Part shown: in pieces, positions 1 to 64,000 of the stretch
How positions within the stretch are numbered: position 1 is the stretch's first letter
Layout: the number at the start of each line of letters is the position of its first letter
DNA from: Bacillota bacterium
Lineage (GTDB): Bacteria > Bacillota > SHA-98 > Ch115 > JABLXJ01
Reading direction: 5' to 3'
Assembly (NCBI GenBank): GCA_013178125.1
Contig: JABLXJ010000010.1
Span: 62,001-126,000 of the forward strand
DNA length: 64,000 nt
Translations under genes and position numbers: made by a program
The notes under the pieces: generated by a model
Database searches by the model: none
Told to the model about the DNA's origin: nothing
What the model saw: the letters and a program-made list of their open reading frames with translations, nothing else

Positions 1-453
1 ACCATTTACTTCTACGCGGCGGGCGGCCTTATTGAGATAAAGGCGCGCGTGAACTATTTCATCATTCTCCTCGGAGCGGGGAGGCCTTGTTCTCCTGAGA
101 AGAGCCTTGACGCGCTCCACAAGTTCATCTGCATCAAAGGGCTTTGTGACGTAATCATCGGTTCCAAGCTCAAAGCCTTTGATCTTATCCAACTTCTCGC
201 TTTTGGCCGTAAGGAGTATGATGGGGATATTGCTTTCGCTCCGCAGCTTCCGGCAGATATCCCAGCCCGAAATCCCGGGGAGCATAATATCCAGTATCAC
301 AAGATCGGGTTTCGCTCTTGACGCAAGGGAAAGGGCAGCTTCTCCATCTCCTACGCTCTGGACCTCAAACCCTTCCCTCCGAAGGTAGATCTCCAGCAAC
401 TCCCTTATATACGGATCATCATCGACTATCAGTATCCTGGATTGGGCTATCAC
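1..453 (-). CDS. OmpR-family response regulator (partial, C-terminus outside window)
   Basis: Two-component response regulator. Read on the minus strand from a GTG at 453 it gives a full receiver domain: acidic pair at residues 11-13 (ILIVDDDP), phosphoacceptor Asp55 in VILDIMLPG, and the conserved Lys in DDYVTKPF. After a short linker the start of a winged-helix domain (VHARLYLNKAARRVEVNG) runs into the window edge, so about 80 C-terminal residues are missing. The GTG start follows an AGGTGATAGGAT ribosome site and places the receiver at residue 6, as usual in the family. It is divergent from the V-ATPase operon. A cognate kinase would be expected just outside the window. Target genes cannot be told from the sequence. 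Confidence 0.9.
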   Translation of the reverse strand, partial: MIAQSRILIVDDDPYIRELLEIYLRREGFEVQSVGDGEAALSLASRAKPDLVILDIMLPGISGWDICRKLRSESNIPIILLTAKSEKLDKIKGFELGTDDYVTKPFDADELVERVKALLRRTRPPRSEENDEIVHARLYLNKAARRVEVNG

Positions 454-564
454 ATCCTATCACCTGAAAATAAATATAGCACCTTTTGTCGGATTTGTTA
501 ATCGCCCGATCGCCTGCCCGCCTGCGGGAAAGCCTGCTGGCCTCATAGATTCGGGAGCTCCATT

Positions 565-605
565 ATAGCCATCATAATAGCCATCATGGTCATCATGGTC
601 ATCAC
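565..605. repeat. short imperfect tandem repeats between response regulator and V-ATPase operon
   Basis: Two copies of an ATAGCCATCAT-like unit are followed by two copies of ATCATGGTC in the divergent intergenic region (454-725). No clear promoter hexamers were recognised here. The rest of the region shows no gene. Confidence 0.5.
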
Positions 606-725
606 AGATTTTTCACACTCCCAACAAATTCTCCTCACGTCCTTATCAAACATATATCATGTTTACGCTGTAGACTGAAGCGGTGGAGTTATAGTTGAGC
701 AGTTAAGCGTGCGGGGGGATATTCG

Positions 726-1055
726 ATGGCCACGACCGAAGCTTTAACCCAGGTGCTGCAGGCTGAGGAAAATGCAAAGAGGCTTCTTGAGGAGGCTTTG
801 GCGGAGGGCGAGGCCATAGTAAAGCAGGCCAGGGAGGAAGCCCGGGCTATTCTCCTGCGTGCCTCAGAGAGAGCGGATTGCGAAACCCGAAAACTTCTCG
901 ATGATGCACACCGGGAAGCGGAGGAAATGGCCCGGCGCCTGTTGGAGGAGGTATCCCAGGAGAATGCCGCTATCCGGGCCGTGGCCCGGGAGAGGCTGGA
1001 TGCCGCCGTTCATATGGTACTCGAGATGGTACTCGAGAGAGAGGGAATAGCATAA
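726..1055 (+). CDS. ntpF: V-type ATP synthase subunit G/H (peripheral stalk)
   Basis: A 109-residue protein, almost wholly charged heptad-type coiled coil (many Glu/Ala/Arg, no membrane segment). This is the form of the bacterial V/A-ATPase peripheral stalk subunit (E. hirae NtpF, Thermus subunit G), which pairs with subunit E to hold the catalytic head still against rotation. ATG follows a GGGGGGA ribosome site. It is the first gene of the operon, five bases before subunit C, and the position at the head of the operon is typical. The sequence alone is a generic coiled coil, so the call rests partly on context. Confidence 0.85.
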   Translation: MATTEALTQVLQAEENAKRLLEEALAEGEAIVKQAREEARAILLRASERADCETRKLLDDAHREAEEMARRLLEEVSQENAAIRAVARERLDAAVHMVLEMVLEREGIA

Positions 1056-1060
1056 GAGCT

Positions 1061-2137
1061 ATGCGATTTAGTATTAACGAGCTTGCGGCCCCCTGTGCTG
1101 TAGCCAGGGGGTTGATGGGAAAGCTTATCGGGCCGCAGGGTGTGGATATGCTCGCGAGAAGCGAAGACCTATCGGCTGCGTTTTCGCTTCTCGAACGAAC
1201 GGCTTACGGAGGCGTGATTGGGCGGGTCCCGAGAGTTGGAAGGGTCTTCCGTGCGGTGGAGCATGCCCTGAGGCAGAGCCTGATCGATGATGCTATCAAC
1301 ATCTGGCATTTCCTGGGGAGATCCCACCGGCATATGCTGAAACTTATTATGTCTCGCTACGAGATTACGAATATGAAGACTGTCTTCGCCGCGATTGAGG
1401 GCTGGGAAGATCCCAAGGGCCTTCGTGATTCCCTTTTCGATCTCGGGCCCCTCGGGAGGATAGGCGCTGATGACCTAGTCGAATCGGCAAGTATTACGGG
1501 CCTTGCTGAAGCCCTGCGGGGTTCGCCTTATGGCGGCGTCCTAACTAGTGCAATGGAACGCTACCGCTCTGAAGGGACGCTCTTCGGGGTGGAGGTTGCC
1601 CTTGATCTATATTACTTCCGCAGGTTGCTCCATGCCGTTAGAAAGCTTTGCGATTACGATCGCGGATCGCTCTTGAGCACCCTCGGCCCGGAAATAGACA
1701 ATAGAAACCTCCTCTGGGTGCTGCGCTACAAACTAAACTTTGCCCTCGAACCTGAGGAAATCTTTAATTATATCGCACCCGGGGGGTATGAGCTCAACGA
1801 TGAAGTGCTCTGGAATGTGGCAAAGGCAGATGGTGTACAGGATATCGCTTCTATTCTCCCGCCAGGCTACAGGGCTTTAGTGGAACGTTCCCGCCGGGGC
1901 GAGAAGCTCGATCTCGTTCGACTCGATGTTCTTTTGAGGCGGCGCCTGTGGCGGAGGGCTCGGGCGGCGATAACGCGGTACCCATTCTCCTTGGGTATGA
2001 TTTTGGGATACCTTGTGATTAAGCGCCTTGAGCTGGATGAGATCATCACCGTGCTGGAAGGTAAGCGCTATGGTATGACAGATGACGAGATGGTTCCCTT
2101 TCTTATTCACCGTGAGATGGCGGAGGGCTCTGAGTAG
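1061..2137 (+). CDS. ntpC: V-type ATP synthase subunit C (AC39/subunit d family)
   Basis: A 358-residue soluble protein of the AC39/VMA6 family. It forms the funnel-shaped socket that couples the central rotor shaft (D/F) to the membrane c-ring. The family pattern is visible: repeated helical motifs with acidic and aromatic residues (LDLYYFRRLL near residue 185, then RNLLWVLRYKLNF near 225), and a length close to the usual 330-360. It starts five bases after ntpF and its stop is one base before the chosen ATG of ntpI, so the three are probably translationally coupled. Confidence 0.9.
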   Translation: MRFSINELAAPCAVARGLMGKLIGPQGVDMLARSEDLSAAFSLLERTAYGGVIGRVPRVGRVFRAVEHALRQSLIDDAINIWHFLGRSHRHMLKLIMSRYEITNMKTVFAAIEGWEDPKGLRDSLFDLGPLGRIGADDLVESASITGLAEALRGSPYGGVLTSAMERYRSEGTLFGVEVALDLYYFRRLLHAVRKLCDYDRGSLLSTLGPEIDNRNLLWVLRYKLNFALEPEEIFNYIAPGGYELNDEVLWNVAKADGVQDIASILPPGYRALVERSRRGEKLDLVRLDVLLRRRLWRRARAAITRYPFSLGMILGYLVIKRLELDEIITVLEGKRYGMTDDEMVPFLIHREMAEGSE

Positions 2138-2138
2138 C

Positions 2139-4678
<2,540 letters not shown>

Positions 4679-4693
4679 GGGGAACCACGTATT

Positions 4694-4993
4694 ATGAGGA
4701 TTATTGTGATAGGCGATAGGGATACCGTCACGGGTTTTCGCCTCGCCGGGGTCGAGGGGCGGCATGTGAATACTATTGAAGAGGCTGACTCTGCCATGGA
4801 TGAAGCCCTGCGAGCTCCGGACACGGGCGTTATCCTCATTACGAAACAATGGGCCGCGAAGATGCGGGAGCGGATAGAATCCAGCCATAAGAAGCTTATG
4901 CCGGTTATAATGGAGATACCTGACAGGCATGGCCCTATCAATGACAATGACGAGGACCTCTCATGTAAGGTACGCAGGATTCTTGGGATTTGA
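4694..4993 (+). CDS. ntpG: V-type ATP synthase subunit F (central stalk)
   Basis: A 99-residue protein of the V/A-ATPase F family: N-terminal Rossmann-like strand (IIVIGDRDTVTGFRLAGV), then GVILITKQWAAKMRERI, and the PVIMEIP strand, all in the expected order and length. It binds subunit D in the central rotor shaft and may adopt extended and retracted forms that inhibit idle ATP hydrolysis in relatives. It sits 15 bases after ntpK and 12 before ntpE. The gene is ntpG in E. hirae naming and atpF in Thermus naming. Confidence 0.9.
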   Translation: MRIIVIGDRDTVTGFRLAGVEGRHVNTIEEADSAMDEALRAPDTGVILITKQWAAKMRERIESSHKKLMPVIMEIPDRHGPINDNDEDLSCKVRRILGI

Positions 4994-5005
4994 GGATGAT
5001 GCAAA

Positions 5006-5668
5006 ATGCTGTTAGTCGATGCCATATATGAAGAGGCACGTAAGCAGGCACAGGCAAAGATCGAAGATGCCCTGAGAGAAAAGGAAGCGATTCTCGAAAA
5101 GGCAAGACGGGAGGCCGAAGCCCTATACCAAGACAGGCTGAAGGCTGCCTCGGAGAAGGCAAAGGCTGTCAGGACGCAGATATTGTCCGCGGCGGAACTT
5201 AGAAGCCATAGAGAGTCGCTGATATTCAAGGAAGGGCTTATTAATGAAGTGTTCGACAAGGTGCGGGGAAAGCTTGAGGGCATGACACAGCAGGATGTCT
5301 ATCCCGACGTCCTGAAACGCCTCATCCTGGAGGCCGCGACTGGGATTTCAGGCAGGAGATTGACAATCTACATGCGAGAGAGCGACCTCACCATGATCAC
5401 AGGTGATTTTTTACAGAGGATAATTCGCGAGCTTGAGGAGGCAGGTCGCCCGGGGGTATCCCTTTCCATCCAGGTGTGCGATAGGCCGATCTCGGGTGGG
5501 TGCATCGTGGCAAGCGAGGAGGGTCACATGATCTTTGATAACTCCTTTGAACGCAGGCTTGAACGCGACCTGCCCGTGCTCAGGTTCAGGGTGGCCCAGA
5601 TGCTGTTTGGTGACGCCGGGACGGGCGCTGAGGCGGGCGTTGGGACGGGCGTTCAAGATATGGGGTGA
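5006..5668 (+). CDS. ntpE: V-type ATP synthase subunit E (peripheral stalk)
   Basis: A 220-residue protein with a long N-terminal coiled coil (residues ~1-85, alternating Ala/Glu/Lys/Arg) and a globular C-terminal half with GGCIVASEEGHMIFDNSFERRLERD split over residues ~170-200. This is the hallmark of subunit E, which with the G/H subunit forms the outer stalk touching the A/B head. The ATG is preceded by GAGGATGATGC. The stop overlaps the GTG start of ntpA (GTGA). The C-terminal ~15 residues are a Gly/Ala/Val low-complexity tail, repeated as GTGAEAGVGTGV. Confidence 0.9.
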   Translation: MLLVDAIYEEARKQAQAKIEDALREKEAILEKARREAEALYQDRLKAASEKAKAVRTQILSAAELRSHRESLIFKEGLINEVFDKVRGKLEGMTQQDVYPDVLKRLILEAATGISGRRLTIYMRESDLTMITGDFLQRIIRELEEAGRPGVSLSIQVCDRPISGGCIVASEEGHMIFDNSFERRLERDLPVLRFRVAQMLFGDAGTGAEAGVGTGVQDMG

Positions 5669-7470
5669 AAGCATTGGCGCTGGATAACTTGAAGGTGATA
5701 GGGACGATAAGCAGGGTGAGCGGTCCTATTGTTGCCGCGAAGGGTGTGACGGACGCGCGGATGCTCGAGCTCGTCCGGGTGGGACCGCAGCGCCTTATGG
5801 GAGAGATCATACGCCTGGAAGGGAACACCGCCATCATCCAGGTTTATGAGAATACAGAAGGCCTTAGGCCAGGGCTCGAGATTTTCGGGACAGGAGAGTT
5901 GCTCTCGGTCGAGCTTGGTCCTGGGCTAGTAGGGCAGATCTTTGACGGCGTCGAGCGGCCCCTCCAGCTCATCCGCGGGCAATATGGCGCATTTGTGACG
6001 CGAGGGATTGACGTTCCCTCGCTGCCCCCGGAGAAGAAATGGCCCGTTGCCATCTTAGTCAGGGAGGGGGATGAGGTATCCGGGGGGACTGTAATAGCAA
6101 CCGTTCAGGAGACTTCTTCTATTGAGCATCGCATTATGATACCCCCGGGAGTGGCTGGCCGGGTGATATTTGCTACGGGTGACGGTGAGTACCCTATAAA
6201 TGATTCAATCGTAAGGGTTGACACCGGTTCAACCAGGGTTGACATCTCTCTTATGACTCGCTGGCCGGTTCGTAAGAAGCGCCCATACCTCGAAAGGCGT
6301 AATCCCGCCAACCCCCTTCTAACCGGCCAGCGGGTCATAGATAGTTTCTTTCCGCTTGCGAAGGGCGGGGTTGCCGCAATCCCCGGAGGGTTCGGGACTG
6401 GAAAGACTAGCATGCAGCACCAGCTGGCGAAGTGGTCTGACGCAGACCTCATTATTTATATCGGCTGTGGGGAACGGGGCAATGAAATGACGGAGGTGCT
6501 TACAGACTTCCCCAGGCTCATCGATCCCCGGACCGGCAAATCCCTGATGGAGCGGACCATACTGATCGCAAATACGTCAAACATGCCTGTAGCCGCCCGA
6601 GAGGCAAGTATATATACGGGTATAACGATTGCGGAATACTTCAGGGATATGGGCTACCACGTAGCTGTCATGGCGGATTCCACATCAAGGTGGGCCGAGG
6701 CATTGCGCGAGATCTCGGGAAGGCTCGAGGAGATGCCTGCTGAGGAGGGTTTTCCATCTTATCTCGCTTCGCGCCTTGCCGAGTTCTATGAGCGCGGGGG
6801 GCTCGTTACGACCCTTTCGGGTAGGGCCGGCTCTGTAAGCATCATAGGGGCGGTCTCGCCGCCGGGAGGGGACTTCTCTGAGCCGGTAACCCAGCACACG
6901 AAGAGGTTTGTAAGATGTTTCTGGGCCCTCGACAAGGAGCTGGCCAATGCTCGTCATTACCCGGCGATCAACTGGTTAGAGAGTTATAGCGAATACCTGG
7001 ATGAACTCGTGTGGGACCACGACCAGGGCACTACTACAGGGGACGGGGGCTCGTCCTGGCGCAAGCGACGCGACCAGGCCATGCGGCTACTCCAGGACGA
7101 AGACAGGCTCCAGCAAATCGCCCGTCTTGTAGGCCCGGATGCACTTCCCGATGATCAGAGGCTCGTTTTGAGGGTGGCCCTCATGCTCAAAGAGGGGTTC
7201 CTCCAGCAAAACGCCCTCGATGATGTGGATAGCTTCTGCTCGAGGGAGAGGCAGGCCAGGATGCTTGATATCATACTCCATTTCTATGAGAGGGCACGCG
7301 AACTCCTGGGGGATGGCATTCCCCTCATCAAGATAACGGAATTTCGCACAATTCCCAGGATTATGCGGATGAAATCTGAAATTGGAAATGACCAGTTGGA
7401 GAAGATTGATGAGCTGCAAAAGGAAATGGATGGGGAGTTTGACAACCTCCTGGAGGAATACCGGCAGTAG
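5665..7470 (+). CDS. ntpA: V-type ATP synthase catalytic subunit A
   Basis: Catalytic nucleotide-binding subunit of the A3B3 head. The P-loop is GGFGTGKT at about residues 241-248. The family-specific insert (non-homologous region) lies at ~115-200. The active-site signature GCGERGNEMTEVL follows, then [20 protein letters not shown]. At 601 residues it is full length (usual 575-600). GTG at 5665 overlaps the ntpE stop; no other start fits the beginning of the beta-barrel (VIGTISRVSGPIV). It works with ntpB to exchange ATP energy for ion movement through I/K. Confidence 0.96.
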   Translation: MKALALDNLKVIGTISRVSGPIVAAKGVTDARMLELVRVGPQRLMGEIIRLEGNTAIIQVYENTEGLRPGLEIFGTGELLSVELGPGLVGQIFDGVERPLQLIRGQYGAFVTRGIDVPSLPPEKKWPVAILVREGDEVSGGTVIATVQETSSIEHRIMIPPGVAGRVIFATGDGEYPINDSIVRVDTGSTRVDISLMTRWPVRKKRPYLERRNPANPLLTGQRVIDSFFPLAKGGVAAIPGGFGTGKTSMQHQLAKWSDADLIIYIGCGERGNEMTEVLTDFPRLIDPRTGKSLMERTILIANTSNMPVAAREASIYTGITIAEYFRDMGYHVAVMADSTSRWAEALREISGRLEEMPAEEGFPSYLASRLAEFYERGGLVTTLSGRAGSVSIIGAVSPPGGDFSEPVTQHTKRFVRCFWALDKELANARHYPAINWLESYSEYLDELVWDHDQGTTTGDGGSSWRKRRDQAMRLLQDEDRLQQIARLVGPDALPDDQRLVLRVALMLKEGFLQQNALDDVDSFCSRERQARMLDIILHFYERARELLGDGIPLIKITEFRTIPRIMRMKSEIGNDQLEKIDELQKEMDGEFDNLLEEYRQ

Positions 7471-7510
7471 CGGCGCAGGATTTAACAGTGAAATAGGCTG
7501 GTGATCCATT

Positions 7511-8902
7511 GTGGTAGAAGAGATGATAGGAGAGAGGGAATATCTTGGGGTTTCCAAGCTCTTCGGCCCGATCCTGGTTGTGGAGAGGGTTCTGGGCGTG
7601 GGGCAGGACGAGATGGTAGAGATTATAGAGCCTGGCGGGGAAAACCGGCTCGGCAGGGTCCTCGAGGTGATGGAGAAGGCCGCCGTTGTGCAGGTATTTG
7701 AGGGGACATCCGGCCTCATTCCCGGGAATACGCGCGTCAGGTTCACGGGCTATCCGCTCCGCATACCTGTCTCAAGAGATATGCTTGGAAGGGTATTTGA
7801 TTATCTGGCGCGGCCCCTCGACGGCGGGCCTCCTCCGATTGCCCGGGACTTGCGCGATGTAGATGGGTCGGCCATCAATCCCACAGCCCGTGAATACCCC
7901 CGTGACTATATCCAGACCGGGATTTCCGCTATCGACGGCATGAATACCCTGGTAAGGGGCCAGAAGCTTCCGGTATTCTCTGGGTCAGGACTACCTCATG
8001 ATGCACTTGTGGCTCAGATTACGCGGCAGGCCAGGGTTAAGGATGAAAGCGGGGAATTTGCCATCGTATTTGCGGCGATGGGCGTCAAGCATGATACCGC
8101 GGAGTTTTTCCGGAGAAGCCTCGAAGAGAGCGGCGCCCTGCGAAACACTGCGATGTTTTTAAACCTCGCGGATGATCCCCCGATCGAGCGCCTAGTAACG
8201 CCCAGATCGGCTCTTACCCTGGCGGAATTTCTTGCATTTGAGGAAGGTATGCATGTGCTCGTAGTCCTAACGGACATGACAAATTACGCCGAGGCTCTGA
8301 GGGAAATATCCAGCGTGCGCGGCGAGCTTCCGAGCAGGAAGGGCTATCCCGGCTATCTTTACAGCGATCTTGCATCAATATATGAGCGGGCCGGGAGGAT
8401 CGCCGGCAGGCCGGGCTCCATCACGCAGCTCCCGGTTTTGACCATGCCTAACGATGACATTAACCACCCTGTGCCGGATCTGACAGGGTATATAACAGAA
8501 GGGCAGATTGTATTGGGGCGTGAACTTCACAATAAGGGGATATATCCTCCGATAGATGTGTTGCCATCCCTTTCTCGTTTGATGAAGGATGGGATAGGGG
8601 AGGGGCTCACGAGGGAGGATCATCCAAATGTGGCAAGTCAACTCTATGCGGCTTATTCTCATGTAAAGTCCACACGGGCGCTAGCTTCAGTAATAGGAGA
8701 AGAAGAGCTATCAGAGGTTGACCGGGCCTACCTCAAATTCGGGGAGGACTTTGAGAGGAGATTCCTTGGGCAGGGTCATGATGAGAATCGCGAGATGGAG
8801 GCGACCTTAAGTCTTGCGTGGGAGATGCTCAGTGAGCTACCCCGGGAGGAACTACACCGTGTAAGCAAGGAGCAGATCACGAGATACCTCGGGGACTCCT
8901 GA
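7511..8902 (+). CDS. ntpB: V-type ATP synthase subunit B (regulatory nucleotide-binding)
   Basis: Non-catalytic partner of subunit A in the head ring. It has the ATPase fold without a canonical P-loop: the equivalent stretch is [15 protein letters not shown], as in all V/A-type B subunits. Other marks are [19 protein letters not shown] and the C-terminal helical domain. At 463 residues it has the standard length. GTG 7511 is the start, 40 bases after ntpA, with a GGCTGGTGAT sequence upstream that is only a fair ribosome site. Confidence 0.96.
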
Positions 8903-8930
8903 TGCTTTTTATGGGGTAAGGTGAAATAAG

Positions 8931-9584
8931 GTGGCAAAGCTGCATGTCCCCCCTACAAGGAGCAATCTTTTGAAGATCAAGAGGGAGCTTGATCTCGTAT
9001 CCCAGGGACACGAACTCCTCAAGCAGAAAAGGGATGTGCTTCTTATGGAGGTAATGCGCCTTCTAGAGGACGCCTCTGCAATCCAGAAAGAAGCGCGGGA
9101 GAAGCTCGAGACGGCTTTTTCTGCCCTTAGGCGGGCAAATCTTACCATGGGCACGGAGGCCGTGAGGCGAACATCTCTTACCGTCAGGAGGGCCGTCTCC
9201 GTAACAGTCAGGCAACGGAGTATTATGGGCGTGGCCGTTCCCGAGCTAGATTATACTGACAACGAGAGGCCCCTGGACTATAGTTTTCTCGGAACATCTG
9301 CCGGGCTTGATGAGAGCCGGCTCGCCTTCAAGGAGGCGCTCAGAACGGTTATAGAAATGACGGAGACAGTAACCTCGGTGATGCGTCTTGCCAGGGAGGT
9401 TGCGCACCTCGAGAAGAGGATAAATGCTCTTGAAAACGTATTTATCCCCCAGTATGAAGAGACTCTAGCGTTTATCCGTGAAACTCTTGAGGAACGAGAA
9501 CGGGAGGAACTCTACGCTATGAAGCTCGCGAAGACCAGGGGAGAGAGTAGAAAGGAAGGGGCTCAGGATGCGCTCGCTATTTGA
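8931..9584 (+). CDS. ntpD: V-type ATP synthase subunit D (central rotor shaft)
   Basis: Rotor shaft subunit that transmits torque between head and c-ring. The N-terminus PPTRSNLLKIKRELDLVSQG and the following LLKQKRDVLL match the family signature. The ends are long helices that pair as an antiparallel coiled coil, and the middle (VAVPELDYTD) is the globular head. 217 residues is normal. The GTG start has AAGGTGAAATAAG just before it. The 3' end overlaps the next gene by 17 bases, so the stress protein downstream is part of the same transcript. Confidence 0.95.
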   Translation: MAKLHVPPTRSNLLKIKRELDLVSQGHELLKQKRDVLLMEVMRLLEDASAIQKEAREKLETAFSALRRANLTMGTEAVRRTSLTVRRAVSVTVRQRSIMGVAVPELDYTDNERPLDYSFLGTSAGLDESRLAFKEALRTVIEMTETVTSVMRLAREVAHLEKRINALENVFIPQYEETLAFIRETLEEREREELYAMKLAKTRGESRKEGAQDALAI

Positions 9585-10038
9585 TGTTGTAGTTGTTCCT
9601 GTGGACGGTTCCGGTTCATCCTTTCATGCCCTGGAGGTGGCGGCCTGGTCCACAAGAAAATTCGGGGGCGGCGAGATAATTGCAGTAAGCGTGATAGATG
9701 AGGATGTGGTGCGGCAGCTATCACGCCTTGAAACCCCTGGTATGAGGGACGTGGAAAAGAAGCTCGAAGCTGACGGCATGAGAAACTTAGCCCTTGCCGA
9801 GAAGGTATGTTCTAGCGGAGGCGTAGGGATTAAGAAGGTTATCCGGAGGGGTATACCCTATCTCGAGATAGTTGAGGAAGCGAGGGAGAGGGATGCTACC
9901 ATGATCATCATAGGCCGGGTTGGAAGGCGCGGGCCACGAAGGATCCGTATCGGAAGCGTGACCGAACGCGTGATAGAGTATGCCTCTTGTCCTGTAATGG
10001 TGATCGCGGGGACGGGGGATAATACGGGGGAGAGGTAA
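9568..10038 (+). CDS. Universal stress protein, UspA family, ATP-binding type
   Basis: A 156-residue single Usp domain. It starts with the beta-strand VVVPVDGSGSSFHALEVA. Near the C-terminus it has the ATP-binding pattern G-2x-G-9x-G-S (GRVGRRGPRRIRIGS), followed by the last strand CPVMVIAG. It begins inside the end of ntpD (17-base overlap), so expression is coupled to the ATPase. A role in sensing ATP state beside the V-ATPase is an inference from position; Usp proteins have many roles and no target is visible. It is the last gene of this operon; 188 bases without a clear hairpin terminator follow. Confidence 0.93.
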   Translation: MRSLFDVVVVPVDGSGSSFHALEVAAWSTRKFGGGEIIAVSVIDEDVVRQLSRLETPGMRDVEKKLEADGMRNLALAEKVCSSGGVGIKKVIRRGIPYLEIVEEARERDATMIIIGRVGRRGPRRIRIGSVTERVIEYASCPVMVIAGTGDNTGER

Positions 10039-10226
10039 GAGGTTGAGCGGTTGAGCGATGGGGGGGGGTGACTAAAAATCAATCTTACGGATGAAGGATT
10101 ATGCCATATGATGGGCGAATATGATAGGCGGATTTGCAATCTTTAAACAAGTTCATCGCGATTATTAGATTATTAGGGATATATCTGCAGGGAGATGCCG
10201 GGGAGGTTTGGAGGGCTCATTAATAC

Positions 10227-11375
10227 ATGGTAGTAATTATTGCACCTGATTCATTCAAGGGGAGCATGTCGGCTCTTGAGGCCTGCCTGGCCATCGAGGA
10301 AGGCATAAAGAAGGCAATGCCGGACGCTACGGTGATCAAGGTCCCGATGGCGGATGGGGGCGAGGGGACGGTCCAGTCGCTCGTGGATGCCACGGGGGGC
10401 GAGGTCATAGGGGCGGATGTCACGGGGCCTCTGGGCGAGCGCACGCGGGCATTCTGGGGGCTGATGGGTGATGGGGAGACAGCCGTGATCGAGATGGCGG
10501 CAGCGTCGGGCCTCCCCCTTGTGCCACCGGATAAGCGGAATCCCCTAATCACCACGACCTATGGGACGGGCGAGTTGATTCAGGCCGCCTTGGATCGCGG
10601 GTGCAGGCGGGTAATCATAGGCATTGGCGGGAGCGCTACAAACGATGGGGGAGCTGGGATGGCCCAGGCGCTCGGAGCGCGCCTCCTCGATGCAGAGGGG
10701 CGACCTATCGGTTTTGGCGGGCGCGAGCTCGCACGGATCGAGCGAATTGATATCTCGGGGATGGACCAGCGTGTGCGGGATGGTGGGGTCGAGGTAGTCG
10801 TAGCGTGCGACGTTGATAACCCGCTGATAGGGCCGAGGGGTGCCTCCGCCGTTTACGGCCCCCAGAAGGGCGCGACCCCCGAGATGGTGGAGGAACTCGA
10901 TAAGGCCCTTGCTCATTATGCAAGGGTCATTGAGAGGGATCTCGGAAAGCGGGTTGCGGAGCTCCCGGGAGCTGGCGCTGCAGGCGGGCTGGGGGCCGGG
11001 CTGGTTGCCTTTCTTGGAGCCGCGCTCAGGCCCGGGGTGAATATTGTCGTTGATGCGGTAAGGTTGGAGGAGCATATGAGGCGCGCGGATGTCGTTATAA
11101 CGGGCGAGGGACGCATGGATTTCCAGAGCGTTTATGGCAAGACGCCCATAGGGGTCGCTGCTGTCGCCAGGCGCTATGGCGTCCCCGTGATCGCCATCGC
11201 AGGCGGCCTGGGAGACGACTTTGAAGCGGTCTATGACCATGGGATCGATGCAGCCTTAAGCATGGTAAGCGGGCCCATCAGCCTGGATGAGGCCATGGCC
11301 AATGGGCGCGATCTCATAAGGGACGCAGCTTTTGCGGTGGCGAAAATCCTGCGAATCGGGCAGAATATTAAATAA
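10227..11375 (+). CDS. Glycerate 2-kinase (GlxK/GarK family)
   Basis: Phosphorylates D-glycerate, feeding it to lower glycolysis. The family N-terminus (VIIAPDSFKGSMSALEAC) is followed by PMADGGEGT, the GIGGSATNDGGAGMAQALGA loop, and VITGEGRMDFQSVYGKTPIGV near residue 290. All are diagnostic of the glycerate kinase type 1 fold. 382 residues is the usual length. ATG 10227 has only a modest GGGAGG-like site some 25 bases upstream. The gene stands alone between the V-ATPase operon and a minus-strand hypothetical gene. It might serve glyoxylate or sugar-acid breakdown; no partner gene is adjacent. Confidence 0.94.
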   Translation: MVVIIAPDSFKGSMSALEACLAIEEGIKKAMPDATVIKVPMADGGEGTVQSLVDATGGEVIGADVTGPLGERTRAFWGLMGDGETAVIEMAAASGLPLVPPDKRNPLITTTYGTGELIQAALDRGCRRVIIGIGGSATNDGGAGMAQALGARLLDAEGRPIGFGGRELARIERIDISGMDQRVRDGGVEVVVACDVDNPLIGPRGASAVYGPQKGATPEMVEELDKALAHYARVIERDLGKRVAELPGAGAAGGLGAGLVAFLGAALRPGVNIVVDAVRLEEHMRRADVVITGEGRMDFQSVYGKTPIGVAAVARRYGVPVIAIAGGLGDDFEAVYDHGIDAALSMVSGPISLDEAMANGRDLIRDAAFAVAKILRIGQNIK

Positions 11376-11400
11376 GGGATGCGGGCGGGATGCCAGGCGA

Positions 11401-11847
11401 TTATGGGTGCTGTTGGCAGCGGTGATTGTGAGTGCCGCCGGCAGCGATCTCTCGGTAGATACCCGACTTCCAGTACCATGGTGCTCTGGGGTCTGCGAGT
11501 TTCCTTTGCGGGATTTTGAGTTTATAGAGTTCAATTTCGCTCTCGAGCCACCAGTGGTACTCAAAGCGTTTTTCTACAAGGGAAATTATTTTACGATGCC
11601 GGTAGATGTGGAAGGCGCCTTTATCAGTAATGACATGGTAGTGTTTGTTGCCCCAATCATCCGTCCATTCCTTGAGGATGTGTAGTATTGAATAGGGGTC
11701 GTTCCTCCACCAAAAGGACGAAGGTCTGGGGTCGCCATCGGTGAAGCCCACACTTACCCGTTCATGGAATGTGTGGATCACGCGTCGCATCCCTTTGCGA
11801 AGTTGTCTCGGCGAGGCGGGGGTTTTCTTCTTTAACTGTTTGCCCAT
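11401..11847 (-). CDS. Hypothetical Trp/Tyr-rich protein, possibly DUF6504-like
   Basis: A 148-residue basic protein. The centre has a beta-rich pattern with many aromatic residues (PSSFWWRNDPYSILHIL, KEWTDDWGNKHYHVIT, KGAFHIYRHR, RFEYHWWLESEIEL). This resembles small DUF6504-type domains found as single genes in Gram-positive bacteria and actinobacteria, where the domain is also fused to DNA polymerase/repair genes; the match is by eye and weak. ATG 11847 is used because AAGGGA lies nine bases upstream (TTG 11856 is an upstream alternative). It is on the opposite strand from its neighbours, which face the same way as each other, so it is a lone insertion in the gene order. Confidence 0.55.
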   Translation of the reverse strand: MGKQLKKKTPASPRQLRKGMRRVIHTFHERVSVGFTDGDPRPSSFWWRNDPYSILHILKEWTDDWGNKHYHVITDKGAFHIYRHRKIISLVEKRFEYHWWLESEIELYKLKIPQRKLADPRAPWYWKSGIYREIAAGGTHNHRCQQHP

Positions 11848-12086
11848 AGTAGTCAATCCCTTCGTGAAGATTTGTAGACCTGTCGCGTATAGCTCCTCCT
11901 ATAAATATATTTTAACGCGACGGCGGAAACTTTCCAGCATTTTCGCTCGAGGAAAACCGCGCTCAACAGCGCGGATTCGACAAAGAGTGCCAGGGGCTGT
12001 CGAGGCCGGGTGGGGCGGGAGCCCGGAGAGATAGGGCGAGGGGCTGGAGAGACTGGAAAGAGAGATTAAGGAGATCGAAGTCAACT

Positions 12087-13607
12087 ATGTCGATGTCAGC
12101 AAATGAGGCAAGGTCGAATGTGCTGAGGTCTGGAGCGCGATGGGGTTCAGATTTTACAAGCAGGTATAACGCTGTTGTTGAACGACTCAGGGGCAAGAGC
12201 GTTGTCGTAGTCGGTGTCGGCGTGAGCAACCTGCCGGTTATAAGATTTCTCGCGGGCGCGGGAGCAAAGGTCACGGCGTGCGATAGGAAAACCGGCGAAG
12301 AGCTTGGCGCGACCCTGGAGAAGCTTTCGGGGCTCCCTGTGGGATTCAGGCTCGGCCCGGATTATCTCGAGGGCCTCGACAAGTTCGACATGATGTTTTT
12401 AACGCCGGGGATTCCCCGCGACATTCCTCAGATTGCGGCCGCACGGGCGGCGGGGGTTACGGAGAGCAGCGAAATCCAGCTCTTTTTCGAGTTGTGCCCC
12501 GCACCGATCGTCGGCATTACCGGAAGCGATGGCAAGACCACCACAACGACCCTGGTTGGAAAGGCTCTAGAGGCTTCTGGCAAAAGAGTCTTCGTGGGGG
12601 GGAATATAGGCAACCCCCTGCTCGAACAGGTTGAGCATATGACCCCGGATGCCGTTGTTGTGCTTGAATTGAGCAGCTTTCAACTCCAGGCGATGGAGAT
12701 GAGCCCGCACATCGGGGTCATCCTGAATATATATCCAAATCACATGGATTACCACCGCTCCATGCAGGAATATATCGACGCCAAGGCTAACATCGTGAGT
12801 CACCAGCGACCTCAAGATTTCGCCGTGTTGAACCAGGATAACGAGGCAGTGCGAGGTATAGGTGAACGATGCCGTTCGCGGCGGATATTTTTTACGAGGC
12901 TGGCGGAGCCGGGGGAAGGAGTTTTTGTGAGGGGCGAAGAAATATGGATAAGGCTCGGCGCCAGGGAAGAGGTAGCGTGCCTTAAAAGCGATATACGCGT
13001 TCCCGGGGAACATAATGTGGAAAACGTGCTGGCGGTCACCGCAGTGGCCGGGCTCCTTGGCGTGGAATCCGGCGTGCTCCGGGACGTCCTGCGCGAGTTC
13101 AAGGGCGTTGAGCATCGCCTGGAGCTGGTGGGCGAGTTGGGGGGCGTGAGGTTTTATAACGATTCGATAGCTACGACCCCTAGCAGGGCGATAGCCGGCC
13201 TGCGGGCTTTTGAAGAACCTCTAATTCTAATCGCGGGTGGGTATGACAAGAAACTCCCGTTTGATGAGTTTGCAGAGGTTGTCCTGGACCGGGTGAAGGT
13301 CCTGGTGTTGGTCGGGGATACAGCCGGCCAGATAGAGGCAGCTGTGCAGAGGGCGGCGGGCTCCAGGGCTGGAGCCAGAGCCAGAGCCGGGGCCGGGGTT
13401 GAGGCTGCGGACAGGGGTTTCAGGGATATCTCGAGCCCTAAAATCGTTCGGTGCAGGGATTTTGATGAAGCTGTCCTTTGCGCTGTGAGATCGGCGGCCC
13501 CGGGTGATATTGTGCTTCTATCGCCCGCCTGCGCGAGCTTTGATATGTTCAAGGATTATAAGGAGCGGGGCCGGCGCTTCAAGGAGATCGTATCGTCGCT
13601 ATCCTGA
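12087..13607 (+). CDS. murD: UDP-N-acetylmuramoylalanine-D-glutamate ligase
   Basis: Adds D-glutamate to UDP-MurNAc-L-Ala in cytoplasmic peptidoglycan precursor synthesis. It has the Rossmann-like N-terminal domain (VVVGVGVSNLPVIRFL), the Mur ligase P-loop GITGSDGKTTTTTL near residue 146, the GGNIGNPLL motif, LELSSFQL, NIYPNHMDYH, and the C-terminal FYNDSIATTPSRAIAGL. At 506 residues it is longer than usual (~450). The excess is an N-terminal ~30-residue lead-in and a low-complexity Ala/Gly/Arg insert around residue 425. It lies outside any dcw cluster, next to folD. AAGGAG precedes the ATG by 13 bases, so an internal start nearer to the Rossmann domain is possible. Confidence 0.94.
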   Translation: MSMSANEARSNVLRSGARWGSDFTSRYNAVVERLRGKSVVVVGVGVSNLPVIRFLAGAGAKVTACDRKTGEELGATLEKLSGLPVGFRLGPDYLEGLDKFDMMFLTPGIPRDIPQIAAARAAGVTESSEIQLFFELCPAPIVGITGSDGKTTTTTLVGKALEASGKRVFVGGNIGNPLLEQVEHMTPDAVVVLELSSFQLQAMEMSPHIGVILNIYPNHMDYHRSMQEYIDAKANIVSHQRPQDFAVLNQDNEAVRGIGERCRSRRIFFTRLAEPGEGVFVRGEEIWIRLGAREEVACLKSDIRVPGEHNVENVLAVTAVAGLLGVESGVLRDVLREFKGVEHRLELVGELGGVRFYNDSIATTPSRAIAGLRAFEEPLILIAGGYDKKLPFDEFAEVVLDRVKVLVLVGDTAGQIEAAVQRAAGSRAGARARAGAGVEAADRGFRDISSPKIVRCRDFDEAVLCAVRSAAPGDIVLLSPACASFDMFKDYKERGRRFKEIVSSLS

Positions 13608-13648
13608 ATGCATCCTGAATTCTTCAAGCTGATATGCAAGTTCATGTG

Positions 13649-13668
13649 GCGGGTGACTCGCGTTTTTT
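13649..13668 (+). terminator. possible weak intrinsic terminator after murD
   Basis: A short stem GCGGG / CTCGC with a three-base loop (one G-T pair) is followed by TTTTTT. The stem is only five pairs, so termination may be partial. Confidence 0.4.
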
Positions 13669-13769
13669 GCTGTGGCGGTCGAGTCGCCGGCGACATGAGA
13701 CAGGGGAGCCTGATGCGAGGTATTGAGGATGCTGTCGCAGTATAGAATTTTGGGTGAGGAGGGCGCATA

Positions 13770-14621
13770 ATGTCCGCCAAAATCATCGACGGTAAGGCCG
13801 TCGCAAGGGAGATCCAGGAGAGGCTTGCAGAGGAGGTCGCGCAGCTCAAGAGCGAGAGAGGCATAACCCCGGGGCTTGCTGTTGTGCTCGTAGGGAATGA
13901 CCCTGCCTCGCGCGTCTATGTGAATAATAAGAAGAAGATGTGCGAGAAACTGGGCATCTACTCAGAGGAGCACTTGCTGGATGAAGCCACCAGCCAGGAT
14001 GCGTTACTGGGGCTGATCCGGGACTTGAACTCCAACCCCAGGATTCACGGGATTTTAGTGCAACTTCCCTTGCCGGAGCACCTGGACGAGAAGGCGGTGC
14101 TCGAGGCGATCACCCCAGAAAAGGATGTTGATGGCTTCCACCCTGTGAACGTGGGGCGCCTGATGGTCGGGGAGCCATGCTTTGTCCCGTGCACGCCTGC
14201 GGGGATAATAGAGCTGATCAAGCACACTGGCGTGCAGATCAAGGGCAAGCGCGCCGTGGTTATTGGGCGGAGCAACATCGTCGGGAAGCCTGTTGCGCTC
14301 TTGCTGCTCGCGGAGCACGCGACCGTCACGATATGTCATTCCCGGACGGTCGACCTGCCCGGAGCGGCGCGGGAGGCGGATATCCTTGTCGTGGCCGTTG
14401 GCAAGCCGAAGCTCGTCAACAAGGAATTCATCAAGCCGGGCGCGGTAGTGATCGACGTGGGAGTCAATCGCATAGAAACGGGCCTGGTCGGGGATGTGGA
14501 CTTTGATTCGGCCTCCGAGGTGGCTGGCTATATCACCCCGGTGCCAGGCGGCGTCGGCCCGATGACCATAATAATGCTTATGCGCAACACAATTGAGGCC
14601 GCAAGACGAAGGGGGAAATAG
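13770..14621 (+). CDS. folD: Methylenetetrahydrofolate dehydrogenase / cyclohydrolase
   Basis: Bifunctional enzyme of one-carbon metabolism that interconverts methylene-, methenyl- and formyl-tetrahydrofolate with NADP. Marks in order: [15 protein letters not shown] with the catalytic Lys of the YxxxK type (residues ~50-60), [14 protein letters not shown] near 118, [14 protein letters not shown] near 165 (dinucleotide loop), and the C-terminal [10 protein letters not shown]. At 283 residues it is standard. The ATG follows GTGAGGAGGGCGCATA. It sits five bases before rbsK, so the two are co-transcribed. Confidence 0.96.
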
Positions 14622-14626
14622 CAACC

Positions 14627-15571
14627 ATGCCAGGTGTGCCCGGGAAGCCGAGGATTACGGTGTTGGGTAGCATGAACATGGACCTCGTGGTTAAGGTGCA
14701 GGGCGCCCCCCGGCCGGGTGAGACGGTCAGGAGCGAGGATTTCAAGATGGTCCCCGGGGGGAAGGGGGCGAACCAGGCGGTCGGCGCTGCCCGGCTGGGG
14801 GCTGAGGTCCACATGGTGGGCCGCGTCGGCGATGATATCTTCGGCGAGACCCTCATCCAGAATCTGAAGGCCGCCGGCGTTGATGCCGGGCGCGTGCGAA
14901 AGGACCCCGAGGCTGGCTCGGGCCTGGCGTTGATTACTGTGGACGCCACAGGGCAGAATAGCATCGTGGTAGCCCTAGGCGCAAACAACCGGGTTTCACC
15001 GGAGGACGTAGACTCGGCGCGTGACCTGATCGAGACATCGGATGCCTTGATCATGCAGCTTGAAATACCCATTGAGATAGTGATCTATGCGACACAGATT
15101 GCGGCCGGGAAGGGTGTGCCCGTGATCTTGAACCCTGCGCCGGCCCGACCCGTCCCGGATGAGCTCATCAAAGGAGCCGCTTTTCTCATTCCAAACGAGA
15201 GTGAAGCATCCCTCCTGAGCGGTCTTGCTGTGGAGGGACGCGATGAGGCGGCGGAAGCAGCCATGCGCCTCCTGCAGCGGGGGGCGAGGAATGTGATCAT
15301 CACCCTCGGCGAAAAGGGCGCGCTGGTCGCAAATCCCGGGGTTTCTGAGTTCATCGCGGCATACGAGGTTGATGCCGTAGATACCACAGCCGCCGGCGAT
15401 ACCTTCATCGGTGCGTTTGCAGTCGCCTACCTGAAAGGGTCGCCGGTGATGGACGCGGCGCGCTACGCTTCGGCGGCCGCTAGCATCTCCGTTACGAGGC
15501 TTGGGGCACAGGCTTCGATGCCGACGGCCGGTGAGGTTGAAGCGTTCCTTGCGCGTGTTCGCCAGGCCTGA
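14627..15571 (+). CDS. rbsK: Ribokinase (PfkB family)
   Basis: Phosphorylates ribose to ribose 5-phosphate. PfkB signature 1 is GGKGANQAVGAARLG near residues 45-59. Signature 2, DTTAAGDTFIGAF, lies near 250 with the catalytic Asp. The N-terminal GSMNMDLVV is typical of ribokinase proper. 314 residues fits. No ribose transporter or regulator is adjacent. The gene is followed by 146 bases and then the end of a minus-strand gene, so the two transcripts converge here. Confidence 0.9.
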   Translation: MPGVPGKPRITVLGSMNMDLVVKVQGAPRPGETVRSEDFKMVPGGKGANQAVGAARLGAEVHMVGRVGDDIFGETLIQNLKAAGVDAGRVRKDPEAGSGLALITVDATGQNSIVVALGANNRVSPEDVDSARDLIETSDALIMQLEIPIEIVIYATQIAAGKGVPVILNPAPARPVPDELIKGAAFLIPNESEASLLSGLAVEGRDEAAEAAMRLLQRGARNVIITLGEKGALVANPGVSEFIAAYEVDAVDTTAAGDTFIGAFAVAYLKGSPVMDAARYASAAASISVTRLGAQASMPTAGEVEAFLARVRQA

Positions 15572-15693
15572 TTTATGAGCCCAGGCCTAGTTTATGGGCC
15601 AGGCTAGATTCATCTGGTCGTCTGGCGAACTCCGGGCATATTCCTGCCCTGAAAATAGCCACCACATAAAGATCATTTTCATCGTTCTGTTGG

Positions 15694-15710
15694 TGTCGCC
15701 CTGGGCGACA
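15694..15710. other. near-perfect palindrome in convergent intergenic region
   Basis: TGTCGCCC-T-GGGCGACA is an eight-pair inverted repeat with a single-base centre, placed between the ends of rbsK and the minus-strand DRTGG gene. There is no T-run, so it is more likely a transcript-end hairpin or protein site than a classic terminator. Confidence 0.5.
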
Positions 15711-15717
15711 TGAGGGT

Positions 15718-16800
15718 TTAGCCACGGATAGCATCCACTATAGGATCGCAATCGCAGTGCTCCCTGATCGTCTCCCGGGCCACCCTTATGCCCTGCTCGT
15801 CATGGGGCTTGATCTTGCGTGTGATGGCGCGGAGCTTCTGGACCGCGGTATAGGTGTCGTCCTGGACCAGGAGGACTGGTATGCCCTTCTCTTCGGCCTT
15901 GTTGAGGACCCCTATGTCGGGGAAGAGCCCTCCCGTCAGGATCAACACCGAGGTGCTGGTCTCGAGCGCAGCCAGGGCCACATCGGAGCGGTCGCCGCCT
16001 GTGACCACCGCCTTGTTGGTCGACCTGCGGAAGTAGCGGAGGGCGCTCTCGAAGGTCATCGCCCCTATGAGCACATCCTCGACGAGGTTTTGTAGGTTCG
16101 CTTTGCCGGCGAGCACCTCAGCGGTGAGCACATCGCATATCTCCTCTACGGTCGGTGAGGTGATCTCGGTGTGGGAAGGTATCACGCCAAGCACGGGGAA
16201 ACCCTGTTTTTCGAGGATCGGCTTGTATACTCCTTTGCTTTTGTCCAGTATCGTTCGAGGGACGTTGTTTAATACGTTCCCGACCACCGGGAGGTTCAGG
16301 GCCCGCGCATATGAATTATAGAGGAGCGCCGTGTCCAGGTCCAGGTCATTGGCGATGCGGCTCACCATGAGGACCATGGAGCCCAGCTCGCGCGCGAGGG
16401 TGAATGCGTCAAGGCCCACGCTCGCCATAGCCTGGGGGGACGTTGTGCCCTCTATCAGCACCAAATCGGCGTTCGCCGCCACCTTGTCAAAGGCGCGCTT
16501 CACCTCCACCCCCGCCAGGGAGTACTGTCCAATGGACTGTTTGTCGCAATAGGTTGTAAGGCTTGTGAGGTATGAGGGGCCTGTTGTGAAAAGCACGATA
16601 TCTTCCAGTGGGTTTTCCATTCCAAGGAGGTCCTTCATCAGGACGGCATCCATATCCTGGTTCTTGCGCAACCCAGCAACGTTGCCCACCGGCTTGAAGA
16701 ATGAGACACGTAAACCCTCTTCTCGAAACCTCTCCGCCAGCCCCACGCATAAAGCTGTCTTGCCGCTCCCGGCCATTCCAATTACATAGAGGCTTTTCAC
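15718..16800 (-). CDS. BioD-like P-loop protein with DRTGG domain (phosphotransacetylase N-domain type)
   Basis: A 360-residue cytoplasmic protein. The N-terminal P-loop is GMAGSGKTALC at residues ~8-18 in a dethiobiotin-synthetase-like NTPase domain (about 1-210). A DRTGG domain follows (GAMTFESALRYFRRS, VTGGDRSDVALAAL). This is the layout of the regulatory N-terminal part of long phosphotransacetylases, but without the catalytic PTA domain. GTG 16800 is preferred because AAAGGAGGAG lies nine bases upstream and the domain then starts at residue 2; a TTG at 16830 would add ten residues and overlap the upstream gene. It follows the acyl-CoA synthetase gene by 26 bases, suggesting it modulates that enzyme (inference). 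Confidence 0.85.
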   Translation of the reverse strand: MKSLYVIGMAGSGKTALCVGLAERFREEGLRVSFFKPVGNVAGLRKNQDMDAVLMKDLLGMENPLEDIVLFTTGPSYLTSLTTYCDKQSIGQYSLAGVEVKRAFDKVAANADLVLIEGTTSPQAMASVGLDAFTLARELGSMVLMVSRIANDLDLDTALLYNSYARALNLPVVGNVLNNVPRTILDKSKGVYKPILEKQGFPVLGVIPSHTEITSPTVEEICDVLTAEVLAGKANLQNLVEDVLIGAMTFESALRYFRRSTNKAVVTGGDRSDVALAALETSTSVLILTGGLFPDIGVLNKAEEKGIPVLLVQDDTYTAVQKLRAITRKIKPHDEQGIRVARETIREHCDCDPIVDAIRG

Positions 16801-16826
16801 GGGATTCTTCTCCTCCTTTCTCTCCG

Positions 16827-18929
16827 TCAAGATATAGTGATCTTCATATCGATGGCGGTAACCCCCTTGCCGGCCTCGTATGCGAACAAGGGGTTGATAT
16901 CCATCTCGAGTATCTCGGGAAAATCCCTCGCAAGCCTGGCCACACGGATCAATGTGTCCTGGATGGCTGGGATATCCGCAGGCGCCTCTCCACGGAAGCC
17001 GCGCAGCAGTGTATATGCTTTTGTTTCCCGCACCATGGCCTCGACATCCTGTTTCCGCAACCCATATGCCAGCCTGAAGGATACGTCTTTCAAGAGATTG
17101 ACGTAGATGCCACCGAGGCCGAACATGAGCATGGGCCCGAATTGAAGGTCCCGGACCATCCCTATTATGAGCTCCCTTCCAGGCGGCATCATGTGTTGTA
17201 CTTCAACGCCATAGATGCTAGCATCCTGCATGTGGGCTTCCACGTTTTCTATTATCTCGACGAAGCACTCTCTGACCTTTTCCGGGGTGTCCAGCTTGAG
17301 TTTGACACCCCCCACGTCAGTCTTGTGAAGTATTCTCGGCGAGGCTATCTTCAGCGCAACGGGGAATCCGAGTTCCTCCGCGACCCTGGCGGCCTCGTCG
17401 GGGGTCTTCGCGAGGCCGGAAGGGGCGGCCTTTATCCCGTAGGCCTGCGCTACCCGTGCTGTCTCTGTCCCGAGAAGGGTATTTCGTTTATCGGCCCTGA
17501 CTGACTCCAGTATTGCGCGCACTCTATCCTGGTCTACGGGGAATTCGAAGGGTACCTCCTCCAGAGGCTCGGCAAGCATAGTGGCGTACCGGGTCAGTCC
17601 AGCTATGGCGGAGACTGCGCGCTCGGGGAAGACGAAGCATGGCATCCCGGCGCGGGTGAGCTTCTCAACGCCCTCTGATGTCCGCTTCCCACCAACCATA
17701 GAGACCAGGAGGGGTTTCTCAGGGCGGCTGGCCCTTACCTTCAGGACCACATCGGCAACCCCCGGAGGATTTGTCTGGGCCTGCGGGGTTACTATCACAA
17801 GGCTGGTATCAACGTTGGGATCAGGGAGGACGATATCGAGGGCCAATTCATAGCGCTCCGGCCTCGCGTCCCCTATCACATCAACGGGGTTGTATATATT
17901 TGACTCGGCCGGGAGCTTCCCCCGGAGCTCCTTCACAGTCGCAGGATCGAACCTCGCCATCTCGAGCCCCATTCTCTCGACGGCGTCCGTGGCCACGATA
18001 CCGGGCCCGCCGGCGTTGGTGATGAGAGCGACGCGCCTGCCCTTTGGGAGAGGTTGGGTTGTGAATGCCAGGGCCAGGTCGAAAAGCTCCTGCGCCGTTT
18101 CGACCCTCAGGACTCCTGTCTGCAAGAATGCGGCATCGTAAGCGCGGTCGTTCCCGGCAAGCGCCCCGGTATGCGACGACGCGGCGCGGACGCCCGCCTC
18201 GCTCGTTCCTGACTTGAGTATGAGGACGGGCTTCTTACGTGTGGCCTTGCCCACGACCTCGAGAAATCTCTTGCCCTGCGTGATGCTTTCGAGATAACAC
18301 AGAATGACCTTGGTATTGGGGTCGTCAGCAGCGTTTTCTATAAAATCTATCTCGTCGAGGTGGGCCTTGTTACCCAAGCTCACAAACTTGCTGAAGCCCA
18401 CGTTGTTGTTGAGGCTCCAGTCGAGGATCGCTGTCCCGAATGCCCCGCTTTGAGATATGAACGCGATCTCGCCCTTCATGGGCATATCAGGCGCGAAAGA
18501 GGCATTGAGTGGGACATGAGTGTCCACCATCCCCAGGCAGTTCGGGCCCATCATGTTCATATCGTAACGGCGGCAGAGCTCGACCATCCTATTCTCGAGG
18601 GCGGCGCCTTCCTTCCCGACTTCCTTGAAGCCCGCAGAGATCACAATGATGTTCCTGGTCCTGGCCTTGCCGCATTCCTCAACGACCTGCGGGACCAGCG
18701 CCGCGGGCACACAGATGATTGCCAGGTCCGTCCCGGGGATCTCGCCGATGTTTTTCTTGCATGGGAGGCCCAGTATCTCAGGTTCGCCCGGGTTGACGGG
18801 GTAGATTTCGCCTGGGTAACCGGATTCAATGATATTCTTTAAGATGGAATTGCCAACCTTTCCGGGTGTCTTCGATGCGCCGATGACAGCGACCCGTCTC
18901 GGGTTGAAGAAGTGCGTGAGGTCTCGCAT
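16827..18929 (-). CDS. ADP-forming acetyl/acyl-CoA synthetase, fused alpha-beta form
   Basis: Converts acyl-CoA, ADP and phosphate to acid, CoA and ATP (substrate-level phosphorylation in fermenters). Domains in order: CoA-binding Rossmann (VAVIGASKTPGKVGNSIL, residue ~10), a succinyl-CoA-ligase-like domain with the phosphohistidine region SSHTGALAGND near 255, and a C-terminal ATP-grasp domain (PVALKIASPRILHKTDVGGV near 530). 700 residues matches the one-chain type. ATG 18929 is chosen since GAAGGTGA lies eight bases upstream; GTG 18941 overlaps that site. It is transcribed with the DRTGG gene. Confidence 0.92.
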   Translation of the reverse strand: MRDLTHFFNPRRVAVIGASKTPGKVGNSILKNIIESGYPGEIYPVNPGEPEILGLPCKKNIGEIPGTDLAIICVPAALVPQVVEECGKARTRNIIVISAGFKEVGKEGAALENRMVELCRRYDMNMMGPNCLGMVDTHVPLNASFAPDMPMKGEIAFISQSGAFGTAILDWSLNNNVGFSKFVSLGNKAHLDEIDFIENAADDPNTKVILCYLESITQGKRFLEVVGKATRKKPVLILKSGTSEAGVRAASSHTGALAGNDRAYDAAFLQTGVLRVETAQELFDLALAFTTQPLPKGRRVALITNAGGPGIVATDAVERMGLEMARFDPATVKELRGKLPAESNIYNPVDVIGDARPERYELALDIVLPDPNVDTSLVIVTPQAQTNPPGVADVVLKVRASRPEKPLLVSMVGGKRTSEGVEKLTRAGMPCFVFPERAVSAIAGLTRYATMLAEPLEEVPFEFPVDQDRVRAILESVRADKRNTLLGTETARVAQAYGIKAAPSGLAKTPDEAARVAEELGFPVALKIASPRILHKTDVGGVKLKLDTPEKVRECFVEIIENVEAHMQDASIYGVEVQHMMPPGRELIIGMVRDLQFGPMLMFGLGGIYVNLLKDVSFRLAYGLRKQDVEAMVRETKAYTLLRGFRGEAPADIPAIQDTLIRVARLARDFPEILEMDINPLFAYEAGKGVTAIDMKITIS

Positions 18930-18994
18930 ATTCCCAGTCACCTTCTTAATAACCTATAAATAAAATGCATAACGCAAAGGGAAGAGTTTGCTTG

Positions 18995-19133
18995 TCAAGC
19001 CGGGGGTTTGAAGTTGCGTTTGATAAATTCTACAATGAAGAATGCAAATTTCCGGAAGTCATCCAGGTTGTTTTGCAGTATATTGTAGACTCATCTCATA
19101 CCTCCCTGGACATTCTTGACTCTCTAATGTCCT
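18995..19133 (-). pseudogene. Decayed HepT (HEPN) toxin remnant
   Basis: Directly downstream of the MntA-type gene, the minus strand keeps the tail of a HEPN/DUF86 protein: VYNILQNNLDDFRKFAFFIV, then EFIKRNFKPPA and a stop at 18997. An in-frame TGA stands just before VYN. Further upstream, short matching pieces (RYE) are in a different frame, and no intact R-x4-6-H RNase motif remains. This is read as a partner toxin that has been deleted and frameshifted. Recognition is by pattern only. Confidence 0.6.
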
Positions 19134-19607
19134 TCAGCCATCTACCCTCTTATAGTCTATAGCCTTTCCGAAGGTGCCCATCTTGATATGTCTCTCCATG
19201 TATCTAAAGCTCAATCTGCGGAGGTGGGCAGTATCCCAGAACCGTCGCCCGGTCTCTATAGTAAAGTTGATTCTCGCGCCCTCGTTGCGGCAAAGAATCA
19301 GTTTCCCATCTCTCAGGACGCGATGACGCAACAAAACCGGTGCCCTATTGAGCACCACAATATCGATATCATTACGATGGAGGAGAGCCGACAGAGCGCC
19401 CCATAGCTCAAGGCGATAGCGTGTATAATGGGCGGGTTCTACTGTATCATTTAGAAACACCGCAATATCTATGTCGCTCAAGGGGCCTGCCTGAGCACGC
19501 GCCTGGGAGCCGAAAAGGTAAGCAAAAATTACCTCGGCGCGATCGGCGAAGAAAGCCTCAAGTTTAGCGATGAGTTGTTGGGGTTGAGGCTGGATCCGCT
19601 TTGACAT
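19134..19607 (-). CDS. MntA-type nucleotidyltransferase (antitoxin of MntA-HepT systems)
   Basis: A 157-residue minimal nucleotidyltransferase. The signature G-S-10x-D-x-D is exact (GSQARAQAGPLSDIDIAVFL, residues ~33-52), with a third acidic position in DIDIVVLNRAP. In known MntA-HepT pairs this enzyme AMPylates the HEPN toxin HepT to silence it. The C-terminal part (RRLSFRYMERHIKMG) is typical of the family. Here the toxin side is only a remnant, so the antitoxin looks orphaned or retargeted. The start has GAGGGAG about 12 bases upstream. The gene stands between a metabolic operon and the flagellar block. Confidence 0.87.
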   Translation of the reverse strand: MSKRIQPQPQQLIAKLEAFFADRAEVIFAYLFGSQARAQAGPLSDIDIAVFLNDTVEPAHYTRYRLELWGALSALLHRNDIDIVVLNRAPVLLRHRVLRDGKLILCRNEGARINFTIETGRRFWDTAHLRRLSFRYMERHIKMGTFGKAIDYKRVDG

Positions 19608-19993
19608 GTTTATGGGGGCTCCCTCTATGAGTATTGGATCTTGAAGTATTGGATCCCGGGTAGAATATCGCTACACGTCATCGCTGCATGCTTATCGAAC
19701 GGGGGTAGTTGTCTAATTACATTATACCCAAAAGATGGTTTCAAGACAACATGATTTTGACGAGAGCCCTTAACAGGAACTACAAGGTTGACATCCTCCC
19801 CGAAATAAATTCCGCGGCTTTGCCCCGGGTTTTATGTAACGTAATGTGGGAAAAATTTTCGCGTACGCTCGAGTCGACTTCGCTGTTCTTCCGAATTATA
19901 AGGCCCTTATCCCGCAGGCTATGACATGTCCATGCCATGTGTATCATGCATATAAGGTCGCCTCTTTCACGTCTCCCTCATTTTCCTACCGGA

Positions 19994-20009
19994 TGGTACA
20001 ATATTTGCT
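19994..20009 (+). promoter_or_regulatory. sigma-54 (RpoN) promoter for the flagellar operon
   Basis: TGGTAC-AATAT-TTGCT matches the -24/-12 consensus TGGCAC-N5-TTGCW with one change, and the invariant GG and GC are exactly ten bases apart. Transcription would start near 20020, about 145 bases before flgF. A sigma-54 activator gene lies at the other end of the flagellar block, which supports the reading. Confidence 0.75.
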
Positions 20010-20047
20010 TTTAGATTTGGATCGGGATCGGATTGGACTGGATTAAA

Positions 20048-20088
20048 CCAAGATGAAAAGGTCAATTGAGCCAAGATGACCAGGTCAA
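20048..20088 (+). repeat. 18-bp direct repeat pair downstream of the sigma-54 promoter
   Basis: CCAAGATGAAAAGGTCAA (20048-20065) and CCAAGATGACCAGGTCAA (20071-20088) differ at two positions and are 23 bases apart. They lie 40-70 bases after the predicted start of transcription, where some flagellar sigma-54 activators bind. They are a candidate enhancer for the activator encoded at 34655. Confidence 0.55.
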
Positions 20089-20163
20089 GCCGCGCCAGGC
20101 TTGTTTTGAATAACCGGTCGGCCGGGCAAGACCTGAGAAGTGAGGGGGAATGGAGGTGGTTTG

Positions 20164-21039
20164 GTGCTCAGAGGCTTATATTCCGCGACCTCCGGGATGG
20201 TGGCGCGGTCCCACTGGCAGGATATCATTGCAAATAATCTGGCTAACGTCACAACCCCTGGCTTCAAGGGGGACCTGCCGGTCTTTGAGAGCTTTCCCGA
20301 GATGCTCCTGAATCGTATCATGCCGGACCGGGGGAGCATGCTGGATGCCGTGCGGAAGAGCACCCCAATAGGCCGCGCCGGCGTGGGGACGGTCATCGCC
20401 GAGACTGCTACCAACTTTGCAGAGGGACCGGTCGTCGAGACGGGCAACAAGCTCGACCTGGCGCTGGTGGGCAACGGGTTCTTTGCGGTCGCCACCCCGG
20501 CCGGGGAGAGGTACACACGCAATGGCTCGTTTTGCCTGAACGAGCAGGGTGAGATCGCGACCCTGGATGGCTACCGGGTCCTGGGGGAGGACGGCAGGCC
20601 GATACAGGTCGCGGGGGCGATCCATGTTGTGGGTAGCGCAGGTACCGTCGCGAGCAGGGGCGCCAACCCCGGCGGCAGCCTCGGTGGGAATCCGGGTGGC
20701 AGACCACCGGGCCCGAGCGGCGAGCTTACTGTGCGCGAGGATGGGACGGTGCTGGTTGGCGCGACTGTGGTTGGGAGGCTCCGCCTGGTGGATTTTGCAA
20801 ACCGGGCGGCGCTTGTTAAGGAGGGGGACAACCTCTTCGCAGCCGGCCCCGGCGCGGGACCTTTTCCCCCGCCGCAAGCTGCCATTCGTCAGGGCTTCCT
20901 CGAGATGCCCAACGTTACCCCTGTTAAAGAGCTCGTATCCATGATCACCTGCCTCAGGGCTTACGAGACCAATCAAAAGGCTATAGCGTTCATCGATGAG
21001 ACGCTGGACAGGGCGGTGAACGAGGTCGGGCGGGTATAG
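20164..21039 (+). CDS. flgF: Flagellar basal-body rod protein, FlgF/FlgG family
   Basis: Proximal rod component. The N-terminal rod signature IIANNLANVTTPGFKGD (residues ~20-36) and the C-terminal FLEMPNVTPVKELVSMITCL followed by AYETNQKAI are the two ends that pack as coiled coil in all rod/hook proteins. A Gly/Pro-rich insert (residues ~165-185) interrupts the middle. At 291 residues it is close to FlgF, and it precedes flgG as in many operons. GTG 20164 is preferred: GGAGGT lies six bases upstream and the protein then starts MLRGLYSATSGM. A GTG at 20140 would put that ribosome site inside the gene. Confidence 0.88.
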   Translation: MLRGLYSATSGMVARSHWQDIIANNLANVTTPGFKGDLPVFESFPEMLLNRIMPDRGSMLDAVRKSTPIGRAGVGTVIAETATNFAEGPVVETGNKLDLALVGNGFFAVATPAGERYTRNGSFCLNEQGEIATLDGYRVLGEDGRPIQVAGAIHVVGSAGTVASRGANPGGSLGGNPGGRPPGPSGELTVREDGTVLVGATVVGRLRLVDFANRAALVKEGDNLFAAGPGAGPFPPPQAAIRQGFLEMPNVTPVKELVSMITCLRAYETNQKAIAFIDETLDRAVNEVGRV

Positions 21040-21250
21040 GGTAAGGAATTTGAACAGCTGGACCTTAATTGGGGGCTGTAGCCGTGGAATGACTGAAGCG
21101 GCTAAGACTACAGGCGCGGAAGTGGAGCAGGCAGGCGCAGAAGCAAAACTTGCAGGGAGAAACGGAAAGAGAGAAGCAAGCTGAAACGGACAGAAGGGAA
21201 CAGACGGGGCGACGGAGCTCGACACGCTTGACATGGAGGTTTGATCGACG

Positions 21251-22039
21251 ATGATGAGAGCACTATGGTCGGCTGCAACGGGCATGCTGGCCAAACAGCT
21301 GAATATGGATGTGATCGCAAATAACCTTGCGAACCTCAACACCGTTGGCTTCAAGAAGAGCAGGGTGGATTTCCAGGATATAATGTATCAGAATCTGAGG
21401 ACCCCGGGGACAACCGTCGCGCAGGGCGCCATGGTGCCGACCGGGATCCAGGTGGGCCTCGGCACGCGGCCGGCGGCAATCCAAAGGGTATTCCAGCAGG
21501 GCGACTTCATCCAGACCGAAAACCCGCTCGACCTCGTTATCGAAGGCGATGGGTTCTTCCAGGTGCTGATGCCGGACGGCAGCACCGCATATACACGGGA
21601 TGGAGCCTTCAAGATAGACAGCGAGGGCAGGCTTGTGACCTCTGATGGATTTCCAGTGGAGCCTGAAATCACCATTCCCCCTGAGGCTACAAATATAACC
21701 ATAGGAACTGACGGCACGGTATCCGTGATGCTTGCAGGTCAGGACCAGCCCGAGGAGCTCGGCAAGATAGAGCTAGCCCGGTTTATAAACCCTGCTGGTC
21801 TTTCGAGCATAGGCCGCAACCTCTTCCGCAATACCGCTGCATCAGGCGATGCGATGATCGGAACGCCCGGCCTCGAGGGGTTTGGGACGATAGCCCAGGG
21901 CTTCCTCGAGATGTCTAATGTGAAGGTCGTTGAGGAAATGGTGAATATGATCATAGCGCAGCGTGCGTATGAGGTGAATTCCAAGGCGATCCAGACCTCT
22001 GACGACATGCTCGCTATTGCCAACAACCTCAAGCGCTAG
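21251..22039 (+). CDS. flgG: Flagellar distal rod protein
   Basis: Distal rod subunit. The N-terminus is [20 protein letters not shown] followed by [20 protein letters not shown]. The C-terminus is [19 protein letters not shown] and [19 protein letters not shown]. The FlgG-specific early segment ([14 protein letters not shown]) is present. 262 residues is the standard FlgG length. ATG 21251 has GGAGGTTTGATCGACG before it. The 211 bases separating it from flgF hold no convincing gene; a 31-codon frame at 21089-21184 was seen but has no recognisable content. Confidence 0.95.
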
Positions 22040-22130
22040 TTCTAGTTTGACCTGGTTTGAATTCGTCTTGAATTCGCCTACGCTTGAATTCGTCCATGCT
22101 GACTTGCCTGGCAGGGGGTAGTGCCCGTTG

Positions 22131-23294
22131 ATGTTGGTTACGGCCGCCTGGACGCTCCTATTGACCTTAATAAGCCTAATAAGCATAAGTAGGGGTATGA
22201 TACCGCGAGCCCGGCGCTGCCGGCGTTGTCATACCACCGGCAGCGGGGCCAGGATGGCCGCTAGGATCGCCAGGGCTTGCATTATGGCCGCAACCGTAGC
22301 TGCAGCTGCAGCCACAGCCGCCATGGTCGCAAGCCCTGGCGCCCTCCCTGGCTTTGCACCTGTGGCCGTGGCCGCCGGGGACGGAACCCCCATCGTGATT
22401 ACTGTAAAAGAGGAGGCTCAGGTGGCGGGGCCTAAGATACTGCTCGGTGACATAGCTACGATCACGGGCGCCCCGGGGCCTGTGGAGGATGAAATAAAGC
22501 GTATCGAGATTGGGCCGGCGCCGATCGTAGGCTACAAACGGACAGTGAGCCTCGCAAGCGTCAAGATTCACATGAGGCAGGCAGGCGTCGACCTGTCGCA
22601 GGTGACGTTTGAGGGCGCTGGCAGCGTCGCAGTGGCTGCAAGGGCCAGGACCATCACTGGCGAGGAATTTGTGAAGGTCGCGACTGAGTATATCCTGTCA
22701 ACGATGCCATGGAAGAGAGACGAGGTCTCCATCGGGTGCGAGAGGATGCCCGATAATCTCCTGGCCCCCCTGGGCGAGGCAAGGCTCGAGGCTGAGAGGC
22801 TTCCAATCACCCAGTATCTCGGGACCACCACCATCCGCGTGAATGTGATTCTGGACGGCAAGCCCTACAAGTCGGTCCCTGTCGTCCTGCGCCTCAACGT
22901 GGTGAAGGAGGTTGTGGTGGCCACCAGGACTATCATAAAAGGCCAGGTCGTGACCTCCGATGCGGTGGCCCCGGAGCTGAGACAGCTCTCAGCCTTGGAG
23001 ATGAATCCCGTAACGGATCCTGCTGCGGTGGTGGGCAAGGTGGCCGCAAGGACGATTCGCGAAGGCGCCCTGATATCGGCGGATGCTATTGAGGAGCCCC
23101 CGCTCATCAAGCGAGGGGATATCATTCAGATAGTTGTGAGACTCGGCGGAGTTTCGGTGACTACAGCCGGCGAAGCGCTCGAGGATGGTAAGCTCAAGGA
23201 CCTGATCAGGGTGAAGAACCTCGAGTCGGGGAGGCAGGTGGAGGCTGTTGTGGTGGATGCGAAAATCGTTGAAGTTTCGCCGCCCATCCGGTAG
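22131..23294 (+). CDS. flgA: Flagellar P-ring assembly chaperone FlgA
   Basis: Periplasmic chaperone for assembly of the FlgI P-ring in organisms with an outer membrane. After an N-terminal hydrophobic/Ala-rich export region (residues ~1-85) comes a ~300-residue secreted part. Its C-terminal half is the SAF/ChapFlgA domain: VVVATRTIIKGQVVTSDAV, ..VVGKVAARTIREGALISAD, KRGDIIQIVVRLGGVSVTT, GQ-like VKNLESGRQVEAVV. 387 residues is longer than in enterics (~220) but common elsewhere. The start is uncertain: ATG 22131 has GGGGGT 11 bases upstream, while a Met near residue 38 (MAARIARACIMAATVAAAAA) gives a cleaner signal peptide. Confidence 0.87.
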   Translation: MLVTAAWTLLLTLISLISISRGMIPRARRCRRCHTTGSGARMAARIARACIMAATVAAAAATAAMVASPGALPGFAPVAVAAGDGTPIVITVKEEAQVAGPKILLGDIATITGAPGPVEDEIKRIEIGPAPIVGYKRTVSLASVKIHMRQAGVDLSQVTFEGAGSVAVAARARTITGEEFVKVATEYILSTMPWKRDEVSIGCERMPDNLLAPLGEARLEAERLPITQYLGTTTIRVNVILDGKPYKSVPVVLRLNVVKEVVVATRTIIKGQVVTSDAVAPELRQLSALEMNPVTDPAAVVGKVAARTIREGALISADAIEEPPLIKRGDIIQIVVRLGGVSVTTAGEALEDGKLKDLIRVKNLESGRQVEAVVVDAKIVEVSPPIR

Positions 23295-23898
23295 ACCTGG
23301 GGTAGCGGTGCTGGTGCTGGTGGCCTGCTCTATTCTCGGTATGGGGACCCTGCCGGCGGCCAGGGCGGCGGCGGAGTCCCTGTGGAAGGACGGCACGCCT
23401 TCCCTCTTTGTCGATCACAAGGCTCGCAATGTGGGCGACCTTGTGACGGTGTTGATAATGGAACACGCGGTGGCCAGCAATAAGGCCCAGACGAGCTCGG
23501 GCAACAAGGTTGGAGCCGGCCTGGACCAGGGGACCGGGCTCCTGGAATTCATCCCAGAGGCCGGGCTGGGCGCCCAGAGCAGGTTCGCAGGCTCCAAATC
23601 CACGTCCCGCTCGGGGAGCCTGGTCGCCAAGATGAGCGCGCGGGTCGTTGAGGTCCTCCCTGACGGCAACCTCAAGATTCAGGGAAGCCAGGCACTTGTA
23701 ATCAATAATGAAAAGCAGAACATCGTTGTCACCGGCATCGTCCGGCCCGAGGATATCGGGGCGGACAATACGGTTATGTCGACCTACGTGGCTGATGCCG
23801 AAATACGATACGAGGGCAAGCTCGAGGTGGCCGAGCGCCAGGGCATCCTCGGTTATCTTTCGCGGTTTTTTTCAGGCCTCGTGGGTTTGATTTTCTAA
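23257..23898 (+). CDS. flgH: Flagellar L-ring protein FlgH
   Basis: Forms the outer-membrane L-ring around the flagellar rod. The N-terminal basic and hydrophobic stretch ends in a lipobox-like LVAC (residues ~21-24) suited to lipid attachment. The mature part shows the family core SLWKDGTPSLFVDHKARNVG, DLVTVLIMEH, GSLVAKMSARVVEVLPDGN, LKIQGSQALVINNEKQ, and VRPEDIGADNTVMSTYVADA. 213 residues fits. It overlaps flgA by 38 bases; the exact start (ATG 23257 or TTG 23248) is uncertain. Its TAA stop coincides with the left edge of a small repeat element. Confidence 0.93.
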   Translation: MRKSLKFRRPSGRPGVAVLVLVACSILGMGTLPAARAAAESLWKDGTPSLFVDHKARNVGDLVTVLIMEHAVASNKAQTSSGNKVGAGLDQGTGLLEFIPEAGLGAQSRFAGSKSTSRSGSLVAKMSARVVEVLPDGNLKIQGSQALVINNEKQNIVVTGIVRPEDIGADNTVMSTYVADAEIRYEGKLEVAERQGILGYLSRFFSGLVGLIF

Positions 23899-24090
23899 GT
23901 GCAGGTTCCTTAAGTTGTGCCAGTTTACCAGCACGTCTCAGGACTTACGGTGTTGCGCTCCGGGGACGGCGCGCTTGCGGCGCGCCTCCGTTGAAATTTG
24001 GCGCGAGGGCCTTGCCAAATTTCAAAGGCCCCGTCGCGCAAACACCGGCAATCCCTGGAAAAGTGGCAGTAATTTTCGAGCTCACGCTTG
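23896..24090 (+). mobile_element. Small palindromic TA-flanked element, copy 1 (between flgH and flgI)
   Basis: Non-coding element of about 195 bases. It begins TAAGTGCAGGTTCC at the flgH stop and ends near CACGCTTGG just before the flgI ribosome site. The core holds paired arms TTGCGC/GCGCAA and CGGGG/CCCCG, and two hairpins: GGCGCGC-TTGCG-GCGCGCC and a 12-bp stem TTGAAATTTGGC / GCCAAATTTCAA. It is about 90% like the copy at 49889 through the core, though the outermost core stem is diverged. No reading frame is present. It looks like a MITE or a structured repeat; the edges suggest TA target sites. Confidence 0.75.
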
Positions 24091-24111
24091 GAGGTAGGAG
24101 GTGCAGGATCC

Positions 24112-25350
24112 ATGGAGGGCTCTGGTGAAGCCCGTCGTTACGATCGCGAGAATTCCCGCGGCAGAATCCCTTGCCCTCGCCGCAGGCTGAGCGGCATTCG
24201 CTCGTTTGCTGCCATCCTGCTGCTGGTTGCCTTCTCCCTTGCCTGCTCCCTGGCCTCGAGTATCGTCCTGTTTGATGGAAGGTGCTTCGCAGGTGCTATG
24301 CGGGTTAAGGATATTGCGCGGGTGCAGGGGGTCAGGGTAAACCAACTGATGGGTTACGGCCTGGTTGTAGGCTTGGACGGTACGGGCGATTCCCGGCAGT
24401 CGATGTTCACGGTTCAATCTGTCGCAAATATGCTGGCGCGCTTCGGTGTCACAGTGCCCCCTGAGAGCATAAGGGTGAGGAATGTGGCGGCCGTCATTGT
24501 TACAGCTGACCTGCCGCCCTTTGTAAAAAACGGGGACCAGATAGATGTGAATGTAGCTTCGCTTGGAGATGCAAGGACGATTCAGGGCGGAACCCTCCTG
24601 CTCACGCCCCTGCTCGGTCCCGATGGGAAAACCTATGCCGTTGCCCAGGGCCCTGTATCCATAGGCGGCCTCAACATGTCAGGCGGCGGGCGCCAGTCGC
24701 GGAATTACCCGACCGGCGCGATGATTCCCCGGGGGGCTGTCATAGAACGTGAAGTGCCCATGAATTTCGTCGACGAGGACAAAGGAACGGTTGCCATCAC
24801 CCTGAACCAGCCGGATTTCACCACGGCTTCGAGGCTCGTGGCTGCAATAAATGCCCAGTTTGGCCAGGGCGCAGCACAGGCTGTTGATGCGGGGACCGTT
24901 CAGGTGAACATTCCAACGGAATTTAAAGGGAATGCCGTTGGTTTCATAGCCAGGATCGAGGAGCTTACCATCTCCCCGGACACCGTCGCTAAGGTAGCGA
25001 TAAATGAGAGAACAGGGACGGTTGTTATAGGGGGTGAGGTGAGGCTCTTGCCCGCCGTTATATCACATGGAAATCTGAGGGTGGAGATCACCAGCCTCCA
25101 GGCGTCTCCGGGGCCTCCCTCAGTCTCAGGAGTGGAATTATCCCCAGCGTTCAGGCCAGCCAGGCGGGGATCCTCAGATCAGCCTGGATCACCTGGCACC
25201 GGCAGCCTCGTCAAGCTGGGCGGCGGGGAAACGATAGATAGCCTTGTCTCGGCCTTGAACGCAATTGGCGCATCCCCGCGGGATATCATAGCGATCTTGC
25301 AGGCGCTCCGGGCCGCCGGCTCCTTGCAGGCTGAGCTGGAGGTGATTTGA
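24112..25350 (+). CDS. flgI: Flagellar P-ring protein FlgI
   Basis: Builds the P-ring in the peptidoglycan layer. After a basic N-terminus and a long hydrophobic export segment (residues ~30-55), the mature protein starts AMRVKDIARVQGVRVNQLMG and continues YGLVVGLDGTGDS, the FlgI hallmark. Later marks are RNVAAVIVTADLPPFVKNGD, ALGDA-type VASLGDARTIQGGTLLLTPL, and a C-terminal GETIDSLVSALNAIGASPRD then IIAILQALRAAGSLQAELEV. 412 residues is slightly long, due to the leader and a Pro/Gly/Ser insert near residue 350. AGGAGG lies ten bases before ATG 24112 and fixes the start; it sits right after the repeat element. Confidence 0.95.
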   Translation: MEGSGEARRYDRENSRGRIPCPRRRLSGIRSFAAILLLVAFSLACSLASSIVLFDGRCFAGAMRVKDIARVQGVRVNQLMGYGLVVGLDGTGDSRQSMFTVQSVANMLARFGVTVPPESIRVRNVAAVIVTADLPPFVKNGDQIDVNVASLGDARTIQGGTLLLTPLLGPDGKTYAVAQGPVSIGGLNMSGGGRQSRNYPTGAMIPRGAVIEREVPMNFVDEDKGTVAITLNQPDFTTASRLVAAINAQFGQGAAQAVDAGTVQVNIPTEFKGNAVGFIARIEELTISPDTVAKVAINERTGTVVIGGEVRLLPAVISHGNLRVEITSLQASPGPPSVSGVELSPAFRPARRGSSDQPGSPGTGSLVKLGGGETIDSLVSALNAIGASPRDIIAILQALRAAGSLQAELEVI

Positions 25351-25351
25351 G

Positions 25352-25714
25352 GTGAGCGATTTCAGTTTGACCAGCGCCATCTCCTGGGCGGGACGGGCGG
25401 GGCAGGGGCCGGTCAGAGACATGCGGGCCCAGAATATACGGGCCATACAAGCGCGGCGCGGGCGTGACGATAAGGACGACAAGAAGCTCCGCGAGGCTTG
25501 CCAGGAGTTTGAGGCGATCTTCCTTGAATATATTCTCAAGGAGATGAGGGCCACCGTGCCCAAAGATGGCCTCTTTGGCGGGGGCCGGCCCGAGGAGTTT
25601 TTCACCAGTCTTCTTGATGAGAAGCTGGCGGAGGAGATGGCGAAGGGCAGGGGAATGGGCCTCGGTGAGGTGCTTTACCGGCAGTTTTCCAGCGCTGATA
25701 AACATCCACGATAA
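25352..25714 (+). CDS. flgJ: FlgJ-type rod-binding protein (no muramidase domain)
   Basis: Rod cap/chaperone. 120 residues comprising only the N-terminal FlgJ domain: KKLREACQEFEAIFLEYILK (residues ~45-64), EMRATVPKDGLFGGG, and FFTSLLDEKLAEEMAKGRGM then GLGEVLYRQF. The peptidoglycan hydrolase half found in enteric FlgJ is absent, as in many other phyla, so another enzyme must open the wall. GTG 25352 is right after the flgI stop with a strong GGAGGTGATT site. Its last codons and stop lie in the GATAAACAT-type repeats upstream of flgM. Confidence 0.9.
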   Translation: MSDFSLTSAISWAGRAGQGPVRDMRAQNIRAIQARRGRDDKDDKKLREACQEFEAIFLEYILKEMRATVPKDGLFGGGRPEEFFTSLLDEKLAEEMAKGRGMGLGEVLYRQFSSADKHPR

Positions 25715-25768
25715 ACATTTCCTAGCACGATAAACATTCACGACAAACACCCGCGCTAAACATCCGCC
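25695..25768 (+). repeat. five degenerate GATAAACATYC repeats before flgM
   Basis: A 10-13 base motif close to GATAAACATCC recurs five times with uneven spacing (near 25697, 25710, 25729, 25742 and 25756). The last copy supplies the TAAA -35 element of the sigma-28 promoter. The first two lie in the end of flgJ. Confidence 0.5.
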
Positions 25769-25783
25769 CGGTCATGCCGATAA
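25757..25783 (+). promoter_or_regulatory. sigma-28 (FliA/SigD) promoter upstream of flgM
   Basis: TAAA at 25757-25760, a 15-base spacer and GCCGATAA at 25776-25783 match the flagellar sigma-28 consensus without a mismatch. It lies about 55 bases before flgM and would give the anti-sigma factor gene its own late promoter. Confidence 0.85.
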
Positions 25784-25838
25784 TAAAAATGGTGACATGG
25801 TTTGACATGGTTATCTATTTTCCGAAGGGGTGGCGGGT

Positions 25839-26153
25839 GTGAAGGTATCCAACGAGGTTATTCAGAGGCTCCTCCAGAGATATGCCGAGCAGGCCGGCCA
25901 GGCCGGGCAGGCCCCGGCCAGGAAGGGCCCGGATCATAAGAATGGTAATTCCCCGGCTGCAACGCCTGACGATGTTACGATATCAGGGCGGGCGAGAGAG
26001 CTTTACGCGGCGAAGCTCGCCTTGAAGGAGCGGGCACAGGCCGGCGTGGCTGGCGTGAGAGAGGAGAAGGTCCAGGAGCTGAAGGCGAGGATCGAGGCCG
26101 GCACTTACAACGTCAAAGGCGAGGCTATCGTCAATAAAATCCTGGGCCGGTGA
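25839..26153 (+). CDS. flgM: Anti-sigma-28 factor FlgM
   Basis: Binds and restrains sigma-28 until it is exported through the finished hook. 104 residues. The N-terminal half is disordered-looking (Gln/Ala/Gly/Pro-rich), the middle has DDVTISGRARELYAAKL, and the C-terminal sigma-binding helices are REEKVQELKARIEAGTYNVK then GEAIVNKIL, the FlgM signature. GTG 25839 has GAAGGGG eight bases upstream; GTG 25830 is an alternative. It is preceded by an exact sigma-28 promoter, so it is autoregulated in the normal way. The stop overlaps the flgN start (GTGAATATGA). Confidence 0.92.
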   Translation: MKVSNEVIQRLLQRYAEQAGQAGQAPARKGPDHKNGNSPAATPDDVTISGRARELYAAKLALKERAQAGVAGVREEKVQELKARIEAGTYNVKGEAIVNKILGR

Positions 26154-26782
26154 ATATGATGGTCCGATCACAAATAGAGGCACAAGGACGGGCCGAAACA
26201 TGCGAGCCTATCGAGAGATGCAAGCCCATGGGTGATGAGGCCCCCGGTGGCGAGGCGCCGGTCATATTTGACGATGTCCTGGCTCTGTTGCATAGGGAGG
26301 TCGGGCTCTACCGCAGGATTCTCCAGCTTTGCGAGGAGGAGCAGGCGCTGCTCCTGGGTGGGGGCGGGGATGCCCTTATAAACCTCCTTGGTGAGCTCCA
26401 GGTGGCTGTAAATACCCTGCACCAGGTTTCGCGCAGGCGGATGTCCCTCGCAGGGCGCCTGGGGATCCACTGGAATGGAGAGGGTCAGGAGTGGAAGCAG
26501 GAGCAGTCTCAGGCTCAGCATCAGGATGGGCGAGCGCAGGCGCAGGGGCAGGCCCAGGCGCGGGATATGGCCGGGGCGCTGAAAGCCTTTACCGAGATAA
26601 TCCAGCTGGTAGCGAAGATCGCCGAGGTGAACAGGGCAAATGAGCGGTTGATACAGGGCTCGCTCGAATATATTTCGTTCCTCGATAATTATGTCGGCGA
26701 CGGTCCGGAGTTACTCAGGATGATTTACGCAGCAGGGGAGAGCCGGATATGCGACCAACATTCATTGGACTGGAAACGATGA
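26150..26782 (+). CDS. flgN: FlgN-family flagellar export chaperone
   Basis: A 210-residue, mainly helical protein in the position of FlgN, the chaperone of hook-filament junction proteins FlgK and FlgL. The pattern VIFDDVLALLHREVGLYRRI then LQLCEEEQALLLGG (residues ~38-72) is the FlgN N-terminal helix pair. The C-terminal IAEVNRANERLIQGSLEYIS is the end helix that binds clients. A Gln/Ala-rich stretch (residues ~115-145) is an insert. GTG 26150 overlaps the flgM stop; ATG codons shortly after are possible. It overlaps flgK by 34 bases, which fits chaperone-client coupling. Confidence 0.88.
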   Translation: MNMMVRSQIEAQGRAETCEPIERCKPMGDEAPGGEAPVIFDDVLALLHREVGLYRRILQLCEEEQALLLGGGGDALINLLGELQVAVNTLHQVSRRRMSLAGRLGIHWNGEGQEWKQEQSQAQHQDGRAQAQGQAQARDMAGALKAFTEIIQLVAKIAEVNRANERLIQGSLEYISFLDNYVGDGPELLRMIYAAGESRICDQHSLDWKR

Positions 26783-28167
26783 GGCGGGCACTCCAGGCCC
26801 ACCAGAAGGCCCTGGATGTAACGGGGCATAACATCGCCAACGCCGCGACCCCAGGTTATACACGCCAACAGGTTGAGCTTTCCGCAACGAGGCCTTATAC
26901 CCCTCCCGGCATTGTCCGGCTTGTGCGGCCGGGCCAGATCGGGACGGGCGTCGAGGCTGCCCGGGTGCGACGGGTATTTGACGGGTTCATCGAGAACAGG
27001 ATAAGATTGGCAAAGAGCGGGCTCGGTCGCTGGGACCAGCTCAAGGCCGCGATTGACGAGGTGAACGCCACCTTTAACGATCCCTCCGATGTCGGGTTGG
27101 GCGATGCCTTCTCCAGGTTTTGGAATGCCTGGCAGGAGCTGAGCAAGCGCCCTGACAGCGAGGCCGCGAGGGCGGTGCTCATCGAGGAGGCAGATGGGTT
27201 TTGCGCCATCCTGAACAGGGCGTCGAAGCGCCTCAACGATCTCATGCTGGACCTGGAATCATCCCTGAACGCCAAGGTGGATGAGGTCAATTCGCTGGGT
27301 CACGAGATCGCTGAGCTCAACGAGGAGATAGCCAAGATAAAGGTCACGGGAAACGAGCCCAATGACCTGATGGATAAGCGAGATATCGCCATCGCCCGGC
27401 TGGCCCAGATCGTAAATATCTCGACCTTTGAGGAGAAGGATGGGTCGATAAACGTGCAGATCGGCGGGGTGGACCTTGTGAGGCGCAGCAATGCGCACGA
27501 GATCAAGCTAAAACCGGGTTCTAGCCTGGCATCATCCACCGTTGTCTGGGCAAAAGATAATGCAGCCGTGAACATTACGGCCGGCGAGATGGCGGGCATA
27601 CTCGAGGCTAGGGATGAGGCCGTGCCCGAATATCTCGGGAGGCTTGATAAGATCGCTGAAAAGGTTATAGCAGAGGTTAATTCCCTACATAAGACGGGAT
27701 ATGGTCTGGACGACACCACATTGCAGTCACGGGATTTTTTTGTTGGCACTAATGCAGGAAATATCAAGGTCAGCGATGATCTGAAGGCCGATCCCCGCAA
27801 GATCGCCGCGGCGGCGGTTCCCGAAGCCCCCGGGGATGGCGCTGTCGCCAAGGCGATTGCGGAGTTGAAAGACAAGCTCACGATGGGTGGTGACCCGCCA
27901 ACCCTTACATTCACCGGCTACTACTCCGAGACCATTACGATGCTGGGCAACGAGGGGCAGACGGCAGAGCGGATGAGCGACATCGAGAAGCTCGCGCTCC
28001 AGCAGCACACAAACAGGAAGGAGAGCTTCTCGGGGGTCTCGGTCGACGAGGAGCTGGCGAATATGATGAAATACCAGCATGCATATAATGCCGCCGCCCG
28101 GATGGTCACCACCATCGATGAGATGCTCGATACTATAATCAACCGCACGGGCATCGTAGGCCGCTAA
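26749..28167 (+). CDS. flgK: Flagellar hook-filament junction protein FlgK (HAP1)
   Basis: First junction protein between hook and filament. The N-terminal D0 sequence HQKALDVTGHNIANAATPGY (residues ~17-36) is the family signature with TRQQVELSA. The body includes VGLGDAFSRFWNAWQELSKR. The C-terminal VSVDEELANMMKYQHAYNAA and ARMVTTIDEMLDTIINRTG close the coiled coil. At 472 residues it is a normal compact form. It starts inside flgN. The TAA stop at 28165-28167 is formed at the edge of repeat element copy 3. Confidence 0.96.
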   Translation: MRPTFIGLETMRRALQAHQKALDVTGHNIANAATPGYTRQQVELSATRPYTPPGIVRLVRPGQIGTGVEAARVRRVFDGFIENRIRLAKSGLGRWDQLKAAIDEVNATFNDPSDVGLGDAFSRFWNAWQELSKRPDSEAARAVLIEEADGFCAILNRASKRLNDLMLDLESSLNAKVDEVNSLGHEIAELNEEIAKIKVTGNEPNDLMDKRDIAIARLAQIVNISTFEEKDGSINVQIGGVDLVRRSNAHEIKLKPGSSLASSTVVWAKDNAAVNITAGEMAGILEARDEAVPEYLGRLDKIAEKVIAEVNSLHKTGYGLDDTTLQSRDFFVGTNAGNIKVSDDLKADPRKIAAAAVPEAPGDGAVAKAIAELKDKLTMGGDPPTLTFTGYYSETITMLGNEGQTAERMSDIEKLALQQHTNRKESFSGVSVDEELANMMKYQHAYNAAARMVTTIDEMLDTIINRTGIVGR

Positions 28168-28237
28168 GTGTGATTTCGAAGATTATCGCCCCTGGGACGT
28201 GCTGGTAAATTGGCACAAATTAAGGAACCTGCACTTA
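28165..28237 (-). mobile_element. Small TA-flanked element, copy 3 (core-deleted, reverse orientation)
   Basis: 73 bases from TAAGTG (28165, overlapping the flgK stop) to CACTTA (28237). Read on the minus strand it is the left end of the element family (TAAGTGCAGGTTCCTTAATT... through CCAGCACGTCCCAGGGG) joined directly to the right end (TCTTCGAAATCACACTTA). The whole palindromic core present in copies 1 and 2 is missing. The six terminal bases are perfect inverted repeats. This derivative defines the outer ends of the element best. Confidence 0.75.
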
Positions 28238-28294
28238 GTGGACTAGTAGAACAGAAGGCCGACTTGCAACCGGATGGACAGGAGGCGCTGGGGA

Positions 28295-29194
28295 ATGCGC
28301 GTTAGTAACAGCCTGCTCTTCAATACATTGATGACCGACATAGGGAATTTCGTATCGCGGATGGAGGACCTGCGCCAGCAGATCGCGACGGGCAAGAGCC
28401 TCCAGACGCCGGCGGACGACCCTCTCGGCGCTTCGAGGGCGGTGTCGATCCGGGCCCTCCTTGCGGGGGCCGAGCAATATGAGAAGAACATCCGCGACGC
28501 CCGCGATTGGCTCTACGCGACCGAGTCAGCCCTCAGCCACGTCGTGGACATTCTCACGACGGCCAAGGACAAGGCCCTCAAGGGGGCGAACGACACGCTA
28601 TCCACTGACGCCCGGCAGGCCCTCGCCTACGAGGTTGGCCAGCTTTTTGACGAGCTTCTCGGGCGAGCGAACAGCCAGCACGAGGGCCGGTACCTCTTTG
28701 CGGGGCTGAAGACGGGAACGAAGCCATTCGAGGCGACCGGTGGGCCCCCGCCGACCGGGGCCATCTATAATGGGGACCAGGGAGTAAAAACGATAGACGC
28801 CGAGGACGGCTTCGTTGTGACGGTGAACGTTAAGGGCGAAGATGCTTTTATAAATGGTCAGGATCTCTTCGCCGCCCTTACCAAGCTCCAGAAAGACCTG
28901 CTTGACGGCAATTCCGCGGAGATCTCCTCGACCGACATAGCCAACCTCGACGCCGGTATCGACCATCTCTCCCAGATCATCGGGCAGATCGGGTCGCGCA
29001 CGGCGCGCCTGGACCGCGCGGATGACAGGATCCAGGATGACAAGATCAAGCTCGCGGCGATGCTGTCCAAGGTCGAGGACTCGGACCTAGCTAAATCTAT
29101 GGTGGCTCTTCAAATGCAGGAGGTTATATATAAGTCGGCGCTCGCCGCCGCGAGCCACGTAATCAGGCCAACTCTGCTGGATTTCCTGAGATAG
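28295..29194 (+). CDS. flgL: Flagellar hook-filament junction protein FlgL (HAP3)
   Basis: Second junction protein, a flagellin homologue. The N-terminus MRVSNSLLFNTLMTDIGNFV and the QIATGKSLQTPADDPLGASR stretch (residues ~30-50) are diagnostic. The C-terminal SKVEDSDLAKSMVALQMQEV then IYKSALAAASHVI closes the D0/D1 helices. 299 residues is standard. ATG 28295 is set by AGGAGG nine bases upstream; the open frame starts seven codons earlier. 58 bases separate it from the repeat element, so flgL may be read from the same transcript or from a promoter near the element. Confidence 0.95.
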   Translation: MRVSNSLLFNTLMTDIGNFVSRMEDLRQQIATGKSLQTPADDPLGASRAVSIRALLAGAEQYEKNIRDARDWLYATESALSHVVDILTTAKDKALKGANDTLSTDARQALAYEVGQLFDELLGRANSQHEGRYLFAGLKTGTKPFEATGGPPPTGAIYNGDQGVKTIDAEDGFVVTVNVKGEDAFINGQDLFAALTKLQKDLLDGNSAEISSTDIANLDAGIDHLSQIIGQIGSRTARLDRADDRIQDDKIKLAAMLSKVEDSDLAKSMVALQMQEVIYKSALAAASHVIRPTLLDFLR

Positions 29195-29374
29195 ACTCAA
29201 GCCCGAGTCAGTCTAATCGTAGTCGCGAAGCTCGGGATCAGCGCGCCTGATGGGGTGAGCATTGGGGAGTAAGAATTATAGAGAGGGAATATTCATGAAG
29301 GGAGAAAGCGGGAAAACGAGCCGGCTTCCCGGGAAACGGGGCGCAACGCAGGGACGACATAGAGGCGAGACGAC

Positions 29375-29473
29375 GTGGAGCGCCACATGGAGCGCCGTAT
29401 GAAGGCCCGGGGAGGGAGGCTCGTGGATAAGCTCGCTTTTTTCATGGGGAAGAGGGGTAAAAGTACCAAATAA
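29375..29473 (+). CDS. Possible small basic protein coupled to the HD-GYP gene
   Basis: A 32-codon frame from GTG 29375 (or 24 residues from ATG 29399, which has TGGAG six bases upstream). It is strongly basic (KARGGRLVDKLAFFMGKRGK). Its stop lies one base before the ATG of the HD-GYP gene, which has no good ribosome site of its own, so coupling is plausible. The rest of the 280-base interval from flgL shows another short frame at 29294-29401 with a GAGAGGGA site. No family is recognised. Confidence 0.25.
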   Translation: MERHMERRMKARGGRLVDKLAFFMGKRGKSTK

Positions 29474-29474
29474 A

Positions 29475-30551
29475 ATGAGGATCGTAGCTACAGATAGGGC
29501 TGAGCCAGGCATGAGGCTTGGGAAATCGATATATGGCCCTGATGGGAAGTTGTTGCTGGGAATAGGGATAGAGCTTACGGACTACTACATTCAGAGGCTC
29601 CTGGATCTCGGCGTGTTCATGATATATGTTGATGATCCATTGACGCGGGATGTAGAGCTTGAGCCCGTAATAGATGAGGAAACGCGGCAGAAGGCCGTAA
29701 ACGCGGTGAGGAAGGCCCTGCTCCTGGCAAGCGGGATGCTGAGGGATAGGAGGGGCGTTCTTGAGGCCTCAGGCTTGATCGAGGCCGTGGACATGATCGC
29801 CGATGAGCTCACGACCAAGAGGAGAACGCTTGTATCAGTTCTTGATTTGAAGTGTTATAACAGTTATACATATGAGCACTCGGTCAACTGCTGCGTCCTC
29901 GGCCTGATCGTGGGCATCAACCGGGGATATGACGAATTCAAACTTCGCAACCTGGGCCTGGGTCTCCTCCTTCATGACATCGGCAAGATGCTCGTCCCAA
30001 ATGAGATATTGAATAAACCCGGCACCCTGGACCCGATCGAATTCAAACAGGTCATGGCGCACCCTCAGAACGGTTACAGACTCCTGACATATGATGATTC
30101 GATACCCCCTGTGGCACGCATAATATGCCTCCAGCACCATGAAAGGTGCGACGGCTCCGGCTACCCGCGAAACCTCGCGGGCGATTCCATCCATGAATTC
30201 TCGAAGATCGCAGCGGCCATCGATGTCTATGATGCCCTGACCTCCGACCGGGTTTACAGGAGGGCTTACAGGCCCCACCAGGCGGTGGCGTATATGAGGG
30301 CACAATCGAATCTCAGATTTGATCACCAGACCGTCCAGGGGCTGTTAAAGCATATAGCGCCTTACCCGATTGGCACAACCGTCAGGCTGACCACGGGCGA
30401 TCAGGCTGTCGTCATAGCCATCAACGAAAGAATTCCCGACAGGCCCACGGTGCGCCTCTCCCAGGACGAATCGGGGCGGGATATCGAGTCTATCCAGGAT
30501 ATTGACCTAGGCAGGGAGCTGGGTGTGGATATACTCGAGGTCGTCAGTTGA
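29475..30551 (+). CDS. HD-GYP domain cyclic-di-GMP phosphodiesterase
   Basis: Hydrolyses cyclic-di-GMP, which promotes motility over surface growth. The N-terminal ~95 residues are a small beta/helix domain (AEPGMRLGKSIYGPDGKLLL, ELTDYYIQRLLDLGV) common in these proteins. The HD-GYP domain follows, with HSVN near 145, the metal pair LLLHDIGKM near 170, HPQNGYRLL, and HHERCDGSGYPRNLAGD near 220, then DVYDALTSDRVYR. All key metal ligands and GYP are intact. 358 residues, cytoplasmic, no transmembrane segment. It lies where many Firmicutes carry fliW/csrA, between flgL and fliS. A sigma-28 promoter begins directly after its stop. Confidence 0.95.
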   Translation: MRIVATDRAEPGMRLGKSIYGPDGKLLLGIGIELTDYYIQRLLDLGVFMIYVDDPLTRDVELEPVIDEETRQKAVNAVRKALLLASGMLRDRRGVLEASGLIEAVDMIADELTTKRRTLVSVLDLKCYNSYTYEHSVNCCVLGLIVGINRGYDEFKLRNLGLGLLLHDIGKMLVPNEILNKPGTLDPIEFKQVMAHPQNGYRLLTYDDSIPPVARIICLQHHERCDGSGYPRNLAGDSIHEFSKIAAAIDVYDALTSDRVYRRAYRPHQAVAYMRAQSNLRFDHQTVQGLLKHIAPYPIGTTVRLTTGDQAVVIAINERIPDRPTVRLSQDESGRDIESIQDIDLGRELGVDILEVVS

Positions 30552-30557
30552 TTCCCT

Positions 30558-30584
30558 TAAACTCCTTCCGGAGGTTGCCGATAT
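30558..30584 (+). promoter_or_regulatory. sigma-28 promoter upstream of fliS-flaG-fliD
   Basis: TAAA at 30558-30561, a 15-base spacer and GCCGATAT at 30577-30584 match the sigma-28 consensus with one change. The spacer contains CTCC-TTCC-GGAG, a small inverted repeat. It would drive late filament genes. Confidence 0.78.
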
Positions 30585-30696
30585 AATTAACGATAGGAAC
30601 GAAACGATAGGTCAATGAAGGGCAGCAGGCAGGTCGATGATATCGATGATATAGAGGAGCGAGAGCGAGAGGAGCATGTCAGGAGGCGCAGATGCG

Positions 30697-31062
30697 ATGA
30701 GCACGACCCCCAATCTAACGAGTCCATCCCTTAATCCGCTTATGTCCTATAGAGCACAGCAGGTCATGTCGGCGAGCCCCGAGAGGCTGGTCTTGATAGT
30801 CTATGACCAGGTCCTGGCCAGTTGCAAGGCCAGGGATGCGAAGAAGGCGAGCTCCGGGCTGGCGACATTGATCGATGCACTGGATTTTGACACCGGGGAC
30901 GTGGCCTTGGGCCTTTTCAGGCTATACCGCTACGCGATGGAGAAGATAAAAGAGCAGAAGTTCGATGAGGCCGCCTCGATTATAAGATCGCTTCGCGATG
31001 CATGGTGCCAGGCTGCTTGCGGGTGCAGCGGGGCCGGTGAGTCCGGCGGACCCAGGGGGTGA
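30697..31062 (+). CDS. fliS: Flagellin export chaperone FliS
   Basis: Keeps flagellin unfolded for export. Signature: NPLMSYRAQQVMSASPERLV then LIVYDQVLASCKARD (residues ~13-48), typical of FliS (YxxxQVxTASPExLxLMLYDG-like). The C-terminal helices follow (LFRLYRYAMEKIKEQKFDEA). It ends in a Cys/Gly-rich tail (AACGCSGAGE) not usual for the family. ATG 30697 is chosen with AGGAGG 11 bases upstream; ATG 30676 would put the ribosome site inside. No flagellin gene is in the window, so its client is encoded elsewhere. Confidence 0.87.
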   Translation: MSTTPNLTSPSLNPLMSYRAQQVMSASPERLVLIVYDQVLASCKARDAKKASSGLATLIDALDFDTGDVALGLFRLYRYAMEKIKEQKFDEAASIIRSLRDAWCQAACGCSGAGESGGPRG

Positions 31063-31511
31063 TGGGCGTGGATGTAAGAGATGTAAGACCCTTGCAAGGG
31101 GCGCAGGGACCCCTGCCTCCGGGAAGAAGCGATGAAGCGCCCCCTGCTGCCGGGCGGGCGCGTAGCCAGTCCGGCACCGGCGAGGCGGTCCCCCGGCCGG
31201 CTGCGGCTATGCCAGCTGCAGCTGCAGACATAGCTGGGGCTGGGGTAGGCGTCGCACCCGTAGCCGGGGCCGACCAGTCTGGAATGGATATGCTTCAAAG
31301 AGTGACGGAGGCCGTAAATTCGGTCATAAGCATCGTGAATACCCGGGTCACCTTCGAGGTACATAAGGAGACCGGACATGTCGTGATCAAGGTCATTGAT
31401 ATCGATACCGGCGAGGTCCTGCGGGAGATCCCGCCCAAGGAGCTTCTCGGGGTGATGACGAAGCTCGCCAAGCTGGTTCTGGCAGGCCTCCTGGTGGATG
31501 AGAAGCTCTAG
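31062..31511 (+). CDS. flaG: FlaG-family flagellar protein
   Basis: A 149-residue protein. The first ~85 residues are low-complexity (Ala/Pro/Gly/Arg). The C-terminal ~65 are the FlaG core: VTFEVHKETGHVVIKVIDID, TGEVLREIPPKELLGVMTKL. FlaG genes commonly lie between flagellin/FliS and FliD and influence filament length. The start overlaps the fliS stop (GTGATG); ATG 31062 is used, but GTG 31068 with GGGGTG six bases upstream is also possible. It is followed by fliD after 84 bases, which fits one late flagellar transcript. Confidence 0.87.
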   Translation: MGVDVRDVRPLQGAQGPLPPGRSDEAPPAAGRARSQSGTGEAVPRPAAAMPAAAADIAGAGVGVAPVAGADQSGMDMLQRVTEAVNSVISIVNTRVTFEVHKETGHVVIKVIDIDTGEVLREIPPKELLGVMTKLAKLVLAGLLVDEKL

Positions 31512-31595
31512 ACCAGGCCATAAGATTTAGTTCAAATCAAGACACCGGATTAGGCACGGATGGATCAGGCATCGGAATGAGCGAGGTGAAGAGAG

Positions 31596-33041
31596 ATGAG
31601 CATTTCCTTGCCGTCTTTGATGACAGGCACATCCCAGCTGGATGAGCTCGTCAAGAGATACATCGAGCTCGAAAGCAAGCCACTTGATCGCTTGAAGCAG
31701 ACCAGGAGCGATCTCGAGGTGAGGTCCGCGATGTTCACGGACCTGAAGGCCTCCCTTGCGGCTCTCGAGGGCAAGGCCAGGGAGCTTGCGGATGCGCCGA
31801 CAAGCCTCATATTCGACCAGAGGCTCGCTGTATCGAGCGATGCAAATTTCCTGAGCGCCCAGGCGACCACCGCGGCGCTTAAAACAACCCACAGCATCTT
31901 CATTGAACGTGTCGCCACCGCCGATACGGTTGTTTCCAACCAGCTCGACAGCACGGGCACGACGATATCAGGGGCGGGCGCGGGGGTAAAGACGTTTGAC
32001 CTCACCGTTGCCGGTGAGACGAAAACCATCAGCGTGACGGTCGCGGCAGGAGACACGGACGCGACGGTCCTGGCAAATATGGCCCAGGCGATAAACGATT
32101 CCGGGGCCAAAGTCAGGGCTGCCGTGGTGAGCGAGGTTGCGGGCAAGAGCCGGCTTGTGCTCACGAGCACGCTAACGGGCCAGGCCAACGCCATAACCCT
32201 TACAGAGGCGGGTGGCGCGGACAGCAACCTCCTGTCCCTCACGGGAACCAGCTCTTCTGTACAATCCACGGGGACGACCGGCGGTTACCTGGTCCCGCGT
32301 GCGAATCTTGATGCAAAGTTTTCTGTTGACGGGTTAACCTTCTACCGGTCGAGTAACGTAGTTGACGATGTATTAACGGGCGTCACGCTCACCTTGAAGG
32401 CTGCTCAGGCCACGGGCTCGGCCCCGCTTACCCTTGAGATAAAGCAGGATATCAGCGGGGCGAAGGCAAAGATACAGGCGTTTGTCGACCAGTACAATAA
32501 GACCCTCAAGTACCTGCAGGATAAGACCATAATCGATGCCGATGCCGGGATTCGAGGCCCGCTCGCAGGCGAGTTCGTGTTTTCGAATCTCAAGACCCGG
32601 CTTAGAACGCTGATCCAGGAGCCGGTTGCGGGGATGGTGGCGCCGGCTCCAACGAGCCTCTTCCAGATAGGAATAGAAGCGGATGATACCGGTGCACTTA
32701 AAATAGCCGATTCTTCCAAGCTGGAGGCGGCGCTATCATCTCAGCCCGGAGCTGTTGCCGATCTTTTCGGATCGACGGGCGGGGTCGCGGTGAAGCTGCG
32801 CGATCTCATGTCCTCCTTCGTAGAGGATGCGACGGGCATCGTCCCCAGGCAGCAGGAAGGCATCGGTGACAAGATAAGGGATATAGACAACCGCATCAAG
32901 GCCTTGCAGGAGAGGCTCGACCAGCGGGAGAAGGCTCTGAGACAGGAGTTTGCATCAATGCTGCAGGCGATGGCCATGTTGAACGCCCAGAGCGCCACGC
33001 TGAGAGGCTTTATGAATGCTGGAATTTCATGGGGTGTTTAA
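31596..33041 (+). CDS. fliD: Flagellar filament cap protein FliD (HAP2)
   Basis: Caps the filament and guides flagellin insertion. N-terminal FliD domain: SLPSLMTGTSQLDELVKRYI then ELESKPLDRLKQTRSDLEVR (residues ~4-45). The central region contains SFDLTVAGETKTISVTVAAG-like beta repeats with ANMAQAINDSGAKVRAAVV. The C-terminal GIVPRQQEGIGDKIRDIDNR and RIKALQERLDQREKALRQEF followed by MNAQSATLRGFM-like residues end the coiled coil. 481 residues is usual. It overlaps the next gene by 26 bases. Confidence 0.95.
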   Translation: MSISLPSLMTGTSQLDELVKRYIELESKPLDRLKQTRSDLEVRSAMFTDLKASLAALEGKARELADAPTSLIFDQRLAVSSDANFLSAQATTAALKTTHSIFIERVATADTVVSNQLDSTGTTISGAGAGVKTFDLTVAGETKTISVTVAAGDTDATVLANMAQAINDSGAKVRAAVVSEVAGKSRLVLTSTLTGQANAITLTEAGGADSNLLSLTGTSSSVQSTGTTGGYLVPRANLDAKFSVDGLTFYRSSNVVDDVLTGVTLTLKAAQATGSAPLTLEIKQDISGAKAKIQAFVDQYNKTLKYLQDKTIIDADAGIRGPLAGEFVFSNLKTRLRTLIQEPVAGMVAPAPTSLFQIGIEADDTGALKIADSSKLEAALSSQPGAVADLFGSTGGVAVKLRDLMSSFVEDATGIVPRQQEGIGDKIRDIDNRIKALQERLDQREKALRQEFASMLQAMAMLNAQSATLRGFMNAGISWGV

Positions 33042-33564
33042 TTTGCCAGTGACGGATAAAGACATCGGAGATGCCGGATCTGGGTATGACGGCAGGGCGA
33101 CTGACAAGCTAGCTGAGAGGCGAGGTGCGCTCTTGAAAAGCTATGAGGAGGAGGCTGGTCTCTTGGGCGAGGTTTTGGAGTGTCTCGTCCATGAGAGGGT
33201 GCTGATCCAGCAGCGCAACATGGATGCGCTCATCGCCTCATTGAGGTCACGCGAGGCGATTCTTGGGGGGATCCGCCGCCTGCGGGAGGAACGCGCAGGG
33301 CTTATAGGGAGTCCCGGAGGAGATGAAGGCGATGCGGGAAATGACGCAGGGAGTGAGGATGAAAGGCTCAAGAGGATTGAGGGACATGTTGCGGCCATTT
33401 ACCGGGAGATCATTGAGATCGACCAGGAAAACACCGGGATGTTATGGGAAAATAGAGATCGGATCGAGCTGGAGCTCCGCGCTATCTTGAAAGCCAGGGA
33501 CATGGCGGGCGGATATGGCCTGCTTTCACGGCCTGGTCCGAGATTTATAGTTCGAGATCTATAG
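33016..33564 (+). CDS. FlgN/FliT-like flagellar chaperone
   Basis: A 182-residue helical, charged protein after fliD, where FliT (the FliD chaperone) usually sits. Helices: KLAERRGALLKSYEEEAGLL, GEVLECLVHERVLIQQRNMD, ALIASLRSREAILGGIRRLR, and IYREIIEIDQENTGMLWENR. These show the heptad spacing and the 'D-A-L' pattern of FlgN-type chaperones. An acidic insert (residues ~100-115) breaks the middle. ATG 33016 overlaps the fliD end; TTG 33043, just after the fliD stop, is another possible start (GGGGTG six bases upstream). The family match is by pattern and context. Confidence 0.7.
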   Translation: MLEFHGVFNLPVTDKDIGDAGSGYDGRATDKLAERRGALLKSYEEEAGLLGEVLECLVHERVLIQQRNMDALIASLRSREAILGGIRRLREERAGLIGSPGGDEGDAGNDAGSEDERLKRIEGHVAAIYREIIEIDQENTGMLWENRDRIELELRAILKARDMAGGYGLLSRPGPRFIVRDL

Positions 33565-33612
33565 ATTTATATCTATTATATCTATCTATTATATCTATAA
33601 TAAATAAATAGA
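33558..33612. repeat. AT-rich TCTATTATA repeat with imperfect inverted symmetry
   Basis: Repeats of TCTATTATATCTATC run for about 55 bases between the two chaperone genes. The segment begins AGATTTATA and ends AGAAATCT, so parts can pair. It contrasts with the GC-rich surroundings. Confidence 0.45.
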
Positions 33613-33743
33613 AATCTGCGGCCGGTCTTGATTTCTTGATTTAGGGACAGAACTATATGGAGTCTCACGATTTATATAAAGAGAATTGTTTATGGTGGGC
33701 AATGAGAAGATCGTATGGGCGATGCGATTGGTGGGGAAGAAGA

Positions 33744-34190
33744 ATGAGGGGCGACCTCCGTTCGTCCGATCTGCGGGAGTATCTTGAGGAGGAAAAAGCT
33801 CAGAAGCTGGAGTATTGTAAGCAGCTTTTCCGGCTTTGCATCCTGCAGCGCGATTCCCTTGAATCAGGTGATATTGCCAGGGTCGCTGAGGTTATCATGC
33901 AAAAGCGCGACCTATTGAAAAGCCTGAGTCAGGCCGAGAACCGCATAGAGAGGATAGCAGGCAAGCTTATGAGCCTCGGTGAGGGATTGAGGTGCGATGA
34001 TCCGTGTGATGGCCTTGATCACGAAATAGCTGCAATAATGAAAGAGGTCATGGCGCTTGAATATGAGAATCAAGCTTCTCTTGCGAGGAAGGCCACGGAG
34101 ATGAGAATTCTCCCCGGGGAGAAGCGAAGGCGGCTTCGCAGGGTCAGCACATTCAATCCGCTGCGCGGCCGGGGGCTATCGGTTACATAG
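33744..34190 (+). CDS. Second FlgN/FliT-like chaperone
   Basis: A 148-residue helical protein: REYLEEEKAQKLEYCKQLFR then LCILQRDSLESGDIARVAEV, IMQKRDLLKSLSQAENRIER, and DHEIAAIMKEVMALEYENQA. The layout (attachment helix, QRD/QKRD turn, client helix) parallels the preceding gene, so the two may be diverged duplicates. ATG 33744 is preferred: the frame is open back to 33657, but that part is Trp/Cys/Arg-rich and unlike a chaperone, and GGGGAAG stands just before 33744. It is the last gene before the terminator at 34347. Confidence 0.65.
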   Translation: MRGDLRSSDLREYLEEEKAQKLEYCKQLFRLCILQRDSLESGDIARVAEVIMQKRDLLKSLSQAENRIERIAGKLMSLGEGLRCDDPCDGLDHEIAAIMKEVMALEYENQASLARKATEMRILPGEKRRRLRRVSTFNPLRGRGLSVT

Positions 34191-34616
34191 ACGGTTACAT
34201 GAGCATAGATACATACGCATACATAGATGATGCATAGTAGTGCTAGGTTGGCGATGGCCTGGCCTGGCGGCCCGGGCCAGGGTGGCTTGAGTTAAAACTC
34301 AAGGCTGTTATGAGACTATCGAGTAGGTTTGGTGAGAATTTTTAGTGAGGGTTCATGCCCTCTTTTTATTTTTACTCTTTTTTTGTGATCACTTCCTATC
34401 TCCTCCCTGCGCCTCCACAACGATTCCCCTATCCCTCAGTAATTCAGCTAGCTAGGGCTCTTCAGGTGTAATTTACGATTAATGGCGAATGGGGTGGGTC
34501 TGGACCGGGCAGATGGGTGGATGCCAGGGCAATGTAAATTCTATATGACTATATGGCGAGCAATATAACGAGTAAAATGATAATTTAACATCCTTTCCAG
34601 CACAGGAGGAATTTAC
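34191..34616. other. gene-free interval with paired hairpins and terminator
   Basis: No gene is seen. It contains hairpin CCTGGC/GCCAGG (34263-34281), hairpin CTTGAGT-TAAA-ACTCAAG (34286-34303), and the T-rich terminator at 34347-34370. The remaining ~240 bases before the leader frame are AT-rich and likely hold the promoter of the activator gene, though no clear hexamers were identified. Confidence 0.6.
34347..34370 (+). terminator. Rho-independent terminator ending the flagellar block
   Basis: GAGGG-TTCATG-CCCTC stem-loop followed by TTTTTATTTTT and a further T-rich tract. It separates the flagellar genes from the sigma-54 activator gene. Confidence 0.7.
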
Positions 34617-34646
34617 ATGATGGTGTCGAAAAAAATACAACATTAA
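34617..34646 (+). CDS. Nine-codon leader frame upstream of the sigma-54 activator
   Basis: ATGATGGTGTCG, seven A residues, then ATACAACATTAA encodes MMVSKKIQH. It has the best ribosome site of the region (AGGAGG, seven bases before ATG). The activator frame begins eight bases after its stop and is in the -1 frame relative to it. One extra A in the A7 run would join the two into one protein. It could be a leader peptide, a slippage site, or a sign that one A was lost. Confidence 0.4.
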   Translation: MMVSKKIQH

Positions 34647-34654
34647 CGAGGCCG

Positions 34655-36190
34655 ATGGATATCCCTGGCAGCTTGTGGCACGAGGAGGGGGATAGCTCCT
34701 TGGGCGCGTACCGGATACTTATTGTCGATGATGAGCCAAATATGCGGGGCGTGCTGTCGGATGTTTTAGCCGAGGAGGGCTATGAGGTTGCTGTCGCGAA
34801 AAACGGCAGCGAGGGCGCGGAGAAGGGCGTCACTGGCAGGTTTGATGTGATCGTGCTGGACCTCAAGCTTCCCGATTGCAGCGGGATAGATGTCCTTAAA
34901 AAGATCCGGAAGGGTAACCCCGAGACAGCGGTTATCATGATGACTGCGTTTTCATCCATTGAAACGGCAATCGAGGCGATGAAGCTCGGCGCCCATGATT
35001 ATATAACCAAGCCGTTCAAGATAGATAAGTTCAAGGCGACTATTAAGAGCGCAATCAAGGCAACCGCGTGGACCCGGGTCAAGCCCGGGTTGAGCCCCTT
35101 TCGCAGGCTTCCCGAGACAGAGGAGGAGCTGGGGATTATAGGAAATACTCCGGCCATGAAGAGGGTGCTTGATATTGTCTCTTCAATCGCCCAGACCAAC
35201 GCCACAGTTTTAATCTATGGCGAGAGCGGGACAGGTAAGGAATTGATAGCGAGGGCCATTCACCTTAAAAGCCCGCGCGCGTCGCGGCCATTGATCAAGG
35301 TGAGCTGCGCAGCGCTCCCTGAGAGCCTTCTTGAGAGCGAGCTGTTTGGCCACGAGAAAGGGGCCTTCACCAACGCTATCGCCACGAGGCCGGGCCGCTT
35401 TGAGCTAGCCGATACAGGCACGCTTTTTTTGGATGAGGTCGGCGAGATGAGCCCGAGCATGCAGGTGAAGCTGCTCAGGGTGCTGCAGGAACGCGAATTT
35501 GAGAGGGTTGGCGGGTCACACTCTATTAAGGTCGATGTGAGGATTATCGCCGCTACAAATAAGAATCTCCAGGAGGCGGTGCGCGCAGGCACCTTCAGGG
35601 AGGACCTGTATTATCGCTTGAGCGTCGTCCCTATATACCTGCCCCCGTTGCGTGAGCGCCAGGAGGATATCCCCCGCCTCGCTACGGCGTTTATGCATCG
35701 CTTCAGCCGCGAGACCGGCAATGAGGTCACCGGCATATCCAGCGAGGCTATGGCCGCCCTTATGGAGTATGATTGGCCGGGGAACGTCCGGGAACTTGAG
35801 AATTGCATAGAGAGGGCGGTTATATTCTCAAAGGGCGGGGTCATCGGGCCCGAGATCCTCTTTCTCAACTCTCCTGTTGTAAACGCCCCTGTTGCAGACG
35901 CCCCTAGCTCAAGCACATTGAGCAAGGGGGGAGCTACGAACAGCTCGGTAAGAGCCAGCGGGGGGCAAACTGGGCAGGCTGGGAGCCCTGAAGGGGGCGC
36001 CGGGTCTTCCTCATCCGCCCCCGGGACGGAATCAGAGGGGACGCGGAAGTCCCTTGAGGATGTGGAGCGAGAGCATATCGTCAGGGTTCTCAAGCAAACC
36101 AACCGCAACCGCACCGAGGCCGCAAAGATCCTGAAGATAACGCGCCGGACGTTATTGAATAAAATAAAGGAATATGGGATTACTGAGTAG
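34655..36190 (+). CDS. Sigma-54-dependent response regulator (NtrC/FlgR type)
   Basis: Activator that uses ATP to open sigma-54 promoters. Receiver domain: ILIVDDEP near residue 20, phosphoacceptor in VIVLDLKLPD, KPF Lys near 115. AAA+ domain: Walker A GESGTGKE near 190, Walker B TLFLDEVGEM near 255, R-finger FREDLYYRL. The sigma-54 contact loop reads GAFTNA, not GAFTGA. A Ser/Gly-rich linker precedes a Fis-type helix-turn-helix (NRTEAAKILKITRRTLLNKI). ATG 34655 has a poor ribosome site; TTG 34700, with GAGGAGGGG nine bases upstream, gives a more typical start (MGAYRILIVDDEP). A soluble kinase follows. Position after the flagellar genes suggests it controls them. Confidence 0.94.
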   Translation: MDIPGSLWHEEGDSSLGAYRILIVDDEPNMRGVLSDVLAEEGYEVAVAKNGSEGAEKGVTGRFDVIVLDLKLPDCSGIDVLKKIRKGNPETAVIMMTAFSSIETAIEAMKLGAHDYITKPFKIDKFKATIKSAIKATAWTRVKPGLSPFRRLPETEEELGIIGNTPAMKRVLDIVSSIAQTNATVLIYGESGTGKELIARAIHLKSPRASRPLIKVSCAALPESLLESELFGHEKGAFTNAIATRPGRFELADTGTLFLDEVGEMSPSMQVKLLRVLQEREFERVGGSHSIKVDVRIIAATNKNLQEAVRAGTFREDLYYRLSVVPIYLPPLRERQEDIPRLATAFMHRFSRETGNEVTGISSEAMAALMEYDWPGNVRELENCIERAVIFSKGGVIGPEILFLNSPVVNAPVADAPSSSTLSKGGATNSSVRASGGQTGQAGSPEGGAGSSSSAPGTESEGTRKSLEDVEREHIVRVLKQTNRNRTEAAKILKITRRTLLNKIKEYGITE

Positions 36191-36260
36191 CCTGAGCAGT
36201 TGCTGTCATTGCTGAGTAGTTGCAGCCGCATTAAAACTTGGTTCATCGGGTGGGTTTTCG

Positions 36261-37460
36261 TTGTTGCTGGACGAGGGAAACAAGGGATATAATGGTAAAT
36301 ACAATGGTAAATATAGCGACAAATACAGAGATAATATAATGGAGAGCCTCACCATCGGGGTTGCCGTTATCGACCGTAATCTCAGAGTCACCACCTGGAA
36401 TGCATGTATGGAGCAGATGACGGGCATATCGAAGAAGGAGGCCCTGGGCGCGTATTACCCGAATTTGCTTCGTGAGCTCGTAATGGATGTGCCGGGCCAG
36501 CCCGGCCTGGATGGCGTGATATCTCGCGTGTTGCTGGACGGGGTTATTGAGGAGATACGGAATTTTAAGCAGAGGAGTCGCGATGGGGCAATCCTGGTGG
36601 TCCGCAAGAAGATATCGCCGATCAGGGATCTTGACGAAAAAGTTGCGGGCGTTATTATTATCTCCGAGGATGTAACGGAGAAGGTCCTGCTTGGCGAGCA
36701 ATTGAGGCAGGCCGAAAAGCTCAAGGCTATAGGCGAGGTGGCCGCCAGCATCGCCCATGAGATAAACAACCCGATCGGTGTGATATCGGCATACGCTGAG
36801 CATCTCCTGGAGAAGCTGGCGAAGGCGTCACCCTCCCCTGGCGAGGAGTTCGCAAGGGCCCTGAGGGCAATTAATGAAGAGGCGGCTCGTTGCTCGGCGA
36901 TCATCAAGAATTTGCTGGTTTTCGCTCGCCGGGCGAAGCTCGATCTGAAGCCCGTGGACCTCAAACAGCTTATCGAGGATGTTATATTCCTGGTAGGCAG
37001 GCAGGCGGAGCAGCAGTCGGTGGAGATTATTACATCTTTCCCCGACGGCCTGCCATGTGTGCTGGCAGACGCCATACAGCTGAAGCAGGTTTTTCTCAAC
37101 TTGTCCATCAATGCGCTTCAGGCCATGCCTGGCGGGGGGCGGCTTTCTATAGAATGCATAGTTATCAAGGACCGGACGGTCCGGAGCAGGCCCGATACTG
37201 GGGTTAGAGGCCCAGGGAGCGTTGATGAGAATGAGAAGAGATATGTTCAGATAAAATTTAACGACACCGGGTGCGGGATTCCCGCGGAGAATATAGGTAA
37301 GGTCTTTACACCGTTTTTTACCACCAAGAATAGCGGGGTCGGCCTGGGGCTGGCCGTGAGCCATGGAATAGTGGAAAACCACGATGGCACCATATCGGTA
37401 GAAAGCGAGGAGAATGTGGGGACGACTTTCACCATTACACTTCCCCTCGGGCAGATATGA
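36261..37460 (+). CDS. Soluble PAS-containing sensor histidine kinase (NtrB/FlgS type)
   Basis: A 399-residue kinase without transmembrane segments, so it senses an internal signal. PAS domain: ESLTIGVAVIDRNLRVTTWN (residues ~27-46). HisKA with the phosphorylated His in EVAASIAHEINNPIGV near 175. HATPase: N-box NLSINALQAM, G1 FNDTGCGIPAENIG, F-box VFTPFFTT, G2 GVGLGLAVSHGIV. It follows the sigma-54 activator by 70 bases and should be its partner. TTG 36261 is the nominal start, without a clear ribosome site; ATG 36339 just before the PAS domain is another choice. The first 25 codons are a repeat-like NGKY/SDKY stretch. Confidence 0.93.
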   Translation: MLLDEGNKGYNGKYNGKYSDKYRDNIMESLTIGVAVIDRNLRVTTWNACMEQMTGISKKEALGAYYPNLLRELVMDVPGQPGLDGVISRVLLDGVIEEIRNFKQRSRDGAILVVRKKISPIRDLDEKVAGVIIISEDVTEKVLLGEQLRQAEKLKAIGEVAASIAHEINNPIGVISAYAEHLLEKLAKASPSPGEEFARALRAINEEAARCSAIIKNLLVFARRAKLDLKPVDLKQLIEDVIFLVGRQAEQQSVEIITSFPDGLPCVLADAIQLKQVFLNLSINALQAMPGGGRLSIECIVIKDRTVRSRPDTGVRGPGSVDENEKRYVQIKFNDTGCGIPAENIGKVFTPFFTTKNSGVGLGLAVSHGIVENHDGTISVESEENVGTTFTITLPLGQI

Positions 37461-37487
37461 GCCCGGGCAGGTTGCGGGGATGGATGG

Positions 37488-37868
37488 ATGAGGCAAGGGA
37501 ATCAACCCGTGGATCAACAGGATGGAGGCGCTTCGGCCTTGGCCTCGAGCAAGAGATTGCGGGACCCGGATATCGAAAAGCTCTTTGAGGCGATTTTGTG
37601 CCTCGAGACTGTGGAGGATTGCTATAAATTCTTTGAGGATATCTGCACCGTCGCTGAGGTTAGATCCCTGGCCCAGAGGCTTGCCGTCGCCCGGATGCTG
37701 GATGAGGGCTATACATATACGGAGATCGCCGGAAAGACGGGGGCCAGCACCGCCACAATAAGCCGGGTCAAGAGGTTTCTCCTCTACGGCGCCGATGGTT
37801 ATAAGCTGATCTTTGAGCGGCTTCGGCGCCGGGGCTTGATGGGGGATGGCCGTGGCCGGGATAAGTGA
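37488..37868 (+). CDS. YerC/YecD-family TrpR-related DNA-binding protein
   Basis: A 126-residue helical protein of the TrpR superfamily type found in Firmicutes. After a ~25-residue tail it has DPDIEKLFEAILCLETVEDC, FFEDICTVAEVRSLAQRLAV (residues ~45-65), then a helix-turn-helix: ARMLDEGYTYTEIAGKTGAS and TATISRVKRFLLYG. No tryptophan pocket is obvious. It stands directly upstream of the histidine operon, with which YerC-like genes are often associated, so a role as its repressor is a fair inference. It is 27 bases after the kinase gene and may be co-transcribed with it. Confidence 0.88.
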   Translation: MRQGNQPVDQQDGGASALASSKRLRDPDIEKLFEAILCLETVEDCYKFFEDICTVAEVRSLAQRLAVARMLDEGYTYTEIAGKTGASTATISRVKRFLLYGADGYKLIFERLRRRGLMGDGRGRDK

Positions 37869-37901
37869 AGAGGATGGGATGGACGGGACAGGTAGGGGGG
37901 C

Positions 37902-37930
37902 TTGACACAGCCGCCCAGGGGTGATAGTAT
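37902..37930 (+). promoter_or_regulatory. sigma-70 promoter for the histidine operon
   Basis: TTGACA (37902-37907), a 17-base spacer, and TAGTAT (37925-37930). The -35 is perfect and the -10 has two changes. It lies 34 bases after yerC and about 210 bases before hisZ; no T-box motif or His-codon leader was seen in that stretch. A second TATAAT at about 38041 has no clear -35. Confidence 0.65.
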
Positions 37931-38142
37931 TTTTTTGGCGTTAATACGTTAATGCGTTACCTTGATAAAGCACCCGTGCGTGGTTTGGCCGCGGCTACGG
38001 TTTGCGCCGCGGTTTATCGCGGTTTATGATGTGGTTTGTGATATAATTGGACTCAAAGGGATTTGAGGGCCGGTTTCACACATTTCGGCGTTTAGCCACT
38101 TCGGCAAGCCGGCAAGTGGGCAAGTCGGCGCGACGCACGATC

Positions 38143-39468
38143 ATGACACGGGTGCTCTGGAAGGGAGCAAGGTGCAGATTGATTGGTGTAAATAGGCCCG
38201 GGGCCGCCGTCCCGAGCGGCCTGCGCTATCTGGGCCCCCGGGAGGCCTTTCAGAAACGGAGCATTGAGGATCGCCTGGTGCAGGTCTTCACCCGGTGGGG
38301 GTTCTCCGAGATTGTAACCCCTACGATCGAATACTTCGATACGATCTCCGCCGGCACGGGCGAGCGGCTAAAGGACCGGATGTACAGGTTCCTGGACAGG
38401 ACCGGCCAGATCATTGTGTTGAGGCCGGATATTACCACCCCCATAGCCCATTTCGCCGCAACGGAGCTACGCGACGAGCCCAGACCCCTGCGCCTGTTTT
38501 ACCTCGGCAGCGTATTCCGGGCGGGGAGCCCGCAGACCGGCGTGCGACAGGAATCCTACCAGGCCGGGGCCGAGATCATAGGGGCATCGGGGAGCGCCGC
38601 CGATGCGGAGGTGATTGCCCTTGCCATTCAATGCCTCAGGGACGTGGGCCTGCAAGGCTTCAGGGTGGGAATAGGGCATGCCGGCATCATAGATTACATA
38701 TCGGAGCAGGCCGGCCTCGACCCGGGGCAGGAGGGCCTCATCAGGGATGCGCTCGCCAGGCACGATTTCGTCGCCCTGCGTGAGGTGGCCGGCTCGCTCA
38801 ACCTGCCCCCTGACAAGCTTGAATGGCTTTTGACCATCCCGGCGCTTCGTGGGAAGGGCGAGGTCCTGGAGGCGGCGCGCTCCCTCTGCTCATCCCCACC
38901 CGGTGCCGGTGGCCAGCCAGGCACGGAGCTGGGCGCGGAAAGGAGCGGGGACGGGGGTGTCGAGGTGCTCCATAGCCTCGGCGCGATCCTGGGGAATCTC
39001 GAATCAAGGGGGCTGGGCGAGTTTGTCGACATCGATCTGGGCCTTGTTCGGGATCTGGATTATTATACAGGCATAATCTTCGAGGCATATGCCTACGGCG
39101 TCGGGAGGCCAGTCTGCGGGGGCGGGCGCTATGATCATCTCCTGGAGAAATTCGGCGCGGGCGAGCCGGCGACGGGATTTGCGGTGGATATCGAGGGCCT
39201 GGTGTCGGCGCTCGCGGCCTCGCCAGTAACGTCACCGGTGGCGTCGCCGGCAGGGGGCCCGGACTATTTCGTGATACCGGAGAGCGAGGCGGCCTCGATC
39301 GCGGCAGCCCGGTTGGCGGCGGCCCTGAGGGATGGGGGACACTCTGTGGAGCTTGAGATCATCGGGAGGGGTGTTGAAGGGGCCATCGATTATGGTTTGA
39401 GGCGCAAGGTCGGTAAAATCGTCATCGTGGATGAGGATGGCAGAATGAAAAATCAAAGTGGGATGTAA
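38143..39468 (+). CDS. hisZ: ATP phosphoribosyltransferase regulatory subunit HisZ
   Basis: Class II aminoacyl-tRNA synthetase-like paralogue of HisRS that lacks charging activity. It is required, with short HisG, for the first step of histidine synthesis and for feedback control. Motif 2-like region: ELRDEPRPLRLFYLGSVFRA near residue 115. Also QTGVRQESYQAGAEIIGASG and YYTGIIFEAYAYGVGRPVCG then GGRYDHLLEKFG, the motif seen in HisZ. The start is uncertain: ATG 38143 has no good site, and TTG 38179 with AAGGGAG upstream gives a more usual N-terminus. Its last codons and stop lie in a 12-base tandem repeat. Confidence 0.92.
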   Translation: MTRVLWKGARCRLIGVNRPGAAVPSGLRYLGPREAFQKRSIEDRLVQVFTRWGFSEIVTPTIEYFDTISAGTGERLKDRMYRFLDRTGQIIVLRPDITTPIAHFAATELRDEPRPLRLFYLGSVFRAGSPQTGVRQESYQAGAEIIGASGSAADAEVIALAIQCLRDVGLQGFRVGIGHAGIIDYISEQAGLDPGQEGLIRDALARHDFVALREVAGSLNLPPDKLEWLLTIPALRGKGEVLEAARSLCSSPPGAGGQPGTELGAERSGDGGVEVLHSLGAILGNLESRGLGEFVDIDLGLVRDLDYYTGIIFEAYAYGVGRPVCGGGRYDHLLEKFGAGEPATGFAVDIEGLVSALAASPVTSPVASPAGGPDYFVIPESEAASIAAARLAAALRDGGHSVELEIIGRGVEGAIDYGLRRKVGKIVIVDEDGRMKNQSGM

Positions 39469-39524
39469 AGTGGGATGTAAAGCGGGATGATGCAGGGATG
39501 AATACAGGGACGAATACAGGGATG
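39455..39524 (+). repeat. short tandem repeats between hisZ and hisG
   Basis: AAAGTGGGATGT occurs twice, followed by AAAGCGGGATGA; then ATACAGGGACGA and ATACAGGGATGG. The first repeat duplicates the SGM-stop end of hisZ, so the stop codon itself is repeated in frame. Confidence 0.55.
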
Positions 39525-39533
39525 GAAGACGTA

Positions 39534-40205
39534 ATGAACATCGCGCTGCCCAAAGGGCGGCTGCTGGCATATGTTGTTCCCCTCCTGGAGGGCGCCGGGA
39601 TCAATTGTTCCGAGGTCACCGAGGGCTCGCGCAAGCTCGTCCTGGTGGATGAGGCGAGCCGTACGAGGCTTTTCCTGATGAGGCCGGCTGATGTCCTCAC
39701 CTATGTGGAACAGGGCGCCTGTGATGTCGGCATTGTCGGGAAGGACCTGATCCTCGAGGAGAAGCGGGATGTTTGCGAGCTCGTCGACCTTGGGTTTGGG
39801 TTTTGCCGCTTCGTCCTCGCCGCGCCGCGGGGTGTCGGTGAGAAGAGGCCGCCGCTGCGGGGTAGCCTCAGGGTGGCGACGAAGTTCCCTCGTGTTGCGG
39901 GTGAGTACTTCCAGCGAAAGGGCGTCAGAGCTGAAATTATAAAGCTCCATGGGTCGGTGGAGCTCGCTCCGCTCGCGGGGCTCGCCGAGATGATTGTGGA
40001 TATCACATCGACAGGCCAGACGCTTGCTGAGAACGACCTCGTGGTCCTGGATGAGATCGCAACGGCCACGGCCCGCCTTGTCGCAAACAGGGTGAGCTTT
40101 CGTCTGAAATCCGCCAGGATCAATGACCTGGTTTCGAAGATACAGGAGACACTGGCAAAGGCGGGGGAGAGGAATGCGAATCTGGTCAGCGCCGGAATTT
40201 CGTGA
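39534..40205 (+). CDS. hisG: ATP phosphoribosyltransferase, short form
   Basis: Catalyses the first committed step of histidine synthesis (ATP + PRPP). Marks: MNIALPKGRLL at the start, ADVLTYVEQGACDVGIVGKD near residue 55, LRVATKFPRVAGEYF near 110, and the PRPP loop EMIVDITSTGQTLAENDL near 160. At 223 residues with no C-terminal regulatory domain it is the short form that needs HisZ. ATG 39534 gives the family start; in-frame ATGs at 39498 and 39522 lie in the tandem repeats. It overlaps hisD by 32 bases. Confidence 0.95.
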   Translation: MNIALPKGRLLAYVVPLLEGAGINCSEVTEGSRKLVLVDEASRTRLFLMRPADVLTYVEQGACDVGIVGKDLILEEKRDVCELVDLGFGFCRFVLAAPRGVGEKRPPLRGSLRVATKFPRVAGEYFQRKGVRAEIIKLHGSVELAPLAGLAEMIVDITSTGQTLAENDLVVLDEIATATARLVANRVSFRLKSARINDLVSKIQETLAKAGERNANLVSAGIS

Positions 40206-41454
40206 AAAGCTTATGACATGGCGCGGCGGGGGATTCCTCGGCGGCATCGAGGAGGAGGTCCGGCCGGTCATATCCGACGTGTTTGCCCGTGGCGATGACG
40301 CCGTTATCGATTACACGTTCAGGTTTGATAGGGCATCCATCACGCGCGAGACGATGATCGTGAGCCGTGTCGAGATGGAGGCCGCCAGGGCCAGGCTACC
40401 GGGTGATCTCCTCGAAGCCCTGGAGTTTGCCAGCGAGAGGATCAGGGCCTTTCACGAGCTCCAGCGCGCCAGGTCGCTGATGACAGCGCTCCCCGATGGG
40501 ACCCTGCTAGGGAGGATTTATAGGCCCCTGGGCCGGGTCGGGGTCTATGTGCCTGGCGGGAAGGCCACCTACCCATCCTCGGTCCTGATGAATTGTATCC
40601 CCGCGAGGGTTGCCGGGGTTGAAGAGATCATAATGTGCACTCCGCCCTCGCGCGATGGCGCGGTGGCGGATGCTGTGCTGGTCGCAGCCGACCTCGCAGG
40701 CGTGACGAGGGTTATAAGGGTAGGTGGGCCCCAGGCGATCGCGGCCATGGCATGCGGCACGGGGGCGATCCCGAAGGTGGACAAGATAGTGGGGCCCGGA
40801 GGGGCTTACGTAACGGCTGCAAAGAGGCTGGTGTGGGGCCTCGTGGATATAGATATGCTGGCTGGCCCGAGCGAGATCATGATAATCGCGGATGAGGATG
40901 CAGATGAGGACTTCGTCGCCGCTGACCTCGTGTCACAGGCCGAGCATGATGCGCTGGCTCAGGCAATCCTGGTCACGCCAAGCCGGGGGTTGGCTCATGC
41001 CATCATCGAGAGGGTGGCGGAGATGCTCAAAGGCTTCGAGAGGCGGGGCATAGCAGAGAAGGCGCTGGAGGATTACGGCGCCGTGGTCCTTGTCTCCGGG
41101 ATGGATGAGGCTGTCGAGCTCGCGAACCTTTACGCGCCGGAACACCTCTCGCTGCAGGTGAGGGATGGATTTAGCCTGCTCGGGAGGATTCATAACGCCG
41201 GGTCGATCTTTGTCGGCCCATATTCGCCTGTGCCGGCCGGGGACTACGCCGCCGGCCCCAACCACGTGTTGCCGACGGGCGGCACGGCCCGGTTCGGGTC
41301 AGCCCTCGGGGTTGAGGCCTTTATGAAGGCTTCCAATGTCATTGCATGCTCGAGGGACGGCCTCCGCGCCATATCAGAGGCTGTATGTACCATTGCCGGG
41401 GCTGAGGGACTGGTGGGCCATGCGGCCGCGATCAGGGCCAGGCTTAAATCTTAA
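40174..41454 (+). CDS. hisD: Histidinol dehydrogenase
   Basis: Zinc enzyme that oxidises histidinol to histidine in two NAD steps. Marks: RIYRPLGRVGVYVPGGKATY near residue 110, IVGPGGAYVTAAKRLVWGLV near 205, DIDMLAGPSEIMIIAD, the catalytic Glu/His region YAPEHLSLQV near 325, and AGPNHVLPTGGTARFGSAL near 365. 426 residues is standard. ATG 40174 inside the end of hisG has GGGGGAGAGG before it and matches the family start; the frame is open 17 codons further back without a site. Confidence 0.96.
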   Translation: MRIWSAPEFREKLMTWRGGGFLGGIEEEVRPVISDVFARGDDAVIDYTFRFDRASITRETMIVSRVEMEAARARLPGDLLEALEFASERIRAFHELQRARSLMTALPDGTLLGRIYRPLGRVGVYVPGGKATYPSSVLMNCIPARVAGVEEIIMCTPPSRDGAVADAVLVAADLAGVTRVIRVGGPQAIAAMACGTGAIPKVDKIVGPGGAYVTAAKRLVWGLVDIDMLAGPSEIMIIADEDADEDFVAADLVSQAEHDALAQAILVTPSRGLAHAIIERVAEMLKGFERRGIAEKALEDYGAVVLVSGMDEAVELANLYAPEHLSLQVRDGFSLLGRIHNAGSIFVGPYSPVPAGDYAAGPNHVLPTGGTARFGSALGVEAFMKASNVIACSRDGLRAISEAVCTIAGAEGLVGHAAAIRARLKS

Positions 41455-41478
41455 ACCAACCTGGAGGTGACCTGTGGG

Positions 41479-42072
41479 ATGGAGAGGAAGGCGGAGGTTA
41501 CACGCAAGACCCTCGAGACGGATATTGAGGTCGCATTGAACCTGGATGGGGCGGGGTCATCGAGCGTGGATACTGGGGTGGGTTTCTTTAACCACATGCT
41601 CACCCTTTTCGCGAAACACGGGCTCTTCGATATTTCGGTGAGGGCAAGGGGCGACCTGGAGGTCGATGCCCACCATACAGTTGAGGATACGGGAATCTGC
41701 CTCGGGAGGGCCTTTGCGGAGGCCCTTGGCGACAAGCAGGGGATCGAGCGTTACGGGGAGGCGCAGGTCCCGATGGACGAGGCGCTGGCCTGCGTGATCG
41801 TGGATATATCAGGCCGCCCTTTTCTGGTCTTCAACATCCCTTCAGCCCTGTCGTCGGGGAAGGTGGGGAACTTTGACCTCGAGCTTGTTGAGGAGTTCTT
41901 CAGGGCTTTTGCAGTGAACGCCGGCGTCACGCTCCATATAAACGTTCCTTACGGCCGAAATGCTCACCACATGGTTGAGGCAATATTCAAGGCGGCGGGC
42001 AGGGCCATGTCACTGGCAGTCCGGATTTCACCGAGGGTCCAGGGCGTGCTCTCCACTAAAGGCCTGCTGTGA
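41479..42072 (+). CDS. hisB: Imidazoleglycerol-phosphate dehydratase
   Basis: Sixth step of histidine synthesis; a manganese enzyme. The two HHxxE-type motifs are [17 protein letters not shown] near residue 58 and [18 protein letters not shown] near 155. Also [20 protein letters not shown] at the start. At 197 residues it is the monofunctional form without the phosphatase domain, so histidinol phosphate phosphatase must be encoded elsewhere. GGAGGTGA eight bases before ATG 41479 fixes the start and lies just after the hisD stop. Confidence 0.97.
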
Positions 42073-42178
42073 TCCAGGGGTTGCGGGTTGTGATTCGTGG
42101 GTTATGACTCACGCCTCGCTTAATTCACAGGTAAGAGGCGATTCACAGGTCGCTGACGTTGATCGAGGGGGATTTTAC

Positions 42179-42799
42179 GTGGCTCGCATGATTGCAATTG
42201 TTGACTATGGGATGGGGAATCTCAGGAGCGTGCAGAAGGGGTTCGAATCCGCCGGCGCCACAGTGGTGGTTACGTCCGACCCGGGGGTGATCCGCGGGGC
42301 TGCCGCTGTGGTGGTGCCCGGGGTGGGCGCATTCCACAAGGCTATGATGAATATCCGCCCGGCCCTGGAGGAGCCAATACTCGAGGCCGTAGAGGCGGGG
42401 AAGCCCTTCCTGGGGATCTGCCTTGGATTCCAGCTGCTTTTCTCGGTGGGCCTTGAAGGAGGTCCGACCCGGGGCCTTGACCTCATCGGCGGGGAGGTCC
42501 GGAGGTTCTCGCCCTCATCTGGCGTGAGGGTGCCTCACATCGGTTGGAATCAGCTTCGCATCCTGCGGGAATCGCCGGTCACCTCAGGCATTCCCGATGG
42601 TTCTTATGTATACTTCGCCCACTCATTTCGCGCCTTCCCCGGGGACTGGGGGGTCGTGGTGGCTGAGACGGAATATGGGGAGATCTTCCCATCTGTGGTG
42701 CAGAAGGGGAATGTGTTCGGGCTGCAATTTCATCCCGAGAAGAGCAGCCAGGTGGGGCTCAGGATGCTGAGGAATTTTGTGAGCCTATTGAATTCATAG
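42179..42799 (+). CDS. hisH: Imidazole glycerol phosphate synthase, glutaminase subunit
   Basis: Releases ammonia from glutamine for HisF. Class I amidotransferase: IAIVDYGMGNLRSVQKGFES near the start, VVPGVGAFHKAM, nucleophile Cys in GICLGFQLLF near residue 80, and the His/Glu pair in FGLQFHPEKSS near 185. 206 residues is standard. GTG 42179 is chosen since GAGGGGG lies eight bases upstream; ATG 42188 would also do. The 106-base gap from hisB has no gene. Confidence 0.95.
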   Translation: MARMIAIVDYGMGNLRSVQKGFESAGATVVVTSDPGVIRGAAAVVVPGVGAFHKAMMNIRPALEEPILEAVEAGKPFLGICLGFQLLFSVGLEGGPTRGLDLIGGEVRRFSPSSGVRVPHIGWNQLRILRESPVTSGIPDGSYVYFAHSFRAFPGDWGVVVAETEYGEIFPSVVQKGNVFGLQFHPEKSSQVGLRMLRNFVSLLNS

Positions 42800-42829
42800 G
42801 CATATAGAAGAATCCGGGGGTAGGAGGGA

Positions 42830-43558
42830 ATGATCGTAATTCCGGCGATAGACATAAAGGGCGGTAGGTGCGTAAGGCTCCTGCAGGGGAGATTCGAGGC
42901 CGAGACCGTATTCTCGCACGACCCCGTCCAGGTGGCATCGGGATGGCAGGCGCGCGGGGCCCAGCTCCTGCACGTGGTGGACCTGGATGGGGCGAAGGAC
43001 GGGTCTCCCGTGAATCTCCCGGTGGTGGAGAGGCTGCTCCGCGAGGTGGGGGTTCCCGTGCAGGTGGGCGGGGGAATCCGTTCTGCGGAAACCGCGAGGG
43101 CCCTTTTTGGCATGGGCGCGAGCCGGGTCATCCTGGGGTCGGCTGCTCTCGACAGCCCGCAGCTCATTTCCGATTTGTGCCGGGAGTTCGGTGATAGGGT
43201 GCTCGTATCCATTGACGCGCGGGACGGGCTGGTGGCCACCCACGGGTGGCAGACGATGGAATCCAAGCCCGCGGCGGAGCTGGCCCGCGAGGTGAGGGAG
43301 CTGGGCGTGCGTGAGGTCGTGTTCACTGATATAGCGCGCGACGGTGCCCTTCAGGGCGTGAACGTCGAGGCGACGCTGGCCATTGCGCGGACGGGGATAA
43401 GGGTCATCGCCTCCGGCGGCGTAACCTCCCTTGAAGACGTGAGGCGCCTGGCCACCCTGGAGGGAGAGGGCATCGTGGGCGTAATCATCGGGCGGGCGCT
43501 CTATTCGGGGAATATAGATTTCGGAGAGGCCGTAGAGGTTGCGGCTGCGCGTGCGTGA
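42830..43558 (+). CDS. hisA: ProFAR isomerase HisA
   Basis: Isomerises the phosphoribosyl formimino intermediate in histidine synthesis; TIM barrel. The first catalytic Asp is in [17 protein letters not shown] near residue 8, the second in [20 protein letters not shown] near 170. VQVGGGIRS and [13 protein letters not shown] are phosphate-binding loops. 242 residues. Tryptophan-type dual specificity (PriA) is not indicated. Ribosome site GGGAGG is close to ATG 42830. It overlaps the open frame of hisF but not its chosen start. Confidence 0.96.
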
Positions 43559-43622
43559 CCCTATACTGCGGCGCGGCGGCGGACGCGATCAGTGCGGTCA
43601 GAGGAGAAGGGGAACGGATGAG

Positions 43623-44396
43623 ATGCTGAGCAAGAGACTGATTCCATGCCTGGATGTTCTTGCAGGCCGGGTTGTCAAGGGTGTGAACTTCGTGTCCCTG
43701 CGCGATGCCGGCGATCCGGTCGAGCTCGCCGGGCTCTACGACAGCGAGGGTGCGGATGAGCTTGTCTTCCTTGATATTACGGCGTCGGCCGAGGAGCGGT
43801 CGATCATGCTTGATGTAGTGCGGCGTACTGCGGAGCGGGTCTTCATCCCGTTCACCGTGGGCGGTGGTATCAGGGGGATAGAGGATGTCCGGGATATTCT
43901 GAATGCGGGGGCTGACAAGGTCTCATTGAACACCGCCGCGGTCTTGAACCCCGGGATCATCACAGAGGGCGCTGAGAGGTTCGGGAGCCAGTGCATCGTG
44001 GTGGCGATAGACGCCCGGGCGCGGCGCAGCGAGACCGGTGGTTTCTGCGGCTGGGAGGTCACGACCCACGGCGGCCGCCGGCCGGCCGGCCTCGATGCTG
44101 TTGAGTGGGCGAGGCGGGTCTACCAACTCGGAGCGGGGGAGATCCTCCTGACGAGCATGGACAGGGACGGGACCTGTGATGGCTATGATATAGAGTTGAC
44201 GGCTGCGATCGCGGATGCCGTCGACATCCCCGTCATAGCCTCGGGGGGCGCTGGGAGCCTCGAGCATTTCAAGGAGGTCTTTGTGAGCGGCAAGGCCGAT
44301 GCGGCGCTTGCGGCGTCGGTGTTTCATTATGGGCAATTCCGGATCAGCCAGGTCAAGGAGTATTTGCGGCAGGCCGGGATACCGGTGCGGCGCTAG
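43623..44396 (+). CDS. hisF: Imidazole glycerol phosphate synthase, cyclase subunit
   Basis: Closes the imidazole ring with ammonia from HisH, giving IGP and AICAR; TIM barrel. The N-terminus [20 protein letters not shown] contains the first catalytic Asp; the second is in [20 protein letters not shown] near residue 180. [13 protein letters not shown] and [13 protein letters not shown] are phosphate loops. 257 residues. ATG 43623 has GGAGAAGGGG upstream and gives the family N-terminus; the 28 codons open before it are Arg/Gly-rich and unlike the family. Confidence 0.96.
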
Positions 44397-44433
44397 GGCT
44401 TTGCTTTATAATCGAGAAGGAAGGTCGAGTTTC

Positions 44434-45345
44434 GTGCAGAATGCTAGGGATGATAGAGACAATAACGAGAAGCCTGTTTCATGGATCGACTGCCTGAGAT
44501 TCTCCGGCCATGGCGAAGACCGCCTTGTGCCTGCCATCATACAGGATGCTATAAGCCTCAAGGTGCTGATGCTGGGGTATATGAACAGGGAGGCCATCGA
44601 GAGAACGCTCGAGACCGGCAAGACGTGGTTCTGGAGCCGGTCGCGGAGGCGCCTGTGGCAGAAGGGGGAGACGTCCGGGCATTTCCAGCTGGTCCGCGAG
44701 ATCCTGGTTGATTGCGATTCTGACTCGCTGCTCCTGAAGGTGGACCAGGTGGGTGGGGCCTGCCATGAGGGGTATGACTCTTGCTTCTACAGGCGCGTGA
44801 GGGGTGGGGGCGGGGTTGAGATCGTGGGGCAAAAGGTATTCGAGCCGGGGGAGGTTTACGCCGGTTCCCCGAGCGCTCCGGGTTCTTCGGGCGCTCCGAG
44901 CGCTCTGGGCGCTCCGGATGTTGCGGGCGCTCCGGGTGCCCAGCCCGATGCGAGCGGCGGCGATGGCGCTGGTGCCCCCGCAGCCGGCAGAGGGATCATA
45001 GAGGAGCTATGCAGGGTCATAGATGAGCGGCGTGCGAACCCGTCGCCGGATTCATACACGGCCAGGCTCTTTCAGCGCGGGCACGATGTGATTCTAAAAA
45101 AAATTGGCGAGGAAGCAGGAGAGGTTATAATCGCCTCGAAGAATAAAGAAATAGGCCAAATAGTTTATGAAACGGCCGATCTACTATTCCACACGCTGGT
45201 CATGCTGAGATTTCATGGCATAGAATTCGACGATATCCTTCGCGAGCTGCGAAGGAGGCGCAAACCGGGGCCTGCAGGGCAAGCAGGTGAACGATCGGGT
45301 GAACTGGGCGGAGGAGGGCCTGGTGCACCGGAGCCGGCCCGGTGA
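44434..45345 (+). CDS. hisIE: Bifunctional phosphoribosyl-AMP cyclohydrolase / phosphoribosyl-ATP pyrophosphatase
   Basis: Steps two and three of histidine synthesis in one chain. HisI part: [20 protein letters not shown] and [20 protein letters not shown], then the zinc Cys/His region ([20 protein letters not shown]). HisE part: [20 protein letters not shown] followed by [19 protein letters not shown]. The two are joined by an unusually long Ala/Gly/Pro-rich linker (about 45 residues), and the C-terminus ends in a Gly/Pro-rich tail. GTG 44434 is set by AAGGAAGG nine bases upstream; the frame is open back into hisF. Confidence 0.94.
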
Positions 45346-45397
45346 CAGCGAGATGCCAGGTTTCCAGGTTGTGGATGAGCAAGGGGGTTTCACGGCA

Positions 45398-46543
45398 ATG
45401 TTTCGAGATAAGCAGCATTTGAGGATCCCTGGCCCGACGCCGGTCCCGCCGGGGGCCTTGAGCGCGTCGGCGCGTCCCATGATCAACCATAGAGGCGATG
45501 AATTCAGGAAGCTGCTTGAAGAGGTAACCCGGGGGCTGCAGGGGGTCTTCCAGACCAGGAATGATGTTCTGATATTGACCACATCGGGGACGGGAGGGCT
45601 CGAGGCCGCGGTCTCCAATCTGCTCTCGCCCGGCGAGAAGGCGCTCGTTGCAAGCTGCGGCGCCTTCGGTGACAGGGTCGCGGATATCGCCAGGGCATAC
45701 GGGGTTGATGTAGTAAAATCCGAGGTGGAATGGGGCAGGGCCAGCGAGCCGGGCGATGTCGACAGGCTCCTGAGCCAGAGCCCCGATATCAAGGTAGTCT
45801 TTGTCACCCATAATGAGACCTCTACGGGCGTGGAGAATGATGTGAAGGCGCTCGCCTCCGTGGCGAGGGCCCACGACGCTCTTGTTGTTGTCGATGCGGT
45901 CAGCTCGCTCGGATCAGTCAATCTCGAGACGGATGCCTGGGGGGTCGATGTCGTGGTGACCGCTTCCCAGAAGGGCCTCATGACACCGCCTGGCCTCGCT
46001 TTCGTGAGCGTGAGCGAGCGCGCGTGGGAGAAGGTCGCATCCGCAAGATGCCCGAGGTTCTACTTCGACCTGGTTAAGGCCCGGACCTTCGCCCAGAGGT
46101 GGGAAAACCCCTTCACGCCGGCAGTCTCGCTGCTTCAGGCTCTGAGGGACGCCCTCTCCGCTATCGAGGCGGAGGGCCTTGCCGCGGTGTTCGCCCGGCA
46201 TGCCAGGGTGGCCTCTGCTGTGCGCGCAGGCATAAAGGCTCTCGGGCTCGGGCTGCTCGCGGGCGATGAGTGCGCGTCCAAGACGGTCACCGCGGTGACG
46301 CCGCCGGGCGGGATCGATGCGGATGAATTCCGGAAGCTCCTCAAATCAAATTATGGCGTGATCCTCGCGGGCGGGCAGGGCAAGCTCAAGGGGAAGATAT
46401 TCCGCATCGCCCATATGGGCTACATGGACGAGCTCGACATGGTCGCGGCCATGGCCGCGCTGGAGATGGGCCTCGCCAGGAAGGGTTACCCCGTCAAGCT
46501 CGGTTCAGGTGTTGCCGCTCTCGAGGAGGTTCTCATGCGATGA
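45398..46543 (+). CDS. Class V aminotransferase (alanine-glyoxylate / serine-pyruvate type)
   Basis: PLP enzyme of the class V family. Marks: RIPGPTPVPPGALSASARPM and INHRGDEFRKLLEEVTRGL near the start, TTSGTGGLEAAVSNLLSPGE near residue 62, DAVSSLGSVNLETDAWGVD near 165, the PLP Lys in TASQKGLMTPPGLAFVSV near 190, and a C-terminal FRIAHMGYMDELD. 381 residues is standard. It overlaps the start of serA (ATGATG), as in organisms where such an enzyme replaces SerC, converting 3-phosphohydroxypyruvate to phosphoserine; serine-glyoxylate activity is the alternative. The frame is open 37 codons before ATG 45398. Confidence 0.93.
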   Translation: MFRDKQHLRIPGPTPVPPGALSASARPMINHRGDEFRKLLEEVTRGLQGVFQTRNDVLILTTSGTGGLEAAVSNLLSPGEKALVASCGAFGDRVADIARAYGVDVVKSEVEWGRASEPGDVDRLLSQSPDIKVVFVTHNETSTGVENDVKALASVARAHDALVVVDAVSSLGSVNLETDAWGVDVVVTASQKGLMTPPGLAFVSVSERAWEKVASARCPRFYFDLVKARTFAQRWENPFTPAVSLLQALRDALSAIEAEGLAAVFARHARVASAVRAGIKALGLGLLAGDECASKTVTAVTPPGGIDADEFRKLLKSNYGVILAGGQGKLKGKIFRIAHMGYMDELDMVAAMAALEMGLARKGYPVKLGSGVAALEEVLMR

Positions 46544-48138
46544 TGAAGGTGCTTGTTTGTGACCCTATAGCGGAACAGGGAATCGAAAGGCTCCGCCAGG
46601 AGAGCGATATCGAGGTTACGGTGGCCACGGGCCTGCCCCGGGAGGAGCTCATCGCCTGCGTGCCGGCGTATGATGCCCTTATAGTCAGGAGCGAGACAAA
46701 GGTCACCCGCGAGGTGCTGGAGGCTGGGACGAACCTGAAGGCGGTCGGGCGCGCGGGGGTCGGGGTCGATAACATCGATATAGACGCCGCGACAAAGCGG
46801 GGCGTGGTCGTTCTCAATGCCCCGGAGGGCAATACCATCGCCGCGGTTGAGCATACGATAGCCATGCTCATGTCGCTCGCACGGAATATACCCCAGGCTC
46901 ACGCCTCGCTCAAGGCGGGGAAGTGGAATCGCAAGGCGTTCATGGGGGTGCAGGTCGACGGCAAGACGCTTGGGGTCATCGGGCTGGGCCGGATTGGAAG
47001 CGAGGTCGCCCGGCGCATGCACGCCCTCGGGATGCATGCCCTGGGCTTTGACCCGTTCGTCGCCCCCGAGCGCTGCACCGAGCTGGGCATAGAGATTGTT
47101 GACCTCCCGCGGCTGTTCTCCTCAGCGGATTTCATCACTGTCCATGTGCCCATGACAAAAGAGACCCGCCATATGATAGGGGCGAAGGAATTCGCGCAGA
47201 TGAAGGACGGGGTCAGGGTCATAAACTGCGCGCGGGGAGGCGTCATTGACGAGCAGGCTCTCTATGACGCCGTCAAAAGCGGGAAGGTGGCGGGCGCCGC
47301 GCTCGACGTCTTCGAGCAGGAGCCCCTCGAGGAATCCCCGCTCCTGGAGCTCGACCAGGTTATCGTGACGCCGCACCTTGGGGCTTCAACTGAAGAGGCC
47401 CAGATAAACGTGGCGATGCACATCGCCGAGGAGATCATCAAGGTTCTGAAGGGCGATTTTTTCAAGAATGCGGTAAATGTCCCCTCGGTGCCTCCCGCGC
47501 TTCTCGCTAAATTAAAGCCCTTTATGCCCCTGGCCGAGAGCCTTGGCCGGCTCTATACAGAGCTCGCAGTGGGCGGGCACGGGCGGATCGAGGTTATATA
47601 CAGGGGGCTGCTGGCGGAACAGGATGTAGCCTTGCTGACCACGGCGGTCCTGAAGGGCGTTCTCGATCCAATACTCCAGGAGAAGCTCAACCTCGTCAAC
47701 GCGCGGTTTGTCGCAAGCGAGCGCGGCATAAGGGTCGCGGAGGTAAAGGAGCGGGATGGGGACAGGTACCCCGCCGTCATAGAGGTGCGCGGGGAGACGG
47801 ATGAGGGAATCAGGTCCGTGGCCGGGTGCCTCGGCGAGAATGGCCTGTCCAGACTCGTGCGGATCAATGACTACCCGCTTGACCTCGTCCCGTCAGGGTA
47901 TATGCTGGTTATAGACTACGCGGACAGGCCGGGCGTGATTGGCAGGGTTGGAACCATTCTCGGGCGCAATAATATAAATATCGCCTATATGCAGGTCGGC
48001 AGGAAATCCGCAGGTGGACAGGCTGTTATGGTTCTCGGCATCGATGATCCTGCCTCGGGCGATGTCCTCGCTGAGGTCGCGCGCGTGCCGGAGGTTACAA
48101 GGGTCAGGCCCGTGGAGTGGTGGCAGGCGCAGCAGTGA
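46540..48138 (+). CDS. serA: D-3-phosphoglycerate dehydrogenase
   Basis: First step of serine synthesis. N-terminal substrate domain (KAVGRAGVGVDNIDIDAATK near residue 68), NAD domain with LGVIGLGRIGSEVARR near 145, catalytic Arg in NCARGGVIDEQAL near 230, and His in VTPHLGASTEEAQ near 280. An ASB domain follows (residues ~320-450). A C-terminal ACT domain (MLVIDYADRPGVIGRVGTIL, NNINIAYMQVGR) probably gives serine feedback. 532 residues is the long bacterial form. It is directly coupled to the aminotransferase gene. Confidence 0.97.
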   Translation: MMKVLVCDPIAEQGIERLRQESDIEVTVATGLPREELIACVPAYDALIVRSETKVTREVLEAGTNLKAVGRAGVGVDNIDIDAATKRGVVVLNAPEGNTIAAVEHTIAMLMSLARNIPQAHASLKAGKWNRKAFMGVQVDGKTLGVIGLGRIGSEVARRMHALGMHALGFDPFVAPERCTELGIEIVDLPRLFSSADFITVHVPMTKETRHMIGAKEFAQMKDGVRVINCARGGVIDEQALYDAVKSGKVAGAALDVFEQEPLEESPLLELDQVIVTPHLGASTEEAQINVAMHIAEEIIKVLKGDFFKNAVNVPSVPPALLAKLKPFMPLAESLGRLYTELAVGGHGRIEVIYRGLLAEQDVALLTTAVLKGVLDPILQEKLNLVNARFVASERGIRVAEVKERDGDRYPAVIEVRGETDEGIRSVAGCLGENGLSRLVRINDYPLDLVPSGYMLVIDYADRPGVIGRVGTILGRNNINIAYMQVGRKSAGGQAVMVLGIDDPASGDVLAEVARVPEVTRVRPVEWWQAQQ

Positions 48139-48139
48139 C

Positions 48140-48341
48140 ACGGGCGCTATAGCGCGCAGGAACTGCACTATAGCGGCACAGGAACCATAGTGACGCAAGC
48201 ACTGTAGCGACGTAAGCACTGTGGTGATGCGGGCACCACCGGGCGTATTGTAGGTTAGGTATTCGCATCGCCGGCGTCACCGGGCATATTTGAAGGTGTA
48301 TAGGGCGTATAAGTTGTATAAAGTGTATATGTAAGGTGTAT
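48140..48341 (+). repeat. degenerate tandem repeats between serA and DUF1015 gene
   Basis: First part (48150-48235): CACTGTAGCGACGTAAG-like units of about 17 bases. Second part (48295-48343): five GTATA units, the first four exactly nine bases apart (48298, 48307, 48316, 48325) and a fifth at 48338 that contains the start ATG. No promoter was identified. Confidence 0.5.
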
Positions 48342-49841
48342 ATGGAGGCATCTGGAAAGGAGATAAAAAACAGTTTCATGGCAGAGATCGTGCCTTTCAG
48401 GGGCATATTCTACAATCTTGATAGGATTGGTGATGCTGAGAAGGTAGTAACGCCGCCTTATGATGTGATAAGCGCCGAGGAACAGGAGATGTACTACGGG
48501 CGCAGCGACTACAATATAATTCGCCTCATCCTTGGAAAGGAATTCGAAGGCGACAATGAGGTAAATAACAGGTATACTAGGGCCGCTGCGTTTTATAATG
48601 GGTGGCGGGACGAAGGCATCCTGGTGGAGGATTCGTCGCCGGCCCTTTATGTCTATGAGCAGGATTATATTATAAATACGGGCATAGGCCCGAGTACGGG
48701 CATGAGCCGGGACGTGGACGGGGATGCGGGCGCAGGCGGGGGACCCAGGAAGAAGGTCACCGGCGTGATCGGTGCAGTCAAGCTCGAGGAGTTTGACAAG
48801 GGCGTGATCCTGCCCCATGAGGATACGCTGCCCGGCCCAAAACAGGACAGGTTGGAGCTCATGAGGGCGACGGGGGCGAACTTCTCGCCCATTTTTGCGC
48901 TCTACTCTGATGCCGAGCGGCGCGTCGATAGGCTGATTCAACAGATCACACAGACCCTTCCCCGCATAGATATGATCGATGGGGCCGGGACGCGGCACAG
49001 GCTTTGGTCGATCTCCAACCCGGGGCTCATATACCTGATCGTCAAGGAGTTCCGCAGGAAACAGCTGTTCATCGCCGATGGTCATCACCGTTACGAGACT
49101 GCGCTTGTCTACAGGAATGAAATGAGGCGCAGGGCTAATAGCGAGAAGGATCTGGCGTCGGTGGAAGCTGGCTGGGGAGCTCCTTACGAGTACATCATGA
49201 TGTTGCTGGTGAACATGGATACCGAGGGCCTTACCGTGCTGCCGACGCACAGGCTCATCGGCGATGCACCTGAGCTCCATGAATATATCGACTCTGCCGG
49301 CGGTAGCCCTGAATCTGGAGCTAGAGCTGGAGCTGGACCCGGGGCTATCGCTGAGAAGCTTGCCGGGCTGGTGGGCCCGGTTTTCAACCTCCGGACGTTT
49401 GATGACCTGGAGGGCGCCCTCGATGAAATGAGCAGGGCCCGTGCGTTTATATGTTATTTCGGCCATAAGCAGTATTGCCTTCTAACCATGAGGGATGATG
49501 AGGTCACCTCGAGGCGGGTCGGCGATATATTCGACGCGGCGGGGGTCACGCAGAGGCTGAGGCGAGAACTGGATGTCGCTATACTCCATGTAGTTCTCCT
49601 CGGGCATTTCTTCAGCATCTCCGATGAATCATTCAAACAGCGAGGAGCTTACACGAGAGATGCGGCGGAGGCGATAAGGCTGGTTGATGAAGGCAAGTTC
49701 AAGGCCGCCTTCCTTGTAAACCCGACCAGGCTCGACCAGATAGCAGCTATCGCGAGCGCGGGTGAGAAGATGCCGCAGAAGTCGACCTACTTCTATCCCA
49801 AGCCTCTTACCGGGCTTGTGATACGGAGCCTTATCCGCTGA
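48342..49841 (+). CDS. DUF1015 family protein
   Basis: A 499-residue cytoplasmic protein of the DUF1015 family, which is often next to serA and class V aminotransferase genes, as here. Marks: VPFRGIFYNLDRIGDAEKVV and TPPYDVISAEEQEMYYGRSD (residues ~20-60), GVILPHEDTLPGPKQDRLEL near 150, FIADGHHRYETALVYRNEMR near 245, and MPQKSTYFYPKPLTGLVIRS at the end. The His-rich GHHRYET motif suggests a catalytic or metal role, but the function is not known. Two Gly/Ala-rich inserts (near 115 and 320) are extra. ATG 48342 follows AAGGTGT; GTG 48336 is possible. Confidence 0.9.
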   Translation: MEASGKEIKNSFMAEIVPFRGIFYNLDRIGDAEKVVTPPYDVISAEEQEMYYGRSDYNIIRLILGKEFEGDNEVNNRYTRAAAFYNGWRDEGILVEDSSPALYVYEQDYIINTGIGPSTGMSRDVDGDAGAGGGPRKKVTGVIGAVKLEEFDKGVILPHEDTLPGPKQDRLELMRATGANFSPIFALYSDAERRVDRLIQQITQTLPRIDMIDGAGTRHRLWSISNPGLIYLIVKEFRRKQLFIADGHHRYETALVYRNEMRRRANSEKDLASVEAGWGAPYEYIMMLLVNMDTEGLTVLPTHRLIGDAPELHEYIDSAGGSPESGARAGAGPGAIAEKLAGLVGPVFNLRTFDDLEGALDEMSRARAFICYFGHKQYCLLTMRDDEVTSRRVGDIFDAAGVTQRLRRELDVAILHVVLLGHFFSISDESFKQRGAYTRDAAEAIRLVDEGKFKAAFLVNPTRLDQIAAIASAGEKMPQKSTYFYPKPLTGLVIRSLIR

Positions 49842-49888
49842 TGCCATTCGCCCTATTATTTATTACTGCGCGGAGTTAGAGCTAAATT

Positions 49889-50149
49889 TAAGTGCTAGTT
49901 CCTTAATTTGCGCCAGTTTACCAGCACGTCCCAGGGGTTGCCGGTGTTGCGCTCCGGGGACGGCGCGCTTGCGGCGCGCCTCCGTTGAAATTTGGCGCGA
50001 GGGCCCTGCCAAATTTCAAAGGCCCCGTCACGCAAGCACCGGCAACCCCTGGAAAAGCGGCAATAACTTTCGAATTCAAACTTAGGACTAAGACTAGGGC
50101 TCGGGGTACCGTGCTGGTAAACTAGCAGAAATTAAGGAACCTACACTTA
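49889..50149 (+). mobile_element. Small palindromic TA-flanked element, copy 2 (most complete)
   Basis: 261 non-coding bases. TAAGTGCTAGTTCC at the left; AACTTA closes a first unit at 50084, and a further inverted left-end fragment runs 50106-50149 (GTGCTGG...CACTTA). The core folds strongly: a perfect 16-bp stem CCAGGGGTTGCCGGTG / CACCGGCAACCCCTGG (49931-49946 with 50037-50052), then TTGCG/CGCAA and CGGGG/CCCCG, then two hairpins, GGCGCGC-TTGCG-GCGCGCC (49962-49980) and a 12-bp stem at 49985-50019. Both outer edges read TA. It shares its core with copy 1 and both ends with copy 3. Confidence 0.78.
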
Positions 50150-50242
50150 GGGCTGGATTTGGAGCTGAATCCGGGTAAATATGCGATAGATGAGCCAAAT
50201 ATATGGTAGCTCAGCATCAAGATTTAAGGAGCCGGGATTTGA

Positions 50243-51859
50243 ATGGAATTGAAATTCATCGGGGCAGCCAGGACGGTTACGGGTTCATGCTACCTGCTGG
50301 AGCTGGAAAAGACGAGGATCATGGTTGATTGCGGCATGTTCCAGGGGATAAGGGAATTGAGGGTGTTGAATTACTCGGATTTCCCCTTTGACCCGCGCGG
50401 TATCGATTTCCTGCTCCTCACCCACGCGCATATCGATCATAGCGGGCTCATCCCCCGGCTTTGCAAGAAGGGTTTCAAGGGCCGGATCATATCCACGGAG
50501 GCAACGCGGGACCTGTGCGGCATAATGCTCCCGGATAGCGGCCACATCCAGGAACTCGAGGCGGAGTGGCACGGGCGCAAGGGTGAAAGGGTGGGAGAGC
50601 CTCACACCGAGCCCCTCTACACTGCGGACGATGCCGAGAAGAGCCTGGGGCTTTTCAACCCCGTCCCGCTTGACAAGATGATCGACTTGAATAGCGAGGT
50701 GTCCGTGAGGTTCAGGGAAGCGGGGCATATACTCGGTTCCTCCATTATCGAGCTCTGGGCCCATAGCGGGGAGGCGCGCCGGAAGATTGTATTCTCGGGG
50801 GATCTGGGGTGCGTGAACCAGCCGGTCATCCGGGACCCGGCCTTCGTCGCGGACGCTGATACCCTGCTGGTGGAGTCGACCTACGGGAACAGGGTTCATG
50901 AAGACCGCCTCATCAGGATCGCAAAGCTCAGGGATACCGTAAACCGGACCATGGAGCGCGGCGGCAACCTCATAATCCCTGCGTTCGCGGTGGCCAGGAC
51001 GCAGGATGTATTATATGAGTTGTCGCGCCTCATGGCGGAGGGCGATGTGCCACCGCTCAAGGTTTACATAGACAGCCCCCTTGCGGTGGCCGCGACCGAG
51101 ATTTTCGAACGCCACAAGGAATCATACGATGTAGAGACGCGGGAACTCATCGAGGCCGGACGTGACCCATTTGATTTCCCGGGCCTCACCTTCATCCAAT
51201 CCACGGAGGAATCCAGGGCCCTCAATGAGATAAAGAGCGGGGCCGTGATAATCTCGGCGAGCGGCATGTGCGACTTCGGCCGGATCAAGCACCACCTCAA
51301 ACACAATCTCTGGAGGCCTGAATCCACTATCCTGTTTGTTGGATTCCAGGCCAGGGGCACCCTGGGGAGACGGCTGCAGGAGGGGGAGAAGCTCGTCAGG
51401 ATCTTCAACGAGGAGGTTGCAGTGAAGGCTGAGATCGTGTCCATAGATGGGTTCTCCAGCCATGCAGATAAAGAGGCCCTTCTTTACTGGGTGAAGAATT
51501 TCAGATCGCTGCCCGAGAGGATCTTCGTCGTGCACGGCGAGGAGGAGGCCTCCAATGAATTCGCCTCCACCCTCCGCGAGACGCTTGGGGCCTGGACCTA
51601 TGTGCCCGAACGGGGTGATGTTATTGACCTCGAGACGGGCAAGATCGTATCCGAGGCCAGGGCGGTGGATATCGCCGGTCAAGAGGCCGAGCTTCTGGAG
51701 AGCGAGAAGGAGCTGCAGGATATCCTGGGCGTGCTCGCCGTCAGGATGAAGGAGTGGAGGGCGGGCCGGGACGTAAAGGCATTGAGCGAGACGAACCGGA
51801 GGCTGCGTGAGTTGATCCGCAATGCCCGCGACTTGATACATGAGGCGGGCTCACGGTAG
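50243..51859 (+). CDS. Beta-CASP metallo-beta-lactamase-fold nuclease
   Basis: RNA-processing type hydrolase (CPSF73/YSH1-like family). Zinc motif HxHxDH: LLTHAHIDHSGLIPRL near residue 58. Further ligands in GHILGSSIIEL near 170 and FSGDLGCVNQP near 193. Beta-CASP insert: LLVESTYGNRVHED, then PAFAVARTQDVLYELSRL, IISASGMCDFGRIKHHLK near 335, VGFQARGTLGRRLQEGE and FSSHADKEALLYWV near 415. The C-terminal ~75 residues are a helical tail beyond the usual ~460. ATG 50243 has AAGGAGCCGGGATTTGA upstream. It is a single-gene unit ending at a bidirectional hairpin. Confidence 0.94.
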   Translation: MELKFIGAARTVTGSCYLLELEKTRIMVDCGMFQGIRELRVLNYSDFPFDPRGIDFLLLTHAHIDHSGLIPRLCKKGFKGRIISTEATRDLCGIMLPDSGHIQELEAEWHGRKGERVGEPHTEPLYTADDAEKSLGLFNPVPLDKMIDLNSEVSVRFREAGHILGSSIIELWAHSGEARRKIVFSGDLGCVNQPVIRDPAFVADADTLLVESTYGNRVHEDRLIRIAKLRDTVNRTMERGGNLIIPAFAVARTQDVLYELSRLMAEGDVPPLKVYIDSPLAVAATEIFERHKESYDVETRELIEAGRDPFDFPGLTFIQSTEESRALNEIKSGAVIISASGMCDFGRIKHHLKHNLWRPESTILFVGFQARGTLGRRLQEGEKLVRIFNEEVAVKAEIVSIDGFSSHADKEALLYWVKNFRSLPERIFVVHGEEEASNEFASTLRETLGAWTYVPERGDVIDLETGKIVSEARAVDIAGQEAELLESEKELQDILGVLAVRMKEWRAGRDVKALSETNRRLRELIRNARDLIHEAGSR

Positions 51860-51905
51860 GGATTCTATCTCCCCCATTCTCCCTCATCCGGCGGATGAAA
51901 AGAGA

Positions 51906-51930
51906 CTCCCTTTCAGGGAGCTTCTTCCTT
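51906..51930. terminator. bidirectional terminator between nuclease and toxin genes
   Basis: Six-pair stem CTCCCT-TTC-AGGGAG followed by CTTCTTCCTT on the plus strand; on the minus strand the same stem is followed by TCTCTTTTC. It sits between two convergent genes. Confidence 0.6.
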
Positions 51931-51943
51931 ATGGAACCGCAAA

Positions 51944-52273
51944 TTACCTATAATCCTTAAGGAGTTCTTCTACGAAAAGAATGGACAGGTAATCTCGCAC
52001 GCCATTCAAAAGGCGATAAACCGAAACGAATTCTCCCTCGATTTTGTAAAAAATGAGGTAAACGCCGCAGGCAAGGAAGCGGTAATCCGTTTTTATATTG
52101 ATTTTAGCGCTGAGTGAGGCTCCCATCTCGGGGAAATCAGCCAGCTTTTCTATCTTGGAATATATGGTATCTCTTATTTTCGCGGCTGCTTCGGGATTGT
52201 TCTCGGTGATGTAGGCTTTTATTTCCTGCACATCGGCAATCGCCACAGGGTTGATTCTGATTTTGAATTTCAC
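51944..52273 (-). CDS. ParE/RelE-family toxin
   Basis: A 109-residue protein of the ParE/RelE superfamily. N-terminal strand and helix: KFKIRINPVAIADVQEIKAY then ITENNPEAAAKIRDTIYSKI. Next come the conserved FPEMGASL turn (residues ~52-59), YRFLACGVYLIFYKIEGEFV, and VYRLLNGVRDYLSIL. This is the ParE-type order (P-x-M-G, then Y-R-x-L, then Y-x-I-x-R). Whether it acts on gyrase or on ribosomes cannot be told. It follows the antitoxin gene by two bases. Lower GC than the genes upstream fits an acquired module. Confidence 0.88.
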   Translation of the reverse strand: MKFKIRINPVAIADVQEIKAYITENNPEAAAKIRDTIYSKIEKLADFPEMGASLSAKINIKTDYRFLACGVYLIFYKIEGEFVSVYRLLNGVRDYLSILFVEELLKDYR

Positions 52274-52275
52274 GC

Positions 52276-52524
52276 TCAGACCTCCAATGCTTTCTTGAGG
52301 TCATCAAGTGATTCCCATTCCTCTCCTGTTTTAATCGCATCTTCTGCCTCGGAGAGCTTTGACAACAGCTTAATCACCGCCTGCTGTTTTTCGTATTCCT
52401 GTATATCCAAAAGAACATAGCGGCCTCTGCCGTTTTTTGTCAAAAACACGGGCTCCCCAACATGGCAAGAGCGGAGAACCTCGTTATAGTTTCTTAAGTC
52501 TGAAACCGGTTTAATGTTTGGCAT
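52276..52524 (-). CDS. Phd/YefM-family antitoxin
   Basis: An 82-residue antitoxin. The N-terminal Phd/YefM fold is clear: MPNIKPVSDLRNYNEVLRSC then GEPVFLTKNGRGRYVLLDIQ and EYEKQQAVIKLLSKL. The C-terminal tail (EDAIKTGEEWESLDDLKKAL) is the toxin-binding arm. ATG 52524 is chosen because GGGGGTG lies six bases upstream; ATG 52539 has no site. The pair is likely autoregulated from the TATAAT element just upstream. Confidence 0.88.
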   Translation of the reverse strand: MPNIKPVSDLRNYNEVLRSCHVGEPVFLTKNGRGRYVLLDIQEYEKQQAVIKLLSKLSEAEDAIKTGEEWESLDDLKKALEV

Positions 52525-52553
52525 TCTTAACACCCCCATGATTTGCTGTTATT

Positions 52554-52559
52554 ATTATA
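52554..52559 (-). promoter_or_regulatory. -10 element of the toxin-antitoxin promoter
   Basis: A perfect TATAAT on the minus strand lies 30 bases before the antitoxin ATG. The -35 region (TTTTAT-like, 17 bases further) is weak, which is common for promoters with a strong -10. Confidence 0.5.
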
Positions 52560-52564
52560 CCCTA

Positions 52565-52801
52565 GAAGTTCATAAAATAAAACGTCAGATTTCACAGCAG
52601 GTCATAAGCTTAACCCATCTGGATGATAACTGCGAGGTAGTTCGTAATGGATATCGTAAGCTTAAGATAAGCGCCAGGTTTGGTGTTATCAACATAGAAC
52701 GTCAGGTCGCCTTCTGCAAGACTTGCGGGAAGGACTTCATCCCCCTCAACAGTGTCCTTCCCGAGCATAATGGGATGGTCATAACAAAGGGCGTAGGATA
52801 G
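52565..52801 (+). pseudogene. Transposase N-terminal remnant (UPF0236/ISKra4-like)
   Basis: A fragment of about 78 codons reads NGYRKLKISARFGVINIERQ then VAFCKTCGKDFIPLNSVL. This resembles the N-terminal zinc-binding part of ISKra4/UPF0236-type transposases (R-K-x-x-T-x-F-G ... C-x2-C-G-x-x-F-x-P-L-D). No catalytic domain follows; the frame stops at 52801 and no continuation is seen in other frames. It overlaps the antitoxin promoter region at its start. The match is by eye. Confidence 0.45.
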
Positions 52802-52912
52802 GATAGACTGCGAATACAATGGAATGGCATTGTGGAGAAGGCAAACGACCCTTAATATCAGCTTCAACAGCTTCATCCGCCTTCATCCGCCGCACACGAT
52901 GTCTGCCACCGG

Positions 52913-53168
52913 CATCGTCCATCAGGAACAGTGCTAACTATTAACACTGTCGGTCGGGAACAGTGCTGGCCATTAGCGCCGTCTATCAGGAATAGTGCTA
53001 GCCATTAACACTGTCCATCGGGAATAGTGCTGACCATTAGCATCGTACGCCGCGGATAGTGTTAGCCATTAGCATCATCCGTCAGGAACAATGTTAGCTA
53101 TTGGCATTGTCAGTTGAGAATAGTATCGACTATTAGCATTGTCCGCCAGGAACAGCGTTGGCCATCAG
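52913..53168 (+). repeat. Tandem array of eight diverged 32-bp units
   Basis: Eight units of exactly 32 bases, starting CATCGTCCATCAGGAACAGT in the first, each containing a GGAACAGTGCTAACTATTAA-like core. Units differ from each other at roughly 15-35% of positions but never in length. In unit 1 ACAGTG can pair with CACTGT at the head of unit 2, and in unit 6 ACAATG with CATTGT, a compensated change. There are no unique spacers, so it is not a CRISPR array, and 32 is not a multiple of three, so it is not a protein repeat. Confidence 0.85.
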
Positions 53169-53252
53169 CATCATTATCCATCCCAGCGTTATGCGCGCTA
53201 ATAATTTTTTGCTGGACAAAGGAGGAATCAGGCGGGCTACGTCGTATATATA

Positions 53253-53270
53253 ATAACGTCATGATGTTAT
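53253..53270. promoter_or_regulatory. palindromic operator candidate upstream of gntR
   Basis: ATAACGTCATGATGTTAT is symmetric except for one pair (16 of 18 positions). It overlaps the last bases of a TATAAT (53249-53254), so a protein bound here would block that promoter. It is the best candidate for GntR autoregulation. Confidence 0.5.
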
Positions 53271-53329
53271 GATGGCACTATGTTAAATTTGAATCGCTTA
53301 GGTTTTGGATACTAAGAAGGGAGCAGCTT

Positions 53330-54106
53330 ATGGGTAACGAGCTACGTTTGTGTAAGGTACCACCTATTCCACTATACTACCAACTCAAGGAGATCATTCG
53401 TCAACAAATTGAGGACGGCATTTATAAACCTGGTGACGCCATCCCCAACGAGACGGAGCTTCAAGAGAAATATAAGCTCAGTCGATCCACGGTAAGGAAG
53501 GCTGTGGAGGAACTGGTTGCTGATGGGTTGCTTATAAAGCGACAAGGGAAGGGGACATTTGTCCAAAAACCCAAGATTACTCAGAACCTTAACCTTATTA
53601 CAAGTTTTGGCGAAACGTTGGTTGCCAGGGGCTTAACACCGAAGATCTCGAATGTAGAGGTGGAGGAGATTCCTGCGCCTGCGAAGATAGCACAAATGCT
53701 AGGACTGAACGTTGGAGACCCTGTTATACATATATTTCGCCTTTATCTAGCAGACGACGATCCAATAGCTTTAATGACCAATTATCTAATACCTCAACTC
53801 GTTCCGGGTCTTTCTCGGGAGGATTTATGTAAGTACTCTCTTTATCAAATCCTTGAACACAAATACGACTTGACATTAGCCACAGCAGATGAGACCATGG
53901 AGGCTCGATGTGCAGACGAATATGAGGCCGATATGCTTAATGTAGTAAAAGGCGCCCCGCTTCTTCATGTAACTCGTGTCACATACTCTTTGGATGGGTC
54001 CCCCATAGAAGTGGCGATAGTTACCTCGCGGGCAGACAGATATAGTTACTCGATCAAATTAAGTGGCCGCGAGAAAAGCAAGCGACTCATCGGGATATCT
54101 AAATAG
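53330..54106 (+). CDS. GntR-family regulator, HutC subfamily (UTRA domain)
   Basis: A 258-residue repressor. Winged helix-turn-helix: IPLYYQLKEIIRQQIEDGIY then GDAIPNETELQEKYKLSRST, VRKAVEELVADGLLIKRQGK (residues ~12-75). The C-terminal UTRA ligand domain has IHIFRLYLADDDPIALMTNY, then VTRVTYSLDGSPIEVAIVTS. HutC/FarR-type proteins sense sugars, amino acids or related metabolites. It begins a more AT-rich operon for sugar or sugar-acid use and probably controls it, with the pathway substrate or a phosphorylated intermediate as ligand. AAGGGAG lies six bases before the ATG. Confidence 0.94.
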   Translation: MGNELRLCKVPPIPLYYQLKEIIRQQIEDGIYKPGDAIPNETELQEKYKLSRSTVRKAVEELVADGLLIKRQGKGTFVQKPKITQNLNLITSFGETLVARGLTPKISNVEVEEIPAPAKIAQMLGLNVGDPVIHIFRLYLADDDPIALMTNYLIPQLVPGLSREDLCKYSLYQILEHKYDLTLATADETMEARCADEYEADMLNVVKGAPLLHVTRVTYSLDGSPIEVAIVTSRADRYSYSIKLSGREKSKRLIGISK

Positions 54107-54255
54107 GTTGATGTTTTATATTCATTCTTACGCCATGCGAAGGATAGATACAGGGTTATTGACTCGAGTCCCAGAAAGAGTTAGATGGCTTAACGAAATC
54201 TACATCATGGTATTATTAACCGAAGTACCCTATAAGATTAGGAGGTTATACTGTT

Positions 54256-55698
54256 TTGAGAGATTACAGGTTAATTGTAAATGGTGAGCTAGTTGAATCG
54301 GTCAGTGGTAACCGATTTAATGTAATCAATCCGGCGACGTCTGAGGTGATAGGGAGCGTCCCCGATGGTGTGCCCGAAGATGCTGTTTCCGCCCTGCAAG
54401 CCGCAGAGCGGGCGTTTCCAGGTTGGGCGGCTTTGCCTCCAACCGTTCGTGCTGATTACATGCATAAGAGCGCTGAACTTATTAGAGCAAGGAAGAGAGA
54501 TATAGCTGTCACCTTGACGATGGAGCAGGGCAAGCCATTGCGGGATGCTGAGAAGGAAGTCCAGGATGCCGCAGCTGCTATCGATTTCTTCGCAGATGAA
54601 GGGATACGAATTAGAGGGGAAGTTATTCCGACAGGGGTAACTAGCGCCCTGAGTATCGTTGTTAAACAGCCGATCGGGGTGTGCGTTGCTATCACCCCTT
54701 GGAATTATCCCGTCTCGCTTTTGGCGTGGAAAGTCGGTCCTGCACTGGCCGCCGGATGTTCAATTGTAGCGAAACCCGCCTCGGAGACGCCTCTATCTAG
54801 TATTGAATTTGTCCGGTGCTTCCTGGATGCAGGGGTCCCTAAAGGAGTCATCAATATAGTGACCGGGTCGGGGGGCAAGATAGGCAGGGAATTGGTACAA
54901 AATCCGATCACAAAAAAGGTGGCCCTCACAGGTTCGACTTTGGTGGGTAAGTGCGTGGCGAGCTTGGCAGGCGAGCACCTTAAAAAGGTTTCTCTTGAGC
55001 TTGGAGGGCACTCCCCGTTTATTGTGTTCGGAGATGCCGATCTTAAATCCGCGGTCGCCGAGGGAGTCCGGCGGTCCTTCCGAAATATGGGGCAGATCTG
55101 CAATGCAGTAAACCGCATTCTCGTTCATGAATCAATCGCTGATGAGTTTATAGACATGTTCGTCGAGGGAACCAAGAACATGACGATCGGAAACGGCCTG
55201 AATAATCCAGACGTTGATCTGGGGCCTATGGTAAATGAAGAGGGCATCAAGAGGACGATGACGCATATCCAGGATGCCTTGGACAGGGGTGCGCGCCTTC
55301 TATGCGGCGGGAGAAAGCCTGCTGGGAAGGAGTTTGAGAGGGGTTTCTTCCTTAAGCCGGCCGTCCTGGTCGATGTCCCCCGAGATTCAATAATAATGCA
55401 AGAGGAGACGTTTGGACCTGCAGTAGCTATAGTTAAGTTTGAGTCTTTAGACGAGGCGATTCATCTTGCTAATGCCACTCAATATGGGCTTGTAGCCTAT
55501 GCATACACCCAAGATATAGAAACAATCATCACTCTCGTAAACATGCTAGATTTCGGAACTGTGTGTATAAACAATACCGTGGCGGCGAGCGTCCAGGCTC
55601 CTTATGGAGGGTGGAAGGAAAGTGGGGTGGGGGTCGAATTGTCCCACCATGCCATGGATGAGTACTTGCACATAAAACATGTGAGAATTCAGGGTTAA
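54256..55698 (+). CDS. NAD(P)-dependent aldehyde dehydrogenase
   Basis: Oxidises an aldehyde to the acid; closest in look to the succinate-semialdehyde, glycolaldehyde and lactaldehyde group. Marks: PWNYPVSLLAWKVGPALAAG near residue 148, LTGSTLVGKCVASLAG near 220, catalytic Glu in LELGGHSPFIVFGDADL near 250, catalytic Cys in GQICNAVNRILVHESIAD near 283, and EETFGPAVAIVKFESLDEAI near 380. 480 residues, complete. TTG 54256 is the start, set by AGGAGG about 11 bases upstream; the next Met is far inside. The substrate is not known, but the neighbours suggest a sugar-derived aldehyde. Confidence 0.94.
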   Translation: MRDYRLIVNGELVESVSGNRFNVINPATSEVIGSVPDGVPEDAVSALQAAERAFPGWAALPPTVRADYMHKSAELIRARKRDIAVTLTMEQGKPLRDAEKEVQDAAAAIDFFADEGIRIRGEVIPTGVTSALSIVVKQPIGVCVAITPWNYPVSLLAWKVGPALAAGCSIVAKPASETPLSSIEFVRCFLDAGVPKGVINIVTGSGGKIGRELVQNPITKKVALTGSTLVGKCVASLAGEHLKKVSLELGGHSPFIVFGDADLKSAVAEGVRRSFRNMGQICNAVNRILVHESIADEFIDMFVEGTKNMTIGNGLNNPDVDLGPMVNEEGIKRTMTHIQDALDRGARLLCGGRKPAGKEFERGFFLKPAVLVDVPRDSIIMQEETFGPAVAIVKFESLDEAIHLANATQYGLVAYAYTQDIETIITLVNMLDFGTVCINNTVAASVQAPYGGWKESGVGVELSHHAMDEYLHIKHVRIQG

Positions 55699-55766
55699 TA
55701 TGATTGACTACACGCCGGCCAAACAGAGCTATACTTGAAATATTGTGATGGGAGTTGAATGAATTT

Positions 55767-56162
55767 ATGGGAGTTAGGGTTGCAAACTTAGAAACGGTTG
55801 CTCTACAACCTAGCGATCATTCCTTCTGCCACCTGCGAGAAAAGAAAGAATCCAATGTCCTTCGAGATTCGTGGGTGCTTATTTCTCCGGAGAATTCACC
55901 AACAAGAACATTAACGGCCGGTTATACCACCGTCTATCCCGGATGCCGTACTGGTGGACATTCTCACGAGGACTATGAAGAAGTTTATCACATTACCAAG
56001 GGTAAGGGTATCATGACAGTGGGCGAGGAAGAATTCGAGGTCTCGGCCGGAGATACTTTTTTAGTCCCTTTTGGGCTTTACCACACCGTACGCAATCCTT
56101 ACCAAGGCGTGCTGGAGTACTTCTGGGTGATTTCTCTAAATCATGAGAAGGCACAGAAGTAG
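55767..56162 (+). CDS. Cupin-domain protein
   Basis: A 131-residue single cupin. Motif 1: GCRTGGHSHEDYEEVYHITK then GKGIMTVGEEE (H-x-H at residues ~72-74, Glu ~78), motif 2: GDTFLVPFGLYHTVRNPYQG with the third His. The metal ligand set is complete. Such small cupins in sugar operons are often isomerases, epimerases or dioxygenase-like proteins; the reaction is not known here. The start is uncertain (ATG 55767 with GGGAG 12 bases before, or TTG 55755). It lies between the aldehyde dehydrogenase and the kinase. Confidence 0.88.
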   Translation: MGVRVANLETVALQPSDHSFCHLREKKESNVLRDSWVLISPENSPTRTLTAGYTTVYPGCRTGGHSHEDYEEVYHITKGKGIMTVGEEEFEVSAGDTFLVPFGLYHTVRNPYQGVLEYFWVISLNHEKAQK

Positions 56163-56232
56163 GGGGAAATCAGCATTGGCTGGCATGCGATAAAGTCTGC
56201 TGAAGTTAAGGAGAAGGAGCGTTACAAGGCTT

Positions 56233-57762
56233 ATGCTGAGGCGGACGTGTCTATTAAGTGTGGATATCGGAACCGAAAGCGCCCGCGCGGCTCTTCTCAC
56301 TCCAGATGGTCAGGTTGTGGCCAGTTCCTCTCAAGAATACGCGCTCAATTGCCCGCACCCTGGCTGGGCGGAACAAGATCCCGAGAGTTGGTGGGGGGCT
56401 ACTGTCTACAACATCCGGACGATCCTCGAGAGAGCCCCTGATGTCGACGTCGTTGCCGTCGGCATCGGCGGACAGATGCACGCACCGGTACCTATTGATT
56501 TAGAAGGTAGATTGGTGTTTCGCGCTATTCCGCTGTGGTGCGACAAGCGTACCGAGCCTCAATGCCAGGCGGCCCGGGTCATTCTCGACGAAGAAGAATC
56601 GCTGCGGATCACGGGAAATCCCATTGTTGCCTCATGGACGGGCTTCAAGTTTAAGTGGATCAAGGAAAACCACCCGGAGGTATATGTCAGGACGGTAAAG
56701 TTCCTGTCCTGCAAGGATTATTTGAATCTGCGTCTGACGGGCCAGTGTTTCACTGATTACTCTGAAGCTTCGGGGACCTACCTCTTTGACGCTAAGTGCG
56801 GTGCATGGTCGGCTGAGCTATGTTCAGCCCTGGGTATAGACCCCGCGAAGCTGCCGGACATTGCCAATGCGTCCGATGTCATAGGCACGGTGACAAAGGA
56901 AGCGGCGGAGTTGACGGGCTTGAAGGCGGGCACCCCCGTGGTAGCGGGTGGCGGCGATATGATGTGCATTCTACTTGGAGCAGGAATCGTCTCAGATGGC
57001 ATGGCCTGCGATATAACGGGGACTGCCGCAGATATCTCAGTTTTCACTCCCGAGCCGTTATATGATATGCGGTTGATGCATCTACACCATGTGGCTCCCA
57101 AAGGGGGCTGGATTTCATTCGGTATTTTGGATTCGGGTGGCGGGAGTTACAAATGGTTTAAGGACAACTTTTGTCTTGCACAGGTCGAGGAAGCGCGTGA
57201 AAGGGGAATTTCGCCCTACCAGGTGCTGAGCGAGGGGGCCGCCACCATTCCTGCCGGGTCCGAAGGACTTCTTTTCTTCCCGTATCTTTTGGGGGAACGT
57301 ACGTTGGGTAGCAGCGCCAGCCGTGGTGTATTCTTTGGTTTCACTCCCAGACATACCATTAACCACTGTTCGCGAGCCATTATGGAAGGGGTAAGCTTCG
57401 ATCTGCGTCAGAGCCTTGAGATTATTGAGGCGAAAGGCGTGCCTATCAACGAAGTTCGCGCCATCGGAGGAGGGGCGAAGAGCCCGGTTTGGTGTGAGAT
57501 TAAATCCAACGTTTACGGGAAGCCCGTAAAGACTTTGGCGAATTTCGAAGGTGGTATCGTGGGGGCGTCGATGCTTGCGGGTCTTGGCGTGGGTCTTTAC
57601 AGCAGTGTAGAGGATGCAGTGGATTCATTGGTCAGGTTGGAGAAGGTATTTCCCCCGGATGCGGAATTAGCGCAACGATATGATAGGTTCTATGAATTAT
57701 ATAAATCCTTGCACGACAGTTTTCAGCCTTATTATAGAAAGCTCTCGGAGTTGGTAAGTTAG
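56233..57762 (+). CDS. FGGY-family carbohydrate kinase (xylulokinase-like)
   Basis: Phosphorylates a sugar, polyol or keto sugar. N-terminal half: SVDIGTESARAALLTPDGQV near residue 10, then VGIGGQMHAPVPIDLEGRLV near 78 and the substrate loop AIPLWCDKRTEPQCQ. C-terminal half: ITGTAADISVFTPEP, VRAIGGGAKSPVWCEIKSNV near 410, GGIVGASMLAGLGVGL near 440. It is full length at 509 residues. The likely substrate is a ketose. Note the long path: this kinase is followed by a dehydrogenase and a KDPG-type aldolase rather than an epimerase. ATG 56233 follows AAGGAGAAGGAGCG. Confidence 0.92.
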   Translation: MLRRTCLLSVDIGTESARAALLTPDGQVVASSSQEYALNCPHPGWAEQDPESWWGATVYNIRTILERAPDVDVVAVGIGGQMHAPVPIDLEGRLVFRAIPLWCDKRTEPQCQAARVILDEEESLRITGNPIVASWTGFKFKWIKENHPEVYVRTVKFLSCKDYLNLRLTGQCFTDYSEASGTYLFDAKCGAWSAELCSALGIDPAKLPDIANASDVIGTVTKEAAELTGLKAGTPVVAGGGDMMCILLGAGIVSDGMACDITGTAADISVFTPEPLYDMRLMHLHHVAPKGGWISFGILDSGGGSYKWFKDNFCLAQVEEARERGISPYQVLSEGAATIPAGSEGLLFFPYLLGERTLGSSASRGVFFGFTPRHTINHCSRAIMEGVSFDLRQSLEIIEAKGVPINEVRAIGGGAKSPVWCEIKSNVYGKPVKTLANFEGGIVGASMLAGLGVGLYSSVEDAVDSLVRLEKVFPPDAELAQRYDRFYELYKSLHDSFQPYYRKLSELVS

Positions 57763-57773
57763 GAGCGAGAGAG

Positions 57774-58745
57774 ATGGGATGGAAGGTATTGATCACCGCA
57801 CGCTCTTTCGGGCAAGGAGACCCCGAACCCTTTCGGATTTTGACGCAAGCGAAATGCGAGGTAGTAAAGAGCCCTCTCGATCGACCTCTTACGGGAGAGG
57901 AGTTGGGAAAGCTGATTGGAGATGCCGATGCCGTGATTGTCGGCAATGATATCGTAGATGCCTCCGTTATCGAGAGGGGAAGGGCTTTGAAGGTGATCTC
58001 CCGCTATGGCGTGGGCACCGATAATATCGACATAGCGGCCGCCTCAATGAGGGGTATCTACGTGACGAACACCCCGGGCGTAAACGACCACTCCGTGGCG
58101 GATCTTGCTGTTGGGATGATGATTGCATTAGCTCGAGGTATCCCCAAGGTATGCAACTGGACAAGGGCCGGGGAATGGAAACGATTCTTCGGGTCGGAGG
58201 TTTATGGCAAGGTTTTGGGAGTAATCGGTGTTGGACGCATAGGTCGTGAGGTTGTCCGCCGGGTACAGGGCTTTGACATGCTCACGTTATGCTACGATAT
58301 CAAGCCCGATCAAGAACTCATTAATAAATATCAGGTAGAATACCTGGATCTTGATGAAGTGTTACGGAAGGCGGATTTCGTCTCTATCCACGTGCCTCTC
58401 CTGCCATCTACGAGAAAGCTCATCGGGAAGCGCGAACTGGGTTTGATGAAGCCAACCGCTTATCTTATCAACCTTGCGAGGGGCGGTATCGTGGACGAGG
58501 ATGCTCTATATGACGCTTTACAGGGAGGGGTAATAGCCGGCGCAGCTATCGACGTGTTTGAAAAAGAGCCTCCAGTAAATTCCCCTTTGATTCAGTTGGA
58601 TGACATAATCGTTACCCCTCACATCGGGGGTTACACTGTGGAGAGCGTGAAGCGAATGAGTACCCTCGCGGCTGAGAATGTCATATCAGTGTTGCGGGGC
58701 GAGGCCTGTAAATACGTGGTTAACCCGGAGGCCCAGAGGGCATGA
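57774..58745 (+). CDS. D-2-hydroxyacid dehydrogenase (phosphoglycerate dehydrogenase-like)
   Basis: A 323-residue member of the D-isomer 2-hydroxyacid dehydrogenase family. Marks: ISRYGVGTDNIDIAAASMRG near residue 75, NTPGVNDHSVADLAVGMMIA, NAD loop VIGVGRIGREVVRR near 150, catalytic Arg in LINLARGGIVDEDALYDAL near 235, Glu, and His in VTPHIGGYTVESVKRMS near 285. There is no ACT domain, unlike serA in this window, so a catabolic role on a hydroxy or keto sugar acid is more likely than serine synthesis. It starts 12 bases after the kinase stop. Confidence 0.92.
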   Translation: MGWKVLITARSFGQGDPEPFRILTQAKCEVVKSPLDRPLTGEELGKLIGDADAVIVGNDIVDASVIERGRALKVISRYGVGTDNIDIAAASMRGIYVTNTPGVNDHSVADLAVGMMIALARGIPKVCNWTRAGEWKRFFGSEVYGKVLGVIGVGRIGREVVRRVQGFDMLTLCYDIKPDQELINKYQVEYLDLDEVLRKADFVSIHVPLLPSTRKLIGKRELGLMKPTAYLINLARGGIVDEDALYDALQGGVIAGAAIDVFEKEPPVNSPLIQLDDIIVTPHIGGYTVESVKRMSTLAAENVISVLRGEACKYVVNPEAQRA

Positions 58746-58790
58746 TTGGCCGCCCGGGGCGTCATCTTCAAAAATCGAGAGGTGGTCATT

Positions 58791-59438
58791 TTGGACCGGC
58801 CAGGACAGCTCGAGTTGATCAAAGAGACTGGTGTAGTGGCAATTGTGCGGGGCACGAATGCTGACACAATGTTGAGGGTTGCCGATGCCATCCATGCAGG
58901 GGGCGTGCGGGCCATAGAAGTGACCATGAACACCCCAGATGCTATCGACATGATCCGGATCCTCTCTACCGAGGTAAGCGATAGGATGCTCGTTGGGGTT
59001 GGTACTGTCCTTGATGCCCCAACTGCGAGGATGGCCATTCTCGCTGGCGCACAGTTTATTTTGGCGCCAAACCTGGATGAGGAAGTTATAAGAATCTGTC
59101 ACATGTACGGGAGGCTCGTTATCCCCGGTGTGTTAACTCCTACGGAGGTTGTGAGGGCCTGGAGCCTGGGTGCTGACATTGTAAAAATATTCCCGGCTGG
59201 TTCCGTGGGGCCGCGCTATATCCGTGAGTTGCGAGGTCCGCTGGGGCACATTGATATGATGGCTGTCGGCGGCGTAACTGTAGAGAACGCTGGAGATTTT
59301 ATTCGAGCGGGTGCCGTTGCGCTGGGTGTCGGCAGCGAACTTGTTGACCGAAGTGCAGTGGCGGAGGGGAGGTTCGATACACTAACTAGAAACGCTAAGG
59401 CTTTTATCGGTGCTGTTAAAGAAGCTAAAACGGGGTAG
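58791..59438 (+). CDS. KDPG/KHG-type aldolase (Eda family)
   Basis: Class I aldolase that splits 2-keto-3-deoxy sugar-acid phosphates to pyruvate and an aldehyde. Marks: LELIKETGVVAIVRGTNADT near the start, RAIEVTMNTPDAIDMIRIL with the catalytic Glu, VLDAPTARMAILAGAQFILA, and the Schiff-base Lys in VKIFPAGSVGPRYIREL near residue 130. 215 residues is standard. TTG 58791 is preferred since GAGAGGTGG stands six bases upstream and the family start then fits; TTG 58746, right after the previous stop, would add 15 residues. Confidence 0.9.
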   Translation: MDRPGQLELIKETGVVAIVRGTNADTMLRVADAIHAGGVRAIEVTMNTPDAIDMIRILSTEVSDRMLVGVGTVLDAPTARMAILAGAQFILAPNLDEEVIRICHMYGRLVIPGVLTPTEVVRAWSLGADIVKIFPAGSVGPRYIRELRGPLGHIDMMAVGGVTVENAGDFIRAGAVALGVGSELVDRSAVAEGRFDTLTRNAKAFIGAVKEAKTG

Positions 59439-59614
59439 ATAGGGTAGAGGCATCAGCTCGAGCTCTCAGCTATGAAAATAGGGAAAGAGAGAAACAGATA
59501 CACCAAACATGTGACAGACTGGAGGTGAAGAAGGAGTAATTAGATAAAATTGCATAAAGAGTTGTTGAGATAATCATAGTACTGGAATCTAAAATATTTT
59601 GGGAGGAATGGGGC

Positions 59615-60934
59615 ATGTTAGAGGTATTTCGGAAAAATGTTTACCAGATTATATTTCTACTAATTTGCCTTATTGTGGGGATGGCAGCAGCAACGCAAGG
59701 AGCTTCTAAACCGTATGCCGGTCAGACTGTTAAGATTATAACTTGGGAGACTGCGACCGCAACAGCTATACAAAAGCTAATACCTGAATTCGAGAAAGAA
59801 ACTGGTATTAAGGTTATGTTCGAAATATACCCTGAGCCTGTGCTCCGCGAGAAGGTTATGCTTGATTTAGCCTCCCGGAGCGGCGCATATGATATCTTTT
59901 TACTCGATGGTTGGCTGACTGCCGAGTACGCGAAGGCGGGTTATGTAATTCCACTGGATGATCTTCTCAAGAACAATAAGAGTGAATGGTTCTGTGAGGA
60001 CTTTGCTCCAAAGTACCTCGATGCCCTCCGGTACGATGGTAAGCTTTGGGGGCTTCCGTACTACGGCCATGTCGGTATCCTGATGTATAGAAAGGACCTA
60101 TTTGAGAAACTTGGTCTGGGTGTTCCGGAGACTACTGATGAGCTCATGACGGCTGCAGCTAAACTGACGCAAAAACCGGATCGTTACGGCATTGCTTTCA
60201 GGGCGATTAAGGGTGAAGACAATACCATCATAACTACCTCCTGGACATGGGTCTTTGGTGGCCGCTGGCTCGACGAGAAAAACATGCCCGTAGTTGACAG
60301 CCCGGAGTTCATCAAGGGTGTAACATGGATCAAGGATATCCTTCAGAAGTATGGTCCGCCCGATGTATCGAGGTACAGCTGGGTGGAAGTCGAGAAAGCA
60401 TTTACAACCGGCAGAGTCGGGATGATCTTTGATGCATCGGATTTCGTCGGCAGGATCGAGGATCCCAAGCGGTCTCAAATTGCGGGTAAGATCGGCTACG
60501 CCCTAGCCCCGGCCGGCCCCAATATCCCCAGAACGAAAAGGTATGCGTCTCATTTGTTCACCGCGGGCATGGGTATCAACGCGGACTCAAGGCACAAGGA
60601 AGCCGCGTGGCTTTTCCTTCAGTGGATGACAAGTTCGGAAGTGCAGCAGAGAACACTCCTGGAAGGCAACAATACCGGTGTAACCAGTCTGGCTGTTCTT
60701 AACAGCAATCAATTCCGAAAAGCTTACCAGGGGGTTGACGTGATACTCAAGGCATTGGAACTAGCTAATCCTGAGTACATGCCGCATATCACCGTATATT
60801 CCGAACTGTGCGACATTATCGGCACACACATTTCTGCAGTAGTAGCTGGTATGGAGGAACCAGCAGATGCGATGAAAAAGGCAAAGCTTGAGATGTACCG
60901 GGCACTTAGTCGAGCAGGTTTGATTAAGCGCTAA
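59615..60934 (+). CDS. ABC transporter sugar-binding protein (family 1)
   Basis: Exported solute-binding protein. The N-terminal signal (VYQIIFLLICLIVGMAAATQ, residues ~9-28) has no lipobox Cys, so the protein looks periplasmic and not lipid-anchored, again in keeping with an outer membrane. The mature part shows VKIITWETATATAIQKLIPE, FEIYPEPVLREKVML, YDIFLLDGWLTAEYAKAGYV and the typical LWGLPYYGHVGILMYRKDLF. 439 residues. GGAGG lies eight bases before the ATG. The 176 bases upstream hold no gene. It is separated from the first permease by a strong hairpin. Confidence 0.94.
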   Translation: MLEVFRKNVYQIIFLLICLIVGMAAATQGASKPYAGQTVKIITWETATATAIQKLIPEFEKETGIKVMFEIYPEPVLREKVMLDLASRSGAYDIFLLDGWLTAEYAKAGYVIPLDDLLKNNKSEWFCEDFAPKYLDALRYDGKLWGLPYYGHVGILMYRKDLFEKLGLGVPETTDELMTAAAKLTQKPDRYGIAFRAIKGEDNTIITTSWTWVFGGRWLDEKNMPVVDSPEFIKGVTWIKDILQKYGPPDVSRYSWVEVEKAFTTGRVGMIFDASDFVGRIEDPKRSQIAGKIGYALAPAGPNIPRTKRYASHLFTAGMGINADSRHKEAAWLFLQWMTSSEVQQRTLLEGNNTGVTSLAVLNSNQFRKAYQGVDVILKALELANPEYMPHITVYSELCDIIGTHISAVVAGMEEPADAMKKAKLEMYRALSRAGLIKR

Positions 60935-60950
60935 GCCTAGTTAAAGGCCG

Positions 60951-60976
60951 GGAGGAGCCCGAATGAGGGCTCCTCC
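60951..60976 (+). other. strong intercistronic hairpin after the binding-protein gene
   Basis: GGAGGAGCCC-GAATGA-GGGCTCCTCC is a perfect ten-pair stem with a six-base loop. There is no T-run. As between malE and malF in enterics, it may protect the upstream message and make binding protein outnumber permeases. Confidence 0.75.
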
Positions 60977-60991
60977 ATAAAGGATGAAGTA

Positions 60992-61906
60992 TTGGATAAA
61001 ACTGGGGGGAAATTCGTGCGTTTATTACCGCAGCTCGGGTATAGACAGAAAACATTGATAATGATGTTGAGTCCCGCGATCCTAGTTTTATTAGTCATAA
61101 CTGTATTTCCCTTTTTCTACTTAGTAGGAGTGAGTTTTAGCGGGCTTGAACTAGCTAAGCCTTATCTGGGATCTCCATTTGTGGGATTTGCAAACTATAT
61201 AGACTTACTAACTAATGAACGGTTTTGGAACTCTGTCAAGCTGACGGCAATATTCACTGCTTGTGCATTGACAATCGAGTTTCTCGCAGGTTTTGGGTTG
61301 GCGCTTATGTTGAAGGATAAGTTTCCCGGTAAGAACCTTGTTTTGCCGCTATTCCTTATTCCAATGGTCATACCTCCTGTTGTAGTTGGTCTGAGCTGGC
61401 GATTTCTGTTTGATGCTACCATCGGTTTTGTTAACTATATAATCGGATTCCTCGGAATATCTGGTAAGTCATGGCTAGCCGATCCGTCTCTAGCCCTCAT
61501 TACTATCATCGTGGCCGATATCTGGCAATGGACACCTTTTATGATGCTGGTGCTCCTTGCTGGCTTCCAGTCGCTCCCCATCGAGCCTTTTGAAGCGAGT
61601 AAAGTGGACGGAGCGACCGGATTCCAGACCTTTAGATACATAACGTTGCCGCTCATGCAAGGAGCTATTATGGTAGCAATCTTAATACGTAGCATTGATA
61701 TTTTTCGCGCCTTTGACGTGATATATATGATGACTGAGGGTGGACCAGGGACCGCTACGGAGACTATGAGCATTTATTCTTATCTTATGGGATTTAGCTA
61801 TTTTAGGACTGGTGCGGCATCTGCCTTCGCGGTAATTATGCTGGCAATTACAATATTTGTCTGCCAAATCTTTCTTAAATTCATGAGGCGGGAGGAAGTA
61901 ACCTAA
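60992..61906 (+). CDS. Sugar ABC transporter permease (MalF/UgpA type)
   Basis: Inner-membrane permease with about six segments (first LSPAILVLLVITVFPFFYLV). The EAA motif that docks to the ATPase is EASKVDGATGFQTFRYITLP near residue 200. 304 residues. Start TTG 60992 follows AAAGGATG; GTG 61016 after a GGGGGG run is also possible. Its end overlaps the next permease start (TAATG). No ATP-binding subunit is encoded in the operon, so a shared ATPase (MsiK-type) elsewhere is expected. Confidence 0.94.
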   Translation: MDKTGGKFVRLLPQLGYRQKTLIMMLSPAILVLLVITVFPFFYLVGVSFSGLELAKPYLGSPFVGFANYIDLLTNERFWNSVKLTAIFTACALTIEFLAGFGLALMLKDKFPGKNLVLPLFLIPMVIPPVVVGLSWRFLFDATIGFVNYIIGFLGISGKSWLADPSLALITIIVADIWQWTPFMMLVLLAGFQSLPIEPFEASKVDGATGFQTFRYITLPLMQGAIMVAILIRSIDIFRAFDVIYMMTEGGPGTATETMSIYSYLMGFSYFRTGAASAFAVIMLAITIFVCQIFLKFMRREEVT

Positions 61907-62718
61907 TGAAGTGGCCGAGGTTAGCTCTTACATATGTCGTAGTCATACTCTCTCTTGTGTTCTTCCTGTTCCCGGTTTACTGGGTTCTTTCAACGTCCCT
62001 GAAGACCGAGGTGCAAGCGTTTTCCATGCCGCCGGTCTGGTGGTTCAAGCCCACTTTAGAGAACTACAGGGCAGTCGTTACGGGCTCTTATCTTAGATCT
62101 TTCCTTAATAGTCTTATAGTGAGTGCTGGTAGCATCGCCATTTCGCTTCTTATAGGTACACCAGCCGCTTATGCTCTTTCTCGATTCGATTTCAAAAGAA
62201 AAAAGGACCTGGCTTTTTGGATTCTATCGACCCGGATGGCTCCGGCTGTGGGCGTTGCTTTGCCGATGTTTTTATTCATGAAATTCTTCAAGCTCATCGA
62301 TACTCACTTTTCCCTCATCATACTTTACATCACATTTAACCTTTCCTTTGTTATTTGGATGATGCGTGGTTTTTTCGAAGAGATACCGAAAGAGCTTGAT
62401 GAATCGGGATTGGTTGACGGGTGCTCACCTTTCAAAGCGTTCACCAGGATTGTGATGCCCCTGGCGGCACCAGGGCTAGTGGCTACTGCCATATTTTGCT
62501 TTATCTTTTCGTGGAATGAGTTTTTCTTTGCCCTCGTGATGACCCGCACGGCGACTAAAACAATCCCGGTAGCAATTGCAGGATATATTGGGATATACGG
62601 GATACGCTGGGGGGAAATGAGTGCTGCGGCGCTAATTGGTGCTTTACCCATCATAATCTTCGCATCACTGGTCCAGAAACATCTAGTGCGCGGGCTTACA
62701 CTTGGGGCGGTCAAGTAG
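61906..62718 (+). CDS. Sugar ABC transporter permease (MalG/UgpE type)
   Basis: Partner permease of 270 residues with six hydrophobic segments (first LALTYVVVILSLVFFLFPVY). The EAA motif is LDESGLVDGCSPFKAFTRIV then MPLAAPGLVA near residue 165. ATG 61906 overlaps the stop of the first permease. The pair should form the channel for the sugar bound by the upstream protein. It is followed by 253 bases before the alcohol dehydrogenase gene. Confidence 0.94.
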   Translation: MKWPRLALTYVVVILSLVFFLFPVYWVLSTSLKTEVQAFSMPPVWWFKPTLENYRAVVTGSYLRSFLNSLIVSAGSIAISLLIGTPAAYALSRFDFKRKKDLAFWILSTRMAPAVGVALPMFLFMKFFKLIDTHFSLIILYITFNLSFVIWMMRGFFEEIPKELDESGLVDGCSPFKAFTRIVMPLAAPGLVATAIFCFIFSWNEFFFALVMTRTATKTIPVAIAGYIGIYGIRWGEMSAAALIGALPIIIFASLVQKHLVRGLTLGAVK

Positions 62719-62826
62719 GTTCATTTGTCAATTTCATGAATCGACGTATTACCCCAGCCTAGCATCTGACGCTTATAGATGTATTTGTTTACATCTTCGG
62801 CGAAAGGCGGCTGCGATCAAATATTC

Positions 62827-62925
62827 AAAGCCAAACTTGTTGGAGTGGAACATATTGAGGTTGTCGAGGGACCAAAGCCGTTTCCTCGAGAATGTGAAGC
62901 CCTTGTATCCATCTCGTCCGAATAA
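62827..62925 (+). pseudogene. N-terminal remnant of a zinc alcohol dehydrogenase
   Basis: A 32-codon stretch reads KAKLVGVEHIEVVEGPKPFP then RECEALVSISSE and stops at 62923. It resembles residues 2-35 of medium-chain dehydrogenases (K-A-x-L...I-E-V...P-x-P...E-x-L-V-x-I), and sits 47 bases before an intact gene of that family. No start codon or later domains are present. It may be the remains of a lost dehydrogenase gene. Confidence 0.45.
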
Positions 62926-62971
62926 CTCTCATCGCTACTGAGCACAAATACGGGAATTAGGAGGAAGTGCA

Positions 62972-64000
62972 ATGGTAAATCGTGTAAATGCTATGGTTAC
63001 CAAGAAGCCGGGATTGATCGAGCTACAAGAGTTCCCTTATCCCAGAGTCGCCAGCGATGGCATAATTGTCAAAACAACAATGGTAGGAGTATGTGGGACT
63101 GATCCCCATATATACCGGGGCAAGATGGAATGTGATTTTCCAGTTATTCAAGGGCATGAATGCATTGGCGTTGTTGAGGAAATTGGAGAAAATGCACATG
63201 AAGCAATGGTAGTGGTCGGAGGCCCCTTAAGGAAAGGAGATCGTGTGACTTGGTTCCCTGGAATAAAGTGTGGAAGATGTTGGACGTGTATGTTCCTGCC
63301 TTCAAACAACCATTACCTTTGCGCTAATCCAAAGATGAAGTTTGGCCTTGGAACAACTTGCGAAAAACCTCCGCATCTCTTTGGTGGATTCTCAGAATAC
63401 GTTTATCTCATTCCAGGGACTTGGGTGTACAAAATTCCGGATGAATTGACTGATGAGGAAGCGGTACTTATTGATATCCTGAATGTGCCGAGATTGGAAA
63501 AAGCACAAGCTCCAGCTGTGGCCGTAAATGAGGGATTTAATACGCTTGATACTGTAGCCATTCAAGGTGCGGGCCCGATTGGTATTGCTACGGCGATTCG
63601 CTCCAAGCTTCTTGGTGCTGGCAAGGTGATTATGCTTGGCGCACCTAGAACCCGTCTTGATCTCGCTAGGAGATTTGGAGTGGATCATATTATCGATATC
63701 AATGAAGTAAGAGATCCAAATGAACGGGTGAAAGCTGTACTAGAACTTACCAACGGTCTGGGCGCGGATGTGGTAGTCGAGGCGAGCGGTAATCCCTCGG
63801 CTATCAAGGAGGGATTGGAAATGGTTCGGGTAGGGGGCGTCTATTACGAACTTGGATGCACAACGGATACCGGAACCGTGGAAATAAATCCATTTAGACA
63901 TTTATGTGCAAAAGACATCAACCTTTTCGGACAGTGGGGTACCCCTCCTCAAGAATATTATACGGCTATAAAGATACTGCAAAAGTATAAGCATACTTAT
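62972..64000 (+). CDS. Zinc-dependent alcohol/sorbitol-type dehydrogenase (partial, 3' end outside window)
   Basis: Medium-chain dehydrogenase, 343 residues present. Catalytic zinc: GVCGTDPHIYRGKMECDFPV with Cys near 41, and IQGHECIGVVEEIG with His/Glu near 63. The structural zinc loop has four Cys in GIKCGRCWTCMFLPS and HYLC (residues ~100-118). The NAD fold has VAIQGAGPIGIATAIRSKLL near 195 and GADVVVEASGNPSAIKEGLE. It fits a polyol, threonine or sugar dehydrogenase. AGGAGG about seven bases before ATG 62972 fixes the start. It probably starts the oxidation pathway of this operon (inference). Confidence 0.94.
   Translation, partial: MVNRVNAMVTKKPGLIELQEFPYPRVASDGIIVKTTMVGVCGTDPHIYRGKMECDFPVIQGHECIGVVEEIGENAHEAMVVVGGPLRKGDRVTWFPGIKCGRCWTCMFLPSNNHYLCANPKMKFGLGTTCEKPPHLFGGFSEYVYLIPGTWVYKIPDELTDEEAVLIDILNVPRLEKAQAPAVAVNEGFNTLDTVAIQGAGPIGIATAIRSKLLGAGKVIMLGAPRTRLDLARRFGVDHIIDINEVRDPNERVKAVLELTNGLGADVVVEASGNPSAIKEGLEMVRVGGVYYELGCTTDTGTVEINPFRHLCAKDINLFGQWGTPPQEYYTAIKILQKYKHTY

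Follow-up and report, generated by a model that had tools for sequence, protein, structure and literature searches.

Arrays of 32-bp dyad-symmetric units in an ISKra4-like MITE and outside it as candidate sites for a DNA-binding protein

The tandem array at 52896-53174 of the window, the 64,000-nucleotide stretch of a Bacillota genome (G000) analyzed here, is carried as cargo by a MITE-type element, a non-autonomous relic-size derivative of an ISKra4-like insertion sequence (IS). About twenty such arrays were found across two related bacteria, this one and G003, which belongs to another family of the same order. With evenly balanced confidence, we read them as arrays of dyad-symmetric sites for a putative DNA-binding protein, hitch-hiking in the MITE; we infer this binder, as well as its function, from the symmetry, the spacing and the substitution pattern of the units.

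The window array and its mobile carrier

The array consists of nine 23-bp quasi-palindromes with 9-bp linkers, each unit starting exactly 32 bp after the preceding one (Table 1), and Tandem Repeats Finder reported 32/64/96-bp periods at 52912-53174. The initial annotation had described eight units of exactly 32 bp, which proved to be the same array in a shifted phase. A comparison of the window array with an array elsewhere in the genome (C6), without any trained model, gave E = 2.3e-47, so the array is not a product of chance.

Besides the window copy, four other MITE-borne arrays were identified in the genome (C6, C11, C1 and C42). Elements of this kind have IS-like terminal inverted repeats, about 25 bp long, enclosing a minisatellite whose unit number ranges from about 1.5 to 9. 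The copies C6, C11, C1 and C42 and the full IS are all bounded by CTTAGCRCGCATAAS....GGGATRR; both ends are intact in C6 and C11, one end is degenerate in C1 and one end was recognised in C42. The terminal pattern had 29 matches versus 2 in a reversed control. The full IS is located at C16:49824-51527, is bounded by the MITE-type inverted repeat and encodes a transposase of at least 461 amino acids that matches UPF0236 (Pfam) above the cut-off. Its nearest curated family is ISKra4 (NF033572) at 111.7 bits, under the cut-off of 205, and for this reason the element is named ISKra4-like only. The C16 copy (L033/L055) interrupts a cbiM-looking gene (cobalt transport) and shows an 8-bp target duplication, AAAGATTT (8/8). 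A MITE copy in G001, a genome of the same genus, has a near-perfect 8-bp duplication, ACTTGTTC/ACTTGTTT (7/8), and no target duplication is visible at the C6, C11, C1 and window copies. G001 has an empty site corresponding to C42: the homology ends precisely at CTTAG, where the inverted repeat has its outer edge. All three features that define a MITE were thus found: inverted-repeat ends in common with a resident IS, target duplication and presence/absence at an orthologous site. The window copy retains only its right inverted repeat and ends at 53202; directly upstream of its array, a transposase gene with an internal deletion occupies 52574-52850.

Table 1. Features of the array, its carrier and the adjoining operon (window coordinates)
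Feature	Coordinates	Strand	Remarks
Remnant, N-terminal part of ISKra4-like transposase gene	52574..52795	+	Translation ...RFGVINIERQVAFCKTCGKDFIPLNSVLPEHNGMVITKG; 54% identical to C16 transposase residues 45-118, E = 9.3e-24
Short remnant resembling C-terminal part of ISKra4-like transposase	52803..52850	+	Same frame reads QWNGIVEKAND, cf. C16 transposase YNGNGVVEKAND; compared by eye
MITE left arm, truncated, left inverted repeat missing	52852..52895	+	ATATCAGCTTCA and CTTCATCCGCCG...CACACGATG in common with left arms at C6, C11, C1
Unit 1 (23-bp quasi-palindrome)	52896..52918	.	Conserved first unit in MITE copies
Unit 2 (23-bp quasi-palindrome)	52928..52950	.	
Unit 3 (23-bp quasi-palindrome)	52960..52982	.	
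Unit 4 (23-bp quasi-palindrome)	52992..53014	.	
Unit 5 (23-bp quasi-palindrome)	53024..53046	.	
Unit 6 (23-bp quasi-palindrome)	53056..53078	.	
Unit 7 (23-bp quasi-palindrome)	53088..53110	.	
Unit 8 (23-bp quasi-palindrome)	53120..53142	.	
Unit 9 (23-bp quasi-palindrome)	53152..53174	.	
Right terminal inverted repeat of MITE	53175..53202	-	Reverse complement ATTAGCGCGCATAACGCTGGGATG...; fits GCRCGCATAAS....GGGATRR common to IS and other MITE copies
GntR/UTRA regulator, first gene of sugar operon (context only)	53330..54106	+	PF00392 and PF07702

Short MITEs (about 90-130 bp) at L030/L050, L045/L046 and L047 carry these inverted repeats too but lack 32-bp units, and some of them are flanked by near-perfect A-rich 8-bp duplications. 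A 74-residue transposase fragment in G003 (C12:87213-87434, L142) is identical to one in the window's genome, and its occurrence in two different families points to an IS derivative that was recently transferred horizontally. Between a metallo-beta-lactamase-fold gene and the window MITE there is a RelE/ParE-like 109-amino acid ORF with an adjoining Phd-like antitoxin ORF (51944-52530, minus strand), both named from sequence only.

The initial annotation correctly placed the array ahead of a sugar operon: it lies 155-435 bp upstream of the GntR/UTRA regulator gene, which is followed by genes for an aldehyde dehydrogenase, a sugar kinase, a KDPG-type aldolase and a sugar ABC transporter. This proximity is what would suggest an operator array for the adjacent regulator, controlling the operon. 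Such a role is extremely improbable, since 17 other arrays with these units adjoin unrelated genes and the window copy is inside a MITE. Because this copy sits within a transposable element, the operon context is incidental, and its place there is probably an accident of transposition. For several members of the ISKra4 group (Mutator superfamily of transposons), insertion upstream of sigma-A promoters is reported (PMC3942029). The resident transposase is nearest to this group, its score below the curated cut-off being the difference, and the G001 MITE ends just 2 bp before TTGTTT-17-TATAAT, so a position ahead of an operon is unsurprising.

Distribution of the arrays

The genome-wide search for the unit that the initial annotation had proposed revealed seven arrays in the window's genome: those of the window, C6 (7 units plus an eighth shifted by 6 bp), C11 (3), C1 (3), C42 (2), C13 (9) and C2 (7). 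With a sequence-only profile built from three units, G003 proved to have about 12 array regions and G001 a remnant of only about 1.5 units, from which it follows that the array is dispensable, whereas G002 and the remaining genomes of the class had no arrays. Solitary units are nearly absent, the pattern matches falling within arrays with at most one outside, which is the control level.

Within 250 bp of C2, C13 and all the G003 arrays, the search for inverted repeats gave only isolated matches with 4-5 mismatches, and these arrays share no flanks save for one pair of paralogous genes. The gaps between genes that hold them are of all three kinds, convergent, divergent and tandem, and the neighbouring genes are unrelated. 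It is partly shown here, and otherwise suggested, that the 32-bp unit is a free-standing array element too and not merely MITE cargo. Across the class, arrays and transposase were both found in G000 and G003 only; this co-occurrence may reflect nothing but horizontal transfer, as there are two genomes and they share the identical transposase fragment. Two candidate partner genes were discarded: a 246-amino acid protein that has no Pfam match and is encoded next to two G003 arrays is also present in an array-less genome, and an Mrr-type ATPase gene beside two arrays has other copies without a nearby array. Some free-standing G003 arrays (L097, L102, L103, L104 and L105) are near toxin-antitoxin-like, nucleotidyltransferase/HEPN-like or restriction genes.

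Spacing, substitution pattern and competing readings

In a detection blind to spacing that covered 114 units in 18 arrays of the two families, 93 of the 97 distances between neighbouring units were 32 bp, the others being 31, 31, 38 and 39, while units within an array are on average only 60-83% identical. The selection on geometry that the initial annotation had suspected is supported by these figures; of the free variation in copy number and spacing that it had set against its reading, the former was observed between copies but the spacing is constant. Whether within MITEs or outside them, the 23-mer obeys RYRRYRYYRRYNRYYRRYRYYRY at 96-98% in either genome, a figure somewhat favoured by the collection of the units with a profile trained on such units; as the arrays are contiguous, few internal units can have been missed. 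The near-fixed bases are A1, T5 and G6 with their mirror images C18, A19 and T23, and the two bases permitted at many other positions are nearly equal in frequency (position 2, C 0.50/T 0.49; position 10, A 0.53/G 0.45; position 11, C 0.49/T 0.49). The transition to transversion counts within arrays were 1429:139 (about 10:1) at variable arm positions and 725:452 in linkers. Since such pairwise counts are non-independent, the contrast was rechecked with disjoint neighbouring pairs and persisted (arms 196:20 versus linkers 120:72, p = 8e-12). A genome-wide transition bias was ruled out as the cause, because four-fold degenerate sites in orthologues of the window's genome and its relatives gave 169:150 (about 1.1:1).

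The initial annotation had offered a multi-site protein array or an RNA of repeated hairpins as the object of selection, and of these the first fits better. The palindromic units and the folding of the window plus strand, better than that of shuffled sequences (z = -3.7), would agree with a transcribed RNA acting through repeated hairpins, but such folding is expected from a palindromic consensus and the minus strand gave z = -1.1. The compensated change from ACAGTG/CACTGT to ACAATG/CATTGT that had been pointed out is present in the sequence; nevertheless, it is one combination that independent transitions in both arms produce, and over all units no compensatory changes were detected beyond shuffles. 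Watson-Crick arm pairs totalled 688 against 688.9 expected from within-array shuffles, and the arm covariation score was 0.276 against 0.270. Without covariation, and with A-C cells as common as G-T, RNA hairpins are unsupported. The arrays show no preferred orientation to genes and match no Rfam family at threshold, a single sub-threshold match to a viral stem-loop being attributed to chance. Pairing between neighbouring units was likewise discarded, as it showed no covariation (shift 1, z = -2.3). On covariation and strand symmetry the RNA reading was rejected, and we regard it as very improbable. Wobble-tolerant hairpins or cruciforms in the DNA of either strand, serving as recognition sites for a transposase or nuclease as in REP/BIME with RAYT, would account for arm pairs that are Watson-Crick, G-T or A-C, with purine-purine and pyrimidine-pyrimidine combinations rare. 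This too is improbable, considering that any preference for Watson-Crick over wobble pairs is no greater than in shuffles and that the Y1/RAYT transposase (PF01797), present in five control genomes, is absent from G000-G003; the same absence eliminated a REP/RAYT system.

A selfish minisatellite without binding function, passive cargo that expands by slippage in MITEs and elsewhere, is a possible but somewhat unlikely reading, its pattern being the outcome of history and unit exchange. It is consistent with the free variation in unit number among MITE copies (about 1.5, 2, 3, 3, 7-8 and 9), with the location of arrays in intergenic gaps next to unrelated genes and with the existence of similar minisatellite-in-MITE elements. 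Copy number and distribution are accounted for in this way, but the substitution pattern is not: arm transitions are saturated with few transversions where linkers accept both, and indels are nearly absent at such a low identity between units. Dyad symmetry, the 32-bp period, the near-absence of solitary units and a constraint on purine/pyrimidine only argue for a multi-site array at the DNA level, and dyad-symmetric sites, fixed helical phase and sequence constraint are what a protein array should show. Each unit keeps its purine/pyrimidine pattern and a few bases, the other positions drifting by transitions independently in the two arms, and the unit centres stay 32 bp apart, about three helical turns; under the protein-array reading, this would seat the protein on one face of the helix. 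The putative binder, a dimer, might sense purines rather than particular bases through purine N7 contacts or step flexibility. Purely purine/pyrimidine degeneracy is, to our knowledge, rare in binding sites, which makes this recognition mode speculative. Chromosome structuring, a barrier or gene control are candidate roles for the bound protein; an ordinary repressor fits poorly with units that almost never occur singly. More tentatively, and rather unlikely in this specific form, the arrays could be docking platforms on which a putative protein reads the purine/pyrimidine pattern, one per 32 bp on one DNA face, captured and spread by the transposable element.

Relation to known systems

Judging from our comparison, the MITE layer appears most like BrickBuilt of Porphyromonas gingivalis (PMC4596501) and the BOX elements of Streptococcus pneumoniae (PMC3049150). 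BrickBuilt is a minisatellite within a MITE, with leader and tail segments and inverted-repeat ends matching a resident IS, and is always intergenic with a variable unit number (PMC4596501). The tandem repeat, the IS-matching ends, the intergenic location and the variable unit number are shared, but BrickBuilt has 23-nt units without spacers and IS5-type ends and is confined to Porphyromonas (PMC4596501), whereas the arrays described here have 32-bp dyad-symmetric units and ISKra4-like ends, and their units are found outside the MITE as well. BOX elements likewise combine fixed end modules with a variable number of tandem middle modules; their sequence is unrelated, and no free-standing palindrome array of fixed period is described there for boxB (PMC3049150). 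The array layer would work most like REP/BIME clusters, some of which bind gyrase, IHF or DNA polymerase I (PMC2817692, PMC3733652), in that both consist of regularly spaced intergenic palindromic units. It is not one of them: a RAYT transposase is absent, the units carry no invariant GTAG or CGTC tag and hardly ever occur alone, and there are about 7-13 arrays where REP/BIME copies number in the hundreds.

MITEs with an internal minisatellite were already known; here the unit also exists apart from the MITE in a second family and shows a measurable constraint: the spacing is fixed at 32 bp, and purines and pyrimidines are conserved as classes, transitions being free. If a protein is behind the pattern, this would be an unusual mode of DNA recognition and a case of a mobile element bringing multi-site arrays to new promoters. 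The CIRCE/HrcA operator has the form TTAGCACTC-N9-GAGTGCTAA, with 11 bp between TTAGCACT and AGTGCTAA; it was rejected because in these arrays 13 bp separate TTAGCACT and AGTGCTAA of neighbouring units and the half-sites vary.

The substitution pattern can serve as a search signature for similar arrays elsewhere. An earlier, stricter genome pattern gave no match, and the unit pattern found nothing in viral contigs, plasmids and phages. Among about 85,000 genomes, a 45-bit pattern had two matches outside the order; one was an unrelated simple repeat, the other a short cluster of palindromes on a plasmid-like contig. This contig (L107:6140-6270), binned as Geobacteraceae and carrying relaxase- and ParA-like ORFs, has four palindromes ACGGTGCTC...GAGCACCGT spaced by 32, 32 and 27 bp, whose arms fit the purine/pyrimidine pattern of the arrays and change in a compensated way.
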